This document shows, in pieces, positions 1 through 64,000 of a DNA stretch of 64,000 nucleotides. The notes below the pieces were generated by a model, which was given only the letters and a program-made list of their open reading frames with translations, was not told the DNA's origin and did no database searches. The translations under genes and the position numbers were made by a program. This DNA comes from Oidiodendron maius Zn. Its lineage: Eukaryota; Ascomycota; Leotiomycetes; Myxotrichaceae. The stretch lies in NCBI GenBank assembly GCA_000827325.1, contig KN832873.1, positions 2,494,245-2,558,244 of the forward strand. The letters are read 5' to 3'. The first letter of the stretch is position 1; every line of letters begins with the position of its first letter.

Positions 1-229
1 ATAACGTCTACTTTACGAATCGAGATGATAATCTTCTCTGAGTATTACTATTTACATACCGAGTAACAATCCTATGGATGTTTTGCCTAAAAGTTCGCCA
101 ACTCTTCTGATATGGGCAGGTTTGTCTCCAAATTCTATACGCCCATGACGCCCGTGCTAATCCAAGTCTAGACATTTTTGTCGACTTTTATACATGTTTT
201 CGTTAATAAGCATGAGGGGGGATAGTCTA

Positions 230-2420
230 TTAAGCAATGTTGCCTGCCATGCCCATAAAAAGCGCCTGAACCGCCAAAGACAAAGACCAAAATCCAACCT
301 TTTTCAACCTTCGCATTCGCGCTTGGCTATCAACGACGTCCTTTGCAAAGGCCTCGTACGTCTCGGCAGAGAGATCTTCCATCAATCCGCTATCATATAT
401 AGTCCAACTGCCATCGAACTCGCTCGCGCGTTTCACGATTCGACAGTTAATAGGGATGAAAGTCCTCTTGGAATTGATGTAGGCAACGATAGGCCTAACA
501 AGCGCTTGGTTGATGTAAGACAGGTCTCGCGTGAAGAGGGGTACTGCAGCCTTCACGTCGTTGAGGTGAAGTCGAAGATCCATGATGAGAAATCGTTTAT
601 CGTCATCTCGTTGGAGATTCTCCAAATTGGTGGCTTCTTGTACCCGGACTTCCGAGTCACCATTACCAGAGTTTTCACCAACGCGTATGTATCGGTTGGA
701 TGTCACCGTCGCTTCCATTCGGTCGTAGAAGTCGGACATGACCTTTGCAATACTATCGTCTGTTTCTGCAGGGAACATGACATCGGCAACTATATCGACA
801 TTCCCTTCATAAATCCATCCAAAGGGTCCCTCAACACCTCGGTTGAGATGATCGATTTTTAGCCCATCTATACGAAGTCGACTGTGTTTCTTCCATAGAT
901 TCTCTTCGCTAGCGGTCTTAGACTCGTCATTTGAGGCATGTGATCCTGCAAATCCGTGTATTTGACGTGGGTGAATAGTGAACAGGGAGCCGTCGAAAGC
1001 TCCAGACATATTATTCGCCGAGAGGAAATCATAAAACAGCCACTGCTTTCGTAACTGCGGCAGCTCGCAGGAGAAGATACTGACCGAGAAGGGTCGGAAT
1101 CCATTTGGTTGGTGTATAGTGACCAAAAGATCCTCCATCTTAAAAGAGTCAATCTCGAAATCCCCGGGGTTATGTTCATGTTTATAAGTTCTCGGGTCAA
1201 CATATTCGCCATCCCAACGAACTGAAGTCCTGTCAACAACTCCCCGGACACCTTTGACCTCGACATCTCGCAGAAGTCCTTTACCATTCCACCACTTAAC
1301 GAACGACAATGTAACGTTGACGGTATTGATCGTCACATCGAATTGTGTATAATTGGTATCTTCCTCTTCTTCCTCTCGGCCGCCTTCCAGCTCGGCCTGC
1401 CGTTCAGCAGCTGCCGCCGCCGCTGCAGTCACGGAAGATCCCTTGCTGACCTTGGACTTACCCTGCCCTGGTCTCCGTGATACAAAGACGTTGTGGAATG
1501 TAATCACTCCATCGCCCCATTTTGGAACAATGGCAGACTCAAAGACAACTTTTACACCCGCTGAATGTGTCAGATAGTCGCCTACCCACCTAGCCAACGT
1601 TTCTGCAATTACTATTAGCCTCTGTGTCCTTCTGGCTGAAACTTAAAAGCGTACCTTGAGCAACCACAGTATTGATAGACAAGATAACGAGGGAGAAGAA
1701 GGTGGTAGTTCCAATGAAGATCCAGACAATATTTCCAAGCACGAACCAGGAAACGAAGGCGCTCCAGTCGTCAACGTTCCACGGCCGTACGCTCCTAATA
1801 GAAAACCATTTGAACCGAACTTTCAAACGCGACCAGAACCCGGTTGCCGCTGCAAGGAGTTCCTCCTTAGTTGGTCGGTGTGGCATCTTCGGCAGGTGCG
1901 AAAGATGAAGATACTTGTTGGAAGAGGGCGATGATTCTTGATGACGAGGTACCTCTTTGTTGGCTTCCGGCGGGATGGTTGACAGCCGGTTATCATCTTT
2001 GACGGATTTTTGATCACTTTCGCTCTTGGACGCGGAGCTTTTGTTCCGCCTCCCAAGTTCTTGCGATCCCTCACTCTTCAAGTGTAATCCAGTCCGCCAT
2101 GATTGTCGGGCCAGAGATGAGACTGACCGATATGGAGGTCGTCGGGCCAAGTATAGAATCTTTGTCGCGTTATTCGGGCGTGCTGTGGCTCTCAAGGAGG
2201 TTGATCTCAGTGCAAAGCGGAGTTCAGGGAAGCTGGGCTCATAGGAAGCCAACGCCCCCTTGCGCGGTGCCCTTATCTGTGAGGGACGCCCCAATACTTG
2301 TGTGCTTTGCGAGAAAGCGCATCTCGATGTTTCCAGATAAGAAGGTTGATAAATAAGATATGGGCGTTTGAAAAAGAGCGGCCGGGACCATAGCTGTGTC
2401 CGAAGGTGTGATGGTTTCAT
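230..2420 (-). CDS. mdm31: Mdm31/Mdm32-family mitochondrial inner-membrane protein
   Basis: Two exons, 2420-1655 and 1602-230, joined across a 52-nt intron (1603-1654), give 712 residues. In yeast this family sits in the mitochondrial inner membrane and is needed for mitochondrial shape, distribution and mtDNA inheritance. The N-terminus is rich in Arg and Ser with few acidic residues, as expected of a presequence. A hydrophobic segment lies at about residues 219-250 and a second at the extreme C-terminus (about 690-710), with the large conserved family domain between them. Residues about 120-180 are a charged, low-complexity linker, and a short Ala run follows in exon 2. The start is the first in-frame ATG and lies 373 bp from the divergent pno1 start, so the two probably share a promoter. 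Family recognition is from the conserved core (WVGDYLTHSAGVKV and what follows); mdm31 rather than mdm32 is the more likely name. Confidence 0.85.
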
Positions 2421-2793
2421 CTCCGATTCGTGATCATGATGAATACGAACAGAGGCAGGTTGTTAAGCTGCGGGTCTTGTCGCTCCTGGGTGTCGCGCAG
2501 GAGGAGGGCTTGGTGGGCGTGGTGGAGTGGTGGAGTGAGGTTCTAAGGATGCATGACGGACTTGGCTTGGGGCGTTTCTGATTTTCTCCATCCATCAAAT
2601 TGCGATCCTTATCGATAAGGGACTAGTAGCCAAACAGTCTAGCGAGTTCGTCCTCCCGCTTTAATTTTCACTCCAACATCCACATATTCACAAAGAATCG
2701 CGGCTTTCTCTACTACGGACACTCATCTCGGTGACATATGCGGAAAGCAAAATAAAGATAATTTGAGTTTGGTTCTCTGGCAGAGTAGACAAA
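2421..2793. promoter_or_regulatory. Shared mdm31/pno1 promoter interval
   Basis: 373 bp between divergent start codons, with no coding signal. It must hold both core promoters and 5' leaders. I recognise no specific binding site in it. Confidence 0.4.
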
Positions 2794-3675
2794 ATGCCAG
2801 CCCCCACGGCACTTCGCAAGCAGCCTGAGGAGTTTGCTGCGACGATAAATGTTCTTTTACCCAGCAACAGTATGCTTCCTATGTCTACATCCGCCCAATA
2901 ATAGTCTAACAATGGAACAGATGATGAAGCCGAATTTCTTCTCGATGCACCAAATGCCCTCCCATCAGATGTAGATCCTATTATCCCCAGCGGTGGCAGC
3001 GAGCAGGATACAGATATGCATATTGACGAAGAAGGACGTCCAAGATTTGCACCTGCTAAAAATAACGTATGTTGCTTTATGGTCTATGTTTCATTTGTTA
3101 ATTACTAACATTAAAAGGATAACATAACGAGGGTTGAGACTCGAAAAGTCCCAATTCCCCCTCACCGCATGACACCACTCAAAGCCTCGTGGCCCAAGAT
3201 CTACCCTCCTCTCGTCGAACATCTCCAGTTACAAGTCCGTATGAACGTCAAAAATCGCGCCGTGGAATTAAGAACATCAAAGCACACTACAGATACTGGT
3301 GCACTACAGAAAGGGGAGGATTTCGTGAAAGCGTTCAGCTTGGGATTCGATGTAGACGATGCGATTGCGCTACTGCGATTAGATGACCTCTACATCGAGA
3401 CCTTTGAGATCAAAGATGTCAAGACCCTGCAGGGAGAGCACCTAGGTCGGGCGATTGGGCGAATAGCAGGCAAGGACGGGAAGACTAAATTTGCCATCGA
3501 GAACGCCAGCAGAACTAGGGTGGTGCTGGCGGACTCCAAGATTCATATCCTGGGAGGTTTCAAAAATATTCATCTGGCGCGAGAGGCTATTGTAAGCTTA
3601 ATTCTGGGAAGCCCTCCAGGGAAGGTATACGGCAATTTACGGATAGTGGCGTCGAGGATGAAAGAACGATTTTGA
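2794..3675 (+). CDS. pno1: Pno1/Dim2 KH-domain pre-40S assembly factor
   Basis: Three exons (2794-2869, 2921-3066, 3118-3675) separated by introns of 51 nt each encode 259 residues. Pno1 (Dim2) is a nucleolar and cytoplasmic RNA-binding protein that escorts Dim1 and Nob1 in late 18S rRNA maturation. The N-terminal third is acidic and disordered, as in orthologues. The C-terminal KH region carries the loop GRIAGKDGKT at about residues 189-198, followed by the conserved ILGG and PPGKVYG segments. Length and domain order fit the family. The start ATG is the only one that reads through both upstream exons. It is head to head with mdm31. Confidence 0.93.
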
Positions 3676-4963
3676 TAGCGGGACTACAAAATATATCTAA
3701 TAGATGTATACCTTTTAAAACATTAACTTCTTCTGATGGTTTGTCCAGAGGTGCTCAGATCTAATCAAATGGGAGGCATACTTGATATAGATATGCGCGG
3801 GACTCTGGGCCGCCATATCATCATATAGGGGGGCAGAGATGTAGGAGCGACTTAGATTAACGGTTTCTATTAGGCTGCGTCATGTTGATTACCCAATCAA
3901 GGTATTTCATAGTCAATTGAAAATGGTCGACAGATATGTCGACAGTTAATAAAATGATGATATGAAACAAGTCAATTTCGATGCAAAACGAACGGGTCTA
4001 GCAGTTTTGACACCTAGATCCGATTTACTCAACTGTGTGGCTCAGTCCCGTTCGTACAAGGCACTTCAGAAGAAGACGCCCCTAATCTTTCCCGGTTTGA
4101 TTTAATTATCCATACTTCAAATACGTATAGGTCCTGGTTTTTCGTCCTAGGGAAAGTTTTCCTTTAGCTGCGATTATTCTTTGCGACTTTGCTATCGCAA
4201 GCCACCCAGCTCCTTTTCTGTTCGCTTGACCCCATTTTGCTCGAGGGGTCTCCCTTACTATTCCATTTGCCCACTCGCACCTTAAGGAAATGTAAGTGGC
4301 ATTTCCGGGGCGTAATTCAGCTTTCCAAGAGTCAATCAGTGAAAACTCCAGCCATTCCTAAGCGTTAAGGGTGAGCCAATTAAACAAGACTGGTTATGTA
4401 TTTTGAATTTCCACGATCAAAAACTACCCAGCATTGTCGTGTGTATACACAAAGTATTGGACAACAACAAGACTTGTGCAAAATGACGAATTTTCAAGTG
4501 CTTTATCTATGAGACAGTCTAAATATTTTATTGGGGCCGTGGAGATACACACCTTCCCTTGCTGCTACGTAGTTTCATTTTCAGTAGATAATTGCCCGAG
4601 AGAGTGATGAAATATTTGCCCGAAGTTGCCTAGCTCCAGCCAGCCTTGATATGCAGATTGCTTATGGAGGTACTTCGCCTCTACGACCTGACCTTCCACA
4701 GCATATTTGCTCTCTATTTTATTTAAATTCTGGCGACAGGATAATAAATGCGAGCATCTAGCAAGCGGGTTAACCGAAGACCACCCCATCTCCCTTCGTC
4801 ATAACATTTTGTCGGTGGCAATAGCATGCCTCTCATCACCGAAAATGGCTATGCGCGATAACCGTCACGAGGAGGAGGTGGGCGATCAAGCCTCAATCTT
4901 CATAGTCCTTAGTCCTAACTAAATAATAGTACCAATCCAGTGCTAGCGATTCTGAGTATCAGC
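3676..4963. other. Intergenic, no gene seen
   Basis: 1.29 kb between pno1 and the NAD kinase gene. Short open frames here have no family resemblance and no convincing splice partners. I see no tRNA-like T-arm. The last few hundred bases must include the NAD kinase promoter. Confidence 0.5.
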
Positions 4964-6714
4964 ATGCTCTCGAGGAAAGCAGACACTACCTCTCCTACTG
5001 CTCTTGTCAGTCGGGAATCAGTCGCTAATTCTGATTGCCAAATATAGGTGGTATTCGATCCACAAAACTCCCACCGTAGGAAATCTTCTCTTGTTGCTGC
5101 TGAAACACCTGCGCATCTTAGGCAGAGAGGGAAAAACACACAATGTTTTGTCCATGCCCTACTCGAGAACCAACAAAGAAATAGCGGATGGATAAAAGGC
5201 GGTCTCAAGGGCATTGCGGAAACTCTTGTAGGCGATGGGGAGCCAGGCATAAGTGCAGATGGCGTAGAAGATCCTAAGCCGTGTGGCGACCAGCAAATTA
5301 AGCATGATGGGGTGGAGGTACATAAGGGTTTGCCAGATCAAGTGGAGCCCCTCGCCCAACAGCTTGAGGAGGCTTCACTGGACGGCGGAAAGAAAGTCAA
5401 TGGGCAGTTGGGAGAAGAAAGCCTGCCAATACACAGTCGTCTCCTTACGAAGAAGCAGTTGTCTGAAATGGCATTGGGAGTGCGAGAGCTGAGTAAACGC
5501 CTAGCCAGCATCAGACTGAAATTGAAGGTCAAAACCGTCTTCCTCCTAACAAAGGCGCACGATGAAAATTTGATTGAGCATACACGAGAGGTCACTAGAT
5601 GGCTGCTAAGCCCCGAAAGAGAGGTCGGATACACGGTATATGTGGAGCAGAACCTACGGGATAATAAAAAGTTTAACTCTAATGGTCTGCTTGAAGAACT
5701 CGAAAAGACCTATTCCAGTCATGACGAAATGAAAGGCAGGGAGAAGGAGGTATCTAAGAGGTTAAGATATTGGACAGATGAAATGTGCCGCGCTAGACCA
5801 CATACTTTCGACTTTGTTGTCACACTCGGAGGCGACGGCACGGTTTTATATGCCAGTTGGCTCTTCCAGAGAATCGTACCACCAGTTCTAAGTTTCTCTC
5901 TGGGAAGTTTAGGATTCTTAACTAAATTTGATTACGAAGACTTTCGGCAAACACTTACCAGGTCTTTCGACCACGGCGTAATTATAAGTCTTAGATTAAG
6001 GTTCGAGGGGACTGTTATGAGAAGTCAGAAACTGAAGAGACGCAAAGCCATAGCTGAATCCGGACAAGCACAAGAAGCGGAAGAAGTTGATGAACCACTC
6101 AGAGATTTGGTTGAAGAGTTGATAGGCGAAGAAATGGGAGATGAGAGAACTCATCGACCAGACGGAACGTATGAGATTTTGAATGATATAGTGGTGGACC
6201 GCGGCCCAAATCCCAGTATGCATGATTCTTGGAAAATTGATACGATCATAACATGCTGACTATTTTAGCAATGTCTGCAACTGAGATATTCGGCGATGAC
6301 GAGCATTTTACTTCCATTCAAGCAGATGGTGTCTGCGTCGCAACACCTACTGGGTCTACAGCTTACAACCTTGCCGCTGGAGGGTCACTGTGTCATCCAG
6401 AAAACCCAGTTATTCTGGTTACAGCTATCTGTGCTCATACACTCTCCTTCCGCCCAATAATCCTCCCTGACACGATTGTTCTTCGCGTTGGCGTTCCATA
6501 TGATGCGAGAACAAGTAGCTGGGCGAGCTTCGATGGCAGAGAGAGGATTGAATTGATGCCAGGAGACTATGTCACAATTAGTGCGAGTAGATACCCGTTT
6601 GCGAATGTCATGCCACAGGGACGGAGATCAGAGGATTGGGTCAGCAGCATCAGCGGGAAATTGGGCTGGAATACTCGGCAGAGACAGAAGAGCTACAAAG
6701 AATGGTCTAGTTGA
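4964..6714 (+). CDS. ATP-NAD kinase (Utr1/Pos5 family)
   Basis: NAD kinase phosphorylates NAD to NADP using ATP and sets the cell's NADPH supply. The core is certain. GGDGT, the nucleotide-binding signature, is at about residues 275-279. It is followed by the SLGSLGFLT segment, NDIVVDRGP, and ATPTGSTAYNLAAGG across the second exon. The intron 6216-6268 (53 nt) is well supported because it restores DRGPNPTMSATEIFGDD. The 5' end is less certain: the long frame is preceded by an in-frame TAG just before 5048 and has no early ATG. I therefore propose a first exon 4964-5005 and a 42-nt intron 5006-5047, giving about 551 residues. The conserved upstream segment (CFVHALLE, then LLTKKQLSEMALGVRELSKRL) shows that coding does begin well before the first internal ATG. 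A cytosolic Utr1-type enzyme is more likely than mitochondrial Pos5, as no clear presequence is seen. Confidence 0.88.
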
Positions 6715-7390
6715 AGCACGGAATTTTTTGCTTCTACGACAGAGAGCCAATAGCTTCGGAGCTACCCTCTGGCTTGTTTGAGAATTTCACAAGCTGTCGA
6801 TAGGGTTCCGTCACCTTATATAGGATCCTCGGCACTAGCTGTCGCCATCTTCAGTCGAGCGAACATTTCTTCAAGCATATAACCAAAGTGGCCACCTGAA
6901 ATTGACGTAGATATATATAAATGTATGTGAGAAAGAGAATGGAAAGAAGGTACAATTGCTGTCCGTTAAAAATTACTCTCTGCAAGGAACTATCCAGAGA
7001 CTAATCTATATAGCATATATTGATTTGTTGATTCTGCACTAGCACAATTATTCATGCCGTGCTTTCCTCGGGAATGTATTCACCCAGCTGCGTGAATCAC
7101 AATCGAGATGTCTGGCAGTCGGATATTAACTATGGTTTATTCACAACACTTTCTAACACATAAGACGACCAGCGTAAAGCCGTTCCTGGTATCCTCAACA
7201 ACTAACCTTTCTGCATTACAACAAAAAATCTCCTTTGAATACTATCTTCGTCGGCAATCCAAGCGATCCGCATACTATTCCCACAGTTGCATAGCCAAAG
7301 CACTATCTCGACTTATAACCAAAGGGTTGACAGGTTCCTCTCATTGAACTACTTACCATAATTTTCAGAACACTCATCCAAGCACTCATC
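6715..7390. other. Intergenic, no gene seen
   Basis: 676 bp, AT-rich, holding the NAD kinase 3' end and the promoter of the next gene in the same orientation. No coding or RNA signal recognised. Confidence 0.4.
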
Positions 7391-8696
7391 ATGGCCCAGC
7401 ACAACTTCTCTCATAGCAGCATGCTGGCAACCGCAATACCAACTCGACGCTCCCCCCGCGCAGTTGAGCGTCTCTGCAACGGCATGACTCCCCCTGGGAT
7501 GACAGTTGACCAGACTGCCACGCTTCTTGCTCTGGCTCACTGTACGGGCTGGTCTGCTGATCTTATCGCCCATAAGCTAAAAGACGTCACTGACCTTGAG
7601 CTCAGTGCTGAGGTAGTATGGTCTGTTCATGATGTATGGGTGAAGGAGCGAGGAGGAGAGCATCTCGAGGCAGACGATATTGACATGATGCATGCACTTT
7701 TAAGACGAACTGGAGTAGATATGCCTAATTTTGGTGTACCACTGAACAGAACGGAATATCCAGTAAGTTATTCTAGGAGTATCAACCGGACTAGTCCTTA
7801 GCTAATAGGGTATAATAGAAAAGCGTTAAGTTTGCTGAATGCTGGTCGCCAAAGGTATGCTTATTACCCCCAGAAAGTCATCCAGTAAAGGTGTTAATGG
7901 AAAATAGAATGCACCAGACTGCCCTCTTTTCAACGGCTTCACAGCCGAGGCACGGAAGCGGAGCAAGTCATATCTCTCATATGTTGAGAGAAAGTCCGCA
8001 TATGGAAAGTTCACGCCTATCGAAAGAGAACTTGTCACGCAATTCGGGTCTACCATAGCCCTAATCCTGCAAGACGTCCTCAAGAGGTGGGCTCGTGCAA
8101 TGCGGGCGAAACTCCGAGTAGAACCAGAGTTGAGACCGATCCGCGATTTGGAGCATGTCTGTCTGATCATCGACTATTTAGAAATCTTCAGGGACAGCTA
8201 CGAATCAAAATTTGGAAAGATGGAGGAGAGCAACAGGGGCCAGCCTGGAGAGACAAAGGACGGTTGTGTATACATCACAAGTACAGGTTATGGAGCAAAG
8301 ATCTTCCTTGGCCTCATGATGGCTGATCGCATACACGTCATCGACAGACAGCGCAGGCACTTGCGGGAGAAAATTGGCTTTGCAGACTTGGATATTTCGA
8401 CGCTAGGAGATGGCTCGAAGAACTGTCCTATATGCCATGATCCCATGAGTGTGGAGAATCCAGAAGGTATAAAGGAAGGTCCAATTGAGTTGACTATATG
8501 CTGCAGTCAAGTTATTGGACGCCGCTGCTTGAAGGCTTGGCTTAGGGAATTTGTTTATGGTGACATGCTCAGAGATACGTGTCCCATATGCCGTTTCAAG
8601 TTTCCGGAGACCTTCATGGAGAAATTATTCGAAATGGGCGAGTATAAGGATCGGCTTATCCTCGAGCATAGGCATGAGTCAACTGAGTCGGGTTGA
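7391..8696 (+). CDS. Variant RING-finger protein, unknown function
   Basis: Three exons (7391-7762, 7819-7854, 7908-8696) with introns of 56 and 53 nt encode 398 residues. The middle exon is only 36 nt. The first 130 residues have no recognised fold; a helical-looking region rich in charged residues follows. A RING-like zinc site sits at residues 309-364: CPIC at 309-312, then a Cys pair at 334-335, Cys343, and CPIC at 361-364. The spacing is that of fungal RING proteins, but the usual Cys-x-His ligand pair reads C-S-Q (His replaced by Gln337), and position 340 is Gly. Many lineage-specific fungal proteins of this sort are annotated only as RING-type; a ubiquitin-ligase role is an inference, and weakened zinc binding is possible. 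The start is the first ATG of the frame. Confidence 0.72.
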
Positions 8697-9414
8697 GCTC
8701 CACAACACTCGCATAAGATTATTTTGCACCATGACAGAACGATAGGGGTCTATGGCCAAGGATGAAGACATTCATGAATAGGAAAACAGAGTTAGGGAAC
8801 GAAGCGCCTACACGGGATGATTGGAGATCCTTGATCTGAAAGGTTGAGCATTGGCAATCAGACATTTGTGGTTATAGCGATGATTAAGTCAGCTTATAGA
8901 TGATATCTTTGACATTAAGCAGCTCGCCGACGGAGGTATTTTCATTTAAATTCATTTAGCACTTACTTACCACGTGGCTTCACGTCTCTTTTTTTCTGTA
9001 ATCATATGGAAGACTGAAGATGGTATCTGTAAAACCTACCTCTATTCCATTTTTTTAACATCCATGGACCGCAACACGTGCCAAGGAACCAGGAGGAGTT
9101 GTAGAATGTGAAATGATGTTGGCTTTTGACAGGCTATAGCTACAGGATAATAATCCCAGCCTTAGTGCAAATATGAAAGTAACTTCAATTCAACATCCAT
9201 GCAAGCGAAAGGTGATCCATTGTTGCGAGCGATCCATTGCAAGGTATTCTATTGCACAAGCCGTCAAGAGCTTCCCTTTCCACTGAAAAGTCTTCAACGT
9301 GGAATCTCCTTGGCTCGGCCAACCGTAAACTCCATGCCATGAGTGAAATCCTTCCCACTACCACGGCCCATCCTGCAAATTTAATTCGGCGGGTCGTCTA
9401 ACGTTCGGGACTGC
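8697..9414. other. Intergenic between convergent genes
   Basis: 718 bp between the 3' ends of the RING gene and rps29. No coding frame with family resemblance and no RNA gene seen; the 3' UTRs of both genes must lie here. Confidence 0.4.
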
Positions 9415-9726
9415 TTATCGGTGCTGCAGATATCGTCAGATGGAGACAAAATTGGGCTGCGGATCATATGAAAGTGTACCTTGACAAATCCAATATCCGA
9501 GGCCTTCTCTCTGAAGCATTGACGGCAGATGTTGAGACCGTACTTGCGGATGAGACCAGCTTTATGGGTGCAGACACGGCTGGAAGAATTGTATATTAGC
9601 AAATCTTCACATTTTGGTGCCACACTCTTCTCTTCAAGTGGTGGGGATCGCCAAAAGAACGTACCACGCACGGGCGCCCTTGCCGTAGGTTCGGGGCCTC
9701 GAGTTCCAAACAGATTCGTGAGACAT
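9415..9726 (-). CDS. rps29: 40S ribosomal protein S29 (uS14)
   Basis: Three exons, 9726-9665, 9579-9480 and 9423-9415, with introns of 85 and 56 nt. The product is 56 residues, exactly the family length. It begins [12 protein letters not shown], has the zinc-binding Cys at 21, 24, 39 and 42 and the uS14 signature [14 protein letters not shown], and ends in VKHR. uS14 packs in the head of the small ribosomal subunit near the mRNA channel. The last exon is only 9 nt (His, Arg, stop), and the first intron splits the codon of Cys21. Without splicing no frame here looks complete, so simple frame searches will miss the true ends. It is head to head with the small gene at 10155. Confidence 0.95.
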
Positions 9727-10154
9727 ATTGACGGTATTGAGATTGTGGGGGGTGGCGGTTAGGGAATACCGGTTTGGAAAGTTGGTCGTGCTCTTCAGCT
9801 CGAGAGTATCGCGATGGAATTTGACTTTGTGCGTTTGCTTTTTCGCCTAAATGGCCAATCCGGGTACGTTCCCAGGGCTTTGGAGGTCCAGGGAGTATTA
9901 TTATTCCGATCCGGTGTTGCTATTCCCAATTTGTACTGCTATGCCACCCCACGTCACTCCCTCCCGGGATAAGAGACCAAAACACAAAGAGAAATTAGAA
10001 ATCGTCCCTTAAAGGATTAAATATCTCAGGTCTCGTATTGTCTTCCCGTGACCCTCCAACAAATTCCAGTTCCCGGACTTAGAAACTGGCTCTAAAACCA
10101 TTCATCCTGTCACCTTCTGCGCAGCCATTTAGGACGCAGAGCAACGCCTTCATA
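9727..10154. promoter_or_regulatory. rps29 / small-gene shared promoter
   Basis: 428 bp between divergent starts. It should hold the ribosomal-protein promoter. Pyrimidine-rich stretches occur near the 10155 start, but I cannot name a specific site. Confidence 0.35.
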
Positions 10155-10519
10155 ATGGTATGCCTTTCAATTTACATGATAGGGGTCCTGCTGACATGCT
10201 GCACTAGTCTAAAGATTCAAATTATACCTATGTTCACTTCAACCGTTCTCGCAATGCAGATCTCTTGGAAGACTTCTGCAAAGACAAGCTACCAGATGAC
10301 GAGATTTATGTGCCACCCCATCACCAGCCTGTCAATCCAGAAGATGAAGACGACGTAGTGCCAGATCAGCATGCAGCATTTGGTATCCAAAGAGCAACGC
10401 AGAAGACGAAAGAGCCTGCATGGAAGGATCTTGGACTGTCTGAGCTGATGAAAAGAGGACCATCAACGAAGTCTACGACCCCGGCTTTCAAGATCAGCTC
10501 AAAGTCGCTGCCAAGATAG
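10155..10519 (+). CDS. Small acidic unknown protein
   Basis: Proposed as an ATG-only first exon (10155-10157), a 50-nt intron (10158-10207, GTATGC to CACTAG) and one 312-nt exon, giving 104 residues. The second exon is open from its acceptor to the stop. It reads SKDSNYTYVHFNRSRNADLL and then a run with PDDEIYVPPHHQP and many Asp and Glu. The C-terminal 30 residues become basic and Ser/Thr rich. I do not recognise the family. The alternative, no intron and a start inside the frame, is weaker because there is no suitable in-frame ATG. It could be a conserved short fungal protein; nothing in the sequence tells its role. Confidence 0.55.
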
Positions 10520-10934
10520 CGAACTAAATAGAACTAATTAGGGAGCAAGGGTATTGGAGTTACGGCGATATGGACTGGGATTCGCACGAATGAGTATGGG
10601 TTATAAACTGGAGTATCAAAGTGATTGGAATAACCTACTCTCGAGCCACTATTGCAGGGGATAGCCTACATGAATGAATGATCACCAAGAAAAGCGAGCG
10701 CAAATAGTAGTCTTCTCTGATAGTGACAGAATTATCTGGACAATGAAAGCCTGGAAGATTGAGATCAGGCTGCATTACATGTCTCATACTTCATGATTCC
10801 TCCGACATGCTCTCTAATAGAACCAATCCACGCCTTTCTGTATCTCAATAGCAAAATAAAGACCCCGGACGCCTTTTATACCATAGACGCCGTTCAAATG
10901 CACATTCCACTGTTTACCAGTCATCGCAACTCTT
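10520..10934. other. Intergenic between convergent genes
   Basis: 415 bp separating the small gene from trs31. No gene seen; 3' UTR sequence expected. Confidence 0.35.
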
Positions 10935-11714
10935 TCAGCTCTTACTCAGATACGCTTCCCGCTCGACCACCTCTGGCTGGAATTTAACTAGAAACACCGT
11001 CTTCCCAGGCCACAGCTCGCCCTCCTCGCCCGTGCCCACGCTATGTGCCGTGACCCTCGCGGGGAATCCGGAGCCGTCACACACGCCCTCGATGATGCCC
11101 GCGACGAACGCGGCGCAATTCAGCTGGCTCATCTCCTTTGGTACGCTGATGTACTGGTTGACCAGTGGCTCGTTATCCGAGATCATATACTCATCAGGTG
11201 TCTCCGGGTTAGAGGACTTCTCGAGGTTGTCGGCGGGTCGCGAGAAGAGGTGTTTCCAGAGCACATTAGTGATGAATTGTAGCAGGGCGATTATGTGCAG
11301 CGGCCGCGTTTGCGTGCGCGGGGCTTCGCGGTAGAGGAGGAGGTCGAGGAGTTTAAGGCCGATAGGGTGGCCTTGAGCATTTAACCTGGAAGGAGGCTCC
11401 CGTCAGAGTGCCATTCAGAACGCAGCAAAAGAGCGATGCAATTGGAGGATTTGTAGACTGGAGCTCAGTCCCTCAAGGGCGTACCTCTTCTCAAGATCCT
11501 GGATTCCGGTAACCCGCTTCTGCGCATAGCTTACCATCTCGCCAAAGAGGTATGCGAAGCTAGCCTGGCTGAGTTCTTGTGTCCGACTGCGATTCAGAGG
11601 TCTGTGGTATACTGTCTTGCCGTTCGACGGATATCGAAGACCAGGCTGCAATGGTCGCTGACCATTTGCGACCTGGCCGGCGAGTGGAGGTTTGCCCGGC
11701 TGGGAGGACGCCAT
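10935..11714 (-). CDS. trs31: TRAPP complex subunit Trs31 (TRAPPC5)
   Basis: Exons 11714-11485 and 11385-10935 joined over a 99-nt intron give 226 residues. Trs31 belongs to the Bet3-fold core of TRAPP, the Ypt1/Rab1 exchange factor and tether at the Golgi. Conserved features are TVYHRPLNRSRTQELSQASF, YLFGEMVSYAQ, GHPIGLKLLDLL, the segment YMISDNEPLVNQYISVP, and NCAAFVAGIIEGVCDGSGFPARVTAH near the C-terminus. The first 30 residues are a short disordered extension, common in fungal forms. The model restores the expected KRLNAQGHPIG across the intron. It is followed on the same strand by the Pdr16-like gene. Confidence 0.92.
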
Positions 11715-12008
11715 TCTATTTGGCTATCGTGACTGGCATGTGCAGAATTGAATGCGCGGGCGCACCAAGTGTATAGATGAGATATGGAGGTGTGTAGTTG
11801 CCAGCTAGTATCAGGTCCATGATACAAGCGAAGAAAGATAGACGCGAACAACAGTGGAAATTTATTAATGCTTTTAGCTCACATTCTCTACATAAATCGA
11901 GCCCTTAATTAGGTGGGTATAATCTATCGTCTATCAGAGCATAATCCACGTTGGATTAGCCACTCTGCAGCATATGAAATTATGCGGTAGTCATAGGTCT
12001 TGTGCTCT

Positions 12009-13285
12009 TTACTGCTTCTCATCCTCGGCTTTGTTAGCTGTCTCTCTGGTTTGATTCTCAACGCCCTCATTAACATGGACTTCGGACCCATTAGATCCCT
12101 CTACTCCTTCAGTTCCAGCGCTTTCCGCGACTGTTTGAATGCTTTTTTGCTGCTCTGCCTGGTGTAGAGTAGTCGCTTTATCTGCCTTCATACCTGTAAT
12201 GCTTAGCGCATCTCCACCTTTCAGATATATCTCACTCTCTCCGTGATTCTTTCCTGCTTTTATCCAGCGCGCTCTAAGTTCTGCGTGTCTTTCCTCGCAC
12301 ATCTTGATAAGTGCCGGCCAGTAAACCTCGTGGTCGTACTCGAAATTGAGATCTCCCTGAAATTCAGTCCACAGTTGCTCAGGGGGTACAAACTGCCGCA
12401 TGTTGTCATTGAACTTTAACTTCTCTCTGGTTAAAGGGTCAATGAAAGGTGTGATTAGCTTGAAGAAGCCCCAGACGATCCACGGAACTGTTAGTTGTCA
12501 GCCGCTTGTAAAGCAAATTGTGAACTGCACTTACCATTGATAATTAACGCTCTACCTAGTCTCTCAGGATAGTGTGTCTGCAGGATATGCAAAACTTCTC
12601 TGCCTTGAGATAGAGGTGGAGAAGTGTTAGAGCGGGTTTTGCTGGACTTGAAGTTGATCAAAAGCGCTAGAGTTTCTTGACCAGGCTTCATTATATCAAT
12701 AACACGCTCTACCATGAAAACCAAGTGTTGGACTTGTTTTGGGCTAGGTTCAGTATTTTGTCTTCCGGGATTGAGATATTGGCATGGCCTGGATGCAGTA
12801 TCGTATCCTAAGATGATTTGCTTGCCCGTCTCGTTTTCTGGCGAAATGTGCTCTGGTGTGAGATCCTCCACACCGTATTCCCTCCTCCAGGTGAGAGTTC
12901 CGAGAATCCTTTTCGCAGCTTCCGCGGTGGACCATTTCGTGGCACGCAAATACCGTAAAAGACATTCTCTTGTCAACCACATAACCTCGTCTTCTGTGAT
13001 TGGGCCACCTTTCCCTTGGGTTGATGGGACTTCTTTCCAAGACTTGACTGTTTGTAGCAATGTCTCATATTTCGATTGTTGGTCGGCCGTAAGGGGAGGA
13101 GCTGAGGCGGGTTTCGCAGACTCGACAGGATCTGCAATCGGGACCTTCAGGGCATCCTCCTTTTTCTCTCTTAAGGACGCCGCCTGAGAAGACTGCGAAG
13201 TACTGGGAGCGTCTTCAACCTTTAATTCAGCGATGCCGGTCTCCAATACAGGACTGGCCATCCTAACTTCCGTTGAGTCGTCCAT
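12009..13285 (-). CDS. Sec14-like phosphatidylinositol transfer protein (Pdr16/Pdr17 type)
   Basis: Exons 13285-12535 and 12487-12009 with a 47-nt intron encode 409 residues. The N-terminal 70 residues are low complexity. A CRAL-TRIO N region follows (ECLLRYLRATKW, about 110-150), then the lipid-binding CRAL-TRIO domain with YPERLGRALIINVPWIVWGF over the splice junction and FIDPLTREKLKFN. The motif EYDHEVYWPALIKMCEER is typical of Pdr16/Pdr17 (Sfh3/Sfh4), which bind PI and sterol or support PE metabolism and azole tolerance in yeast. The last 70 residues are an acidic, Glu/Asn-rich tail not needed for the fold. Exactly which Sfh subfamily cannot be settled by eye. Confidence 0.85.
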
Positions 13286-13769
13286 TGGAGTTCAATCGCC
13301 CAATTCTGAAGACCGAGGAATTTAGCTGTGTATTGACACAAACTGATAAGAGAGGATTTACCTACTTCAATTGGTTTTGGTGCGTGGCTGTGTTAGTAGA
13401 GGGTAGGAGCAGATCAGTACTTTCGCGGGTAGAGAGAAAGAGAGAACGAAGCCAAGTGGGTACAAATGGGAGTGAGTTGTTAAAGATAACTTTAGGAGCT
13501 CTCATTCTTTTTCCTGTCGTACGATTGGTGAGGCGCCTCATCTGCCCTCCAGCCTCGCTTAGTCATAATACGCTCCCCTTTTCTCGAGCATAACAACGAG
13601 ATTTATGCGAATTCTAAGTAGTAGATGGGGTTAAATGAAAGATAACTAAAATTAATATATTCCTTAACACCTCCTATGCTATACTTTATTTGTCGTACAT
13701 AATACAATATGGTGCTTATCTATACAACTTGTGCAGTAAGTCATTAGGTCTATCAGTTGTTGACCTTCA
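13286..13769. other. Intergenic, tandem genes on minus strand
   Basis: 484 bp between MPP alpha (3' end) and the Pdr16-like gene (5' end). It should hold the promoter of the latter. The part at 13630-13720 is AT-rich; nothing else is recognised. Confidence 0.35.
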
Positions 13770-15561
13770 TTACCTTCTACCAAGTCTCCATCGGTCGATG
13801 CGGTCCTGAAATTCAGCCCACGTCGACTGCTTTCTGACGACACCTTCTTCATCGCCTTCCTGCAGCACCACGGTCGGTGCGCCGCTTCCATTTCCTGGAT
13901 TTTCAACTGAGCCACCAACGACCAGTCTTGCAACTCTGCGGAGGTCTTCCACAGTTAGTTCTTCGATCTCCTTGCACATCTCCCTTACTCCAACCTTTCG
14001 CCCATGAACCTGGACTTGTCGGCCCAAGTCTTCCAATTCTACCATCCTGCTTTCGAGATTCATCAACAGGCTAGACCGCAGTTGGTTCTTCGCCCTGTTC
14101 ACTTCAGCCAGCTGCAGGGCAGAGAACCCGGTATCGAGAGTGAGGGCCTGCAGTTCCCGGCAAATGATATCTAACATGTTCATAGTTTTGCCCGGAGAGC
14201 AGCTCGCAGAGATCCCGAACAGTCCCGAGTCCGTGTAAGAGTGGTTGAACGCCACGCAAGATTCAACCCACCCATACTGATTTAGGACATTCGTATAAAG
14301 TCGAGAGTACATGCCTTTTCCGGGACCTCCAGCAGAGAAGGAACCGCCTCCACCAAGAAGTGTCTGAAGTGTTGCCAGAGCATAGATATCTTTCGAAGAT
14401 ATGGGAAGAGCTTCAAAAGCAAGATGGATATGCGAAAGTGGTGGTAGCGAAGGATTAACCGGAGGCGGGAGAGGCGGCAAGGAGAGAAAACCCCCGGTAT
14501 AATGAGAAGGCTGGAGCATATCTAAGGGGGAGGGAGGTAAGTCGCTCAGCGATTGGACTGATGCGGACTTTGATGCTGAAGTGGAGATGTTCTTGATAAA
14601 GGGTACACGGGAGAGTAATTTGGAGGGTCCCTGGAAAGGTGACGGTGGTGCCGACTGTGATGATGCAGTAGAACTATCACTACTCTGGCTGAGGGATGAG
14701 TCTGACGACGTCTCTGACCCTGTTCGAGATAAAGATGGACGTTCGGAATTAGACATGTCTCCAAAGTACTGCTCTGATAGCCTCACGGCCTCCTCATGTG
14801 GAACACCAGCGAAAGCAATGACCATTCGTTCAGGACGATAAAATGCATTCCGGTATGCTTGGACGACATTTCTGTCGATCTCTGCAAGTCTCTCCTTAGG
14901 ACAAAGTAAAGGGTTGCCCAAAGTATTATCTTTGTACGCAGCCATGTGTACCAACTCTGGCAGGATCAGCTCTGGCTTTGACCAGATCTCTCCAATCTCA
15001 TATGCAGCCGTCTCGAGTTGCTGCGAGACTTCTTCATCTGTGATGAGGGGATCTCGAATCGTTTCTGCCAGAAGCGCAACAGTGGTAGGGACGGCAGAGT
15101 TGAAGGTGGCGGACTGATACATGAGCGACTCTCTTGAGGATGCACATTGTATATTTCCTCCTAGGGACTCTAGAGACTCGAGCATTTGATCGCTGGTCCG
15201 TTTGGTCGTGGATTTGAAGGCTAGTCTATCCATGATGTGGCTCACTCCCCTTAGATACCCGTTTTCATATCGTGAGCCCGCATCGATATAGACGCCGATG
15301 CCAGAAAAGTGTCCAGGCAGGGCCTCGGTTGCAATCCGCACGCCATTTGAAAGGGTAGAGATCTGGTCGAGCTGTACGGGGTCCTAGAATGGGTGAGCAC
15401 TCTCGAATGAGGTGTGATAGAAGGGTAGGTAGGCGTACCTTCTGAAGTGGATCAACCACGGTTGCAAGACTCCGCACGCGCGGAGCAGACACGATGCTTG
15501 TCAAGGTCCTTCGCGCCAAAGCCGCTCGTGAGAAGGCCCTTGAAGAAGAGCATTTTAACAT
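13770..15561 (-). CDS. mas2: Mitochondrial processing peptidase alpha subunit
   Basis: Exons 15561-15439 and 15383-13770 (intron 54 nt) encode 578 residues. The first about 35 residues are rich in Arg, Ser and Ala, a clear mitochondrial presequence. The M16 fold starts at ISTLSNGVRIATE. The region equivalent to the zinc motif HxxEH reads GVSHIMDRLAF (about 87-97), so the subunit is catalytically inactive, as known for MPP alpha. The substrate-guiding glycine-rich loop is present as GGGGSFSAGGPGKGMYSRL. Between the two halves is a Ser-rich insert of about 70 residues, usual in filamentous fungi. MPP alpha pairs with MPP beta in the matrix to remove presequences of imported proteins. ATG 15561 is chosen because the nearby ATG at 15553 is in another frame without the presequence. 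Confidence 0.95.
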
Positions 15562-16280
15562 GGTGGATAGGAGGGGACCAAGGTGGCGGGCAGGGAGGAG
15601 AGAAGAGGACGCGATGCCATTGCATTTTTTCCGTTATCTAAAATATCGGCACGTGACGTTTCTAACACCTTAGTCGGGTACAGTCAAGGTACAGTCAGGG
15701 CTCGTAAGATCCAGGGAGTGCCAGCTAGGTAATGTGCTGCGGGCCACTGTAGGGGCAATGTAATAGTACATATCAGAAGAGAGGATCTGCGTGGATTGAC
15801 ATGTCTCCCTTCGCCTTGCGTATCATAAATTACAGTAGACTTGTCGGAAGACGACTTGATGGCTTTGTTTCGCAGCCAGGGACTCTGGGCCGAGGGGATG
15901 GAGACCGATCCACTTCGGTTCCCGATGCCAGACCCTGAATGCCTCTCTGCCGTCTGGAGTCGACCTTGGGACGAGGACTTGACAAATGCAAGGAGAGTCC
16001 AGAGGCGATCTCAGCACATTCCTCTACTTTATTAGGGTGCATCACGCCCTGCCACACAGTACTCGGGCCTGTCCTACTTACTGGGTGAGGGATTTGGAGC
16101 TTTCTCTGTCGACCTACTGCTCAGTTGTACCAAGACATGCAATGCACCAGGAGCCACCTAAAAACAACCCCCTCCAAAGGCTTTGCTATTTTCCCTCTTC
16201 CTCTTCCTCTTTCCTCTCCTCCTCCCATCCAGATCATCTCCGCTCGAGCAGAACCAGTGTCCTGAGCCTGCCGCCGTTCA
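15562..16280. promoter_or_regulatory. mas2/dma1 shared promoter, with GGTACAGTCA direct repeat
   Basis: 719 bp between divergent starts. It contains the decamer GGTACAGTCA twice (15677-15686 and 15688-15697). A pyrimidine tract of CTCTTC units at about 16191-16228 ends 52 nt before the dma1 start, typical of the CT-rich element near fungal transcription starts. Confidence 0.45.
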
Positions 16281-18372
16281 ATGTTCACGTCCATGCCGAG
16301 TGCGGCCTGGAGCCCCGGTCTACCTCCAGACAGAGCCGAATCGAGTTCTCCACCTCACGTTTCCACGGCCGCAACTACACGACGACGCCGGGGCCTGAGT
16401 TATTTGCGAAGTTATACCCACAACCACATCCTATCTCGAGACAGGGACAACGGCTCGAGTAGGACGTCTCCTACAACAGCAGCTACCTCTTCGTCGCCAG
16501 TTGCAGCGGCCTCGACCTCAACCCCTGCCTCTCCCACCTCTCCCACCTCTGCCGTTCCACCACCTGCTACCCCCACCGGTCCTCCTCGGCCAACATCTCC
16601 AGTTGTGCAGCGACAAGCTACTCATCCGACTTCCACGGTCCCCAGCCAAGCCGCCGAGTCGAGTCCTTCAGCCGCCTTGCTCCCTGCGGTGCGTGAGCTG
16701 TGCGGCGTCCCTGCCGACACAGAAGAAACTCCATCCACCGCTCGAGCCCCATCTTCCTCTATTGCATCGACAAGCCCGCAGCCGGCATCAGATTCTGGCC
16801 TTCCGGCCTCTATGGGCAGGGCAAGGCCTGTCACAACCAGCAGTATCTCAGATATGCCACAACCCGACGGCGGAGCTACTTCGAGGGCCCGGAACGACGC
16901 CCCTGAAACTGCCAATGGGCAGGAGGGGTCGCAAGGAATGCCCCATCAGCTGCCCTCGATTCGGTTCACTGCACATCAGGATCCTAGAGCACAGCGGCCC
17001 TCGCTGGTATTTAGCCCGCAGGCGCGGATATTGCCTAGTGGAAAGGAGATCATAAAGGTCGGTCGATGGTCTGAAAGGGACAACCGGCCACCACCAGCTG
17101 CGAATGTCCCGTCTGCGGCACCAGTAGGCTTCAAATCTAAGGTTGTCAGCAGGCGTCATTGCGAGTTCTGGTGCTCCGCAGGTCGCTGGTTTATTAAAGA
17201 TGTTAAGAGTTCATCGGGCACGTTTCTTAATCACATACGACTTAGTTCTCCTGGTACTGAATCGAAACCATTCCCCGTCAATGATGGCGACATTGTGCAG
17301 CTAGGCATCGATTTCAAAGGTGGAGAAGAGATGATATTTAGGTGTGTTAAGATCAGGATTGAGCTTAATAAAGGCTGGCAGATTACTCCTAGCAGCTTTA
17401 AGTATGTATCGGAATATACAGCCTACTCTGAGTCTGGATTAACTAGCTACAGCGTCCAATCCCACAAGCGTCTCCAAGAGTTAAATAACCATGGGAAACC
17501 CGCGACAGGCAGTTCGTCTCAAGACTGCTCCATCTGCCTCGGACCCATTGCGGTAGGTGCTTACTATTCATCTTTGAGCAACCACAAGTCTAATCCTTCC
17601 TTATATATAGCCCTGTCAATCGCTCTTTGTAGCACCATGCTCCCATACTTGGCACTACAAGTGCATTCGAGTAATCATAAACGGTCCTCACTGGCCTCAC
17701 TTTATTTGCCCTAATTGTCGTACGGTTGCCGACCTTGAAGCTGAACTTGACGATCCAACTGCGGATGGGGAGTGGGAACAAATTGAAGCTGCAGATGCCA
17801 ATGTCACTATACGCCCTTCTGACCCTGCAAACAATGAAAATTCCACACGTCAGACACGGCAGGTCACCAGCAGTGAGGATACTAATGTTGCGCCTCTAGC
17901 ACCAGAGGTGGTCGGTCAAGACCAGCCCAGCAATAGTGATGGTGAAGTAGTAGATTCGGGTGAAGACTCGGACCTTAGCCCTGGTATCCAGCATTCAATA
18001 GAGGGCATGAGCTACCTAAACATTGACGATTCACCAACCCAAGCCACTCATCCCAGCTCATCGAGCTCCCCACTCCAAGAAATGTCAAATTCAACTGTTG
18101 CCCCAGTCGATATAGCAGCAAGAAAGGGTAACCCCAGCGTGGCTCTGGGCAGCTCTTCTCGTCTCGAAAGCCCAGACGCCCGCGCCAGACGAGGCACAGT
18201 CCGAACCCCGAGTCCCAATGGTCTATCACCTTCTAGGGCGGATGGTGTTCCCGGAGCTGAAGGACCGATGACGCCTAGGAATGATGCTGGGCCTTTTATA
18301 TTTGACGGCAGCGCAGGTAGATTGGCAGATATAACTCCAACGCAGCAGCCTGAGCGACATCCCGCCTTATAA
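16281..18372 (+). CDS. dma1: FHA-RING E3 ubiquitin ligase (Dma1/Dma2-like)
   Basis: Exons 16281-17552 and 17611-18372 (intron 58 nt) encode 677 residues. Order: a Pro/Ser/Thr-rich N-terminus (1-240); an FHA domain at about 255-360 with IKVGRWSERDN, KSKVVSRRHCEFW and KDVKSSSGTFLNHIRLS; then a RING at about 414-470 with CSICL, CSHTWHYKC and CPNC. This order is that of yeast Dma1/Dma2 and fission yeast Dma1, which hold back septation and mitotic exit by ubiquitylating phospho-bound targets. The long acidic and Ser-rich C-terminal tail (about 200 residues) is an extension seen in filamentous fungi. The intron falls inside the RING, and splicing is needed to complete it. A CT-rich tract lies just upstream of the start. 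Confidence 0.9.
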
Positions 18373-18843
18373 CTAATCTAGTTTATGTTCCAGATCGTGC
18401 ATTTCAGCGACGCATGGCACTATCAGGCGCAGATAATTTGGCTCTTTTTGAAAGCGCTTGTAACTATACCATATTATGTCCCCTGGTGATATGAAAAATC
18501 CTACACTCAAACCATCAAAGCCCTTATTATGAGAGATGAAATGTCTTTAGCGGCGCTGTGCGTTTTGTGGCATGAGTGGAATGGAGTTGGCGGGAGGGAG
18601 GAAACGATTCTTCGCTGGCTAATTTGAGCTTAAAGACTGGAGGTTATATTTCGCATTTAATGCCGGTGTGGTATTTTCGCTTGTATGAAATACAGATAAC
18701 TGTCAGAAGACCATATACTATCACTCCGCAGGTGTAGTCCTCTCTTTGTAGAATTTTTAGGGGCCAATCCCCGTTCCCAAAGTCCCGCTGTCACAAGTTT
18801 ACATTCGTTTCATTATCAGTCATTAATATTTATACAGGTAAGT
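18373..18843. other. Intergenic between convergent genes
   Basis: 471 bp between dma1 and the ChlI-like gene, both ending here. No gene seen. Confidence 0.35.
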
Positions 18844-20073
18844 CTATAACAGGGCCTCCAGCCCTGATTTATTTATGACATCTTCAATAATGTCATCAGG
18901 CTCAATACCCTGCAGCACCGCTTCCACGGCCCTGATATCACTTCCCCATTGCATACTGCGTTCATTCTCTGGCGTCACAACATTAATGCGGTGGCGATAG
19001 ATTCTCCTAGCAGCTAGAGCGATGAGTGAAGGTGTTGTGTAACTAAGGCCATGAAGTGGTGCGAGGCATCTAGAATCAGTTAGGTGTGATTGTTCGAGGA
19101 TGTTTGATTTAATGGTGACGAACTTTGCAAGTGTATCGAAGTGCTTTGTTGCGGCTGCGGTGATGCCACTAGCCACTGCACGGTGGAGACGGAGGAAGCA
19201 TATCATATTCAGCTGATACTGCTTGACCTCAACAGCAAATGTGGCGTGTTCACTTAACTTGGACAAAGTGTCGATATCCTAGGGAAAAGATTTAGTAGAT
19301 TTCCAGGAAACAACAGTACAGAAGTACACACAGCAGCAGATATCCTTGGCGGTGCATTAGGATGAGCTGTTAGGCTCTTCTTGACCACAGAAGAAATGGA
19401 ATTCCGGTCATCATACAAATCTTCCAAATTCGGAAATCCGTCCTCAGGGTTGTGAAAGTGCGAGATGAACATATAATCATTTAGATGTTTCGCTAATCTA
19501 GGGCCATTAGCATCTGCTAGCACGGCTATGAATAGAAATTGTTTCGGGGCACTGTGCATCGATGTCCTTGTGTATATTCGTTTTATTCGCATTAGTTCCA
19601 GTGCTTGGATCTGAATTTGTTTCGAGGCTTGGTCCAGGTTCTTAGCCAGAATTATGCTGGGTATCGCATGGCTGTCGCTGAAGCTCGCCGAGAGGGGTGA
19701 GCGTGAGGTAGGTTGAAAGGGAGGAGTATAGAGAAGCGAGTCTTGCCGAGCCCTAGCTGGTGAGTTTGACCTCGTGGGCTTGTCCTCTATTGAGAGAATA
19801 GCTTGCGCGAAATCGTCAAGAGAGGTCTGTTCAGAGAGGTCGACAGTCGCATGAGAGAGGCCGAAGGCATTTCCTGCAATCTAGAGTTCATTAGCAAGTA
19901 ATATAGTGCAGGCTATAGAGGAACAATACCAACTCAAGCTCCTGTATCAACTCATCTATAGAGTCCTGGTCGGTATCGATAATGCAGTGTTCTTGAGCGA
20001 CAAGGCATATTAAGATAGCAAGTTCCAGGTCGCTCAGATCATGGACTTTGTCGAGAAGATTTTGGTCTGCCAT
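18844..20073 (-). CDS. Fungal ChlI (magnesium chelatase-like) protein
   Basis: Exons 20073-19930, 19880-19332, 19278-19124 and 19069-18844 give 357 residues. The protein resembles the euascomycete family usually annotated as a magnesium chelatase subunit I-like protein. Matching parts are an N-terminus DLSDLELAILICLVAQEHC, a middle part IQIQALELMRIKRIYTRTS with PKQFLFIAVLA, and a C-terminal helical region RAVASGITAAATKHFDTLAK, CLAPLHGL and ERSMQWGSDIRAVE. I see no Walker A motif, so ATPase activity is doubtful and the name comes from distant fold similarity. The third intron (19070-19123, 54 nt, GTTCGT donor, CTAACTGATTCTAG acceptor) has no in-frame stop and would add 18 residues if retained. 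ATG 20073 is chosen; it is 305 bp from the divergent vps16 start. Confidence 0.72.
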
Positions 20074-20378
20074 GGGCAATTCACCACGACAGAAGGACCG
20101 TCAATCACCCATATCCGTAGACAAATAAGAGGCTAATTAAATAGGCAACTTGTCTACAGTTCAGAATCATTCCGACATCTCGAAATGACGATTATGACTA
20201 AGCGCAACTTGACGCTATGGCCCCACCTTATTTAGATCATCCGAAGTCGACTTACCTGATGCCTACTGTCTCTTCTGCCCTTGTGGATGCGTGAGGGAAA
20301 CCCAATTCCAAGATCCAATCTATTCGCTGGCAAAATATGAGATGATGTTTATGTTTAGTTGACTATTCTTGAGCGAGA
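20074..20378. promoter_or_regulatory. ChlI-like / vps16 shared promoter interval
   Basis: 305 bp between divergent start codons; too short for two separate promoters of usual size, so some elements are probably shared. Confidence 0.35.
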
Positions 20379-23114
20379 ATGACGATCCCTACAGCGGATT
20401 GGGAGAAGGTCGGCGACAAGTTCTATCGCAAGACCCAGCTTTATACGGCCCTATTTGACCAGGACCTGGAGCTGGAGAACTATATTGTCGCGGGCTGTTC
20501 ATACGCGGGTGCAATTGCACTGTACCGTGATGAGAACAAACTCTACTCCTTTCGGGGATCACAGGCAGCTAAGTCAAGCATTGACTTGTACAGTAGCGCT
20601 GGCAAGTTAATACGGCGCATAAACTGGGACAAAGGCTCTATCAAAGGGCTTGGATGGTCAGAGGACGAGAATCTCATTGTAGTTACCGCTGATGGCACTG
20701 TCCGCTGCTATTATGATCTGCAAGGGGACTTCACGCAATTCTCTCTTGGAAATGGTGCCGAAGAATATGGTGTCGAGGCTTGCAGGTTTGAATCCCGACT
20801 GCTTTGCTTTGAAGACAATAAGCTCATTGCTTTTCAGGTTCTACGGCACTGGCTTTGTGGCTTTGTTGTCAAACAACCACCTGATATCTGTTTCTCGCTA
20901 TGAAGAGCCACGCCCAAAGCTGCTTGCTGTCCCACCGGAAGGTGATGTTCATTCGTGGACGCTGATTCCGCCATCTTATACGCTCTCTCGATCGGTTGAA
21001 GTTTTACTAAGCATTGCCAATACGGTACACGTTGTAGATGCTGCGGAATCCGACGATCGTCTATTAGACATTGGGCCTTTTACCCATATCAGTGTATCGC
21101 CAAATGGCAGATTCGTAGCGTTGTATACCGAGACTGGCAAGGCATACGTTATTACTAGCGACTTCCAGAGCCGACTCAGTGAACATGACTCGAAATCGAA
21201 AACACCTCCAAAGGACGTCCAGTGGTGTGGAAACGACGCAGTAGTCATCGCTTGGGAAGATGAGGTCCATGTCATCGGGCCCAATAATGCGGCAGCAAAA
21301 TACTTCTATGATGGCAGAGTTCATCTCATTGCGGGTAGGTTGTAATCAAATGAGAATCGATTTAAGTCTACTTTGGCTAAGACTTTACAGACTATGATGG
21401 AGTACGATTAATTACCAACGACGTTTGCGACTTCCTGCACAAGGTGCCTGAAGTGACCGATCGAGTTTTTCGATTTGGCACAGAGTCACCTGCATCGATA
21501 CTGCTGGATGCTGTTGAGCAACTGGAGAACGAGTCACCCAAGTCTGATGATAGTATTCAGCTAATTCGGCCGAATTTGGTTGAAGCAGTTGATACTTGTG
21601 TATGTACATTTGGATTCTATTTGCTGAACAAAGTCTGATAGCTCTCTAGGTCAAAGCGGCTGGACAGGAATTCAGCATCCACTGGCAAAAACAGCTCCTT
21701 AAAGCGGCATCCTTTGGCAAATCAGTCCTGGACATTTACAACAGCGATGACTTTGTCGATATGTGTCAGACACTCCGAGTACTGAATGCAGTCAGATTCT
21801 ATGAGATTGGGCTTCCTCTGTCATATGAGCAATATCTCCGTCTCACTCCAGAGAAACTAATTCGACGACTAGTTAATCGCCAGGAGTATATGCTGGCCCT
21901 TCGGATCGCAACCTATCTTCTCCTTCCTACTGACCACATCTATGTGCACTGGGCATCGCAAAAGGTCCGATTAGGTTCCGAGGATGAAGAAACAATCTGC
22001 CGGCTTATTGTTGAAAAACTGGCAGGGAAGAGAGGTGTCTCATTTGAGGAAATTGCACGAGCTGCTCACGATGAAGGTCGCAGTCGACTCGCCACTGAGC
22101 TGCTCAATCATGAATTACGAGCTGGAAAGCAGGTCCCTCTTCTCCTTAATATGGAAGAGGATGAGATTGCTCTTGATAAAGCTATTGAGAGCGGTGACTC
22201 TGATCTCATATACTATGTCCTTCTGCATCTCAAAAAGAAGCTTCCTTTGGCATCTTTTTTCCGCGTCATAAGCAGTCGGCCGGTCGCTACAGCGCTTATT
22301 GAGTCATCAGCCCAATCCGATGATGTGGAACTCCTGAAAGATTTATACTATCAAGATGACAGACGAATCGATGGAGCAGGGGTCTTCGTGCAAGAAGCCC
22401 TGAAGCAACTAGACTTGAAGACAACCTGCGACAAGCTGGCATTGGCTTCAAATTTATTATCTGATTCAAAAGATACAGCTTTTGAGCTAAAAGCCCTTCA
22501 AGAGGCTAACCAATTACTGCGCATCCAGGAGGCATTTAACCGAGACCTGGCAGACAACTTCACAGGACTGAGCGTCAATGAGACCATTTTCAAGTTGATT
22601 AAGCTCGGATATATGGATCGGGCTACAAGGATGCAGAACCAATTCAAAGTACCGGAGAAGACGGGTTGGTGGATCAAGTAGGTGACTCCTTGCTCTCTGT
22701 TAGACCGAATTTAATTTGATAACTAGGCTGCGAGCTCTGGTATCAAAAAGAGACTGGGCTGCACTCGAAGAATGGTCTAAAACCCGAAAGTCCCCTATTG
22801 GGTGGGAGGTCTGTTATTCTATCTGTATCACCTACTTCTTTTCAGGCTAATAAGCGCTGTAGCCATTTTTCGCTCTCATTCTCTCGGCTGGCAATCCCAA
22901 GTTGGCTAGTGTGTTCATCCCCAAAGCTGCGCCTTCTATGCAACCTGGCGATACCGTAGGCATGTACGAGAAATGCGGCATGCGTGTCAAGGCAGCGGAA
23001 GAAGCAGTCAAAATCCGTGACTTGGAGTCCCTGGAGAGATTGAGGAATGCAGCAGGCGTAGGTACTGTGGAGGAAAGAGAGATACAGAAATTGGCTCAGG
23101 ATATGAAAAAGTAA
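20379..23114 (+). CDS. vps16: Vps16, core subunit of HOPS/CORVET tethers
   Basis: Six exons (20379-20785, 20838-21334, 21391-21599, 21650-22677, 22727-22808, 22863-23114), introns 49-56 nt, 824 residues. Vps16 holds the class C core of the CORVET and HOPS complexes together at endosomes and vacuole. The N-terminal beta-propeller (about 1-420) begins DWEKVGDKFYRK and contains repeated WD-like blades. The C-terminal alpha-solenoid (about 510-820) includes VRFYEIGLPLSYEQYLRLTP, LLNMEEDEIALDKAIESGD and MYEKCGMRVKAAEEAVK. Each junction restores conserved sequence, for example EACRFYGTGFVALL and SPIGWEPFF. The fifth intron uses a GTCTGT donor. Length is that of the family. Confidence 0.94.
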
Positions 23115-24679
23115 CTATACCAATGATAAGACTATTAATTTTTAGACCCCACAGTTGTAATTAGATAGTAATCTTACAAGCCAGGCTTGGAGTGAGATGG
23201 ATAAGCTAAGTGCTGGAGATGCTTTGTGGATAACCCGCTTACATGTATACCTAGTAATCAATAAATGTATACTTTGTAGTCTGCATACTACCCTTTGTAG
23301 TGCTTGAGAGCGTCCCACTTCATTTAAAGAGCCTGCAAATCGCAAAAAAGATTCTCGACGCTCGGCAGACTAAGCGTTCTATACCACGATGAGCAGCCTC
23401 GGCTCTTGCATCTACTTCACTTTTCTGCGAGACGGGGCATTCATATCATTTATCTCGCCTCTCCGCACATATGTACCTCATATAAAATATGCAAAACTGC
23501 CTTGTAGGATTTCGTTGCTGGATTAAGTAACATCTGGTTTTCGTGGAAGGAGAAAGAAATCTCAGGTATGGTCCGATGGCACGGCAAGATTTCTCCGCAC
23601 CACCCAGCAACCCCAAGTCGCTCACTCTCAGCAAGTACTCATCGCCGTTCGATTCCACAGTGGAATACCCAAAACAGTCACAAATTCTGCAACTCGTCCA
23701 GGCTTGCGAATAGAGGAGAGAGTATCGACATCAGCTATACCCGCCACCCCAAAACTCTCACAAAGCCCAGAATTCTAAAGCGGATAAATCCCCCACCATT
23801 CGAATAGTGAATATCTATAGGGGGAAAGCCCATAATGTTTCCATGAAATCATGCCGAGATATCCGCTGCCTTCCCACCCAGGAATTGCCTCCGCATCGAA
23901 AGGAGGGGATACGTACCACACAACGTCTTATATACAAGCACTTACCCCGCGTCGCTGACCCAAAAGCATGTGAACCGCAAGATTGTGGGGATTCGGTGGG
24001 AAGTCGGCCGTCTCGGATTTCGAGGGAGGGTGAGGAAGAAAGTCGCGTGGATGCGAAGTCGCTGAGGGGGATGTGCACAGCGCAGATCCGTGGAGGCGGG
24101 GCTATCTGTAAGCGCTGCTCAGCTTTTCTGATCTGGTAATATTTTGCTGGGGGGGAGAGGGGGGGTCGTTTTTACAGACTATGTGCTCAGACGCGCAATT
24201 CTACTTTTGGCAAAGGCATCCAGCATTCGCAGTGTGGTTTATGTACCGCGGGTCTTTACAAGAGATCATGGACCCTATGCCCATGCAGCCCATCAGCCCA
24301 GGATCCATCATCCCTGTTCTTGAGTATGGTCCACCATCATATCATTCCCACAAGAGTATATTCCCCAAACTGGGGGGAGTGGTTGCGTACGACCCCTCAC
24401 TGCTCTGTGCAATGAGTTCAAAGTGTCACCATCCATAACCAAACACCCCCTTCCAATCCCCCTGATATTCCACCACCCCGTTCACGCATAAGCGAGCCGC
24501 CACCCCCCCGCAGTCAACCTTATCCGGACCCGCCCCAAAAATCTAATCCCAGAAAAGCCTAAAACGCCAAAACTCCAAGCTCCAACGCTCCGAACTCTCA
24601 GCTCAGCCGCATCCCGACGACACGCCATCGTCGCACCCCCCCACCCCCATTCAAGCCAGCAATTGCACGCCGGCGCAGG
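23115..24679. other. 1.56 kb gene-free interval with G-rich tract
   Basis: No frame here has family resemblance. It contains two 7-base G runs separated by AGA (24149-24165), which could form a G-quadruplex half. C-rich DNA precedes las1. The interval should hold the las1 promoter. Confidence 0.4.
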
Positions 24680-25656
24680 ATGGTGCAGTATATAACCACT
24701 CCCTGGCGCACCCGCTCCTGTCTCTTCCAAGTCCGCGACGCTCTCTACCCCTCACCCACGTCCCCGCTGTCTCCTGAGGAACTCTCTTCCGCGCGAAGAG
24801 AAGCAATAGCCAGGGTATCTATCTGGGCACAACGCGGCAATTGCCCTCACCTAGTCGAGTCTACTGCGCTCCTGAGCGCCGCGATCCTGAATGATGTGCC
24901 TGGGAACGAACCGTGGGGCGTGAGGGCGGCGTATGCGTCGAGTTTTTCCAGGTGCGTAATTTTATTTTGCTTATGTTCTCCGCACAGGATGTTGACGTAA
25001 AGAGTCGCAGATTCGTTACTGGCCTGCTCGACAGCCATCAGACGTCCAAACGTAAGATTTCTATGTACGCGCTCGCGAAGACGCTCGAGCTGCCTGCGAC
25101 GTACGTCGAGCTGCGGCACCAAGCGACACACGAGGAGCTCCCTTCACTACAGAAGCTGCGTGGGGCGGCGAGGAAAGCGCTGGAGTGGATTTGGGAGCGA
25201 TATTGGGCGGATTTGTTGTTGGTGCCCGAAGGTAGAGAGGAGAAAGATGAGCAGGAGTGGGTGAGAAGAGTTGTTGTGGAAGGTGATAGGGAGGATTGGA
25301 GGGTAGTGGAGGAAGAGGCGAGGATAAGGGGAGAGGAAAAGGTGATGAGTGCGCTGATGGATGTGCAACAAGGAGAGGCGGCGAGGGATAGTGCGGTGTT
25401 GTTGCGAACTGTGAGGTTGTCGAGGAGGATGATTTCCGAGGATGGGGACAAGGAAGAGGCTGAGCTGGGGGGTAAGACCCTGGAGGAGGTTAGGAGGGAA
25501 TTAGACACAGTTAGAGAGCGGTTGGATCAAGAAAAGAGTCAGGAGGCAACGAGAGCGGAGTTGGAGTCGATGGAAAGTTCTGATGACCAGACAAAGGGAT
25601 GGGCGAGGTGGGAGGGGCCGTGGATACCAACACCCATAGGTACGGTTCGATATTGA
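24680..25656 (+). CDS. las1: Las1, ITS2 pre-rRNA endonuclease
   Basis: Exons 24680-24951 and 25011-25656 (intron 59 nt) encode 305 residues. Las1 carries the HEPN nuclease that cuts at site C2 in ITS2, working with the kinase Grc3. The N-terminal Las1 domain is clear: a start [12 protein letters not shown], then [25 protein letters not shown], then [47 protein letters not shown] split here at the intron. The last segment contains RHQATH, the HEPN R-x4-H catalytic signature. The middle is acidic and Glu/Arg-rich. It ends [11 protein letters not shown], close to the usual terminal PIG motif. The protein is shorter than many fungal Las1 (often over 400). A further splice from the PIG codon near 25639 into DNA around 25711 is possible but would replace the conserved ending. 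Confidence 0.88.
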
Positions 25657-25890
25657 TGTACGATTTTATCATCCGATACATGGAAACTACTAATATTAAC
25701 GAAAGATACAGCTCGTCACCGGCAATGGAATGTATATAACGAGTGTCACATGTCTCATTATTGGCTGCTTACAGCCTGTACTGGATACTCTATCGCGCCA
25801 TCAAGGGCGAAATCACTTTCCAACCGTATCTCGTCCTCCCATTAGTGCGTACAGAAAAATGGGATCATTGGGTCATATATTCTAAGCACG

Positions 25891-27799
25891 TTACTTCTCG
25901 TCCGCACCCTTGTCGGTATCGGCGGCGGCGGCCGCCGCTTCCTCCTGCTGGGTGTGGATGGCGAACTTCTCCTCGGCGTCCAGTTCACCACGCTCAAAGC
26001 GGACAGCCTTGGTGTCAACCTTGGTCTTCCAGGCGGGAGTTCCGAGATATTTGAAGCTGCCGGGAGTAGTGTCATCAAAGATCTCCTCGACCTCCTCAAG
26101 AAGCTTCTGGGAGGTCTCGGGGAACAGGAAGTACACGTGCCAGAACATGCAGAAGCAGAATACGGCGAAGACGACGTACACCTCCCATTTAATGTTGGCG
26201 AACGCAGGGGGCACGAAGTACGCAAGAGCGAAGTTGAAGATCCAGTTGGCGGATGTGGTGAGGGCGACGGCCTTTCCACGAACGCGGAGCGGATACAGTT
26301 CGGGAGGGTAGATCCAGGAGACAGGACCCCAGGTGGGCGCATACGAAGCGACAAAGAGGTAGGTGCAGGCAATGACGGCCTTCGCAGGTGCGCCAGTGAT
26401 AGACATCGACTCGGAGGCAGAGTCGAACTGCTTGAAATATGGTTTTACAGAGTAGTGGCCGAGAAGGGCGGCGTTCACGACGAGCCAGGTCATCATCAGG
26501 AAGGCACCGACAAGCATGGTAGGACGGCGACCCCATCTGTCGACCCAGAGAAGAGCTGGGATTGTCATGACAACATTGATGATGAACTGAATGGATGATG
26601 GGAGTAGGACATTGCTACCGAGACCAGCCATGGTGAAGATGTAAGTGATGTAGTACATCATAACGTTCATTCCAGTACTGAGAGCATATGTCAGCGGCTG
26701 TACAACGAGACCAATTTGGGGGAGGGGGACTTACAGCTGGGACCAGATCTGAGTGAAAACACCAATGTGGGTACGGTTGATCATGTCGGGTTTGAGAAGC
26801 TCCCAGTATGTGACGTCCGCATTGGCGCGCTCGAACTCAACGACTTCTCGGATTTCCTCCATCTCCTTGTGGACGAAGGGAGAGTTGGAATCACCCTTGG
26901 CATGGACTAGGAAAAGAGTCAGCTGACACCACCCTGCGAAAGGACCACCGATACCTACCGAGAGCGAGAACATTAACAGCCTCCTCCCAGCGGTCCTGCT
27001 TGGCGAGCCATCTGGGAGATTCTGGGAGGAATAACATGGCAAAGAATAGGAAGATGGCAGGGAGCATCTGGAGACCCCATGGGACACGGAAGGCGGCCGT
27101 GCCGTTGATGTAGGAGCAGCCATAGGAGATGTAGAACATGATGAGGATACCCCAGGTGATTGCCCCTATTCGAGAGTCAGATCAATGTTAAGTTTCACAC
27201 GCCTTCCCTTACTCACATTGCTGGGTACCAACGAGTCTTCCTCGCTTGGAGGGGGGTGCAATCTCAGTTATCTGTTGCGGCAAATTAGTTTTTTTGGTTG
27301 ATCACGGTGCTGTGAGGGTGATAAGCTTACGTAGACAGGAACTTGAGCAGAGCAGATGCCAACAGCGAATCCGTTGACGATACGGCCGACAATCAACATT
27401 CCAATGCCCTGGGAAGCGCAGACCAGGATGGAGCCGACACACCAGATAACGGAACCGATCTGGATGGACTTCTTACGACCAAGCCAGTCAGAGAGGTAAC
27501 CAGAGACCAGCGACCCCAACCACGAACCAGCAGGCATGGAAGCGGTGATACCACCTGCAAAACTCGTAAGTGGATGATGTTATTTAGGGGAAGTGTGAGA
27601 TCTGCCCACCTTGGACATTGGGAGTTGGACCAGAGCATTTTCCATCAGTTTTCAGGTAGAGAGGACCCTGGTTGAAGTAACAGAGATAAGCAGGCGTGGA
27701 GATGATGGCAGACATCGAAGAGATATCGAAGCCAAACAGGGCGCCTCCCACGACGGCCACGGCCGCAATGACATAGACATTGCCGACCACAAAGGGCAT
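25891..27799 (-). CDS. MFS hexose-type sugar transporter
   Basis: Six exons (27799-27610, 27554-27331, 27271-27217, 27165-26959, 26906-26735, 26677-25891), introns 51-59 nt, 544 residues. Plasma-membrane sugar/H+ symport or facilitated uptake is expected. All sugar-porter signatures are present: a first helix with GGALFGFDISSMSAI, DWLGRKKS after helix 2, GRIVNGFAVGICSAQVPVY, PESPRWLAKQDR before the central loop, VDRWGRRP, RVRGKAVALTTSANW, and PETSQKLLEEVEEIFD near the end. Twelve membrane helices can be counted. The tail is Ala/Glu rich. The class looks like fungal high-affinity monosaccharide carriers; the substrate cannot be assigned by eye. Three CreA-type sites lie within 260 bp upstream. 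Confidence 0.93.
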
Positions 27800-27934
27800 G
27801 GCGGGCAGGAAGACAGCAGTAGGTGGCAGCTAGTGTGCGTTCTTTTTCTCAAGCTCAATTGGGCGTGTCAGGCAAAAATTCCCTAGGGCGGAAGGGGACA
27901 AGAATTAGGAGAGAGCAGGAGGATTCGGGCGAGT

Positions 27935-28051
27935 GCGGGGGGATGTAGGTGGTATTATATAGGTCTGCTTTTCACACTCAGGAATATGACCAGTGAGCCG
28001 GACTTGCCTGCTGGGGAGGAAGAGCGTGTGGGTCATCATCACCAGCCGGGG
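27935..28051 (-). promoter_or_regulatory. Candidate CreA (SYGGRG) sites and TATA box of the sugar transporter
   Basis: Upstream of the transporter start (27799) are GCGGGG at 27935-27940, CTGGGG at 28011-28016 and CCGGGG at 28046-28051. All fit the CreA/Mig1-type consensus SYGGRG. A TATATAA box on the coding (minus) strand spans 27955-27961, about 155 bp before the start. Such short sites occur often by chance; their clustering and the gene's type make glucose repression a reasonable inference. Confidence 0.35.
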
Positions 28052-30572
28052 AAGAGCGACTCGGGCGGGTTTTTTTCTGTAGTAGCAGAGCAAGGGGGCC
28101 AGGGTGTGCGTACAGAGTACCATCTCCAAGTCGTCCAACGTGAGGACCGAGGAGATCACGAGCAGCCAAAGATTCAGGAGCCACATCTGCGCTCCGGGCC
28201 AAAGAGGTGAAGACCGAAGCTGGTTTGCCCCGCGATGGTTCGCACCCCGGTCCTCTTAATGGCTTCATGTTCGGGTCCCCTGTCCCTGTCGGGACTCCAT
28301 ACTGGTACTTCGTACCGTACTCGCAGCCATACGGCAACTTGTATACGTGAGGTGAAGGCTCGAGGTCTCCATCTGCCATACCACCCGATCCATGGCTGGT
28401 CTCTGCCATGCCGGGTGTTGCCCCCCTGCCGCGGCACAGAATTGCCTCATGGGCCACTCAGAGCGGCGCGCGGGCACCCACGCCATTCCCGGTGGTCGAT
28501 ATGCAGGCGCACGAAGGGCCATTAGTGGGTGCCGATCGGCACTGGAGTTGAGCGAGCGACGAGCTGTCAGGTGGAGGCCTCGATCAGGGACAGAGCCCGC
28601 AGTCGAGCCAGAGGCGGGCTACGGTTTAGGGCGACGGCCTTGCTCGAAATTCTCCATATGAAAGCCGGAGAAGAGTTGCCCGAGACACAAGAGTGGGAAA
28701 CTTCGCCTGGATGGCTGGAAGTGTGTTGTCAGAATATGCCTATCTCGGGTCATTAAAGTCACGAATGGCCCGGGTAGGAGGAAAGCCACCGTAACAGAGT
28801 GATGTAGAGGTACATACGGCACGGAAGCACTTCTCGTACCCGAGGTACGTACAGCTGGGAGAATTCTCGGTCGTAGATTTAGACCCCACCAGAGGGCTGA
28901 AGGTATGCAAGCACAACAAAAACAAACGTGAGATTGCACCCACCGGCAGTAGCAGCCAAGCTGCAATAACCCACTCACCCAAAATACGAAGAGGATAATG
29001 ACTCTCGTACCAGTACTACCACCACCATCCAGTCCATCATTTACCACTCTACCTAGACAGAGAGGATTTCGCAAATCTACACCATCCCAATCTCCCAAAA
29101 TCTCTGCCCTGCGCTTAGCTGCGGAGTTACACATCACAGACAGTAAGGATCGACGGCATTCTCGAATCTCGAAAGCCGAGACACTCAGCGCTGAGAGACG
29201 GTCCGAATGCAACGTAACTTGCCGGGATCTTCTCCACCATTCGCACGGGCTGTCGTCTGTGGCGCTCCGCGTTTACGGCACTGCTTGCGGCTGGCAAGAC
29301 TCTCGGATTTTGGGCCCGGGGAGATCGAGCGTGGCGACGGGGATGCCAGATGCCAGGCCTTAGGACGCCGAAGCGCTGGGAGGGGCGTGACGGGGGCGTG
29401 GAGAATGGGGCTGTGGGTACGCCGTGCGAGGTGGTGCCTGGATGGTGGTAATGTTGGTGTAATTCGGGCAGTCCATCTGAGAAGAGATTGAGTGGAAGGG
29501 GAGAAAGGGACTGAAGGAAAGTGGAATGTTTCGCTTCTCGATGGGGAATAGAAGCATACGGCACGTGGCAGATTTCTTGTAGTTGGAAAAGAGATGACGC
29601 ACGTGACGCGGGGTCTCCACAAACAGGAAAGCGGCACAGCAAGAAATAGAATTGAGAAACGAAACCAACAGTTGGAAAATAGTCGAGGAACACGGGAACC
29701 CCTTCTGGAAATTTCCCGATGTCGTAAGAGGGACCAACGCCAACAGCATAAAACCCAGGAAACACACCTGACATGACATCTTCACGAGGCACGGGATCTC
29801 GATCACGGGAACACCGAGGATCACGAGCGCTCACTGGCAGTCACGAGAGTGACCAACTTCCTACAAACTCTACGCCCTCCAGCTACCGGACTTCATTACC
29901 TCGTTGCTTTTCGGCTGGGCGGATACCTACCAAGGCTGCAACGGTATAGGCATTGTCACTGTCGCACACACATGAAGAGTCACACCAGTGGCTTTGCATT
30001 CCTGGGCATTAAGCAAGATGCTGTACACTCAGCTCCTAGGTAATCTTACTAGAAGTGTTTAGGTAGCCATATGCCTGTCTTATCTCAGCTGTATTGACGT
30101 CGTACAGCACCAACGAAAAGGGTGTTACCGGCCCCAAAAACACATAGTCGAAAATAAAAAGTCGATCTACGCTCGATTCCACAGCAGCATGCACGCTGCG
30201 CATCGCCTTGGAATCATCCATCTCTCCTCTCAACCTAGTTCCCCAACATATCATAGATATAAGGCGCCTTATCTACCGCCTCGCGCTGTTGGGACCGAAA
30301 ACACGGAACGGCTTATCTGCCTGTTATCTCTCTCCTTGTCCCGTGGTGTTTTGTTGTCTATGCATGAAAGTGCCGTACCGCACTGTATCTGTAAGTGTAA
30401 TGTAAGGGAAGGGAGGACCAGGAGTCCTTCCGAGTGGGCAAGCCCCCAGGTCTAAGCTAAGATGGAGATCTCATCCCCTCCCTCGCCCCTTCTTTGTTCT
30501 TCATCACACGGCTATCTAGTGCGCACTTGATACTTCTTGGCTCTATTTAGCTCCCTTTCGCCCATGTGCGTG

Positions 30573-30600
30573 CGGGGTTGAGGAGGGGTTGAGGAGGGGG
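30573..30600 (+). repeat. GGGGTTGAGGA tandem, G-quadruplex candidate
   Basis: An 11-bp unit GGGGTTGAGGA is repeated twice and followed by a third G run. The G tracts are regularly spaced by TTGAGGA. Confidence 0.7.
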
Positions 30601-30847
30601 CTGTCGATGATGGACATCATGGTGACGCATCCAGGACAGGAGCGGAGGAGGGAGAGGGGCATGAGGAGAAAGCTTAAACGCTTTTAGGTCATTTTATTTG
30701 CTTTTTTCTGGGAACGGGTCGGAAGTGATATGCACAGTAAGTATACTTATATAAGTCCTATCGCGCGAGAGAAATAACACATGCACACTTAAAACGAAGC
30801 GCGCGTATCGAATGAGACAGATTCAAGTGAACACTTTTGGATTTCAT

Positions 30848-30870
30848 CTCACTCACTCACCCACTCACTA
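30848..30870 (+). repeat. CACT-type short tandem repeat
   Basis: Imperfect CACT/CACC units (CTCACTCACTCACCCACTC) in otherwise non-coding DNA. Confidence 0.6.
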
Positions 30871-31783
30871 CCCTACTCCCCCTGACCACATCGATCCCGT
30901 CATCAATTATTCTGTATTTCGCCCAGACCGGTCCCATAAACCCCTCCCATTCCCAAATCTCCACCGGCGATCCAACCCCGCATCACTTCATTTTGTCCAC
31001 TTGTCCCCCTCCTTTGCACCCGGGGCCTGCCGTTCAAGTAAATAAAAAGCTAACCTGCCAGCATTCAAAACTCATCCCCTCCTCCCAAGCCATACTCCGG
31101 AAACAAAGAACCGCCCCTCCCCTGAATAGGAACCCAGCGCCGGTGCCGCCCAGATCAACGAGCGAGAGAGAGATAGAGCCGTCTGTCTGGGCAATGCCAG
31201 GGCCGGGGAAAACACATCACACAGGACCAGGAAATAAGATTACGACGCGAAGATCATCGATGTCGAAGCGAATATATGGCGGTTGCTAGTGACAGTCGCA
31301 CGCGGTGGATGCCGCAGAGAAATATTAAAACCCGTGTGTGCAAAGACGACGAATGTAAGGTATGTCGCACAGCAAAGTTCACCACTAGCCGGCCACATTC
31401 CATATCTCCCAGCCGACGTGGCGCTCGCCCGGCATCTGGGGGAGTCGTAAATCGTGCAGTCGTTCAACGTTGCCAATACGAAATGCGGAAAGATCACAAG
31501 CGCCCACCCTCGTCGTGCGACCAAAGACCCCCACCCATTTGTACGAGTGTGGCAGCCGAGATGACATGAGCTGAAATGTGTCTATCCAGCTCCCCTTCTC
31601 TGACATGCCGTACATTTTACAGAAAAGATGACGTGGTATATCCATCCCAATGAAAAACGTCTGCTCAAAGGCCAGTTTTTGTGAAGGAAAAAAAAAGTCT
31701 CCCTTATCCATCTCTGATTATATCTCCATGATTGCAAGTCACAGATGCTGTCGCATCAGGAGAGTTTAGGAAAGAAACTGCAG

Positions 31784-34700
31784 CTATTCCCGCTGAGCAA
31801 CCGAATCTTCCGCGCGAGCCCGCATGTGGCATGCCTGTGTCTCAAGGCTGCGCGCCATAAGGTGTGTTACTAAACTTCCATCAGTGACAGTTCCGATATT
31901 ACATGAGGGTGGGATTTACCAGGCCAAACGGCAGCCTTGTCTAGCATGAAAGCGGTCACTCTTAATATCTTGCTTGCATAACCTGAGTTTTCAGATGTTG
32001 GGAGCCTCTGGGAGGCGCTCAGCTGCGCAGCAGTTCCCATTCCGGCGAGTGAGATGTTCATCTTCATTTCGGCACTATTAAGAACCTCCTGGATCTTGGC
32101 CAGTAACTTGCAGTCCTCTTCCTCAAGCAGCATGATGGCTGGTACCTGTCCAAGATCGATGTCGTCTTTGCCCAATATCCCAAGATACCGTCCGACGCGC
32201 TCCTGCACCGTGGCCACCCACTCCGCTAGCACCTGCGCGCAGTCGAATGTGCACATGGCTGATTGCAGTGGGAGCTCTTTCGAGGTGAAATCGGCGAACG
32301 TGACACCGAGCTTATCAGACATGGACAGCGAGTCCGCGGCGTAGAATGCAGCTTTCCGGAGGTGTCGCTCGCGCCTCGAGGCAGACACGCCAGGGTTAGG
32401 CATCTGTTGACTCGCATTCGAGGGCATCCGTCCTGCTTTGAATTGTGGCGAGGAAGTCGAGGTAGGCGGGGAATCAACGAAGACAGAGCTAGATGCGGAG
32501 TTATCTGAAGGATCAGATTCCACATTGGAGATAGGTGAGTGCTCTGCATGCTGTATGATCTCGCTGCCACGTGATATCTCTTCCGCCATTCCGTCGAAAT
32601 CTCGCTGCCAGAACTTCTCCTTCGAACGAGATAGGTTGACGAATAGTCGAACGTATGCAAGATCCAGCAGAGGTATGCTATCTGCTGAAAGGGGACCGAG
32701 GCCAAAAGGATTTGGACGTTCCAGGCCTAGGTTGCCGAGTTAGTGTCAATCTGGAATGGTAACAACTACTCAAAATACAGTCGTGCACAACCCTGACAGT
32801 TTAAAGAGTCTTTGGCAAAACACTTACTGTGATGGGGATTGCTTGCCCAAGCAGCCTGCCATGCTTTCAGTGCTGGCTCGATGTGGCGATGCATCTTCTC
32901 GGTTTCCTCATTCGTCCAGATCTTGTTGTGATGTCGTTGTCTCGTCTCCTAAAAAGGTATTAGTGCATCTGCAGCAGTTTGGAAAGCTTAACGTAGATGG
33001 TTTCGAAGTCGATGTGGGGGGAAATGAAGCGTTCATACCCATATATAATTATGCAGTGCATTAATTAGGACTAGACATCCGAATGTGCTTGGCCTTAGGT
33101 CACTTTTGGGCAGATCTTGTGCGTTGGCGCTCTGTCCGAACAGTTGTGTGTGTTGTTGCTGCTGCTGTTGTTGCTGCTGTTTCTCACTAGTCCTCAGGAG
33201 CTCGCCCAGAGAATCGTGGAATGTAACAGCGTTATGATTGGCCATTCTGCCACCACCTAGAGCATAGAAGCTACTCGCGCTGTCCGCTGACCAGAATTCC
33301 TCGTCACAGGGTAGGTCGAGCATAATCTCGGAATTGGTCAATGCTGGTGTGTGGTTGTAGGCAGATACCAGGAGACTAGAGAGGATGAACACTGCGTACA
33401 GAGTCCGCTTTCGTTCCTCCATTGTTTTCCAGGCATACCACTCTCGCTGGTCTTCAGGGATCTCAGCCCTATGCCCATTATGCCAACTTTCTGAGTCGTC
33501 ATCCGTCATTTGAACGTCCTGTTGGTTGTTGTGAGATTGCGGTCTGAGAAGCTCAGCCGCGCGAGCAAGTGAGACCAAGGCTGCACAGTGGGTGCTGGCA
33601 ATATCTCCGGCCGTCTTGTCCCCACAGTTGTGGCCATAGACAACGTTCAACAACATAGCTTGTACGAGCCACACGGGCGTGTGAACTGAGTTCTCCGACA
33701 CTCTGGGTCCATGGTCAACCCCAGCTTTGCGGTGATCCGCCTTGCGAACGTCTGCCTTGCGCCGCTCCTCCAAATAGAGCTGGATCATCTTCTTGGCCGA
33801 GTCGAACAGCTCCTTTGACTGGACCTGGTCCTCATACAAGGACCCGATAGCGGCCATTGAAAGAATGAGGCAGCCACGGCCCTCAACCAGGCCAGCAGAG
33901 CCGCGAGACTCGTTGGAATAGGCTGGGACTTCAAAGGAGAGTGTGGGTATATGTAGGAATGGCAGATGGGGGTGGAAATAGCGGATATAGGCTCCAACGT
34001 ATCGTTGAAGGTCGTGAGTGCTTGGAAGATTACGGCTAGGATCGTTTGCGTTGCTTGCGCGGCCATGGGGAGAGAGGGGCGAGCTGGTAGCCGGGAAGGA
34101 GTATTTTCGAGTACCGAATGGGGTGCATTGCGCGAGCGCCGCTAGGAGGGACTGCCGGGTGGATTCGGTGATCGTAGATAGAGGTAAACTGGAGTACATA
34201 CTCCCGCTCATAGAGAGGGGTGTTTCCGGGCCGAGGTTCATGGGAGGGTGGAAGCTCTGGTTGGTAGCTCCAGGTACGATGGACGGGCTCACAGAGCTCA
34301 TTGAGGGTGGAGGCGTTGAGAAGTAAGGGTCGCTCGCATTTTTCTTTGGCATGCTATACGGAGATAATGGGCCGCCGTTCATCAGGTCCGGATATCCAGA
34401 TCCATTCAGGTCTATGCTGAACGGGTTTTGGTTCATCAGGGGAGGCGCCATCATCGACTGCTGCCACATAGATGCAGAAGCTGCCGCGGGGTTGTTCGAG
34501 CCGTCCAGCATGACCTCGCTGATGCCGCTTTGGCTCGCGGTGCTGATGGCAGATGGGGACGACCCGGCAATAGCATTCTCATTTGCCTCCTGGAACGACA
34601 TCTGATGTTCAAACCCATTCATCCACTCGAAATTCTCGTCAATTGCTTGGCCGGCAGACATCTCTTGGAAGGCCTGGTGATATGGCGAGGTGGAGTCAAT

Positions 34701-35608
34701 GGCCATGGCTTGTGGCGAGTCACTATAATGTAGAGCGTTGGGGTTGATAGTCGTGGATCCGGGCCCGAAGAGGAGGCCTTCAAAATCAAAGTCATTAAAT
34801 CCTCCCATCACCGGGGCGGTTCGCATACCTCCTCCGTAGTCGACGTTATTGAAATTGTGCGTCTCCAGCTTGGGTAAGCCCGGGTTCACTCCGCGCTGGC
34901 CCATTGCGGTTGACATGCCTCCGAAGGTGTAATCGTTCTGCATCGGCAGGCCGGCGAGGCTGGGGTGACGGCTGTGAGTGGGAGCATTGCTGCTTCGCAC
35001 AACGGTAGCATTGGCGGCTGCCATCAGCTGCATATGAGCTCCGTCGACATGGCTGATGGTGTTGGCCCGGGGTCGCATGGTCGAGCCCGAATGGCCGTTT
35101 GCCATGGAGCCCTTCCGCACACGTCCAGCCACGCCGACCGTGCTGCTGGCAGCGCTCTCTCGACGATTCCGGGGTCTGGAGGACGGGGTGGTGGTCATAT
35201 GGAGTTTCTGCTGGTGTCGGAGGAGGAGGTCTCGGCGGGCGAAGCATCGCGCACACTCGGGGCACTCGAACGGCTTCTCCTTGGTATGGGAACGCTCATG
35301 ACGCTTCAGATGCTCGAGTCGGGCAAACGCTCGATCGCAGGTCCCGCAGACGTGCGGCCTCGGTTTGTCAGTCTTGGGGGGAGGGAAGGGGCCGGCTGCC
35401 TTGGAGGAGCCGCTGACAGCGGCGACTACGCGGGGCAGAGAGTTAGAATTGAGGCAATATGGAGGCCCGCTTAGAGGGAGCGGTATCACGGCAGGAGCAT
35501 ACCATTTTCTGAACTGCTCATCCCACCGCTGGCAGTGGAGGGCTGGGATGACGTCGCGGCAGGCATGGCGAGGGATTGTTGTTGAAATATCGCAGGATCA
35601 CTCCGCAT
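31784..35608 (-). CDS. C2H2 zinc-finger / fungal-TF-domain regulator (AmdX/Adr1 type)
   Basis: Five exons (35608-35503, 35425-33039, 32948-32828, 32726-31920, 31869-31784), introns 77, 90, 101 and 50 nt, 1168 residues. Two tandem C2H2 fingers lie near the N-terminus: Cys62, Cys65, His78, His82 and Cys90, Cys93, His106, His111, with [16 protein letters not shown] and [16 protein letters not shown]. These recognition helices are those of the Adr1/AmdX group (carbon or amide catabolism in yeast and Aspergillus). A long Ser/Pro/Asn/Met-rich region follows, then a fungal-specific transcription factor domain from about residue 520 ([20 protein letters not shown]). A glutamine run of nine residues is at about 800. 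The joined C-terminus [14 protein letters not shown] supports the last intron. The start is the upstream in-frame ATG at 35608; ATG at 35566 is an alternative. The DNA 5' of it is unusually long and gene-free. Confidence 0.88.
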
Positions 35609-38600
35609 GGTCGACAAGAGGTCGAAGCGGGTAGGAAGTCTCGTTGGCGCAGGCTTCCAGAAGACGGCGTTGGCATGCTAGAGTGGAAGGCTTAACATGT
35701 CATTCGTCGTGCAGCTGTGCAACCGTGAACGATCGTGGCGACGATAGGAGGGAAGAGGCGGATGAAGGTTTGAAAGGTACAGTCAGTACCAGTACGGCAC
35801 TGCAGTGGCCAGACAGAGCCTGCGGATCCGGACTGGGACAGGCGGGTCGACTCTGCAGCGGCGGTTCAAAGAAAAGAGCGCAACGCAGCTGGGCAAGAGT
35901 CTGCCCACTCACGAGGTACAGGAGAAAGGATCGGGGCCCGCTCGGGTGCTGCTGCAACACCAAGCCAAAACGTTGACGGTGGCCGACGACCCCTGGAATT
36001 TGGGGGTGGGAGGAGGGATGGGACGCGATGGTGCCGTTGTTTGTGATCTGGTACGAGGTTTCGTATATTGGGGGAGACGGAACGGAGACGGACAGAAGCC
36101 ACGGACGAGAGGTCTTTTTCCCTCGAAGGGAGATGATTGTTCCCCGTCAAGTGATATCTGGGGGAGCGTCCCTCCAGGCGTCGTATGTCCGAGAGAGTGC
36201 GACGAGAGCGGCGCCAGAGGTCCCCGAACCCACTCAAGGTACAATTTCTGGCGGGTCTTGGTTAGAGCGGTGATGGTCGAGCCGTGGCAATATCCCGGGC
36301 ACAGGATAGGGTATTCCCAGGACGGGCACAAAGTGACACTGTCAAGGCACTCAACAGTGGTTTAGGCGTAGTCTGGCCCTCTGCGGGACTTACGATTGGC
36401 GCTCAGCAACCAGGAAGCAACCAGGAAGACCGCCAAGGCAGGCCCCGTTGAATAATGAAAGCAGCAGCAGCAGCTGTAGCGCCGCGGGCTTCTCGAGGTG
36501 CTGCTCGCCTGTCTGGACCAGTGCAGAAACCGTCGCGGGCGCAAGACAGAGACACACCCAGTCCTACCCCGGACGCGGCGAGAGGCAAAAGGGTTCGTCG
36601 AGGGAGCCGACGAGGCCGGGGCCGTAGGCTGTGTCGCCCAGCAGATCCCAGTTATATGGGGAAGAAGGCCGCTGACCAGCCATTCAGCGCGCGGGCAAGA
36701 GGGATGGATTGTGGAGAGGAAGGGATGTTGAGGTGGCTCGGGCACAACTCCGGGTAAGGGGTGTGGCAGCAGAGAGACTTCGGATGTACTTCGAAGTCCA
36801 TCTGAGCCCGGCGGGAATGCCTGCAATGGTGCATGGCTGCCCAAAGTACCCCCAGCGTACCCGTATACCTCCCCATGCCCACCATTTGCCTGCCTGTCTC
36901 TCACGACGTCCTGCACAGAATCATGAAGTACTATGTGTATGCGCCTGCAACTGCAAGGGGACGTGAAGGGCAGCTGATCGCTATGGCCAACACGTTCAAC
37001 GTCACCCAGTCGCGCCGCCGCCTCTCGCAAATCCTCGGCATTGCGCTGGATGAAGCGTGCAATATTGTAGCCCGCGTCCTGCATCGCAACAACTATAGAG
37101 CCGAAAGTAGTCGCGATTCCCTTTTGTGCTTCCTGCGTTTGCCTTCGAGGAAACTTGTCGTACAGAGCACAGTGCAGTACAAACAGCTACGGTAGGTACA
37201 GAATACTACAGTAGGCCCCAGCAGGAGCTGATCCCCTATCGCGCTGACCCGCCCCTTCGTGTCTAGTCGTCCAATGCTTACTGATGGCACCGTGCTATCC
37301 ATAGTACTAAGTCGCAGAGAGTTCGCAACTCTTTCTTGAATACCTGGTGATATCCCTCCTACCTCGCTCAACTCGTCATAGTCCCGCCACTCCAGTCAGA
37401 CCCAGCCCCTGTCTTCCCCATACTTTTCCACCCGCCACGGCTCACCAGACGGAGATTTACCGTCTCCTGACGCGAGCCGTCATTTCTGCAATCGCCAGTG
37501 CTATCTCCTAGTAGTCTTCGTTTCGTCTGGTGTTACTGTATGCCCCTCTGTGGTGTGTGTCGTTTGGGCTGTGGGTAAAAGCGTGCGCCATCTCGGTATG
37601 CTCCATATTCCGAGATATACACCCCTATTCCCGCCCGATAGCCCCCTTTCATTTCGAGTGCAATTTTTCCAGGCAGACGCGCTCTCTCTCTCAAACGGAG
37701 GCACATCAGCAATACTTTACGAAATACGCCCATCCAGTCCGGGCTGGGCGGTCCCTCCACCTCCGTGCCAATATTACCAATTACCCCAGACTCTGGGCAC
37801 ACTCCGAGAGAGCAAATTGCGCCAGACTCGCGGTCCTGCGTGGTCGTCTCACTCCGTCCCCATCCTTGCCTCCGTAATTTAAGGAGCTGGTGTGGCCGAT
37901 CTCCAATGGATCAGCCCTCTCGTTTGCCGGATGCACCGTCCCCCGGACGTATCTTCCTCGCGCGAAGACATCTAGCCACCCCAGGGCCATCCTGGGAACA
38001 GCAGGTCAGCCCGACGGCCGTAGTGTCAGTGGACGGTACAGTAGTGTACAGTAGTGCACTGCAGAGAACTGCACCATCTGAGACGCACATACTGTACAAT
38101 ACAGTAGAACTCCCGCCAGCCAACCTCGGTATAGCATCTTAGCCGGAGATTTCGGCGCCCGCTGGGCTTGAGAGAGAGAGGGCATGAACTTTGTGCGGCG
38201 TCTTCATAGATATGGAATAGCTTTGGCATTCCTCCGTTCATGCTGAGGGAATGGCATCCTTCTGCCTCTTCTGGAGCGGAACGCTGGTTCCTGAGCTACG
38301 CTAGATGGCCAAACGCGGCGGCTGTTCCTGGTGCAGGAGGCCGGCGGGCACATGTCGTCCTAGGTACTTCTTTTTCATATGTGGCCACCATCGCAGACGA
38401 ATCACTCCGCGCCCAATCTATCATTTGCAGGTTCACATGTCGTCGTATGCCCTGTTTGGGACCCATCAGTTTTCTCGGTCTTCTCAACCACCCTTCGATG
38501 GAAACGCTCTCATGCTTCCGGGAACCAACCACTTGGAGCACCCGTCCTGCCGTAGGGTTGCAGGGTGTTAGAAGATGCTGCACTGTTATGCAGGCATCTT

Positions 38601-39340
38601 ATCATCTAGCTGCTCGCTTCGGCCTCATCGCCATCCTGTTTCGCCGCCCTGTGCTGACGTCACGGTGGGCGCTGAAGAAGTTGTCTGGTTCGTTGACTGA
38701 CTCAGGCTGCGAGATTTTCTCGACGGTCGACATAACATTCTCCCGTTCGGCCGAGATCGAATGCTAAAGGTGCCAGAATCCTACCTGCTCTATTTTATAT
38801 TGTCTTCGCATCCTTCCTCCTCCCGTGACTAAACTTAGCATATCTGGCTGTATAGTGTGCAGACCCAGGCTACCTCCTGTGCCGGCTTGGCAAACCTGCA
38901 CGACAAGACGGGAGGATAGAAGGATGGAAATGTATCCGAGCCTCAAATCAGAGCCTCTGGTGCCAATGAAAGCCATGTCGAATGAGCAGGTTTCTATTCC
39001 ATTTTCTGCCATTACTATAATTGCGGCTCAAGTGCTGTAAGGCTCCTCGGGGACATTCGCCTCTCCTGAGACGTCCAAACTTGCTCGTCTGCTGAAAAGT
39101 CTCCGGCGAGTTCGTGAAGTCACAGCCCTCGGAGACATCTTATCTATGAGGAAGAGCAAGTATAAAATCTCATGAATTCTCGTTGAAGACGTGCCATTAT
39201 GTCCTTCAATCCAGCACTGTATCTCTATTCGAAAGATTCACAGAGTTCATCACATTGCGAGTCTCGTTTCACAAAATTTCTCTCCTCGCATAAACTCCTT
39301 TACCCCTATTCTCAACAAGCGAAGTCCCTCTAACCTCAGG
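35609..39340. other. 3.7 kb gene-free region between regulator and methyltransferase
   Basis: No convincing gene. GC-rich, with frames up to 240 codons on the minus strand (36362-37084) that look like chance products. It includes CAG/CTG runs (around 36460) and several GTACAGTA-type motifs (35776, 37155-37210, 38036-38106). It must contain the promoter and perhaps a long 5' leader of the regulator, and the methyltransferase promoter. Confidence 0.45.
38036..38106. repeat. GTACAGTAGT tandem plus TACTGTA/TACAGTA inverted repeat
   Basis: GTACAGTAGT is repeated back to back at 38036-38055. At 38090-38106, TACTGTA and TACAGTA form a perfect inverted repeat around CAA. Non-coding context. Confidence 0.75.
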
Positions 39341-40223
39341 ATGTCGTCCAACTCCTTCCACGATGCCCATAGCAATACCTATGACCGCATGGCTTCTGGG
39401 TGCACGCGCAAGGTCGCGGAGCAGTTCCTCTCTGATCTCTTACCTTCCATAACGCCCTCTTCCTACATCCTTGACAACGCCTGCGGCACGGGTATCGTAA
39501 CGCGGCTCATCAAGGCCACACACCCCTCCGCACGCATCATGTGCGCCGACCTGGCTGCCAAAGTGCTCGAGGTGTTAAAGGGGCATGTCGCAGAGAACAA
39601 GTGGGATAGCATCGAGACCGACGTCCTAGACGTGCGTGATCTGAAGACTGTTAAAGAGGAGACCTTCACGCATGTTCTAACGAATTTCGGGTTCGCGTCT
39701 ACGCCAGATGATCTCAATGGCCCGACAAAAGCGGCGGCTGAGATGTTCCGGGTGCTGAAGAAGGGAGGAGTGTGTGTCATTACGACGTGGGCTGGTATGC
39801 CACTTTCTCTTGTCCATACGGATAATATTTGAACTTACTCCATCTGCAGAGCGCAATTTCCCCCCCGCAATGGAAGCCGCTGCCGTCACCATCCGCCCCG
39901 ATGAGAAGCCCTACACGTGGGACATCCCTGGGGACTGGGGTCGCGGTTCCTGGCTAATGCGACAGCTAGAGGACGCCGGATTCGGGCACGCCGTGCAAGT
40001 AAGAAGCGTAGATTCTAGGATCCAGGCGGGCAGTTTGGAGGAACTCGTAGATAACATGTTGCTGTTTAAGGATATGTTTTATAAGGGATATACTGACGAG
40101 GAGATCGCAAGGCTGCCGGATATTCTGAAGGAAGAAGTTAGGAAGCTGCCGAATTTCGTGGAGGAGGCAGGATTTGCGGGTGTTAATATGGTAGCCTGGG
40201 TTGGTATGGCTTGGAAGAAGTAG
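39341..40223 (+). CDS. Class I SAM-dependent methyltransferase, substrate unknown
   Basis: Exons 39341-39794 and 39850-40223 (intron 55 nt) encode 275 residues. Motif I, YILDNACGTGIVTRLI, is at about 42-57 and binds S-adenosylmethionine. MCADLAAKVLE is the acidic loop after strand 2. Then DVLDVRDL, the strand-4 region THVLTNFGFAS, and the MFRVLKKGGVCVITTWAERN region split by the intron. This is the methyltransf_11/25 type found in fungal small-molecule and secondary-metabolite enzymes. No neighbouring biosynthetic genes are seen, so a cluster role is not supported. The start ATG precedes HDAHSNTYDRMASG, a usual N-terminus for this group; the frame is open further upstream but without ATG. Confidence 0.82.
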
Positions 40224-40398
40224 GACGGAGTGCCGAACTTAAGCATTAGGCCCGTCTTAAATATCTCAGTTTATATACAGAAAAATTACAAAAGTTGTAC
40301 TTGAAGCTAATCATCTTATTAGCCTGCAGATAAGGATAAACTCATTTACAGCCATTATGAACGGGACTCCGGACGCCCCACTCATTGTGGGCTAACCA

Positions 40399-42480
40399 TC
40401 ACTGTGATGGGAAAGCCTCACTATAGAATACCTCATGCGTAAGACGCTGCTTATCATACAAATCCATCTCACTGCCATCTCCTGAGTACCCAATCCTATC
40501 TCGATTATCATCAATAATCCGAGCGTACTCAATCAGGAGACGAAATGTATATATCTGTGTCCAGGGACTTGGTCAGCAATCTTGGCATTCATCTCATAGA
40601 AATTGACGACGTTCGTACCTCCAAATCCTCCCTCCGCAGCGCTTGGGACGCCCATTCCCTCCCCTGGCGGCCGATCTTGCGGCCCTCAAAGTCGTGCCGC
40701 TGCACGTACGGCACTTTCGTCCTGCCCCCGGCATTCACCGGGCTGCCGAGACCGATGAAGTACGTCAAGATACTATAGAGCTCATCGAACTTATTGTCCA
40801 ATGGAACGAAGTGCCGCCAGGCGAAGAGTCTCGAGTCGTGCCACTCCCTGAAAATGGTACTCTTGATCCCGAGACTCTTACTCTGCAGGAAGGCGTGCCA
40901 GCGGCCGGAGAAGGAATGTCCGTCGACGTCAACTAGGTATTTCGAGATGAATTGCTCGCCCAGTGTAGTCATGTTCTTATACGTCCAGACGTCATCATAG
41001 AAGCTGCAGTCCGGCACACAGGCGATAGCCTCCGTGAACCCGACATCCGTATGCTTCTTGGCGAATGCGGAAGGCCAGAAGCTGTCAAAGTTTACGTACC
41101 TCCCTTGAGACTTCTGGGTCATGATGCGGACATTTTCGTTGGCTATAACAGTGTTATTTGTCATTAGAACAAGGCGTTGGCGGTGCATGTTCTTCCAATT
41201 GTCAGCTGTATTCGTGCCTCCAGATGTCACTCCTCTCCAAATCATGTTATCATCTTTATCATTCCAGTCATAGTCGTATGTCGAATTGTACCTATAGCGT
41301 TCGTCGTTCGCATAGTACATGTTTGCGGGAAAGAGAATGTCGTTATTGACGTTGACTTTACACTCTCCAAAGATAGGAAGCAGCTGCCTGCTTGCAAGTA
41401 TCGAGCTTGGTGCGAATAGAAACCCATGCTTATCCTGAATCTCAGGTCCAACCGTACACAGGTCTGAAGAGCGATTGAAGTTGGTCACGAAGCCGCCTTC
41501 AGAAACCTTGTACAATGATTCAGCCGAGGCCAAGGATGACGATTTATTCCTGGCATGGGATTGAGGGGGACATGCCTCTTTAGCAATCAGCATATACTGC
41601 TGTCCGGGAGCAGAGAACCATTGCGGGTCTATGACCATGGGCTCTGTATCATTCTCCTTGAGAAATGCTGTCATATTCATCGTCCATATAGGGAGGGTTT
41701 CTTGCGCAATATGCCGACTCTCTTCTTCCTTTTTGAGTAGAGCTTGCATGTCATCCCAGGGCACAACCACTCGAGGCTGGTCCAAGCGATTCATTGCAAT
41801 ATCCATATCTGGAAGATATTCCACAAACTGTTCCACCTGTTTTACAAAGGTTTCCATTCGCCAATTAGGGTTTGTTAGCTTCCAGATTTTGCCATCCCTT
41901 ATATGCATTCCTGACACTCCGGAACTTTCATTCTCGCTCATACGCGCAGCCAAAGACCTTATTGTTGCTGGCTCGACTCCCCAAAATGGCCGCAGATCAT
42001 CCATTATCTGGCCAAAGTCGTCGATGTGATGGACATTTCTTGCCCTCGCAAATCGATACCAGTCTCTAAACCCTGGCGGAGGGTGTCTTCCAAATTTGTT
42101 CCTATATTTTGAAACAGTCTCCCTGAATGTCGTCGACTTGCTCCTCTCGTAGGCAACCCATGCCTTGTCTGCCTCCTCCATGAGGCCTCTAATTGGATGC
42201 TCATCATTAATTATTGCATGTTTCTCAAAACCGATGTTCAGGTCATAAATCTTCAATGATTCTACAACCTGTCCTACTTAGTCTAAGTTATCAAATCCAG
42301 AACAAGGGAGCTCACAGCTGGGGTCGAATGAACTTGATCCGAGGGATCATGATTTTGTCTAAAGCGGGCAATCTTTTTGCGGATATCACCTCCATAAAAA
42401 GAATTAATAGCGTATGTGAGAAGGGCTAACGTCAATCCAAGGCAAAGAAACCGTCGCTTCCCACGACCAAACCCAAACAT
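40399..42480 (-). CDS. GT90 (CAP10-like) Golgi glycosyltransferase
   Basis: Exons 42480-42316, 42268-40619 and 40554-40399 (introns 47 and 64 nt) encode 656 residues. A basic N-terminus and one hydrophobic segment (about 11-30, FLCLGLTLALLTYAI) predict a type II membrane protein of the secretory pathway. The lumenal part matches the GT90 family (Cryptococcus Cap10; related xylosyl- and glucosyltransferases): DLCTVGPEIQDKHGFLFAPS, FGECKVNVNNDILFPANMYY, WRGVTSGG, YLVDVDGHSFSGRWHAFLQS, REWHDSRLFAWRHFVP. The last exon completes the C-terminus with EYARIIDDNRDRIGYSG. In filamentous fungi these enzymes are thought to decorate glycans; the donor sugar here is unknown. Confidence 0.88.
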
Positions 42481-43568
42481 AGCTGAGAGAAGATATAGGG
42501 TTTTGAATTCATCGAGGAAAAGCTCGTCTAAGGATCATCGAGTATGGAAAGAAACGCGGTCGGCTGGTACGTAGGAGGCTTGGTGAGGGCAGACAGCTCA
42601 AATTTGAGGTGTGAGCTTTGTTTGGCAGGAGGGACATTCAAGTCGCGATGTGGGTTTCCACATATCCGCATATGGCATGAGACGTCATCTACCTCAACCA
42701 CCATGCGGGGCAAATTTACTAGCGCAGGGATAATCAGGAAACCCCATTCCAGGGTTATGTGAAGGATATGATACGGGCGATCACCCTAGCTATGCTCCTT
42801 CTCCCCTCAAGGCAATCCCTGGACCTAACCCTTTAGGACGAATAGTTCCCACCGTAGAGCCTGTGCATGGGCTGGTAAGATTTGCTCAAGGTTATCTCAT
42901 TCCGGGTCAAAGTAGGAGTTTGGAATATTCAATTGAAGCCGCATGGTACCTGGGCTTTGAACTCTTCTATACTTCGAGTATTTGGAATCTTGGTCTTGGC
43001 TATAAGAGCTTTTGGAGTGTAAAGTCTCTGAGTCGTGATATATTCGGCCCTTAGAGTATCAGAGTCTTAGAATATTGTACTTATTGCATATAGGCGCATC
43101 GGGGTCTTATATTGTTAGACTCTTCAGTCAAGGAAAAGTCTTGAGAGAAATCAATTCACAAGATACATACCTAGCCAGAGTCCCGCACGGATTTATTTTA
43201 TGCCCTTTAATCACAACTAAACATCTATATTTACGGAGAGGCGTTATATATTGCCTAGATGGAGTTTAACAATAAGAAACCAAAGATTTCTCGAATGCGA
43301 AGTTATAGTCGTAGCAGTTCCACCCTCTTCTTCTTAAGATAGCTCTGAACTGTTTTGCTACTATGTCGATGTTGATTCTTGGCGTAAAATGAGCCGGAAC
43401 TTACAGGGTGCCAAATCCAGATCCTACCAAAGCCTACCTACGGAGAGCCGCATCCCCACCAATGCAGTTTTATCTGCTTAGCTAATAACAACACTCCTAT
43501 AGATCGAAAATCTTGTGGGCAACCTCTTCATGTTGGCTGCGAGCTAGATTTGGGACACCCACTCCATC
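42481..43568. other. Intergenic, AT-rich
   Basis: 1.09 kb upstream of both the GT90 gene and uL15m (divergent). The part 42960-43260 is AT-rich with repeated AGAGT/TCTTAG words and could be decayed repeat DNA. No gene seen. Confidence 0.4.
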
Positions 43569-44527
43569 ATGCCTCCACGGCTGCCAATGTTCGCCGGCAT
43601 CTGCCGTACAGCGCCAATACCCACTCCTTTGGCTTCATTTCTGCTCCCTTTTCTGCAGGCTAGGAGCGCGTCAATTCTCTCGTCACTGTCCGACAATCCT
43701 GGAGCATACAATCGGCGCATTCGTGTAGGGCGAGGTCCGTCATCAGGAAAGGGCAAGACATCTGGACGTGGACATAAGGGCCAGAAGCAGCATGGAAAAG
43801 TGCCAGCGCGATTCCAGGGTGGTCAAACGCCGCTGTACATTGCACATGGAGTGAGAGGATTTGAGAACCAGTATGGACCTACTCCTTTATCTCGGTCATT
43901 GCATGCAAGTGTCTTTGATCAATTACTCACCATCGAAACAGATTCTCAGCTGAGATGTCTCCAATTAACCTCGACAGGATACAGTCTTGGATTGACCAAG
44001 GCCGACTGGACCCAACCAAGCCAATAACGGTGAAGGAATTGGTCAAATCGCGGTGTCTTCACGGAGTCAAAGATGGCGTCAAGCTGCTGGCTCGAGGGAA
44101 AGAGCAATTAAAGACACCAATCAACATCCTCGTGTCCCGCGCTTCGACTGAGGCCATTAACGTAGTCGAGGCGATCGGCGGCAAGGTCATAACAAGATAT
44201 TACACGAAACAATCAATAAAGAGGATCTTAAGGGGCGAATCGGAATCAAGTTTCATACCTCTTTCTTACACTCCAACCGCCAATGACGAATCACCTATCT
44301 TAGCAGCGACGGCTGCGTCCGCTGCGCCCTTCTCCTACCGCTTACCAGACCCCACAAGCCGTAAAGATATCGAATACTACAGGGACCCAGCACACAGAGG
44401 ATATCTCACTCACCTGGTTGAAGACGGCCGCGGCCCAAGTTTGTTCTTCAAGGTCCCTGGGACTTCTGTCCGTCAAAAGGTAAAGAAGAGTGGAATTGCA
44501 TCGGCTGGAGACAACAAAGTATGGTAG
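43569..44527 (+). CDS. mrpl10: Mitochondrial large-subunit ribosomal protein uL15m
   Basis: Exons 43569-43870 and 43942-44527 (intron 71 nt) encode 295 residues. The N-terminal about 35 residues look like a mitochondrial presequence. The L15 core follows: [22 protein letters not shown], then [25 protein letters not shown] across the junction, then [19 protein letters not shown]. The C-terminal 120 residues are the mitochondrial extension seen in yeast MrpL10, including [19 protein letters not shown]. The acceptor after GAAACAG is preferred over the next AG, which would give a stop at once. Confidence 0.93.
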
Positions 44528-45056
44528 ACCGCAAGAGACGGACGTTGATGTGTATGATATTATTTCTCCCACCAATGGATAGGGAAATTCGTGCACATGG
44601 AACTTTGCTCGATCTGTATTGAATTTCGTCCGGGACGCGTAATAAAATGAAATGGCATTAGGCTCCTGCGGCATTGCTAGGATATATGTATTTCTAGTCC
44701 TAAAGTCCTAAGGACTGTCCTAGAAGAAGTGCTTAGATAAAATCAGGGTATTCCAAGAACTATTGGAGAATCATTTTGCCATACTTCACATGTGGTCCAA
44801 ATCCCGTGGCTCCATAACATGTGAGGCTCTGAACACTTCAAAGAGGTAAAGCCGTCGAAGGTCCCCTGGTGCGACAAGGGAGCATTTACCCATCAAGCTA
44901 AGCGCGGGAGCTTCAGCATTACACCCATATCAAGATACTCTCAACGACTTGACAGGACCCGACTGAGCATCGCATTTCCTCCAACAGCGATCATTTGGTG
45001 CGATTGTCTGAGCTTCGCCAGTATCGCTACGCCGCCTTTAGCATTTGAAGGTCGTG
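44528..45056. other. Intergenic, no gene seen
   Basis: 529 bp between uL15m and mvp1 in the same orientation. Includes an imperfect palindrome around CCTAAAGTCCTAAGGAC (44700-44716). Confidence 0.35.
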
Positions 45057-47460
45057 ATGTCGCTCTTCGGGTCATCGCCTGACGAGAACGGTACTCCTGC
45101 CATCAGCTCCAAGTCCCGCAACTCACTGTTCGACGACGATCCTGATCCAGTCCCCGGATCGAAGTCGTCTCTGTTCGCAGATGACGATGCGCCAAACGGA
45201 TCGCCATGGAGTTTGCCCACGGCCCAGAAAGCCAAGCGCGGCGAAGTGATCCAGACTCTTCTCCCAGCTTCAGACGTCCCCGACAGCTACATTGACATAT
45301 TCGATAACGTGCTCGGAGGGGGTGATGGCATCGGAGGGAAAGTTAGTGCTGCTGGCGTCGCAAAGGTTTTGAGCGCTGGCAGTTTGAGCGCCGATGATCA
45401 GAGCCGTATCGTCAGCGTTATCACCAAGGGCGGCCAGGTCACAGATCTTAGCAGGAACGAGTTCAACGTTCTGCTAGCATTGATCGGCCTAGCGCAGGAG
45501 GATGAGGACATTAACCTCGACAGTGTCGATGAGAGGCGAAAGAGTAAGTCCATGTGTTATCGAGATTGCCACTTCGTTGGTCGGGCTGGGGCTGATAGAC
45601 GACTACTGTAGATCTACCTCTCCCGAAGCTCCCAAGCCTAAATACGATAGCATTCCCAAGTACCACAGAGCTAGCTGCCAAACCTCCACAACGACCCGTG
45701 ACACCTCCCGCAGCTCCTGCAATGGAGCCTTCTTCAGCGCGGAAAACGGGCACACTACGAAAGGATTCTCTTGAGTTCCCAGAAGCTGATCCATGGGGAA
45801 GCCCTGCTCTGCACAAAGGCCACAATCATGAGAGCTCCCCCAAGCCCAAGACAACATCAGTGGGCTCGGCAAATGGAATTTATCAACCCGTTCGAACTAC
45901 AAGCAATTTCACAACCACTTCAAGGGAAGACTCCCAAGGAGCTCCCGGTGATCCCACTGATGCAAGTGTCCCAACAGGTGGGGGCTGGGGTTCGTACGGC
46001 AGCAACCCTTCTGTTCCAGCGGCATTCAATAACCCAATTACTACCAGCATAGGCGGCGGCGGGTTTGCGGCTCCAGGCTCAGGTGGCGGCGGCGATGAGG
46101 GGGGCGGTCTTGGGCCAAATGTGCCCGGTCGATCCATTGGCGGTGGCCGAGTTACAAGTGGAGGGGCGGAAGAAAATATAATCGTGAAGTTGTTGCCAGA
46201 CAAGGAGGGAATTTTCATGTTTCAACATCACAATTACCAAGTCTCGAGCCCTCGACGAGGTAGCAAGGTGGTCAGAAGGTACAGCGACTTTGTGTGGCTT
46301 CTTGACTGCCTACAAAAAAGATATCCATTCCGGCAGCTACCACTTCTACCACCAAAGAGAGTTGGAGGTACGCCCGGATTAATTTGCTTCTAACTCTGTA
46401 CCACGCTAATTACCTGCAGTCAATGGCAATCATCTTGCAGCCGATGGTACTTTTATCGAGAAGCGGCGAAGGGGCCTTTCCAGATTTGCCAATGCACTTG
46501 TTCGGCACCCTGTCTTAAACCAGGAACAGCTAGTTACCATGTTCTTGACAGTCCCAACTGTGTGCACCCAATCCTACATATCAACCGATAAGCTAATCTC
46601 TCTCAGGAACTCGCCGTTTGGCGCAAGCAGGCTACCATCTCGGTCCAGGAAGAATTCGCTGGAAAAGCCTTACCACCTGGGCTTGAGGACTCCCTGTCTC
46701 CCACCTTGAATGACATGTTCGAGTCGACCCGCACCGGTGTACGGAGGTCTGCGGAAATATATATTAACGTGTGTAATATCATGGATCGACTCGCCAAGCG
46801 AAGTGAAGGACTTGCAGCGGATCACCTTCGCCTGTCACTATCCCTTCAATCCTTGACAGATGCTTCTCAAGATACTTACTCCACGGATACAAGCGATGTC
46901 CCTATGCTCAATGAGGGATTGAATGCCACGGCGAAACATCTCTCTAATAGCCAAAGTCTCTTAGAGGACGAGGCCAAGGCATGGGACCAAGGAGTCCTTG
47001 AGGACCTGAAGAGACAAAGAGATGCGCTCGTCAGTATGAGGGAGCTATTTGATCGTCGTGATAGATACGACCGAGATAATATTCCTGCTCTGGAGAAGAG
47101 GATTGAGAGCAACGAAGCTAAACTTATTGCTCTCCGCGCAAAGCCGGATGGGATAGTTCGGCCAGGCGAGGTGGAGAAGGTTGCTGAGGCAATAATTAAG
47201 GTGAGTTGATGGCTACTTCTACACACCGTGGTATTAATCGTGTATTACAGGACAAGGAGTCGATTGTTTCTCAACACGCCCGAGGTGTGTTTATTAAAGA
47301 ATGCATCAGGGATGAGCTTATCTTCTTCCAAAAGACGCAGTTCCATATCAGCCGGTGGAGTCAAGACTGGGCTCAAGAGCGCGTGAAATATGCGGAGATG
47401 CAGGCCGACAACTGGAGGCAATTGAGCGAGGAGCTTGAGAACATGCCGCTCGGCGAATAA
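45057..47460 (+). CDS. mvp1: Sorting nexin Mvp1 (SNX8-like, PX-BAR)
   Basis: Five exons (45057-45543, 45612-46367, 46420-46559, 46607-47200, 47251-47460), introns 47-68 nt, 728 residues. Mvp1 binds PI3P and bends endosomal membrane to recycle cargo from endosome to Golgi. The N-terminal half has an EH-like helical part (VPDSYIDIFDNVLG) and a long Ser/Gly/Pro-rich linker with GGG runs. The PX domain starts at ENIIVKLLPDKEGIFMFQHHNYQV (here split: the last part continues with RRYSDFVWLLDCLQKRYPFRQLP), about 348-460. The BAR-like C-terminus (about 475-728) runs from ELAVWRKQATISVQEEF to RVKYAEMQADNWRQL. All junctions keep the conserved order. The ATG at 45057 opens with MSLFGSSP, the usual start. 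Confidence 0.94.
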
Positions 47461-48047
47461 TACCCTGTTTCACACATTGAGTACTAGGCGTTCTGTATTT
47501 TCTTTCAGCATCTAAGCGTCTAGCGAGCAAAATTGTGAATGTTGGTATTATATCCACATTGGAGAATGCCGTCTGGAACTCTCGTTACTGGCAACTGTAT
47601 ACATCGCGCTGTTCTCCACTGCAGAAATAGGTACCACCATTTTATATCCTACGTATAAGGTTGTTGTCTGGCCCGTCCATCTCACCGTGTCCCAATACTT
47701 TGCCGGGGAAATTGGGGGCCAGTTAGGCATTGTATCTTTTCAGCTCTTTTGGGACATCGGCGATGGAAACTGACCAATATTTCCTCGGCCACGCACAGTC
47801 AGTTTATGCGTATTCGAGGAGACATGATGTAGGAGAGAAATTTATAAAAAACATCTTATACTTGTAGAATCATGGATTTAAGAAAACGCAAAGTCTCACC
47901 ACAAAACGCCTCAACCCCTCGCTTATGATAAGTTACCTCGATCCTTGTCGATCTTCTAACACCATCTAATTCTCCCCTCTTCCATTAACATCACGACTTT
48001 TCCCACCACGACCACAACGAGTGCGCCGCCGCAGGAGGAGTGACAAG
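47461..48047. other. Intergenic, no gene seen
   Basis: 587 bp upstream of dcn1, AT-rich in part; should contain the dcn1 promoter. Confidence 0.35.
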
Positions 48048-49851
48048 ATGCCTCCGATCACTTCAAGTCAGAAGCTCATGGTAGGCCAGTTTATGACTCT
48101 GACGGGAGTGCCAGAGAAGACGGCAGCTAAGGTTCGTAGTTCTAAAGTTAAAAGCCCCCCGCAGTAGGAACATCTGCCTGACTAGACTTTCCTCAATAGC
48201 TTCTCAAGTTGGCGGGGTGGAAGCTCGACCAAGCTTGCGATAGGTGAGGTCCTTTCTTACCTTTATTTTCTTGCAATGCGGGAGCCTGGCCTAGGACGAA
48301 CACTCTTTCGATAGCCATGGATCCGGACTCGTTCGCCCGAATACCCAATATTATCATTACGAAGAGGGAATTTATCTATAATGTTCATGTCGACGAGTTC
48401 TTACACCATGCTTCCTCTTGGCGGTGGTATCAGAGACATGCTGGGCCGTGTCACGCTGCACCAGCCGTGTATATTACTGGAGATATGGCAGACGCAAGTA
48501 ACAGATTCACACGACTATTGCTGTTAGGAAGGATGGCCTTCAGCTCTCCATCTGGCAAGCGCTATATCATTGCGGATACTCCTATATATTTCCAAGGCAA
48601 AAATCGCTCTATTGCCACAAATGTCCCTATCACCAGTATAAAGCAAGAACTTTGGCGATCGTGCAGTTTTCTCGGGACAGAACTGGTGTCAGCAATTTGT
48701 GAAGCTGGATCAACAGATGGCTATGAACGACCCTACCTTTCTCTGCTTATGAATTATATACAACAGCCAATATACTCCGACAACTCGAGGAAACTTTCTC
48801 CTCAGTCGGCCGGTACCTACGGACGGCGTATAAGGTCGAATGATGTCGCGGGTTGCTCTAAAACCTATCAATGTGCTCTTGCTGCTCTGGTACCTGTTCC
48901 AAGTGCTCCATTCAAAGATTATCCCAGAGTTAGACGTTCTGATCAAATTGGGTCTCCGACTGAATCGACTAGCTCTGTCTTTTATAGGCTGGCTTCCGGA
49001 CCTGCAACTCTTCTTCATCCTCGGTTGAGAGATACGTCCAAATTTGATGCTAATAACCTGAACAGCTTTTTCCAATCCGGCGGATCGGCAGTGGGCTCGA
49101 AAGAAAGTGACGCTCTAGGCAAACTCTTTGAAAACTATCGAGGTTTGTGCAATCAGGATAGAACTGCATTGGCAAAGCAAACTTATATTCTATTAGATGA
49201 AAAAACCGACGAGGTCGATACTATCGGTGTAGAGGGAACGATGCAATATTTCGAGCACCTTGGTATCAACTTGGAATCCGTTGAATTCCTCGTCCCTATG
49301 GAGATAGTCCAGGCACCAGCACTTGGTGAGATTGGCAAAGAAGGCTTCGTCACAGGATGGAGAAGGATTGGGTGAGTAATTTTTATCTTAGCTTATTATT
49401 CGCTTCTAACTGGGTGTAAAGCGCGGACACAATTGCGAAGCAAAAAGCATATGTATCTGACCAAATCAAATCACTACAATCAGACATGAGTCTCTTTAAG
49501 AAGGTATACAGATACACATTTATATGCACTAAAGAAAAGGGTCAAAAGGCTCTAGCTCTTGAAAACGCCCTCGTTTACTGGAGCTTGCTCTTTAGCCCAC
49601 CTGGCGTAACGTGGATCACGGCCTCAACCAACTGGATTGAATTGTGGAGCGAGTTCTTGAAAGCAAAGTGGTCCAGGAGTGTTAATAGGGACATGTGGAA
49701 CCAAACCTTCGAGTTCTTTTTAAAAACGATGGACGACGAAACTTTGGATTTCTGGAGCGAGGATGGCGCATGGCCCGGAGTCATTGATGACTTTGTAGCA
49801 TATGCCAAGGAAAAGAGAGGAGACCTTCCAGAAAATATGGAGACCGATTAG
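48048..49851 (+). CDS. dcn1: Dcn1, cullin neddylation E3 (UBA-like + PONY domains)
   Basis: Model A: exons 48048-48131, 48200-48243, 49066-49371, 49422-49851, 287 residues, the usual family size. Dcn1 helps Ubc12 transfer Nedd8/Rub1 to cullins. The UBA-like part is residues 1-43 (SQKLMVGQFMTLTGVPEKTAA, LLKLAGWKLDQACD). The PONY/cullin-binding domain starts at SFFQSGG and includes DTIGVEGTMQYFEHLGI, then LALENALVYWSLLFSP and LDFWSEDGAWPGVIDDFVAYA. Between exons 2 and 3, model A needs an 822-nt intron (48244-49065), far longer than any other intron in this window, ending in a good branch and acceptor (GCTAATAACCTGAACAG). Model B uses a 51-nt intron (48244-48294) and keeps 48295-49371 as one exon, giving 544 residues. 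See findings. Confidence 0.9.
48295..49065 (+). other. 257-codon open frame inside dcn1, in phase with both flanking exons
   Basis: No stop codon interrupts this frame, and it runs on into the PONY exon. The first ATG is at 48317 (MDPDSFARIPNIIITKREF). Codon choice looks like that of the neighbouring genes. The predicted stretch has mixed polar and hydrophobic residues with no recognised domain; its last 80 residues are rich in Ser, Pro and Arg. A 62-codon hydrophobic frame (48840-49028) and a 121-codon minus-strand frame overlap it. It could be an extra exon, a nested gene, or remains of an inserted element. Confidence 0.5.
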
Positions 49852-50088
49852 ACTATTTGCTTCAGCTGGATGGGCGTTTGTTGGATCGCTTGAGCGCGGC
49901 ATTGCAATGGTTGCACAAAGGCGTCTATCGGGGGGAGGCTCCGTGAGGTTGAAGTTTAGATTCCAATAAACAGCCATAACTGATGACCTCAACCGTCGAT
50001 TTCTGGATGAATAATAACTGTCTATTAAGACCTAATCCGAACCCCTGGCGCCTTCCGATGCCATATAGTACAAAATATCTGGTCACGC

Positions 50089-50554
50089 TTAAAAATCCTC
50101 CTTCTCAGACCATGGTATATTGCCTCCAATCCTGCTAAGACTCTCTAAGGTTCCATTGCCCAACTTCACGGAGCTAAACTTGATCATACGCGGATCTAGA
50201 CCTAGCGTCTTCCTCACATCATCCTGGGTTTTGCTAGAGGCATCGAATCGCATTATGAAGTAGTGCCCGTCCATGTACTGCGCTTGATGCTTGTGTGTCT
50301 TCTTCGGGAGGCTGAAAATTCCCCAGTTTTTAATGCCTCGGATGGTACCTCCACTTCGAAGGATGAGCGATCCTGTAGTACGGGCAATTCTAAATGGAAT
50401 TAGCGTGTTGCGTACAATCGGAGGGATGAACAAAGAGCGCACTCTTTGACCTCTGCGAGGTTGCCCGGCCGGACCTATAAGGTATTATTAGTCAACTACA
50501 GGCAATAGGCCGTATATAATGAGTACATACGACCGCTATGAGCTCGTACAACAT
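50089..50554 (-). CDS. mrp17: Mitochondrial small-subunit ribosomal protein bS6m
   Basis: Three exons, 50554-50531 (24 nt), 50474-50443 (32 nt) and 50389-50089, with introns of 56 and 53 nt, encode 118 residues. The joined start is MLYELIAVVRPGNLAEVKE, then IARTTGSLILRSGGTIRGIKNWG and HKHQAQYMDGHYFIMRFDAS, DVRKTLGLDPRMIKFS. This is the bS6 fold as in yeast Mrp17. If the second intron is not removed, the frame is lost. The start lies 211 bp from the divergent rrb1 start. Confidence 0.93.
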
Positions 50555-50765
50555 GTCTGGCACCGCATTCGTGGGGATGAGATGAATGTCGCGGGTATCC
50601 CTTAGGAGGGTCGCAGGTAAAACCTGAGCTTCTCGGGCCGGCGTTTCATTTTTCCGGGACGTTCAAAAAGAAAAATACTGATTGCATGCCCCTCGATAAG
50701 ACAATTGCCCACAAACATATCGCCGCTATTTCAAACGGTACACCTGTTTCAGGTCACTAAAACCT

Positions 50766-52304
50766 ATGTCGAAACGTGCGGCGGAAGGCCTCGATAATGG
50801 AGGCGCCGCATTGAAGAGTGGTGAACGACCAGAAACTGCTGATCTGGATATTGACGAAGCGGGGGAGTTCGAGGATGAATTTGAGGACGAGTATGAGAGC
50901 GAGGACGAAATTATACAGGCAGGAGTAGATGGGAGGCCAGACGCAGAAAGGGAGGCAGAGGAACAGGCCGGTTAGTAAAACCAGAATGTAATTATGCTAA
51001 GATATGCAAACCTTTCTAATTGTACTACAGCGGCCATGGATGTAGACCAGCAGACATTCATTGTTGGTAGGAACAAACTCGAGCCTGGCCAGACCCTATC
51101 ACCAGATCTTTCGACCTACGAAATGCTCCATGCATTGAGTACCCCATGGCCTTGTTTGTCCTTCGATATTGTCAAAGATGGTCTGGGCGAAGACCGCAAG
51201 ACGTACCCCGCTACGATGTATGCGGTTGCTGGGACACAAGCCGAGAGTAAACGAGAAAAGGAGAATCAGCTTATGGTTATGAAGTTTAGCGGTCTCAGCA
51301 GGATGGAGAGGGATGATCCTGAAGAATCATCAGATGACGAGGACGAGGAAGCAGACCCAATCCTCGAGTCGAAATCAATACCCCTCACATCCACCACAAA
51401 CCGAATACGCTCACACCAAACACCTGCTTCAGATTCGTCCCGACCACCTACAACTCTGACAGCTTCTATGACCGAAGCTGGCCAAGTTCTTATTCACGAC
51501 ATCACTCCTCATCTAACTTCTTTCGACATACCTGGCACTATAATTACGCCACAACAAAACAAGCCGCTATCTACCCTCCGTATGCACAAGTCAGAAGGCT
51601 ATGCCGTGGACTGGTCTCCCCTAATATCAACTGGCAAGCTGATTACTGGAGATAATGATGGAAAGATATACGTCACGACTCGCACAGCGGGTGAGGGTTG
51701 GGCCGTTGACTCGAGACCATTTACCGGGCACAGCGGCAGCGTAGAAGAGCTGCAATGGAGCCCGACGGAACGGAACGTCTTTGCCTCTGCATCCAGCGAT
51801 GGAACAATCAAAGTATGGGATGTCCGAAGTAAGAGCCGAACCGCCGCGCTCAGCGTGCAGGTTAGTAATTCCGACGTGAATGTCATGTCATGGTCGCACC
51901 AAACCACACACCTGCTCGCGTCGGGAGCCGACGATGGTGTTTGGGCGGTCTGGGACCTCCGGCAGTGGAAGCCCCAGACATCACCGACCACCGCCGCAAA
52001 ACCCAGCCCGGTGGCCAGTTTCAACTTCCACAAGGAGCAGATTACCAGTGTCGAGTGGCACCCTACAGACGACAGCATCGTGGCAGTGGCTGCAGGCGAC
52101 GACACCTTGACGCTGTGGGATCTGGCCGTAGAGCTGGATGATGAGGAGAGTAAGGATACTGGAGGTGTCTCAGATGTGCCTCCCCAACTGCTGTTCGTGC
52201 ACTACATGGAGCATGTCAAGGAGTGCCACTGGCACCCGCAGATACCTGGGTGTGTTGTCGGCACCGGATCCGCGTTCAATGTCTTCAAGACGATCAGTGT
52301 GTAG
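50766..52304 (+). CDS. rrb1: Rrb1/GRWD1 ribosome assembly WD40 protein
   Basis: Exons 50766-50970 and 51031-52304 (intron 60 nt) encode 492 residues. Rrb1 is the dedicated chaperone of ribosomal protein uL3 (Rpl3) and acts in the nucleus. The N-terminus is strongly acidic (EFEDEFEDEYESEDE). A CAF1C/H4-binding segment follows (LSTYEMLHALSTPWPCLSFD), then five or more WD40 blades (KSEGYAVDWSPL, GHSGSVEELQWSPTE, DGTIKVWDVRS, SNSDVNVMSWSHQ, KEQITSVEWHPTDDS, DDTLTLWDLA), and the terminal signature LLFVHYMEHVKECHWHPQIPG here split, ending FNVFKTISV. A second acidic patch is at about 170-190. Head to head with bS6m. Confidence 0.95.
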
Positions 52305-53155
52305 ATATCCAATTCACCATATTACCAACTTCGTCATTGCACTTGCATCCCCCCTGAGCTGGACCGAAAAGGGGACCGGCACATGAGCCACGTGACCTGC
52401 ATAGCAGATCGCCGCAGCATGTCTCTGGCTGCTGTGCGCCTGCTTTACTCCATACATTATGCACCCCGTATTTTCTGATGTAGGTATTGAAATGACCACG
52501 CAGAATTTTCACGCTGGGGGCCAATCAGGTGGCGTGGCGGGCGAAAAAGGAAAGGAAACAAAAGGAAAAAAGAAAGGAGACGAAGGCAGAAGAGGGAAAG
52601 CCGTAGCGACGCCGTGACAGAACGAATCGCAGGGACGGAAGGTGTTATATATTCGCCGCATCGAGTAATCCGTGCACAGACAACGAGCCAACCACGGCTA
52701 CGGGCGCACGGCTCGTGACGACCGGCTTACGTGCGTACTATTGGCGGATGTGGTGAAGCGCGGTTTCCCCGCAAAGCACGCAGACGGGAGAGGGCGTTGG
52801 GGGTTCTCGGCGGAGAGAGACGGAGTGGGAATTGGGGCTGACAGACTCGCACTGTCAGTTGGGCTGCTTCTTCGTTCTTCCTCTCCTTCTCCTTCTCCTC
52901 CTCCTCCTACCCACCCTCCTCCTCATCTCAACATCACCACCACTGGCGGCGCCCTTCCCCAGCTCCGTATTCGCCCTCTCACATCGACCCGCTGCCTCTC
53001 AGGCGGCAGCTCTGTCCCCCTCAAATGAGCGAGTGCCTCACCGTCCTGATCTATGTGGAGGAGATGAAGTCGCCAATGTGACTGAGGCCCCGCGTCCTAG
53101 CCGGTCATTCCCGCGACCCTTTATAGGTCGTCCTATTCCCCGACAACTCGTGAGC
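52305..53155. other. Intergenic with CT-rich tract
   Basis: 851 bp. A pyrimidine tract (CTTCTCCTCCTCC type) spans about 52867-52927. The reading frame of the next gene is open back to 52832 but contains no ATG, and its Leu run there is simply the translated CT tract. It is best read as promoter and 5' leader. Confidence 0.5.
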
Positions 53156-53911
53156 ATGGTCTACACCTACGGCGGCCAGAACACCACCCGCGAGACCTTC
53201 TCCTTCACCCTCGCCGCGGGGCCGCCCCTCAAACTCTGTTTCGACCAGCCACTCCCCACTCCGCGCCCCACGAACCGACCCGTCAAGCGCCGGCGCGCCC
53301 TCTCTGATGTGGACGGCGATGGCAATGAGGGGAGGAAGAAGCGGCGCTTGCGGCTCTACCTCATCACCTCGCGTCTCAGTCTCCCCTTCTCCCAGCCGGC
53401 GAGCAATATCGTGAACCGTGGCGATCCCAAGGTAGCGATATGGGGCAGGGCGAGGGCGCTCAACAAGAATGTGCTCCGGAGAGCCGCGATCATGAATCGA
53501 GTGCGGTTAAGGCTGGCCGCGACGAAGGGCCTGCACTACCAGCGCGAGCCGAACAGGGAGGCAGTCGGTTTGCGAGAGCTCGTGGTCCCGAAGCCACGTA
53601 ACCATGATTTTCCCCTACCTCCTTCACCGCTCGGCCTGTCTAATTATGATGCGCTGGACTTGGAAGATGAATTATTTGAAGATGAGCAGGAAGAAGGCGC
53701 CGAGCGATGCTCGATCGTCTATAGCGATTTCAACATCATGAACCCGATAACTAGTGATGGGGATCCGTATGAGTATCTCGACGCCCTGGACGGTATCACG
53801 CCGGAAGATTTACCTGATAGTCCGCCCGCCCCACCAGAAGAAAGCATCGTGGAGATGCTGCGGGAGAAGGATGGGCAGGGAGAGAGCATATTCGTGCATG
53901 TAAAGTCATAG
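53156..53911 (+). CDS. Unknown protein with nuclear-localisation-like basic clusters
   Basis: Single exon, 251 residues, starting MVYTYGGQNTTRETFSFTLA. Basic clusters RPVKRRRALS and RKKRRLRLY at about 40-65 look like a bipartite nuclear signal. A central part rich in Arg (RRAAIMNRVRLRLAATKG) could be helical. The C-terminal third is acidic and Pro-rich (DLEDELFEDEQEE, DLPDSPPAPPEES). I do not recognise the family; conserved uncharacterised euascomycete proteins of this layout exist. ATG 53156 is the first in frame. It is convergent with uraD-like gene 118 bp downstream. Confidence 0.65.
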   Translation: MVYTYGGQNTTRETFSFTLAAGPPLKLCFDQPLPTPRPTNRPVKRRRALSDVDGDGNEGRKKRRLRLYLITSRLSLPFSQPASNIVNRGDPKVAIWGRARALNKNVLRRAAIMNRVRLRLAATKGLHYQREPNREAVGLRELVVPKPRNHDFPLPPSPLGLSNYDALDLEDELFEDEQEEGAERCSIVYSDFNIMNPITSDGDPYEYLDALDGITPEDLPDSPPAPPEESIVEMLREKDGQGESIFVHVKS

Positions 53912-54029
53912 TTGAAGATTGTATCCACAGCTTCATGTTCTCCTGGCAGTTTTGGAGTTCCAAAAATTGTACGGAATAGGAATAGAAATCTGGAACGGGG
54001 GGAACATGGGGGAATTTTTGCTGCATATT

Positions 54030-54671
54030 TTATGGCGTGTAAAGTTTAACTGCGCGATCAGCTGCAATGTCACACATAGCCTTACTTCATGTCAATCAAT
54101 TTGTCCTATCCGAGCCCGTGAGGTCTTACCTTGATAGCTTCAGTTCTCTCCTGGTTAATGTCTCCCCTCTCTATCCTTCGACGCATGTCCTCCATGATCG
54201 TAGGTCTCGACCTTCCATTTACAAACACCCTATAAAAGGCTTAGCTGCTAAGTTCACTGAGATCCTGGCTGCTTCTTACACGTATCTAAGTCCAGGGAAG
54301 GTATTTTCGTAGTCTTCATTCAGCTGCCGCAGTTTAGATGCCTCTTCTGCCCCTCCAGTGTTCAGTTGGGCTTGCTCCGCCTTCGATTGGGCACTCTCAA
54401 CTTTCTTCTCTCCAAGCCGAGGATGGGCACCTAGGATTTTGTCCAGCCATTCAGTATCACTCGTCGACGAGCTCCCAGACAAGTCTGTCAACTGAACTCC
54501 AATGCTCGCAATGAGGTCATAATACGATTCAAATGTTTGCGTGTGGAGGAGGTCGATAGATAGAGTATGTAAGGCTGTGCAGGGCTCAAACAGGGCGTCG
54601 AGAACGGCTGCTCGCTCGACGGTAGATAACTTTGAGAGCGCAGCGATTGGCGGAAGTCGAAAGTCTGACAT
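54030..54671 (-). CDS. OHCU decarboxylase (UraD-like), purine breakdown
   Basis: Exons 54671-54280, 54229-54130 and 54080-54030 (introns 50 and 49 nt) encode 180 residues. The enzyme turns 2-oxo-4-hydroxy-4-carboxy-5-ureidoimidazoline into (S)-allantoin in urate degradation. Recognised parts: LPPIAALSKLSTVERAAVLDALFEP at the N-terminus (given here in part), DKILGAHPRLGEKK with the catalytic His of the family, LNEDYENTFPGLRYVVFVNG across the first junction and RPTIMEDMRRRI, then KAMCDIAADRAVKLY at the end. The donor GT-GTAAGA (after the G and T of a Val codon) gives the conserved RYVVFVNG. The lack of peroxisomal PTS1 at the end (KLYTP) is of note. Divergent from prp19 by 216 bp. Confidence 0.88.
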
Positions 54672-54887
54672 TTTAATCCTGATCTTATTAGTTAAAATAT
54701 CAGTTTCTGCTCCTCCAGTTGTTGGTGTCGTAAATCCAGAGCGATTGCAGAGCACTCCACCAAGCCTGCTGTTCGACTAGTACTGATTAGACCTAGCGCC
54801 TATAATGCTCAAGATTTCAGTTTGTCGCTGAAGCTTAAATGATCAACGCGCCGGAGTTTTGACTCGCGATACCAACCCAATCCAAAC

Positions 54888-56518
54888 ATGCTGTGCTCAA
54901 GTCAGTTATCTTTTTTTGTGGCCCTAATCTAGATATCTCAATACTGACTTGTCTAGTTTCTGGCGAAGCTCCTCAACATCCTGTGGCTTCAACGAAGTCA
55001 GGTAAGTTAGGCAAGAGCCTGGAAGAGCAGCAATCGACTAACATAGCCCAAGGGAATGTCTACGAGAAGCGATTGATCGAGGCTTATATTGCGGAGAATC
55101 ATAAGGATCCTGTGAATGGAGAAGATCTCGAAGTTACAGATCTCATAGACCTCAAATCCTCTAGGATAGTCACACCTCGCCCTCCAACCCTCACATCCAT
55201 TCCCTCCCTCCTCTCCACATTCCAGAATGAATGGGATGCACTTGCGCTCGAGACCTTTACCATCCGACACCAGTTACATCAGACCCGACAAGAGCTAGCA
55301 ACTGCGTTGTATCAACATGACGCAGCGATTAGAGTCATTGCACGCCTGACCAAGGAGCGAGACGAGGCGCGAGACGCATTATCCAAGGTTACGATTAATG
55401 CCGGCGCTGGAGATGCCATGCAAATCGATAATCAAGGACTGCCGGATGCATTGGTGGCCAAAGTTGAAGCTACACAAGAGAAGTATGTCGCAGAAGCAAA
55501 TTTTCATATGAAAATGTAAATGCTAACCTTAGTCAATAGACTTTCCAAAAGCCGCCGAAAACGCCCCGTTCCAGAGGATTGGGCCACGGCAGAGACGATT
55601 GAGAAATTTGGGGTGGCATCTTCTTCAAAATCGCTTTTCCCTGGCTCTACATCCCTTGTAGTTGATGATGCAGGTAAATTAGCTGTGTCCGCCGGCTCGG
55701 ATGGTACTGTCGGTGTTTATTCGATTTCTGGGAACAAAGTCCAGAAGTCATTCAATGCTGGAAGTGCTGTCACTGACGCTTTGTGGTATGGGAGCCAACC
55801 TGTTGTCTCAACATCCTCTGGTGCTGTGAAAGTTCTCGGCGATGATGAAATAACTTTTACTTCCCATGCCGGTAGCGCCAATGGATTGGCACTACACCCA
55901 AGCGGAGACATCCTTGCGTCTGTCGGAGTTGATAAGAGTTTTGTCTTCTATGATCTGGTTGAAGGATCACCCGTCACGCAAGTTTACACAGACTCAGGTA
56001 CGTATGCCTATATTTACCTTCGACGTCAGCCTAGGCTAATCAGGCACTCAGGTCTCACCACAGCTGCGTTCCACCCCGATGGGCATCTATTCGCCGCAGG
56101 AGGCGAAGATGGCCAAATCAAGCTCTTCCATGTCAAGACAGGCGAAAACGCTGCAAATTTCGAGTTAGGAGGGCCTGTCCAAGACATCTCATTCTCCGAG
56201 AACGGCATCTGGTTTGCAGCTGTTGCAAAAGGCTCTACCAGTGTTGTCATCTTCGACTTACGGAAGGAGGGCAAGGCTGCGGAGGCAAAGGTATTGGAGA
56301 TTGGCGGCCAGGTCGACAGCATCAGATGGGACTACACAGGGCAGTACCTGGCAGCGTCGGGACCGGGGGGCCTCACCATTTCACAATACACTAAAGGCTC
56401 GAAGTCGTGGTCAGACATTATTAGCACTGCTGTCCCGGCAACGGCGGTGGCGTGGGGCCCCGAGGCGAAGAGTTTGGTCACGGTCAGTGTTGAAGGGGTG
56501 GTAACAGTACTTGCATGA
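54888..56518 (+). CDS. prp19: Prp19 U-box/WD40 splicing factor and E3 ligase
   Basis: Five exons (54888-54900, 54957-55001, 55053-55482, 55540-55997, 56052-56518), introns 51-57 nt, 470 residues. Prp19 scaffolds the NTC complex that activates the spliceosome. The U-box at 1-70 opens MLCSISGEAPQHPV, then SGNVYEKRLIEAYI and GEDLEVTDLI. The coiled-coil tetramer region follows (TFQNEWDALALE, RQELATALYQHDAAIRVIARL). Seven WD40 repeats fill about 190-470. The first exon is 13 nt. The second intron (55002-55052, 51 nt) has no in-frame stop, so an unspliced message would insert 17 residues in the U-box; the spliced form is the one matching homologues. Confidence 0.95.
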
Positions 56519-57324
56519 GGGTGTGATTTCCGGAGTTTGGACAAATCGAGTCGTTCTTGCTAAAAGCAATAATATCTCAGCAGCCTTGTAGCATGTAGTT
56601 CTAGAGAATGCAGAGCAATGGAGATGCTGCGTCAATCAAGTAGCAGCACCTGGCGATTTCATACTCCACAGCGTAAGGCCGCTGTCTATCCTTTACCCTC
56701 AAGATCGGTCATCCCTGGCAGCCAAGGTTTACGGTATAACGAGCTGATAATTGGCCTGGGTTTGCGCGCGGCTTTAACGATGAGGTCTCTGGGCCTGCTC
56801 TCCGGTCACGGTCACACTTGCCCAATAATAATGTATTCTTGTCTCGAGCACGACGATTTGTCCGTTTCCCGGGTACTCGATACACATTCAATGCGACGGC
56901 GGTAGCTCATCTCCGAGCATCGACGGCGCTGGCGCCCTAGAGGCACGGCTATCCGCGCCCATGGATTTACCGAGTGTGAACGTGACTGAGACGAGGGAGG
57001 AACCTCTTCTTATCACCTCACTGCCGGCGCCCATCTCTCTCCACCCTACTCCAACAACACAATCACGCAACGCGCCAGAACCGGCAGGCAGTATCTTGCA
57101 GCCTGCAGTGTACTGCCTCCCCGTGGTACTGTACAATCGTTTAGTTTTAGAGCACTGTTGAGCCGTCAAGGCTAGGTCGTCCGTCAAAGTGGGTGGTGAT
57201 GGACGGATGGCCACCAGAACACCAACGCCACCACAACAAGGCATGCTTACTTCTCTCTTTTTCCCACTTCCGTTCAGCGGACAAACCTAACAGCATTCCA
57301 TAGAAGCGGTCATCGTCCCCCCAA
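56519..57324. other. Intergenic, with GTACTGTAC palindrome
   Basis: 806 bp, no gene seen. GTACTGTAC at 57126-57134 belongs to the same motif group found at 38036-38106. Should contain the promoter of the SIM-RING gene. Confidence 0.4.
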
Positions 57325-58436
57325 ATGTCGCGGCACTCTACACTCTCACCTTCCTCGATATTCTCCTACCGAAATCCATCGTCTACGAACTATCAGCAAT
57401 ATCGTCCGGCCGTCCCTTCTTTTGATAGAGCGGGGCAATCATTTGGAAGGCGGCGTACCGTGCATCCCCATAATCCACCAATGTACCGTGTCCATAGATC
57501 AACGGAAGATATGCCCCAAAGATCTCGACCTCCGCCACGGCTAGAGCATCGCGCCTCAGAGACCCTTACAATCGATCTGACCGATGAGAATGATGATATC
57601 CCGGAGGAGGAAGCTCACCCACAGAGGCGGTCACCATCTGGCAGGAATAGTGGTGTAGACGAAGTGAACATCATAGATCTTACTGATGACAACGATGTTG
57701 AGATTACTCGAGTTGCACCTCGCCCTTTACCGTCTATAGGTGATATGGACCTGAACATACTCCCTCCGATGAGGCACCGGGCTCTCTTCTTACCCCAGGA
57801 GCCGCCACGGAATATCAATAGGATATTTCCAACACACAACCAGCTGCCGAGAGGTTTTCATATCACCGCAGGAGGACAGGGTGAAATATTCTTCCATCCT
57901 TCTCCAGACTTCCTTGAACATATTCAAATGTTGGAGGATGCTCAGTCGATAGTTGGCCAGATGGATCTTCAGCCCCAGAATGGTTCTCCGTCTCACTCAA
58001 GACCAGATCATGTCCCTCCTCCTCCTGCGAGCGAAGGCTTTACAAGATCGCCCACGGAGAAAGATGTCGTGATCTGTCCCAGCTGCGAAGAGGAGTTGAT
58101 CCATGACAAGGGGCCTGATGAGCTGGTTGTAAAGAAGGGGAGTAAAGTTCCAACACGAAAAGAGCGGGAAGAGCATCCATTCTGGGTGGTGAAGAACTGC
58201 GGTCACGTAAGTGCTTCTCTGTACACCAACATTGACCACTAGTTAATTTGACACAGGTCTATTGCAACCGCTGCTATCAGAATCGTCTACCTTCCAAGCA
58301 GCAGCCAGCAGAAGTCCACTTTCGAGAAAAGGCCTCTACCGCCAGAGGGTCCAAGGGCATGGTCCCGATGTGTTCGGTAGAGGAATGCCAATCAGAGGTC
58401 AAGAATAAGGATAAATGGGTGGGTGTGTTCCTCTAA
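57325..58436 (+). CDS. SIM-containing RING-type protein (STUbL-like candidate)
   Basis: Exons 57325-58206 and 58257-58436 (intron 50 nt) encode 353 residues. Two acidic hydrophobic motifs, TLTIDLTDEND (about 80-90) and VNIIDLTDDND (about 113-123), fit SUMO-interaction motifs. A C-terminal RING-like site has CPSCEEEL, then KNCGHVYCNRC over the junction, and a later CSVEEC. The order SIMs then C-terminal RING is that of Slx5/Rfp-type SUMO-targeted ubiquitin ligases. That function is an inference. The N-terminus is Pro/Arg-rich and disordered. The ending KWVGVFL is taken as true because it follows the RING directly and resembles the usual C-terminus of this group. Confidence 0.78.
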
Positions 58437-59255
58437 TTATTATACAGTCGCTGCTAGCTTAGCAGTCTTGTCATACGACCTTTATAGTACATAATTTTGG
58501 AAGCATAGCGATCAAGGGGCGTTTTTACTGAGTAGCATTGCATGGAGCCAGCATGGGATATGGGTGCAGAGAACGGGAATTGAGCATGGGATTGTAGGAC
58601 TGTGGACTGGTGCTACTGGATTCTATGGCTGGCGCCTGAAAGGCCACTGCGCAGGGAAGGTGGGATGCATGATATTATAGCAATGAGCATGAAATCCACA
58701 TCTCCATGGCATCTATGAATGGTTAATCGAGCAATGCAATGCTGCCTTTGAGTGAGGCCGGCAGAACTCGGTCACTTTCCTACTTCGGATCATATTCAAT
58801 ATATACAATGAACAACTCTACACCAGCCTAGAGATGAAATGTAAGTTACTTTGCTAAGCGAGTTCAATATTCGAACTTGAATATATCAAGTGAACTACGT
58901 TGTTTAGTTGCGGAGTTGTCAAGATGATCGCTGTCCTGTTTTATTCTTGCCTATTCTATTTCCAACTATCTCGAAAGCTTCAAACTCCAAAAGCTGACGC
59001 TATACCATCGATCGTTTCTTCTGTTATAGCTCTACCCTAAACCTACTTAGAAGGGTAGAACACCCGAGTTTCTTTCTTCTCATTTATTTTTCCCACTCTA
59101 AAACCTATCTCAGCAACTTCAAGCACTTGTACGCACCCGTATTCTTGGTCTGGTTGTTGAACTCTCCTCGATTTCTCAGCTTTGTAACTAGCTCTACTAC
59201 TAACTTCTTCCTCAACCCTTGGTTCCTAAGCTCACCCTTCCTGCCGTTGAAGCTT
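58437..59255. other. Intergenic, no gene seen
   Basis: 819 bp, AT-rich towards the right, with CT-rich stretches before 59256. No coding signal recognised. Confidence 0.35.
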
Positions 59256-59859
59256 ATGAGACGTTCTTCAATTATTTTCTGCAGCTTCTTCATATCGGCC
59301 TTCTATAAATCGGCATTTCACATGAAGAAGAGCGCTCTTAAGCCAGTGTGGAAAGCGCTGGGCACCATAGCCAAGCAACATGCCATGGAGAGTGCAGCTA
59401 TGGACTCTCAACGTCATGTTGTCCAAGAAGCTACGAGACGATCCCGCGACGAAGTGGTGGCAGGTACAATAGCTGAGATGACAACTATCCTTCTTAGACA
59501 ATCCACGGAAAGAGAGGAGTTGGACAAGAAGCAAAGTCAAGAACTTACCACTATGCATTCTAAAGTCCAAGACCAATGACAGAAAATTACCGAACAATAC
59601 CATCGGACGAGCTTCCAAGTCCATGCTTGGGCGAGCGAAATGAGACGGAGACACATGGTTGAACGAGGGAGGGTGTGTCGTGAAGATGAGGCGTGGGAGG
59701 ACAATGGGTCGAAACTTAACATATGATGAGATGTTTCGGGGAGCTCAAGCGCAGCGTGAAGAAATGAACGAAGCAGGGCAGTCAACTAAGTCAGCGCAGG
59801 CATCTCAATCAATATCTCAAGGCTCTGACAGCAAAACTCGGAAGTTCCCAAAGTCGTGA
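59256..59859 (+). pseudogene. Broken charged/coiled-coil-type gene
   Basis: The first frame (59256-59579, 107 codons) begins MRRSSIIFCSFFISAFYKSA, hydrophobic and perhaps a signal or membrane segment, and continues as a charged helical sequence (HAMESAAMDSQRHVVQEATRR here split, REELDKKQSQELTTMHSK). It meets TGA at 59577. The same frame then stays open for 48 codons of similar charged helical sequence (to TGA at 59724), and a different frame goes on (ending 59859) with the same charged, Gln/Glu/Ser-rich character. No splice pair repairs this. I read it as a gene with a stop and a frameshift, lineage-specific, function unknown. The first frame alone could still be an expressed 107-residue protein. 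Confidence 0.45.
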
Positions 59860-60248
59860 AGGCAAGCGAAGATGAAGGAGGAAAACAATCTCCCAACTAG
59901 AGTGGCCAGCTACCTCACTTCTAATGTCACCAATAAGTTGAATGCAATATGGTGTGGTAAACAGACTACTATGGTCCGTCGTCCTAGTGTTCGATCCCAG
60001 AGTGCGTAAGGTAGACATGGAAGACCGTATTGATAAGTCTGTAGAATTAAGGCCATGACTTCACTCGCAAACTCTACCTCGGTTTTAATTGCGTTCAACT
60101 CCTGAGAAGCAGAGGGACTAGCAAACGCCATAGTATGTATGCCCTTGACCTATTGTGTCGTTAATCATGCAATTTAGGTCAGGAATCTATCATTCTCAAA
60201 ACTCCAAGCTTCTCCTTAACGCCAATATTGATGCCACCCGCTCTCCCA
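59860..60248. other. Intergenic, no gene seen
   Basis: 389 bp between the broken locus and the 3' end of the aldehyde dehydrogenase gene. Nothing recognised. Confidence 0.35.
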
Positions 60249-61757
60249 TCACAACTTCGAGAAGACAGTTCCCACAATGCCACTACCTTCCACAAGCGTG
60301 CTCCTCTCCCTGACCCAGGCTGACAAGCCCCGACGCCCATTCTCTACGCCCACGCCGCTCAGTTTCCAACCACCAACGCTCATCTCCGCAGGGCTCTCGC
60401 CCCACGTATTAATCCAGGTGATGCCTGCCTCTAGTTTACTGATGATATTATGGCACTGGTCCAGATCTTTGCCAAATACACCAGCCGCAAGACCGAGTTT
60501 GGTATTGTTGGCTCGGGCAATGACTTCGTCAATGGTGTCCCATGTAAGGATGCACAGCACCGGCCCGAAGATCTCTTCTGTGATGATCTTCATATCATCT
60601 GTACAGTCTGTGAAGACAGTGGGTTGGATCCAGAAGCCCTTCTCATATCCGGTAGGGATATTTACTGGTCTTCCTGGGCCACCATACAAGAGTTTCGCCT
60701 TATCAGCGTCCACACCGTGATTTATGTAGCCGAGGACCTTGTTGTAATGGTTCTCTGACACCAGAGGGCCAAAGTTGCTGTTCGGGTCCATAGGATCGAG
60801 AGCGCGGATATACTGCGTCTTCTCTATTAGGAGCTTCTCGAATGCGCCTTTCATGGATCTGTGAACAAAGACCCGAGTTCCGTTTGTGCACACTTGGCCC
60901 GTGGAGAAGAAATTGGCCATCATAGCTCCGTTAACTGCGTTCTCCAGATCCGTGTCGGGGAGGATGATCAGAGGACTCTTCCCACCGAGTTCCATAGTTA
61001 TGTATTTCATCCCTCCTGCCGCTGAAGCAGCGACTTTCTGGCCCGTAGAAACTTGCCCGGTGAAGCTGACCTTGGCAATTCCGGAATGAGATGTTAGATA
61101 ACCACCAACAGCACCATCTCCATGGATGATGTTGAACACTCCCGGCGGAACTCCCGCTTCTGTGTATATCTGCGCGAGGATCTGCCCGTGTAGTGGGGTG
61201 ACCTCTGACGGTTTGTATACCATGCAGTTTCCGGCTGCGAGGCAAGGGGCAGATTTCCAAAGTGCAATCTGGATGGGGTAGTTCCAAGCTCCAATGCCTG
61301 CGCAAACTCCGAGAGCCTCTTTCTTCGTATATATCCAGGCATCGGGTCTTAGCTGTGTGGTCTCTCCATTCAAGCCGCCACTCGCTACCAAGTGGGCGAA
61401 GTACTCTAGAACATCAGCGCCGGTGACCACGTCCACTGTGCTGGTTTCAGAAAATGGTTTGCCCGTATCCCGAGTCTCAATCCGGGCGATTTCATCGTTG
61501 CGGGCGCGTAGGATCTGGACAGCCTTGAGGAGGATGCGCGAACGGGCTACTGGCGACGTCTGAGACCAGGAAGCAAAGGCATTCTGTGCCGAAGTGACAG
61601 CTCGGTCGACATCAACATGCGAGGCTGTCTGCACCTCTGCAAGGGGCTCGGCGGTGGAAGGGTCGATCGCCCAGAAGCAATTGCCAGAGGTCGCTGGCTG
61701 GGGTGAGCCGTCGTAGAAGAGCTGCTGTGCAGGGTAGGACATGCTTACGAGGGGCAT
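60249..61757 (-). CDS. Betaine-aldehyde dehydrogenase (ALDH superfamily)
   Basis: Single exon, 502 residues from ATG 61757 (ATG 61742, MSYPAQQ, is an equally good start). It should oxidise betaine aldehyde to glycine betaine with NAD(P). ALDH signatures are complete: GAWNYPIQIALWKSAPCLAAGN (given here in part), KPSEVTPLHG, the SFTGQVSTG nucleotide loop, general base Glu256 in MELGGKSP, nucleophile Cys290 in FSTGQVCTNGTR, and EEIFGPVL. The sequence resembles BetB/BadA-type enzymes. The divergent neighbour is choline oxidase, the enzyme of the previous step, which strongly supports the substrate. No introns, unlike most genes here. Confidence 0.9.
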   Translation of the reverse strand: MPLVSMSYPAQQLFYDGSPQPATSGNCFWAIDPSTAEPLAEVQTASHVDVDRAVTSAQNAFASWSQTSPVARSRILLKAVQILRARNDEIARIETRDTGKPFSETSTVDVVTGADVLEYFAHLVASGGLNGETTQLRPDAWIYTKKEALGVCAGIGAWNYPIQIALWKSAPCLAAGNCMVYKPSEVTPLHGQILAQIYTEAGVPPGVFNIIHGDGAVGGYLTSHSGIAKVSFTGQVSTGQKVAASAAGGMKYITMELGGKSPLIILPDTDLENAVNGAMMANFFSTGQVCTNGTRVFVHRSMKGAFEKLLIEKTQYIRALDPMDPNSNFGPLVSENHYNKVLGYINHGVDADKAKLLYGGPGRPVNIPTGYEKGFWIQPTVFTDCTDDMKIITEEIFGPVLCILTWDTIDEVIARANNTKLGLAAGVFGKDLDQCHNIISKLEAGITWINTWGESPAEMSVGGWKLSGVGVENGRRGLSAWVRERSTLVEGSGIVGTVFSKL

Positions 61758-62567
61758 CAAAATCCTATCGTATGAAAGAAGGAAGGTTTCAAAAATGAAA
61801 ATCGCCAGCTGTTGTGATCATGTAGCAATCCCAGTCCTCGTTATTCACATGCTGGATAAAGGACGTAATTGTGGCGAGCATCTCAAGATGGCTTCAATGT
61901 CGACCCTAACCCTATTCCAGGAGCAGTCGTGAGCGGCGTCCCCGCACTGCGGATAACGAAACCTTGACACTGGCAGACCGACGGAAGATTGAACTTCGCA
62001 TCCCTATCCCAGGTAAAGATCCCCGCCGGTATTACTATTTGTTTACGTAGCACGACGAAGGGATTTCCTCCCAGGTGGCGCTAGACCCGCCAGAAGCCGG
62101 CGCTGCGATTGGCCTCTAGTCTCTTAAGAACTTTCCACTCTTGAGACGCCTAAGACTTTTTTTGCCCTTGCCGGGCTTATCTATCCGTCGGTCTATCCGC
62201 TCGTTGCAACCGGTATATATGTGCGGCCAGGTGGGTATTTCCTAGCAAGGTAGGCGGCGCTTCTGATTTCGGCACAAGATTGTCTCTCCTTTAGACGCGG
62301 TTTAAAGATTTCCTCTTTGTCTTATATCAAGTGGTGCAAGAGCATATTCTCCCTCTGGAAGAGGATCCAACTACAATATAAGGACCTGGAGAAGGGAAAC
62401 CACAAATAGAACTAGAACTACAGAGAGAATAAGAGTGAGACAGTGTGCCAGAGAAGAGAAGAATGCGAGAAGTGCTGCAAAATCATCATCCGGCGACACA
62501 GATCTAACGACTTAGGATTTATACTTGTATTTGGTACAATACAACCCAAGATCTCTTGATACACACC
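61758..62567. promoter_or_regulatory. Shared promoter of the choline-to-betaine gene pair
   Basis: 810 bp between divergent starts. A TTATCT word at 62177-62182 reads AGATAA on the other strand, a fit to the fungal GATA-factor consensus HGATAR. One site is weak evidence for nitrogen control. Confidence 0.4.
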
Positions 62568-64000
62568 ATGACCACCGAGGTTCTCTCCAGCCACCAGGTC
62601 AACGACTTTGACTATGTCATAGTCGGCGGCGGCACAGCTGGCTGTGTCATTGCAAGCAGACTCTCCGAGTACCTCCCCCACAAAAAGATTCTCACGATAG
62701 AGGCAGGGCCAAGTGACTTCAACAATGACCAAGTTCTAAAGCTCAAAGAATGGCTGTCGCTGTTGGGCGGTGATCTGGACTATGACTATGGAACCACAGA
62801 GCAACCGAACGGCAAGTAATCTCAAATTCGCTGTGCCATTCCTGTTAACAGCGCTCCAGGAAATTCTCATATCCGGCACTCTAGAGCAAAAGTGCTGGGG
62901 GGTTGCTCATCACACAACACCCTAATCTCATTTCGCCCCTTTGAGTATGATTGCCAGTTATGGGAGAGTCTGGGCTGCACAGGTTGGGGTTTCAAAACCA
63001 TGATGCGTCTGATAGACAATCTGCGCAACCAGATCCAGCCCGTCCACCCACGGCACCGCAATCAGATCTGCCTAGATTGGATCAAGTCCTGCTCCACCGC
63101 ACTTGATATCCCAATTATCAGAGACTTCAATGAAGAGATCCGGGAGACGGGAAGTCTTCAGCAAGGGGTAGGATTCTTCTCTGTGTCGTACAACCCCGAC
63201 GACGGACATCGAAGCTCTGCATCTGTTGCATACATTCACCCTATACTCCGGGGAAAGGAGAAACGCCCCAATCTCACGATTCTCACCAGTGCCATGGTCA
63301 ACAAAATCAACGTCTCGTCCAGCACCGTGAAGTCAGTAGATGTGACGCTCAAATCTGGCAAGAAACTTACTGTCGCGCCTAAAATCGAAACAATCCTCTG
63401 CGCCGGCGCAGTAGACACCTGCCGCCTCATGCTCCTCTCTGGGATCGGTCCTGAAAGACAACTCTCTGATCTCGACATACCTGTGGTCCACAACCTCCCA
63501 GGCGTTGGTGAGAACCTTCTGGACCACCCAGAATCTATCATCATGTGGGAGCTCAACACTGCCATCCCATCACAAACAACCATGGACTCTGATGCCGGGA
63601 TATTTCTCCGGCGAGAGATCAAGGACGCAGCAGTATCTATCTCCGACCCCTTTCTCAATCCCAAGAAGCTTCCCGACGGCACCATCGCAGACATCATGAT
63701 GCACTGCTATCAGATCCCCTTCTCTCTCAACACCGCGCGCCTGGGCTATGACACTCCACTCCACGCCTTCTGCATGACGCCCAACATCCCCCGGCCGCGG
63801 TCCCGCGGTCGCATCTACCTGACCAGCAAGGATTCGAGCGTCAAGCCCGCGCTGGATTTCCGCTATTTCACTGATCCAGAGGGCTATGACACCGCGACCA
63901 TCGTGGCAGGGTTGAAGGTTGCGCGAGAGATCGCGAAAGAGGCTCCTTTCAAGAACTGGTTGAAGAGAGAAGTCGCCCCCGGACCGGAGATCCAGACGGA
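62568..64000 (+). CDS. Choline oxidase / GMC oxidoreductase (3' end outside window)
   Basis: Exon 1 62568-62811, then exon 2 from 62860 to the window edge; about 461 residues are encoded here, so some 80-90 C-terminal residues are missing, including the GMC catalytic His/Asn region. FAD binding: [16 protein letters not shown] at 17-32 and IEAG at 44-47. [10 protein letters not shown] follows; His100 aligns with the His99 that carries covalent FAD in Arthrobacter choline oxidase. [16 protein letters not shown] and [12 protein letters not shown] are also shared with that enzyme. The reaction is choline to betaine aldehyde (and on to betaine). The intron 62812-62859 starts with GC (GCAAGT) rather than GT; this choice restores EQPNGNSHIRH as in homologues. 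The only GT alternative gives a 36-nt intron and four extra residues. Confidence 0.9.

Follow-up and report, generated by a model that had tools for sequence, protein, structure and literature searches.

The dcn1 gene in this stretch of Oidiodendron maius Zn DNA is interrupted by an interval of 822 nt that is open, almost from end to end, in the one reading frame that continues into the next exon. Is this an overlong intron and nothing else, or does it hold coding sequence, living or dead, and by what route could the gene make use of it? An earlier note, drawn from the letters of the window (the whole 64,000-nt stretch analysed), had offered three readings: the interval could be an alternative exon, it could encode a domain newly acquired, or it could have arisen when an element inserted in an old short intron.

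The dcn1 gene and its long intron

The gene lies on the + strand. Exon 1 (48048..48131), which opens with the start codon at 48048 and was assigned from the sequence together with the UBA_4 match of the spliced product, and exon 2 (48200..48243), which ends in phase 2 after ...WKLDQACD, each encode part of the UBA domain. Exon 3 (49066..49371) encodes the UBA end, a linker and the start of PONY, and exon 4 (49422..49851) most of the PONY or Cullin_binding domain (Pfam PF03556, E 2e-33) and the stop codon. Spliced in silico, 48048-48131, 48200-48243, 49066-49371 and 49422-49851 join into a protein of 287 aa, in which Pfam places PF14555 UBA_4 at residues 12-50 (44.6 bits, cut-off 21.8) and an intact PF03556 Cullin_binding (PONY) domain at residues 151-272 (113.2 bits, cut-off 27.9). 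Thirteen PDB sequences match this product, and the only one that reaches its N-terminus is a DCN1-like protein 1 chain, which aligns with residues 3-275 (E 2.1e-34). Residues D235, A261 and D267, spaced 26 and 6 residues apart, are candidates for the DAD patch, their counterparts in the human and yeast proteins being assigned tentatively, with the help of the PDB-chain alignment. The patch consists of Asp, Ala and Asp, and in yeast of D226, A253 and D259 (PMC4886823), a spacing of 27 and 6 residues.

The long intron (48244..49065, + strand, 822 nt) has a GTGAGG donor, an AACAG acceptor, and at 49050 a CTAAT branch-like site, with the third A lying 12 nt before the acceptor. The remaining dcn1 introns are 68 and 50 nt long. 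Intron 1 (48132-48199) begins with the donor GTTCGT, unlike the commoner GTRNG form. The coordinates and frame of the 822-nt interval between dcn1 exons, as first described, check out, and so does the ordinary 287-residue Dcn1, which results when 48244-49065 is removed by way of the 3' acceptor. The Cullin_binding domain occurs a single time in the genome (45.9-Mb assembly, 58 contigs), and ordinary Dcn1 therefore requires that all 822 nt be spliced out. We propose that it would be produced in this way, by splicing out 48244-49065.

The earlier note had placed the extra sequence between UBA and PONY, which proves to be mistaken: the junction falls inside the UBA domain. It lies between residues 42 and 43 of the 287-aa Dcn1, where WKLDQACD/SFFQ aligns with WKLDVATDNFFQ of the DCN1-like protein 1 chain with no gap at the junction. 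When the segment is inserted, as in the 544-aa form considered below, the UBA_4 match shrinks to residues 12-43 and 31.7 bits, against residues 12-50 and 44.6 bits in the 287-aa form. From the gapless alignment and the loss of match on insertion, it follows that the extra sequence sits within UBA.

Pfam identifies six neighbouring genes: a GT90 gene (40592-42277, - strand), a sorting nexin with PX and an Mvp1-type BAR (45599-47206, + strand), a ribosomal S6 gene of mitochondrial bS6 type (50092-50484, - strand), a CAF1C/WD40 gene (50979-52301, + strand), a Prp19-type WD40 gene (55520-56515, + strand) and an aldehyde dehydrogenase (60252-61817, - strand). Among the nine neighbouring frames scanned with Pfam there is no viral or transposon match, and the open frames at 52757-53908 (384 codons) and 57304-58239 (312 codons) have no Pfam match at E 0.001. 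The short introns and the gene content (Mvp1-type sorting nexin, Prp19-type WD40 protein, mitochondrial bS6-type protein) suggest by themselves a filamentous fungus.

Chance, periodicity and codon choice in the open frame

From stop to stop the open frame spans 48248..49375 (+ strand, 375 codons); it covers the interval from its fifth base and continues without a break into exon 3. The stop-free frame in phase with the PONY exon is thus real, with no stop in 48248-49065 and an ORF that runs through exon 3. On the + strand the three frames of 48244-49065 hold 15, 1 (at 48245) and 7 stops, and on the - strand they hold 16, 19 and 7.

The chance of 257 open codons is 6.2e-7 at the stop rate of sampled non-coding sequence, 3.1e-5 at the stop rate of the interval in all six frames and 4.4e-6 at that of its five other frames, while five Markov models give 7.8e-7, 4.4e-5, 2.7e-6, 5.7e-4 and 5.2e-5. 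Seven of these eight models span 6e-7 to 5e-5; the eighth, at 5.7e-4, is circular, being an order 2 model trained on the sense strand of the interval itself. The non-coding training set, which was used for the codon scores and for the periodicity, third-position and codon-count nulls, omitted ORFs of at least 100 codons and is therefore stop-rich, so that the 6.2e-7 figure and the nulls that share this set are somewhat too favourable to coding; the test with five Markov models was designed to avoid it. The claim that 257 open codons are unlikely by chance survives, at 6e-7 to 5e-5 in seven of the eight models and 6e-4 in the circular one.

These figures bear on the plainest alternative, an ordinary long intron that is open in one frame by accident, with the 287-aa Dcn1 as the sole product of the gene. 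Long introns do occur in fungi, 61 of more than 700 nt being predicted in Yarrowia (PMC2911113), and our case was selected from an uncounted number of introns. Even with some hundreds of long introns per genome, a rough estimate, a per-intron probability of 6e-7 to 5e-5 (in those seven models) makes such an accident improbable. For Yarrowia, PMC2911113 describes a deficit of introns that combine a length of 3n with the absence of stops.

The 264 kb of sequence sampled contain 293 frames that stay open for 130 codons or more; 39 of these are low-scoring and have no better-scoring overlapping frame. The 375-codon dcn1 frame is the longest of the 39, about 102 of its codons being exon 3; without these it ranks second, behind a 320-codon frame that runs off its sampled stretch. 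A low score does not exclude a gene, since the mitochondrial bS6-type gene is itself among the 39. One sampled stretch (L007) has 383 bases given as N.

The unevenness of bases among codon positions exceeds that of stop-free nulls (chi-square 22.9, P 0.0105; P 0.017, 0.003, 0.012, 0.002 and 0.002 under the five Markov models), which speaks against an accidental opening, and among 77 host coding chunks the period-3 value would rank at the 31st percentile. The two halves of the segment do not agree significantly in their periodicity (P 0.20), nor do interleaved blocks (P 0.12), and the position score drops mid-interval. Third-position T is 0.371 (P 0.0075 against the stop-free null, 0-0.006 under the five Markov models), a value reached by 1.3% of the 77 host coding chunks; first-position G is low, at 0.258, with 6.5% of those chunks as low. 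In-frame TTA, CTA and TCA together occur 5 times, versus 10-15 in the nulls (P 0.003, and 0.003-0.058 under the five Markov models).

In favour of an accidentally open intron, the scores for codons and amino acids lie close to the non-coding null. The codon score of the segment is -0.040, against a host coding mean of 0.062 and 5th percentile of -0.002 (80 chunks); synonymous usage ranks at the 64th percentile in the non-coding null and at the 2.6th among 77 coding chunks, and amino-acid usage at the 96th and the 5.2th, respectively. In exons 3 and 4 of dcn1 the synonymous scores are neutral (-0.015 and -0.010) and the amino-acid scores clear (0.078 and 0.071); the exon 4 sub-scores were computed, in the correct frame, from 49420, which precedes the first base of the exon (49422) by two. 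In all, the 257-codon stretch resembles protein-coding sequence, still in use or not, more than it does a product of chance, and the accidental opening strikes us as unlikely. We infer that the segment encodes protein or once did so; it is probably coding in origin, with a codon choice unlike that of typical host genes.

An antisense gene was also considered and rejected: the - strand ORF at 48713-49114 is without a Pfam match, and no alternative frame scores as coding.

Possible sources of the segment and routes into the frame

Searched against the 45.9-Mb assembly, the DNA of the interval has one match, itself, and the encoded protein has itself and one chance-level match (E 1.73). At the interval borders the longest direct repeat measures 7 nt and the longest inverted one 6 nt, close to what chance would give. 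In view of the single copy in this assembly and the lack of long border repeats we reject a repeat or transposon, and the inserted element of the earlier note finds no support as a repeat. The direct repeat of 7 nt, TCCGGAC, occurs at 48322 and 48995, near the ends of the open stretch, at about the chance expectation.

The encoded segment has no known domain in Pfam, PHROGs or NCBIfam (E up to 10), and no match among PDB sequences (E up to 10) or plasmids (tblastn, E up to 1). Its peptide pattern fits four stretches of viral contigs, none confirmed in a scan that reaches close relatives only, and 59 bacterial or archaeal genome contigs, again with none confirmed. PHROGs covers viruses of bacteria and archaea only, and fungal RNA viruses are poorly covered in the viral searches; a search with the RdRP_4 profile gave no match in the genome and none in any control either. 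The impression that the encoded sequence belongs to no family is thereby confirmed in the libraries searched (Pfam, PHROGs, NCBIfam, PDB, viral, prokaryotic and plasmid). We call the segment an orphan in the sense that it has no match in the collections searched, namely Pfam, PHROGs, NCBIfam, PDB, its own genome, viral contigs, prokaryotic genomes and plasmids. AlphaFold2, run on the single sequence, returns a mean pLDDT of 31.8 with all 256 residues below 50, a result not readable as disorder.

At the RNA level, Rfam gives three sub-gathering matches in 47800-50200, one of them inside the interval (E 3.9), and the interval folds no more strongly than its shuffles (z 1.45; 17 of 20 shuffles fold as well). 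Neither result gives any sign of a structured intronic RNA. The lack of any homologue in the libraries searched, and of an RNA-fold or Rfam signal, also sits well with an intron that is open by chance.

The same searches weigh on a further possibility, that a captured or dead coding fragment (from a lost gene, another species or a DNA-copied RNA virus) lies in an old short dcn1 intron, is spliced out with it, and is open because it is recent. Such a fragment would account for a frame that is open and periodic but does not share the codon choice of the host (third-position T 0.371, first-position G 0.258), and for intron ends that look like those of an ordinary short intron split in two by extra sequence, the neighbouring dcn1 introns being of 68 and 50 nt. 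Yet no source turned up in its own genome, in viral contigs, in bacterial or archaeal genomes or in plasmids, long border repeats are missing, and the in-phase entry to exon 3 would have to be a one-in-three accident. We regard a captured fragment as a serious candidate, if a somewhat unlikely one.

How could the frame be used? Retention of the full intron meets a TGA at once, at 48245-48247, so that use of the frame would call for either an internal start or an acceptor other than the ordinary one. The acceptor route is a possible but weak 51-nt intron (48244..48294, + strand), whose removal alone would join exon 2 to 48295 (acceptor 48294 rather than 49065) and give 544 aa, consisting of the UBA start, 257 residues, the UBA end and PONY. 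The fit in phase that had been pointed out, with GT and AG 51 nt apart, is correct but carries no weight as evidence, because 75% of the 3360 GTs in the window have a phase-compatible AG 40-100 nt downstream, at a length divisible by 3. The 51-nt intron contains no CTRAY branch site, and the A of its sole CTNAC, a CTTAC, is 16 nt from the donor, too close to it: the median donor-to-branch distance is 41 nt in 77 strict intron-like sites, a pattern-picked set that leans long. The 544-aa form would also cost UBA its last positions (44.6 to 31.7 bits), and we think it very unlikely to be made. Of the alternative exon and the acquired domain proposed before, we still favour an alternative coding segment, and the notion of a domain between UBA and PONY falls, given that the 544-aa form would split UBA.

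An internal start at 48317, replacing UBA, is a simpler use of the frame than the 544-aa form. The proposed alternative first coding exon (48317..49371, + strand) begins with an ATG in the context GCCATGG, preceded by a CT-rich stretch, and would encode 249-250 orphan residues and then exon 3; read from ATG 48317 through exon 3 and exon 4, the product has 494 aa with PONY complete. The + strand of 48250-49049 has no GTRNG donor-like site, versus 4-5 expected, a zero count shared by 8 of 628 sampled-sequence chunks and 4 of 76 coding chunks. Further consensus-donor introns within the segment are thus unlikely, with the caveat that other donors are also in use, dcn1 intron 1 itself starting with GTTCGT. 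On the antisense strand of 48250-49049 there are five GTRNG sites. An upstream ORF (48276..48314, + strand, 12 codons and a stop) lies out of frame and ends 2 nt before ATG 48317; in an internal transcript, should there be one, this ORF could tune translation.

Our preferred reading is that the intron houses an orphan segment that codes for protein and whose frame continues into the PONY exon. A transcript starting within the intron would be translated from ATG 48317 through 49371, joined to exon 4, and in the resulting 494-aa protein about 250 new residues would replace UBA at the N-terminus, with PONY complete. By analogy with mammalian DCN-like proteins, this isoform might still promote cullin neddylation while being placed or regulated differently; the internal promoter and the function are guesses on our part. 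That the orphan segment is in present use through an internal start, giving a second dcn1 product, we put forward tentatively, as quite possible if short of probable. The statement that one fungal dcn1 gene yields two neddylation factors, a UBA-PONY Dcn1 and a second protein in which PONY follows 250 orphan residues, whether intron-born or captured, is rather doubtful.

Comparison with known systems

Exitrons are stop-free, alternatively spliced portions of coding exons. The dcn1 segment is like them in being a stop-free stretch, divisible by three, that would be kept or removed within the proposed exon 48317-49371; it differs in that only the acceptor would lie inside that exon, the donor being the ordinary end of exon 2. 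Among the matches listed in the literature on exitrons and fungi no title has a fungal exitron, and among those listed for an insertion in fungal Dcn1 no title has such an insertion.

A second parallel is the case of YALI0D18403g in Yarrowia lipolytica, where a 3,478-nt intron holds a coding sequence of 353 aa and the gene has two transcription starts (PMC2911113). Common to both cases are a long intron with coding sequence inside and a second start, reported there and proposed here. In that source's account, the 353-aa coding sequence is a separate annotated gene in the intron, and the starts were shown by cDNA, whereas the dcn1 frame continues into its host gene and its internal start is a proposal. 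Should the dcn1 segment prove to be a captured fragment, it would show, at an early stage, how coding sequence comes to lie in frame within an intron; an opening by chance would make it a useful caution regarding long open introns.

The closest comparison of function is with the Dcn1/DCN-like (DCUN1D) co-E3 ligases for NEDD8, which the 287-aa product resembles in combining UBA_4 with Cullin_binding. In the mammalian DCN-like proteins PONY is common to all, and the N-termini differ and govern localisation (PMC4886823); UBA is dispensable for neddylation activity in mammals (PMC4886823), and monoubiquitylation of DCNL1 requires it (PMC6393609). The role of the variable N-termini is described in PMC4886823 as largely unclear. 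If the 494-aa form is translated, a fungal gene would swap its ubiquitin-binding domain for an unrelated N-terminus by means of an alternative first exon. Two differences stand out: the mammalian N-termini come from separate genes (five DCNLs, per PMC4886823), whereas here one gene would give two, and the N-terminus proposed for dcn1 resembles nothing in the libraries searched. An alternative N-terminus for a fungal dcn1 would add a new form to the theme of variable N-termini, which is already known; if the proposal is true, a single gene would achieve through its choice of first exon what in animals is spread over separate DCN-like genes.
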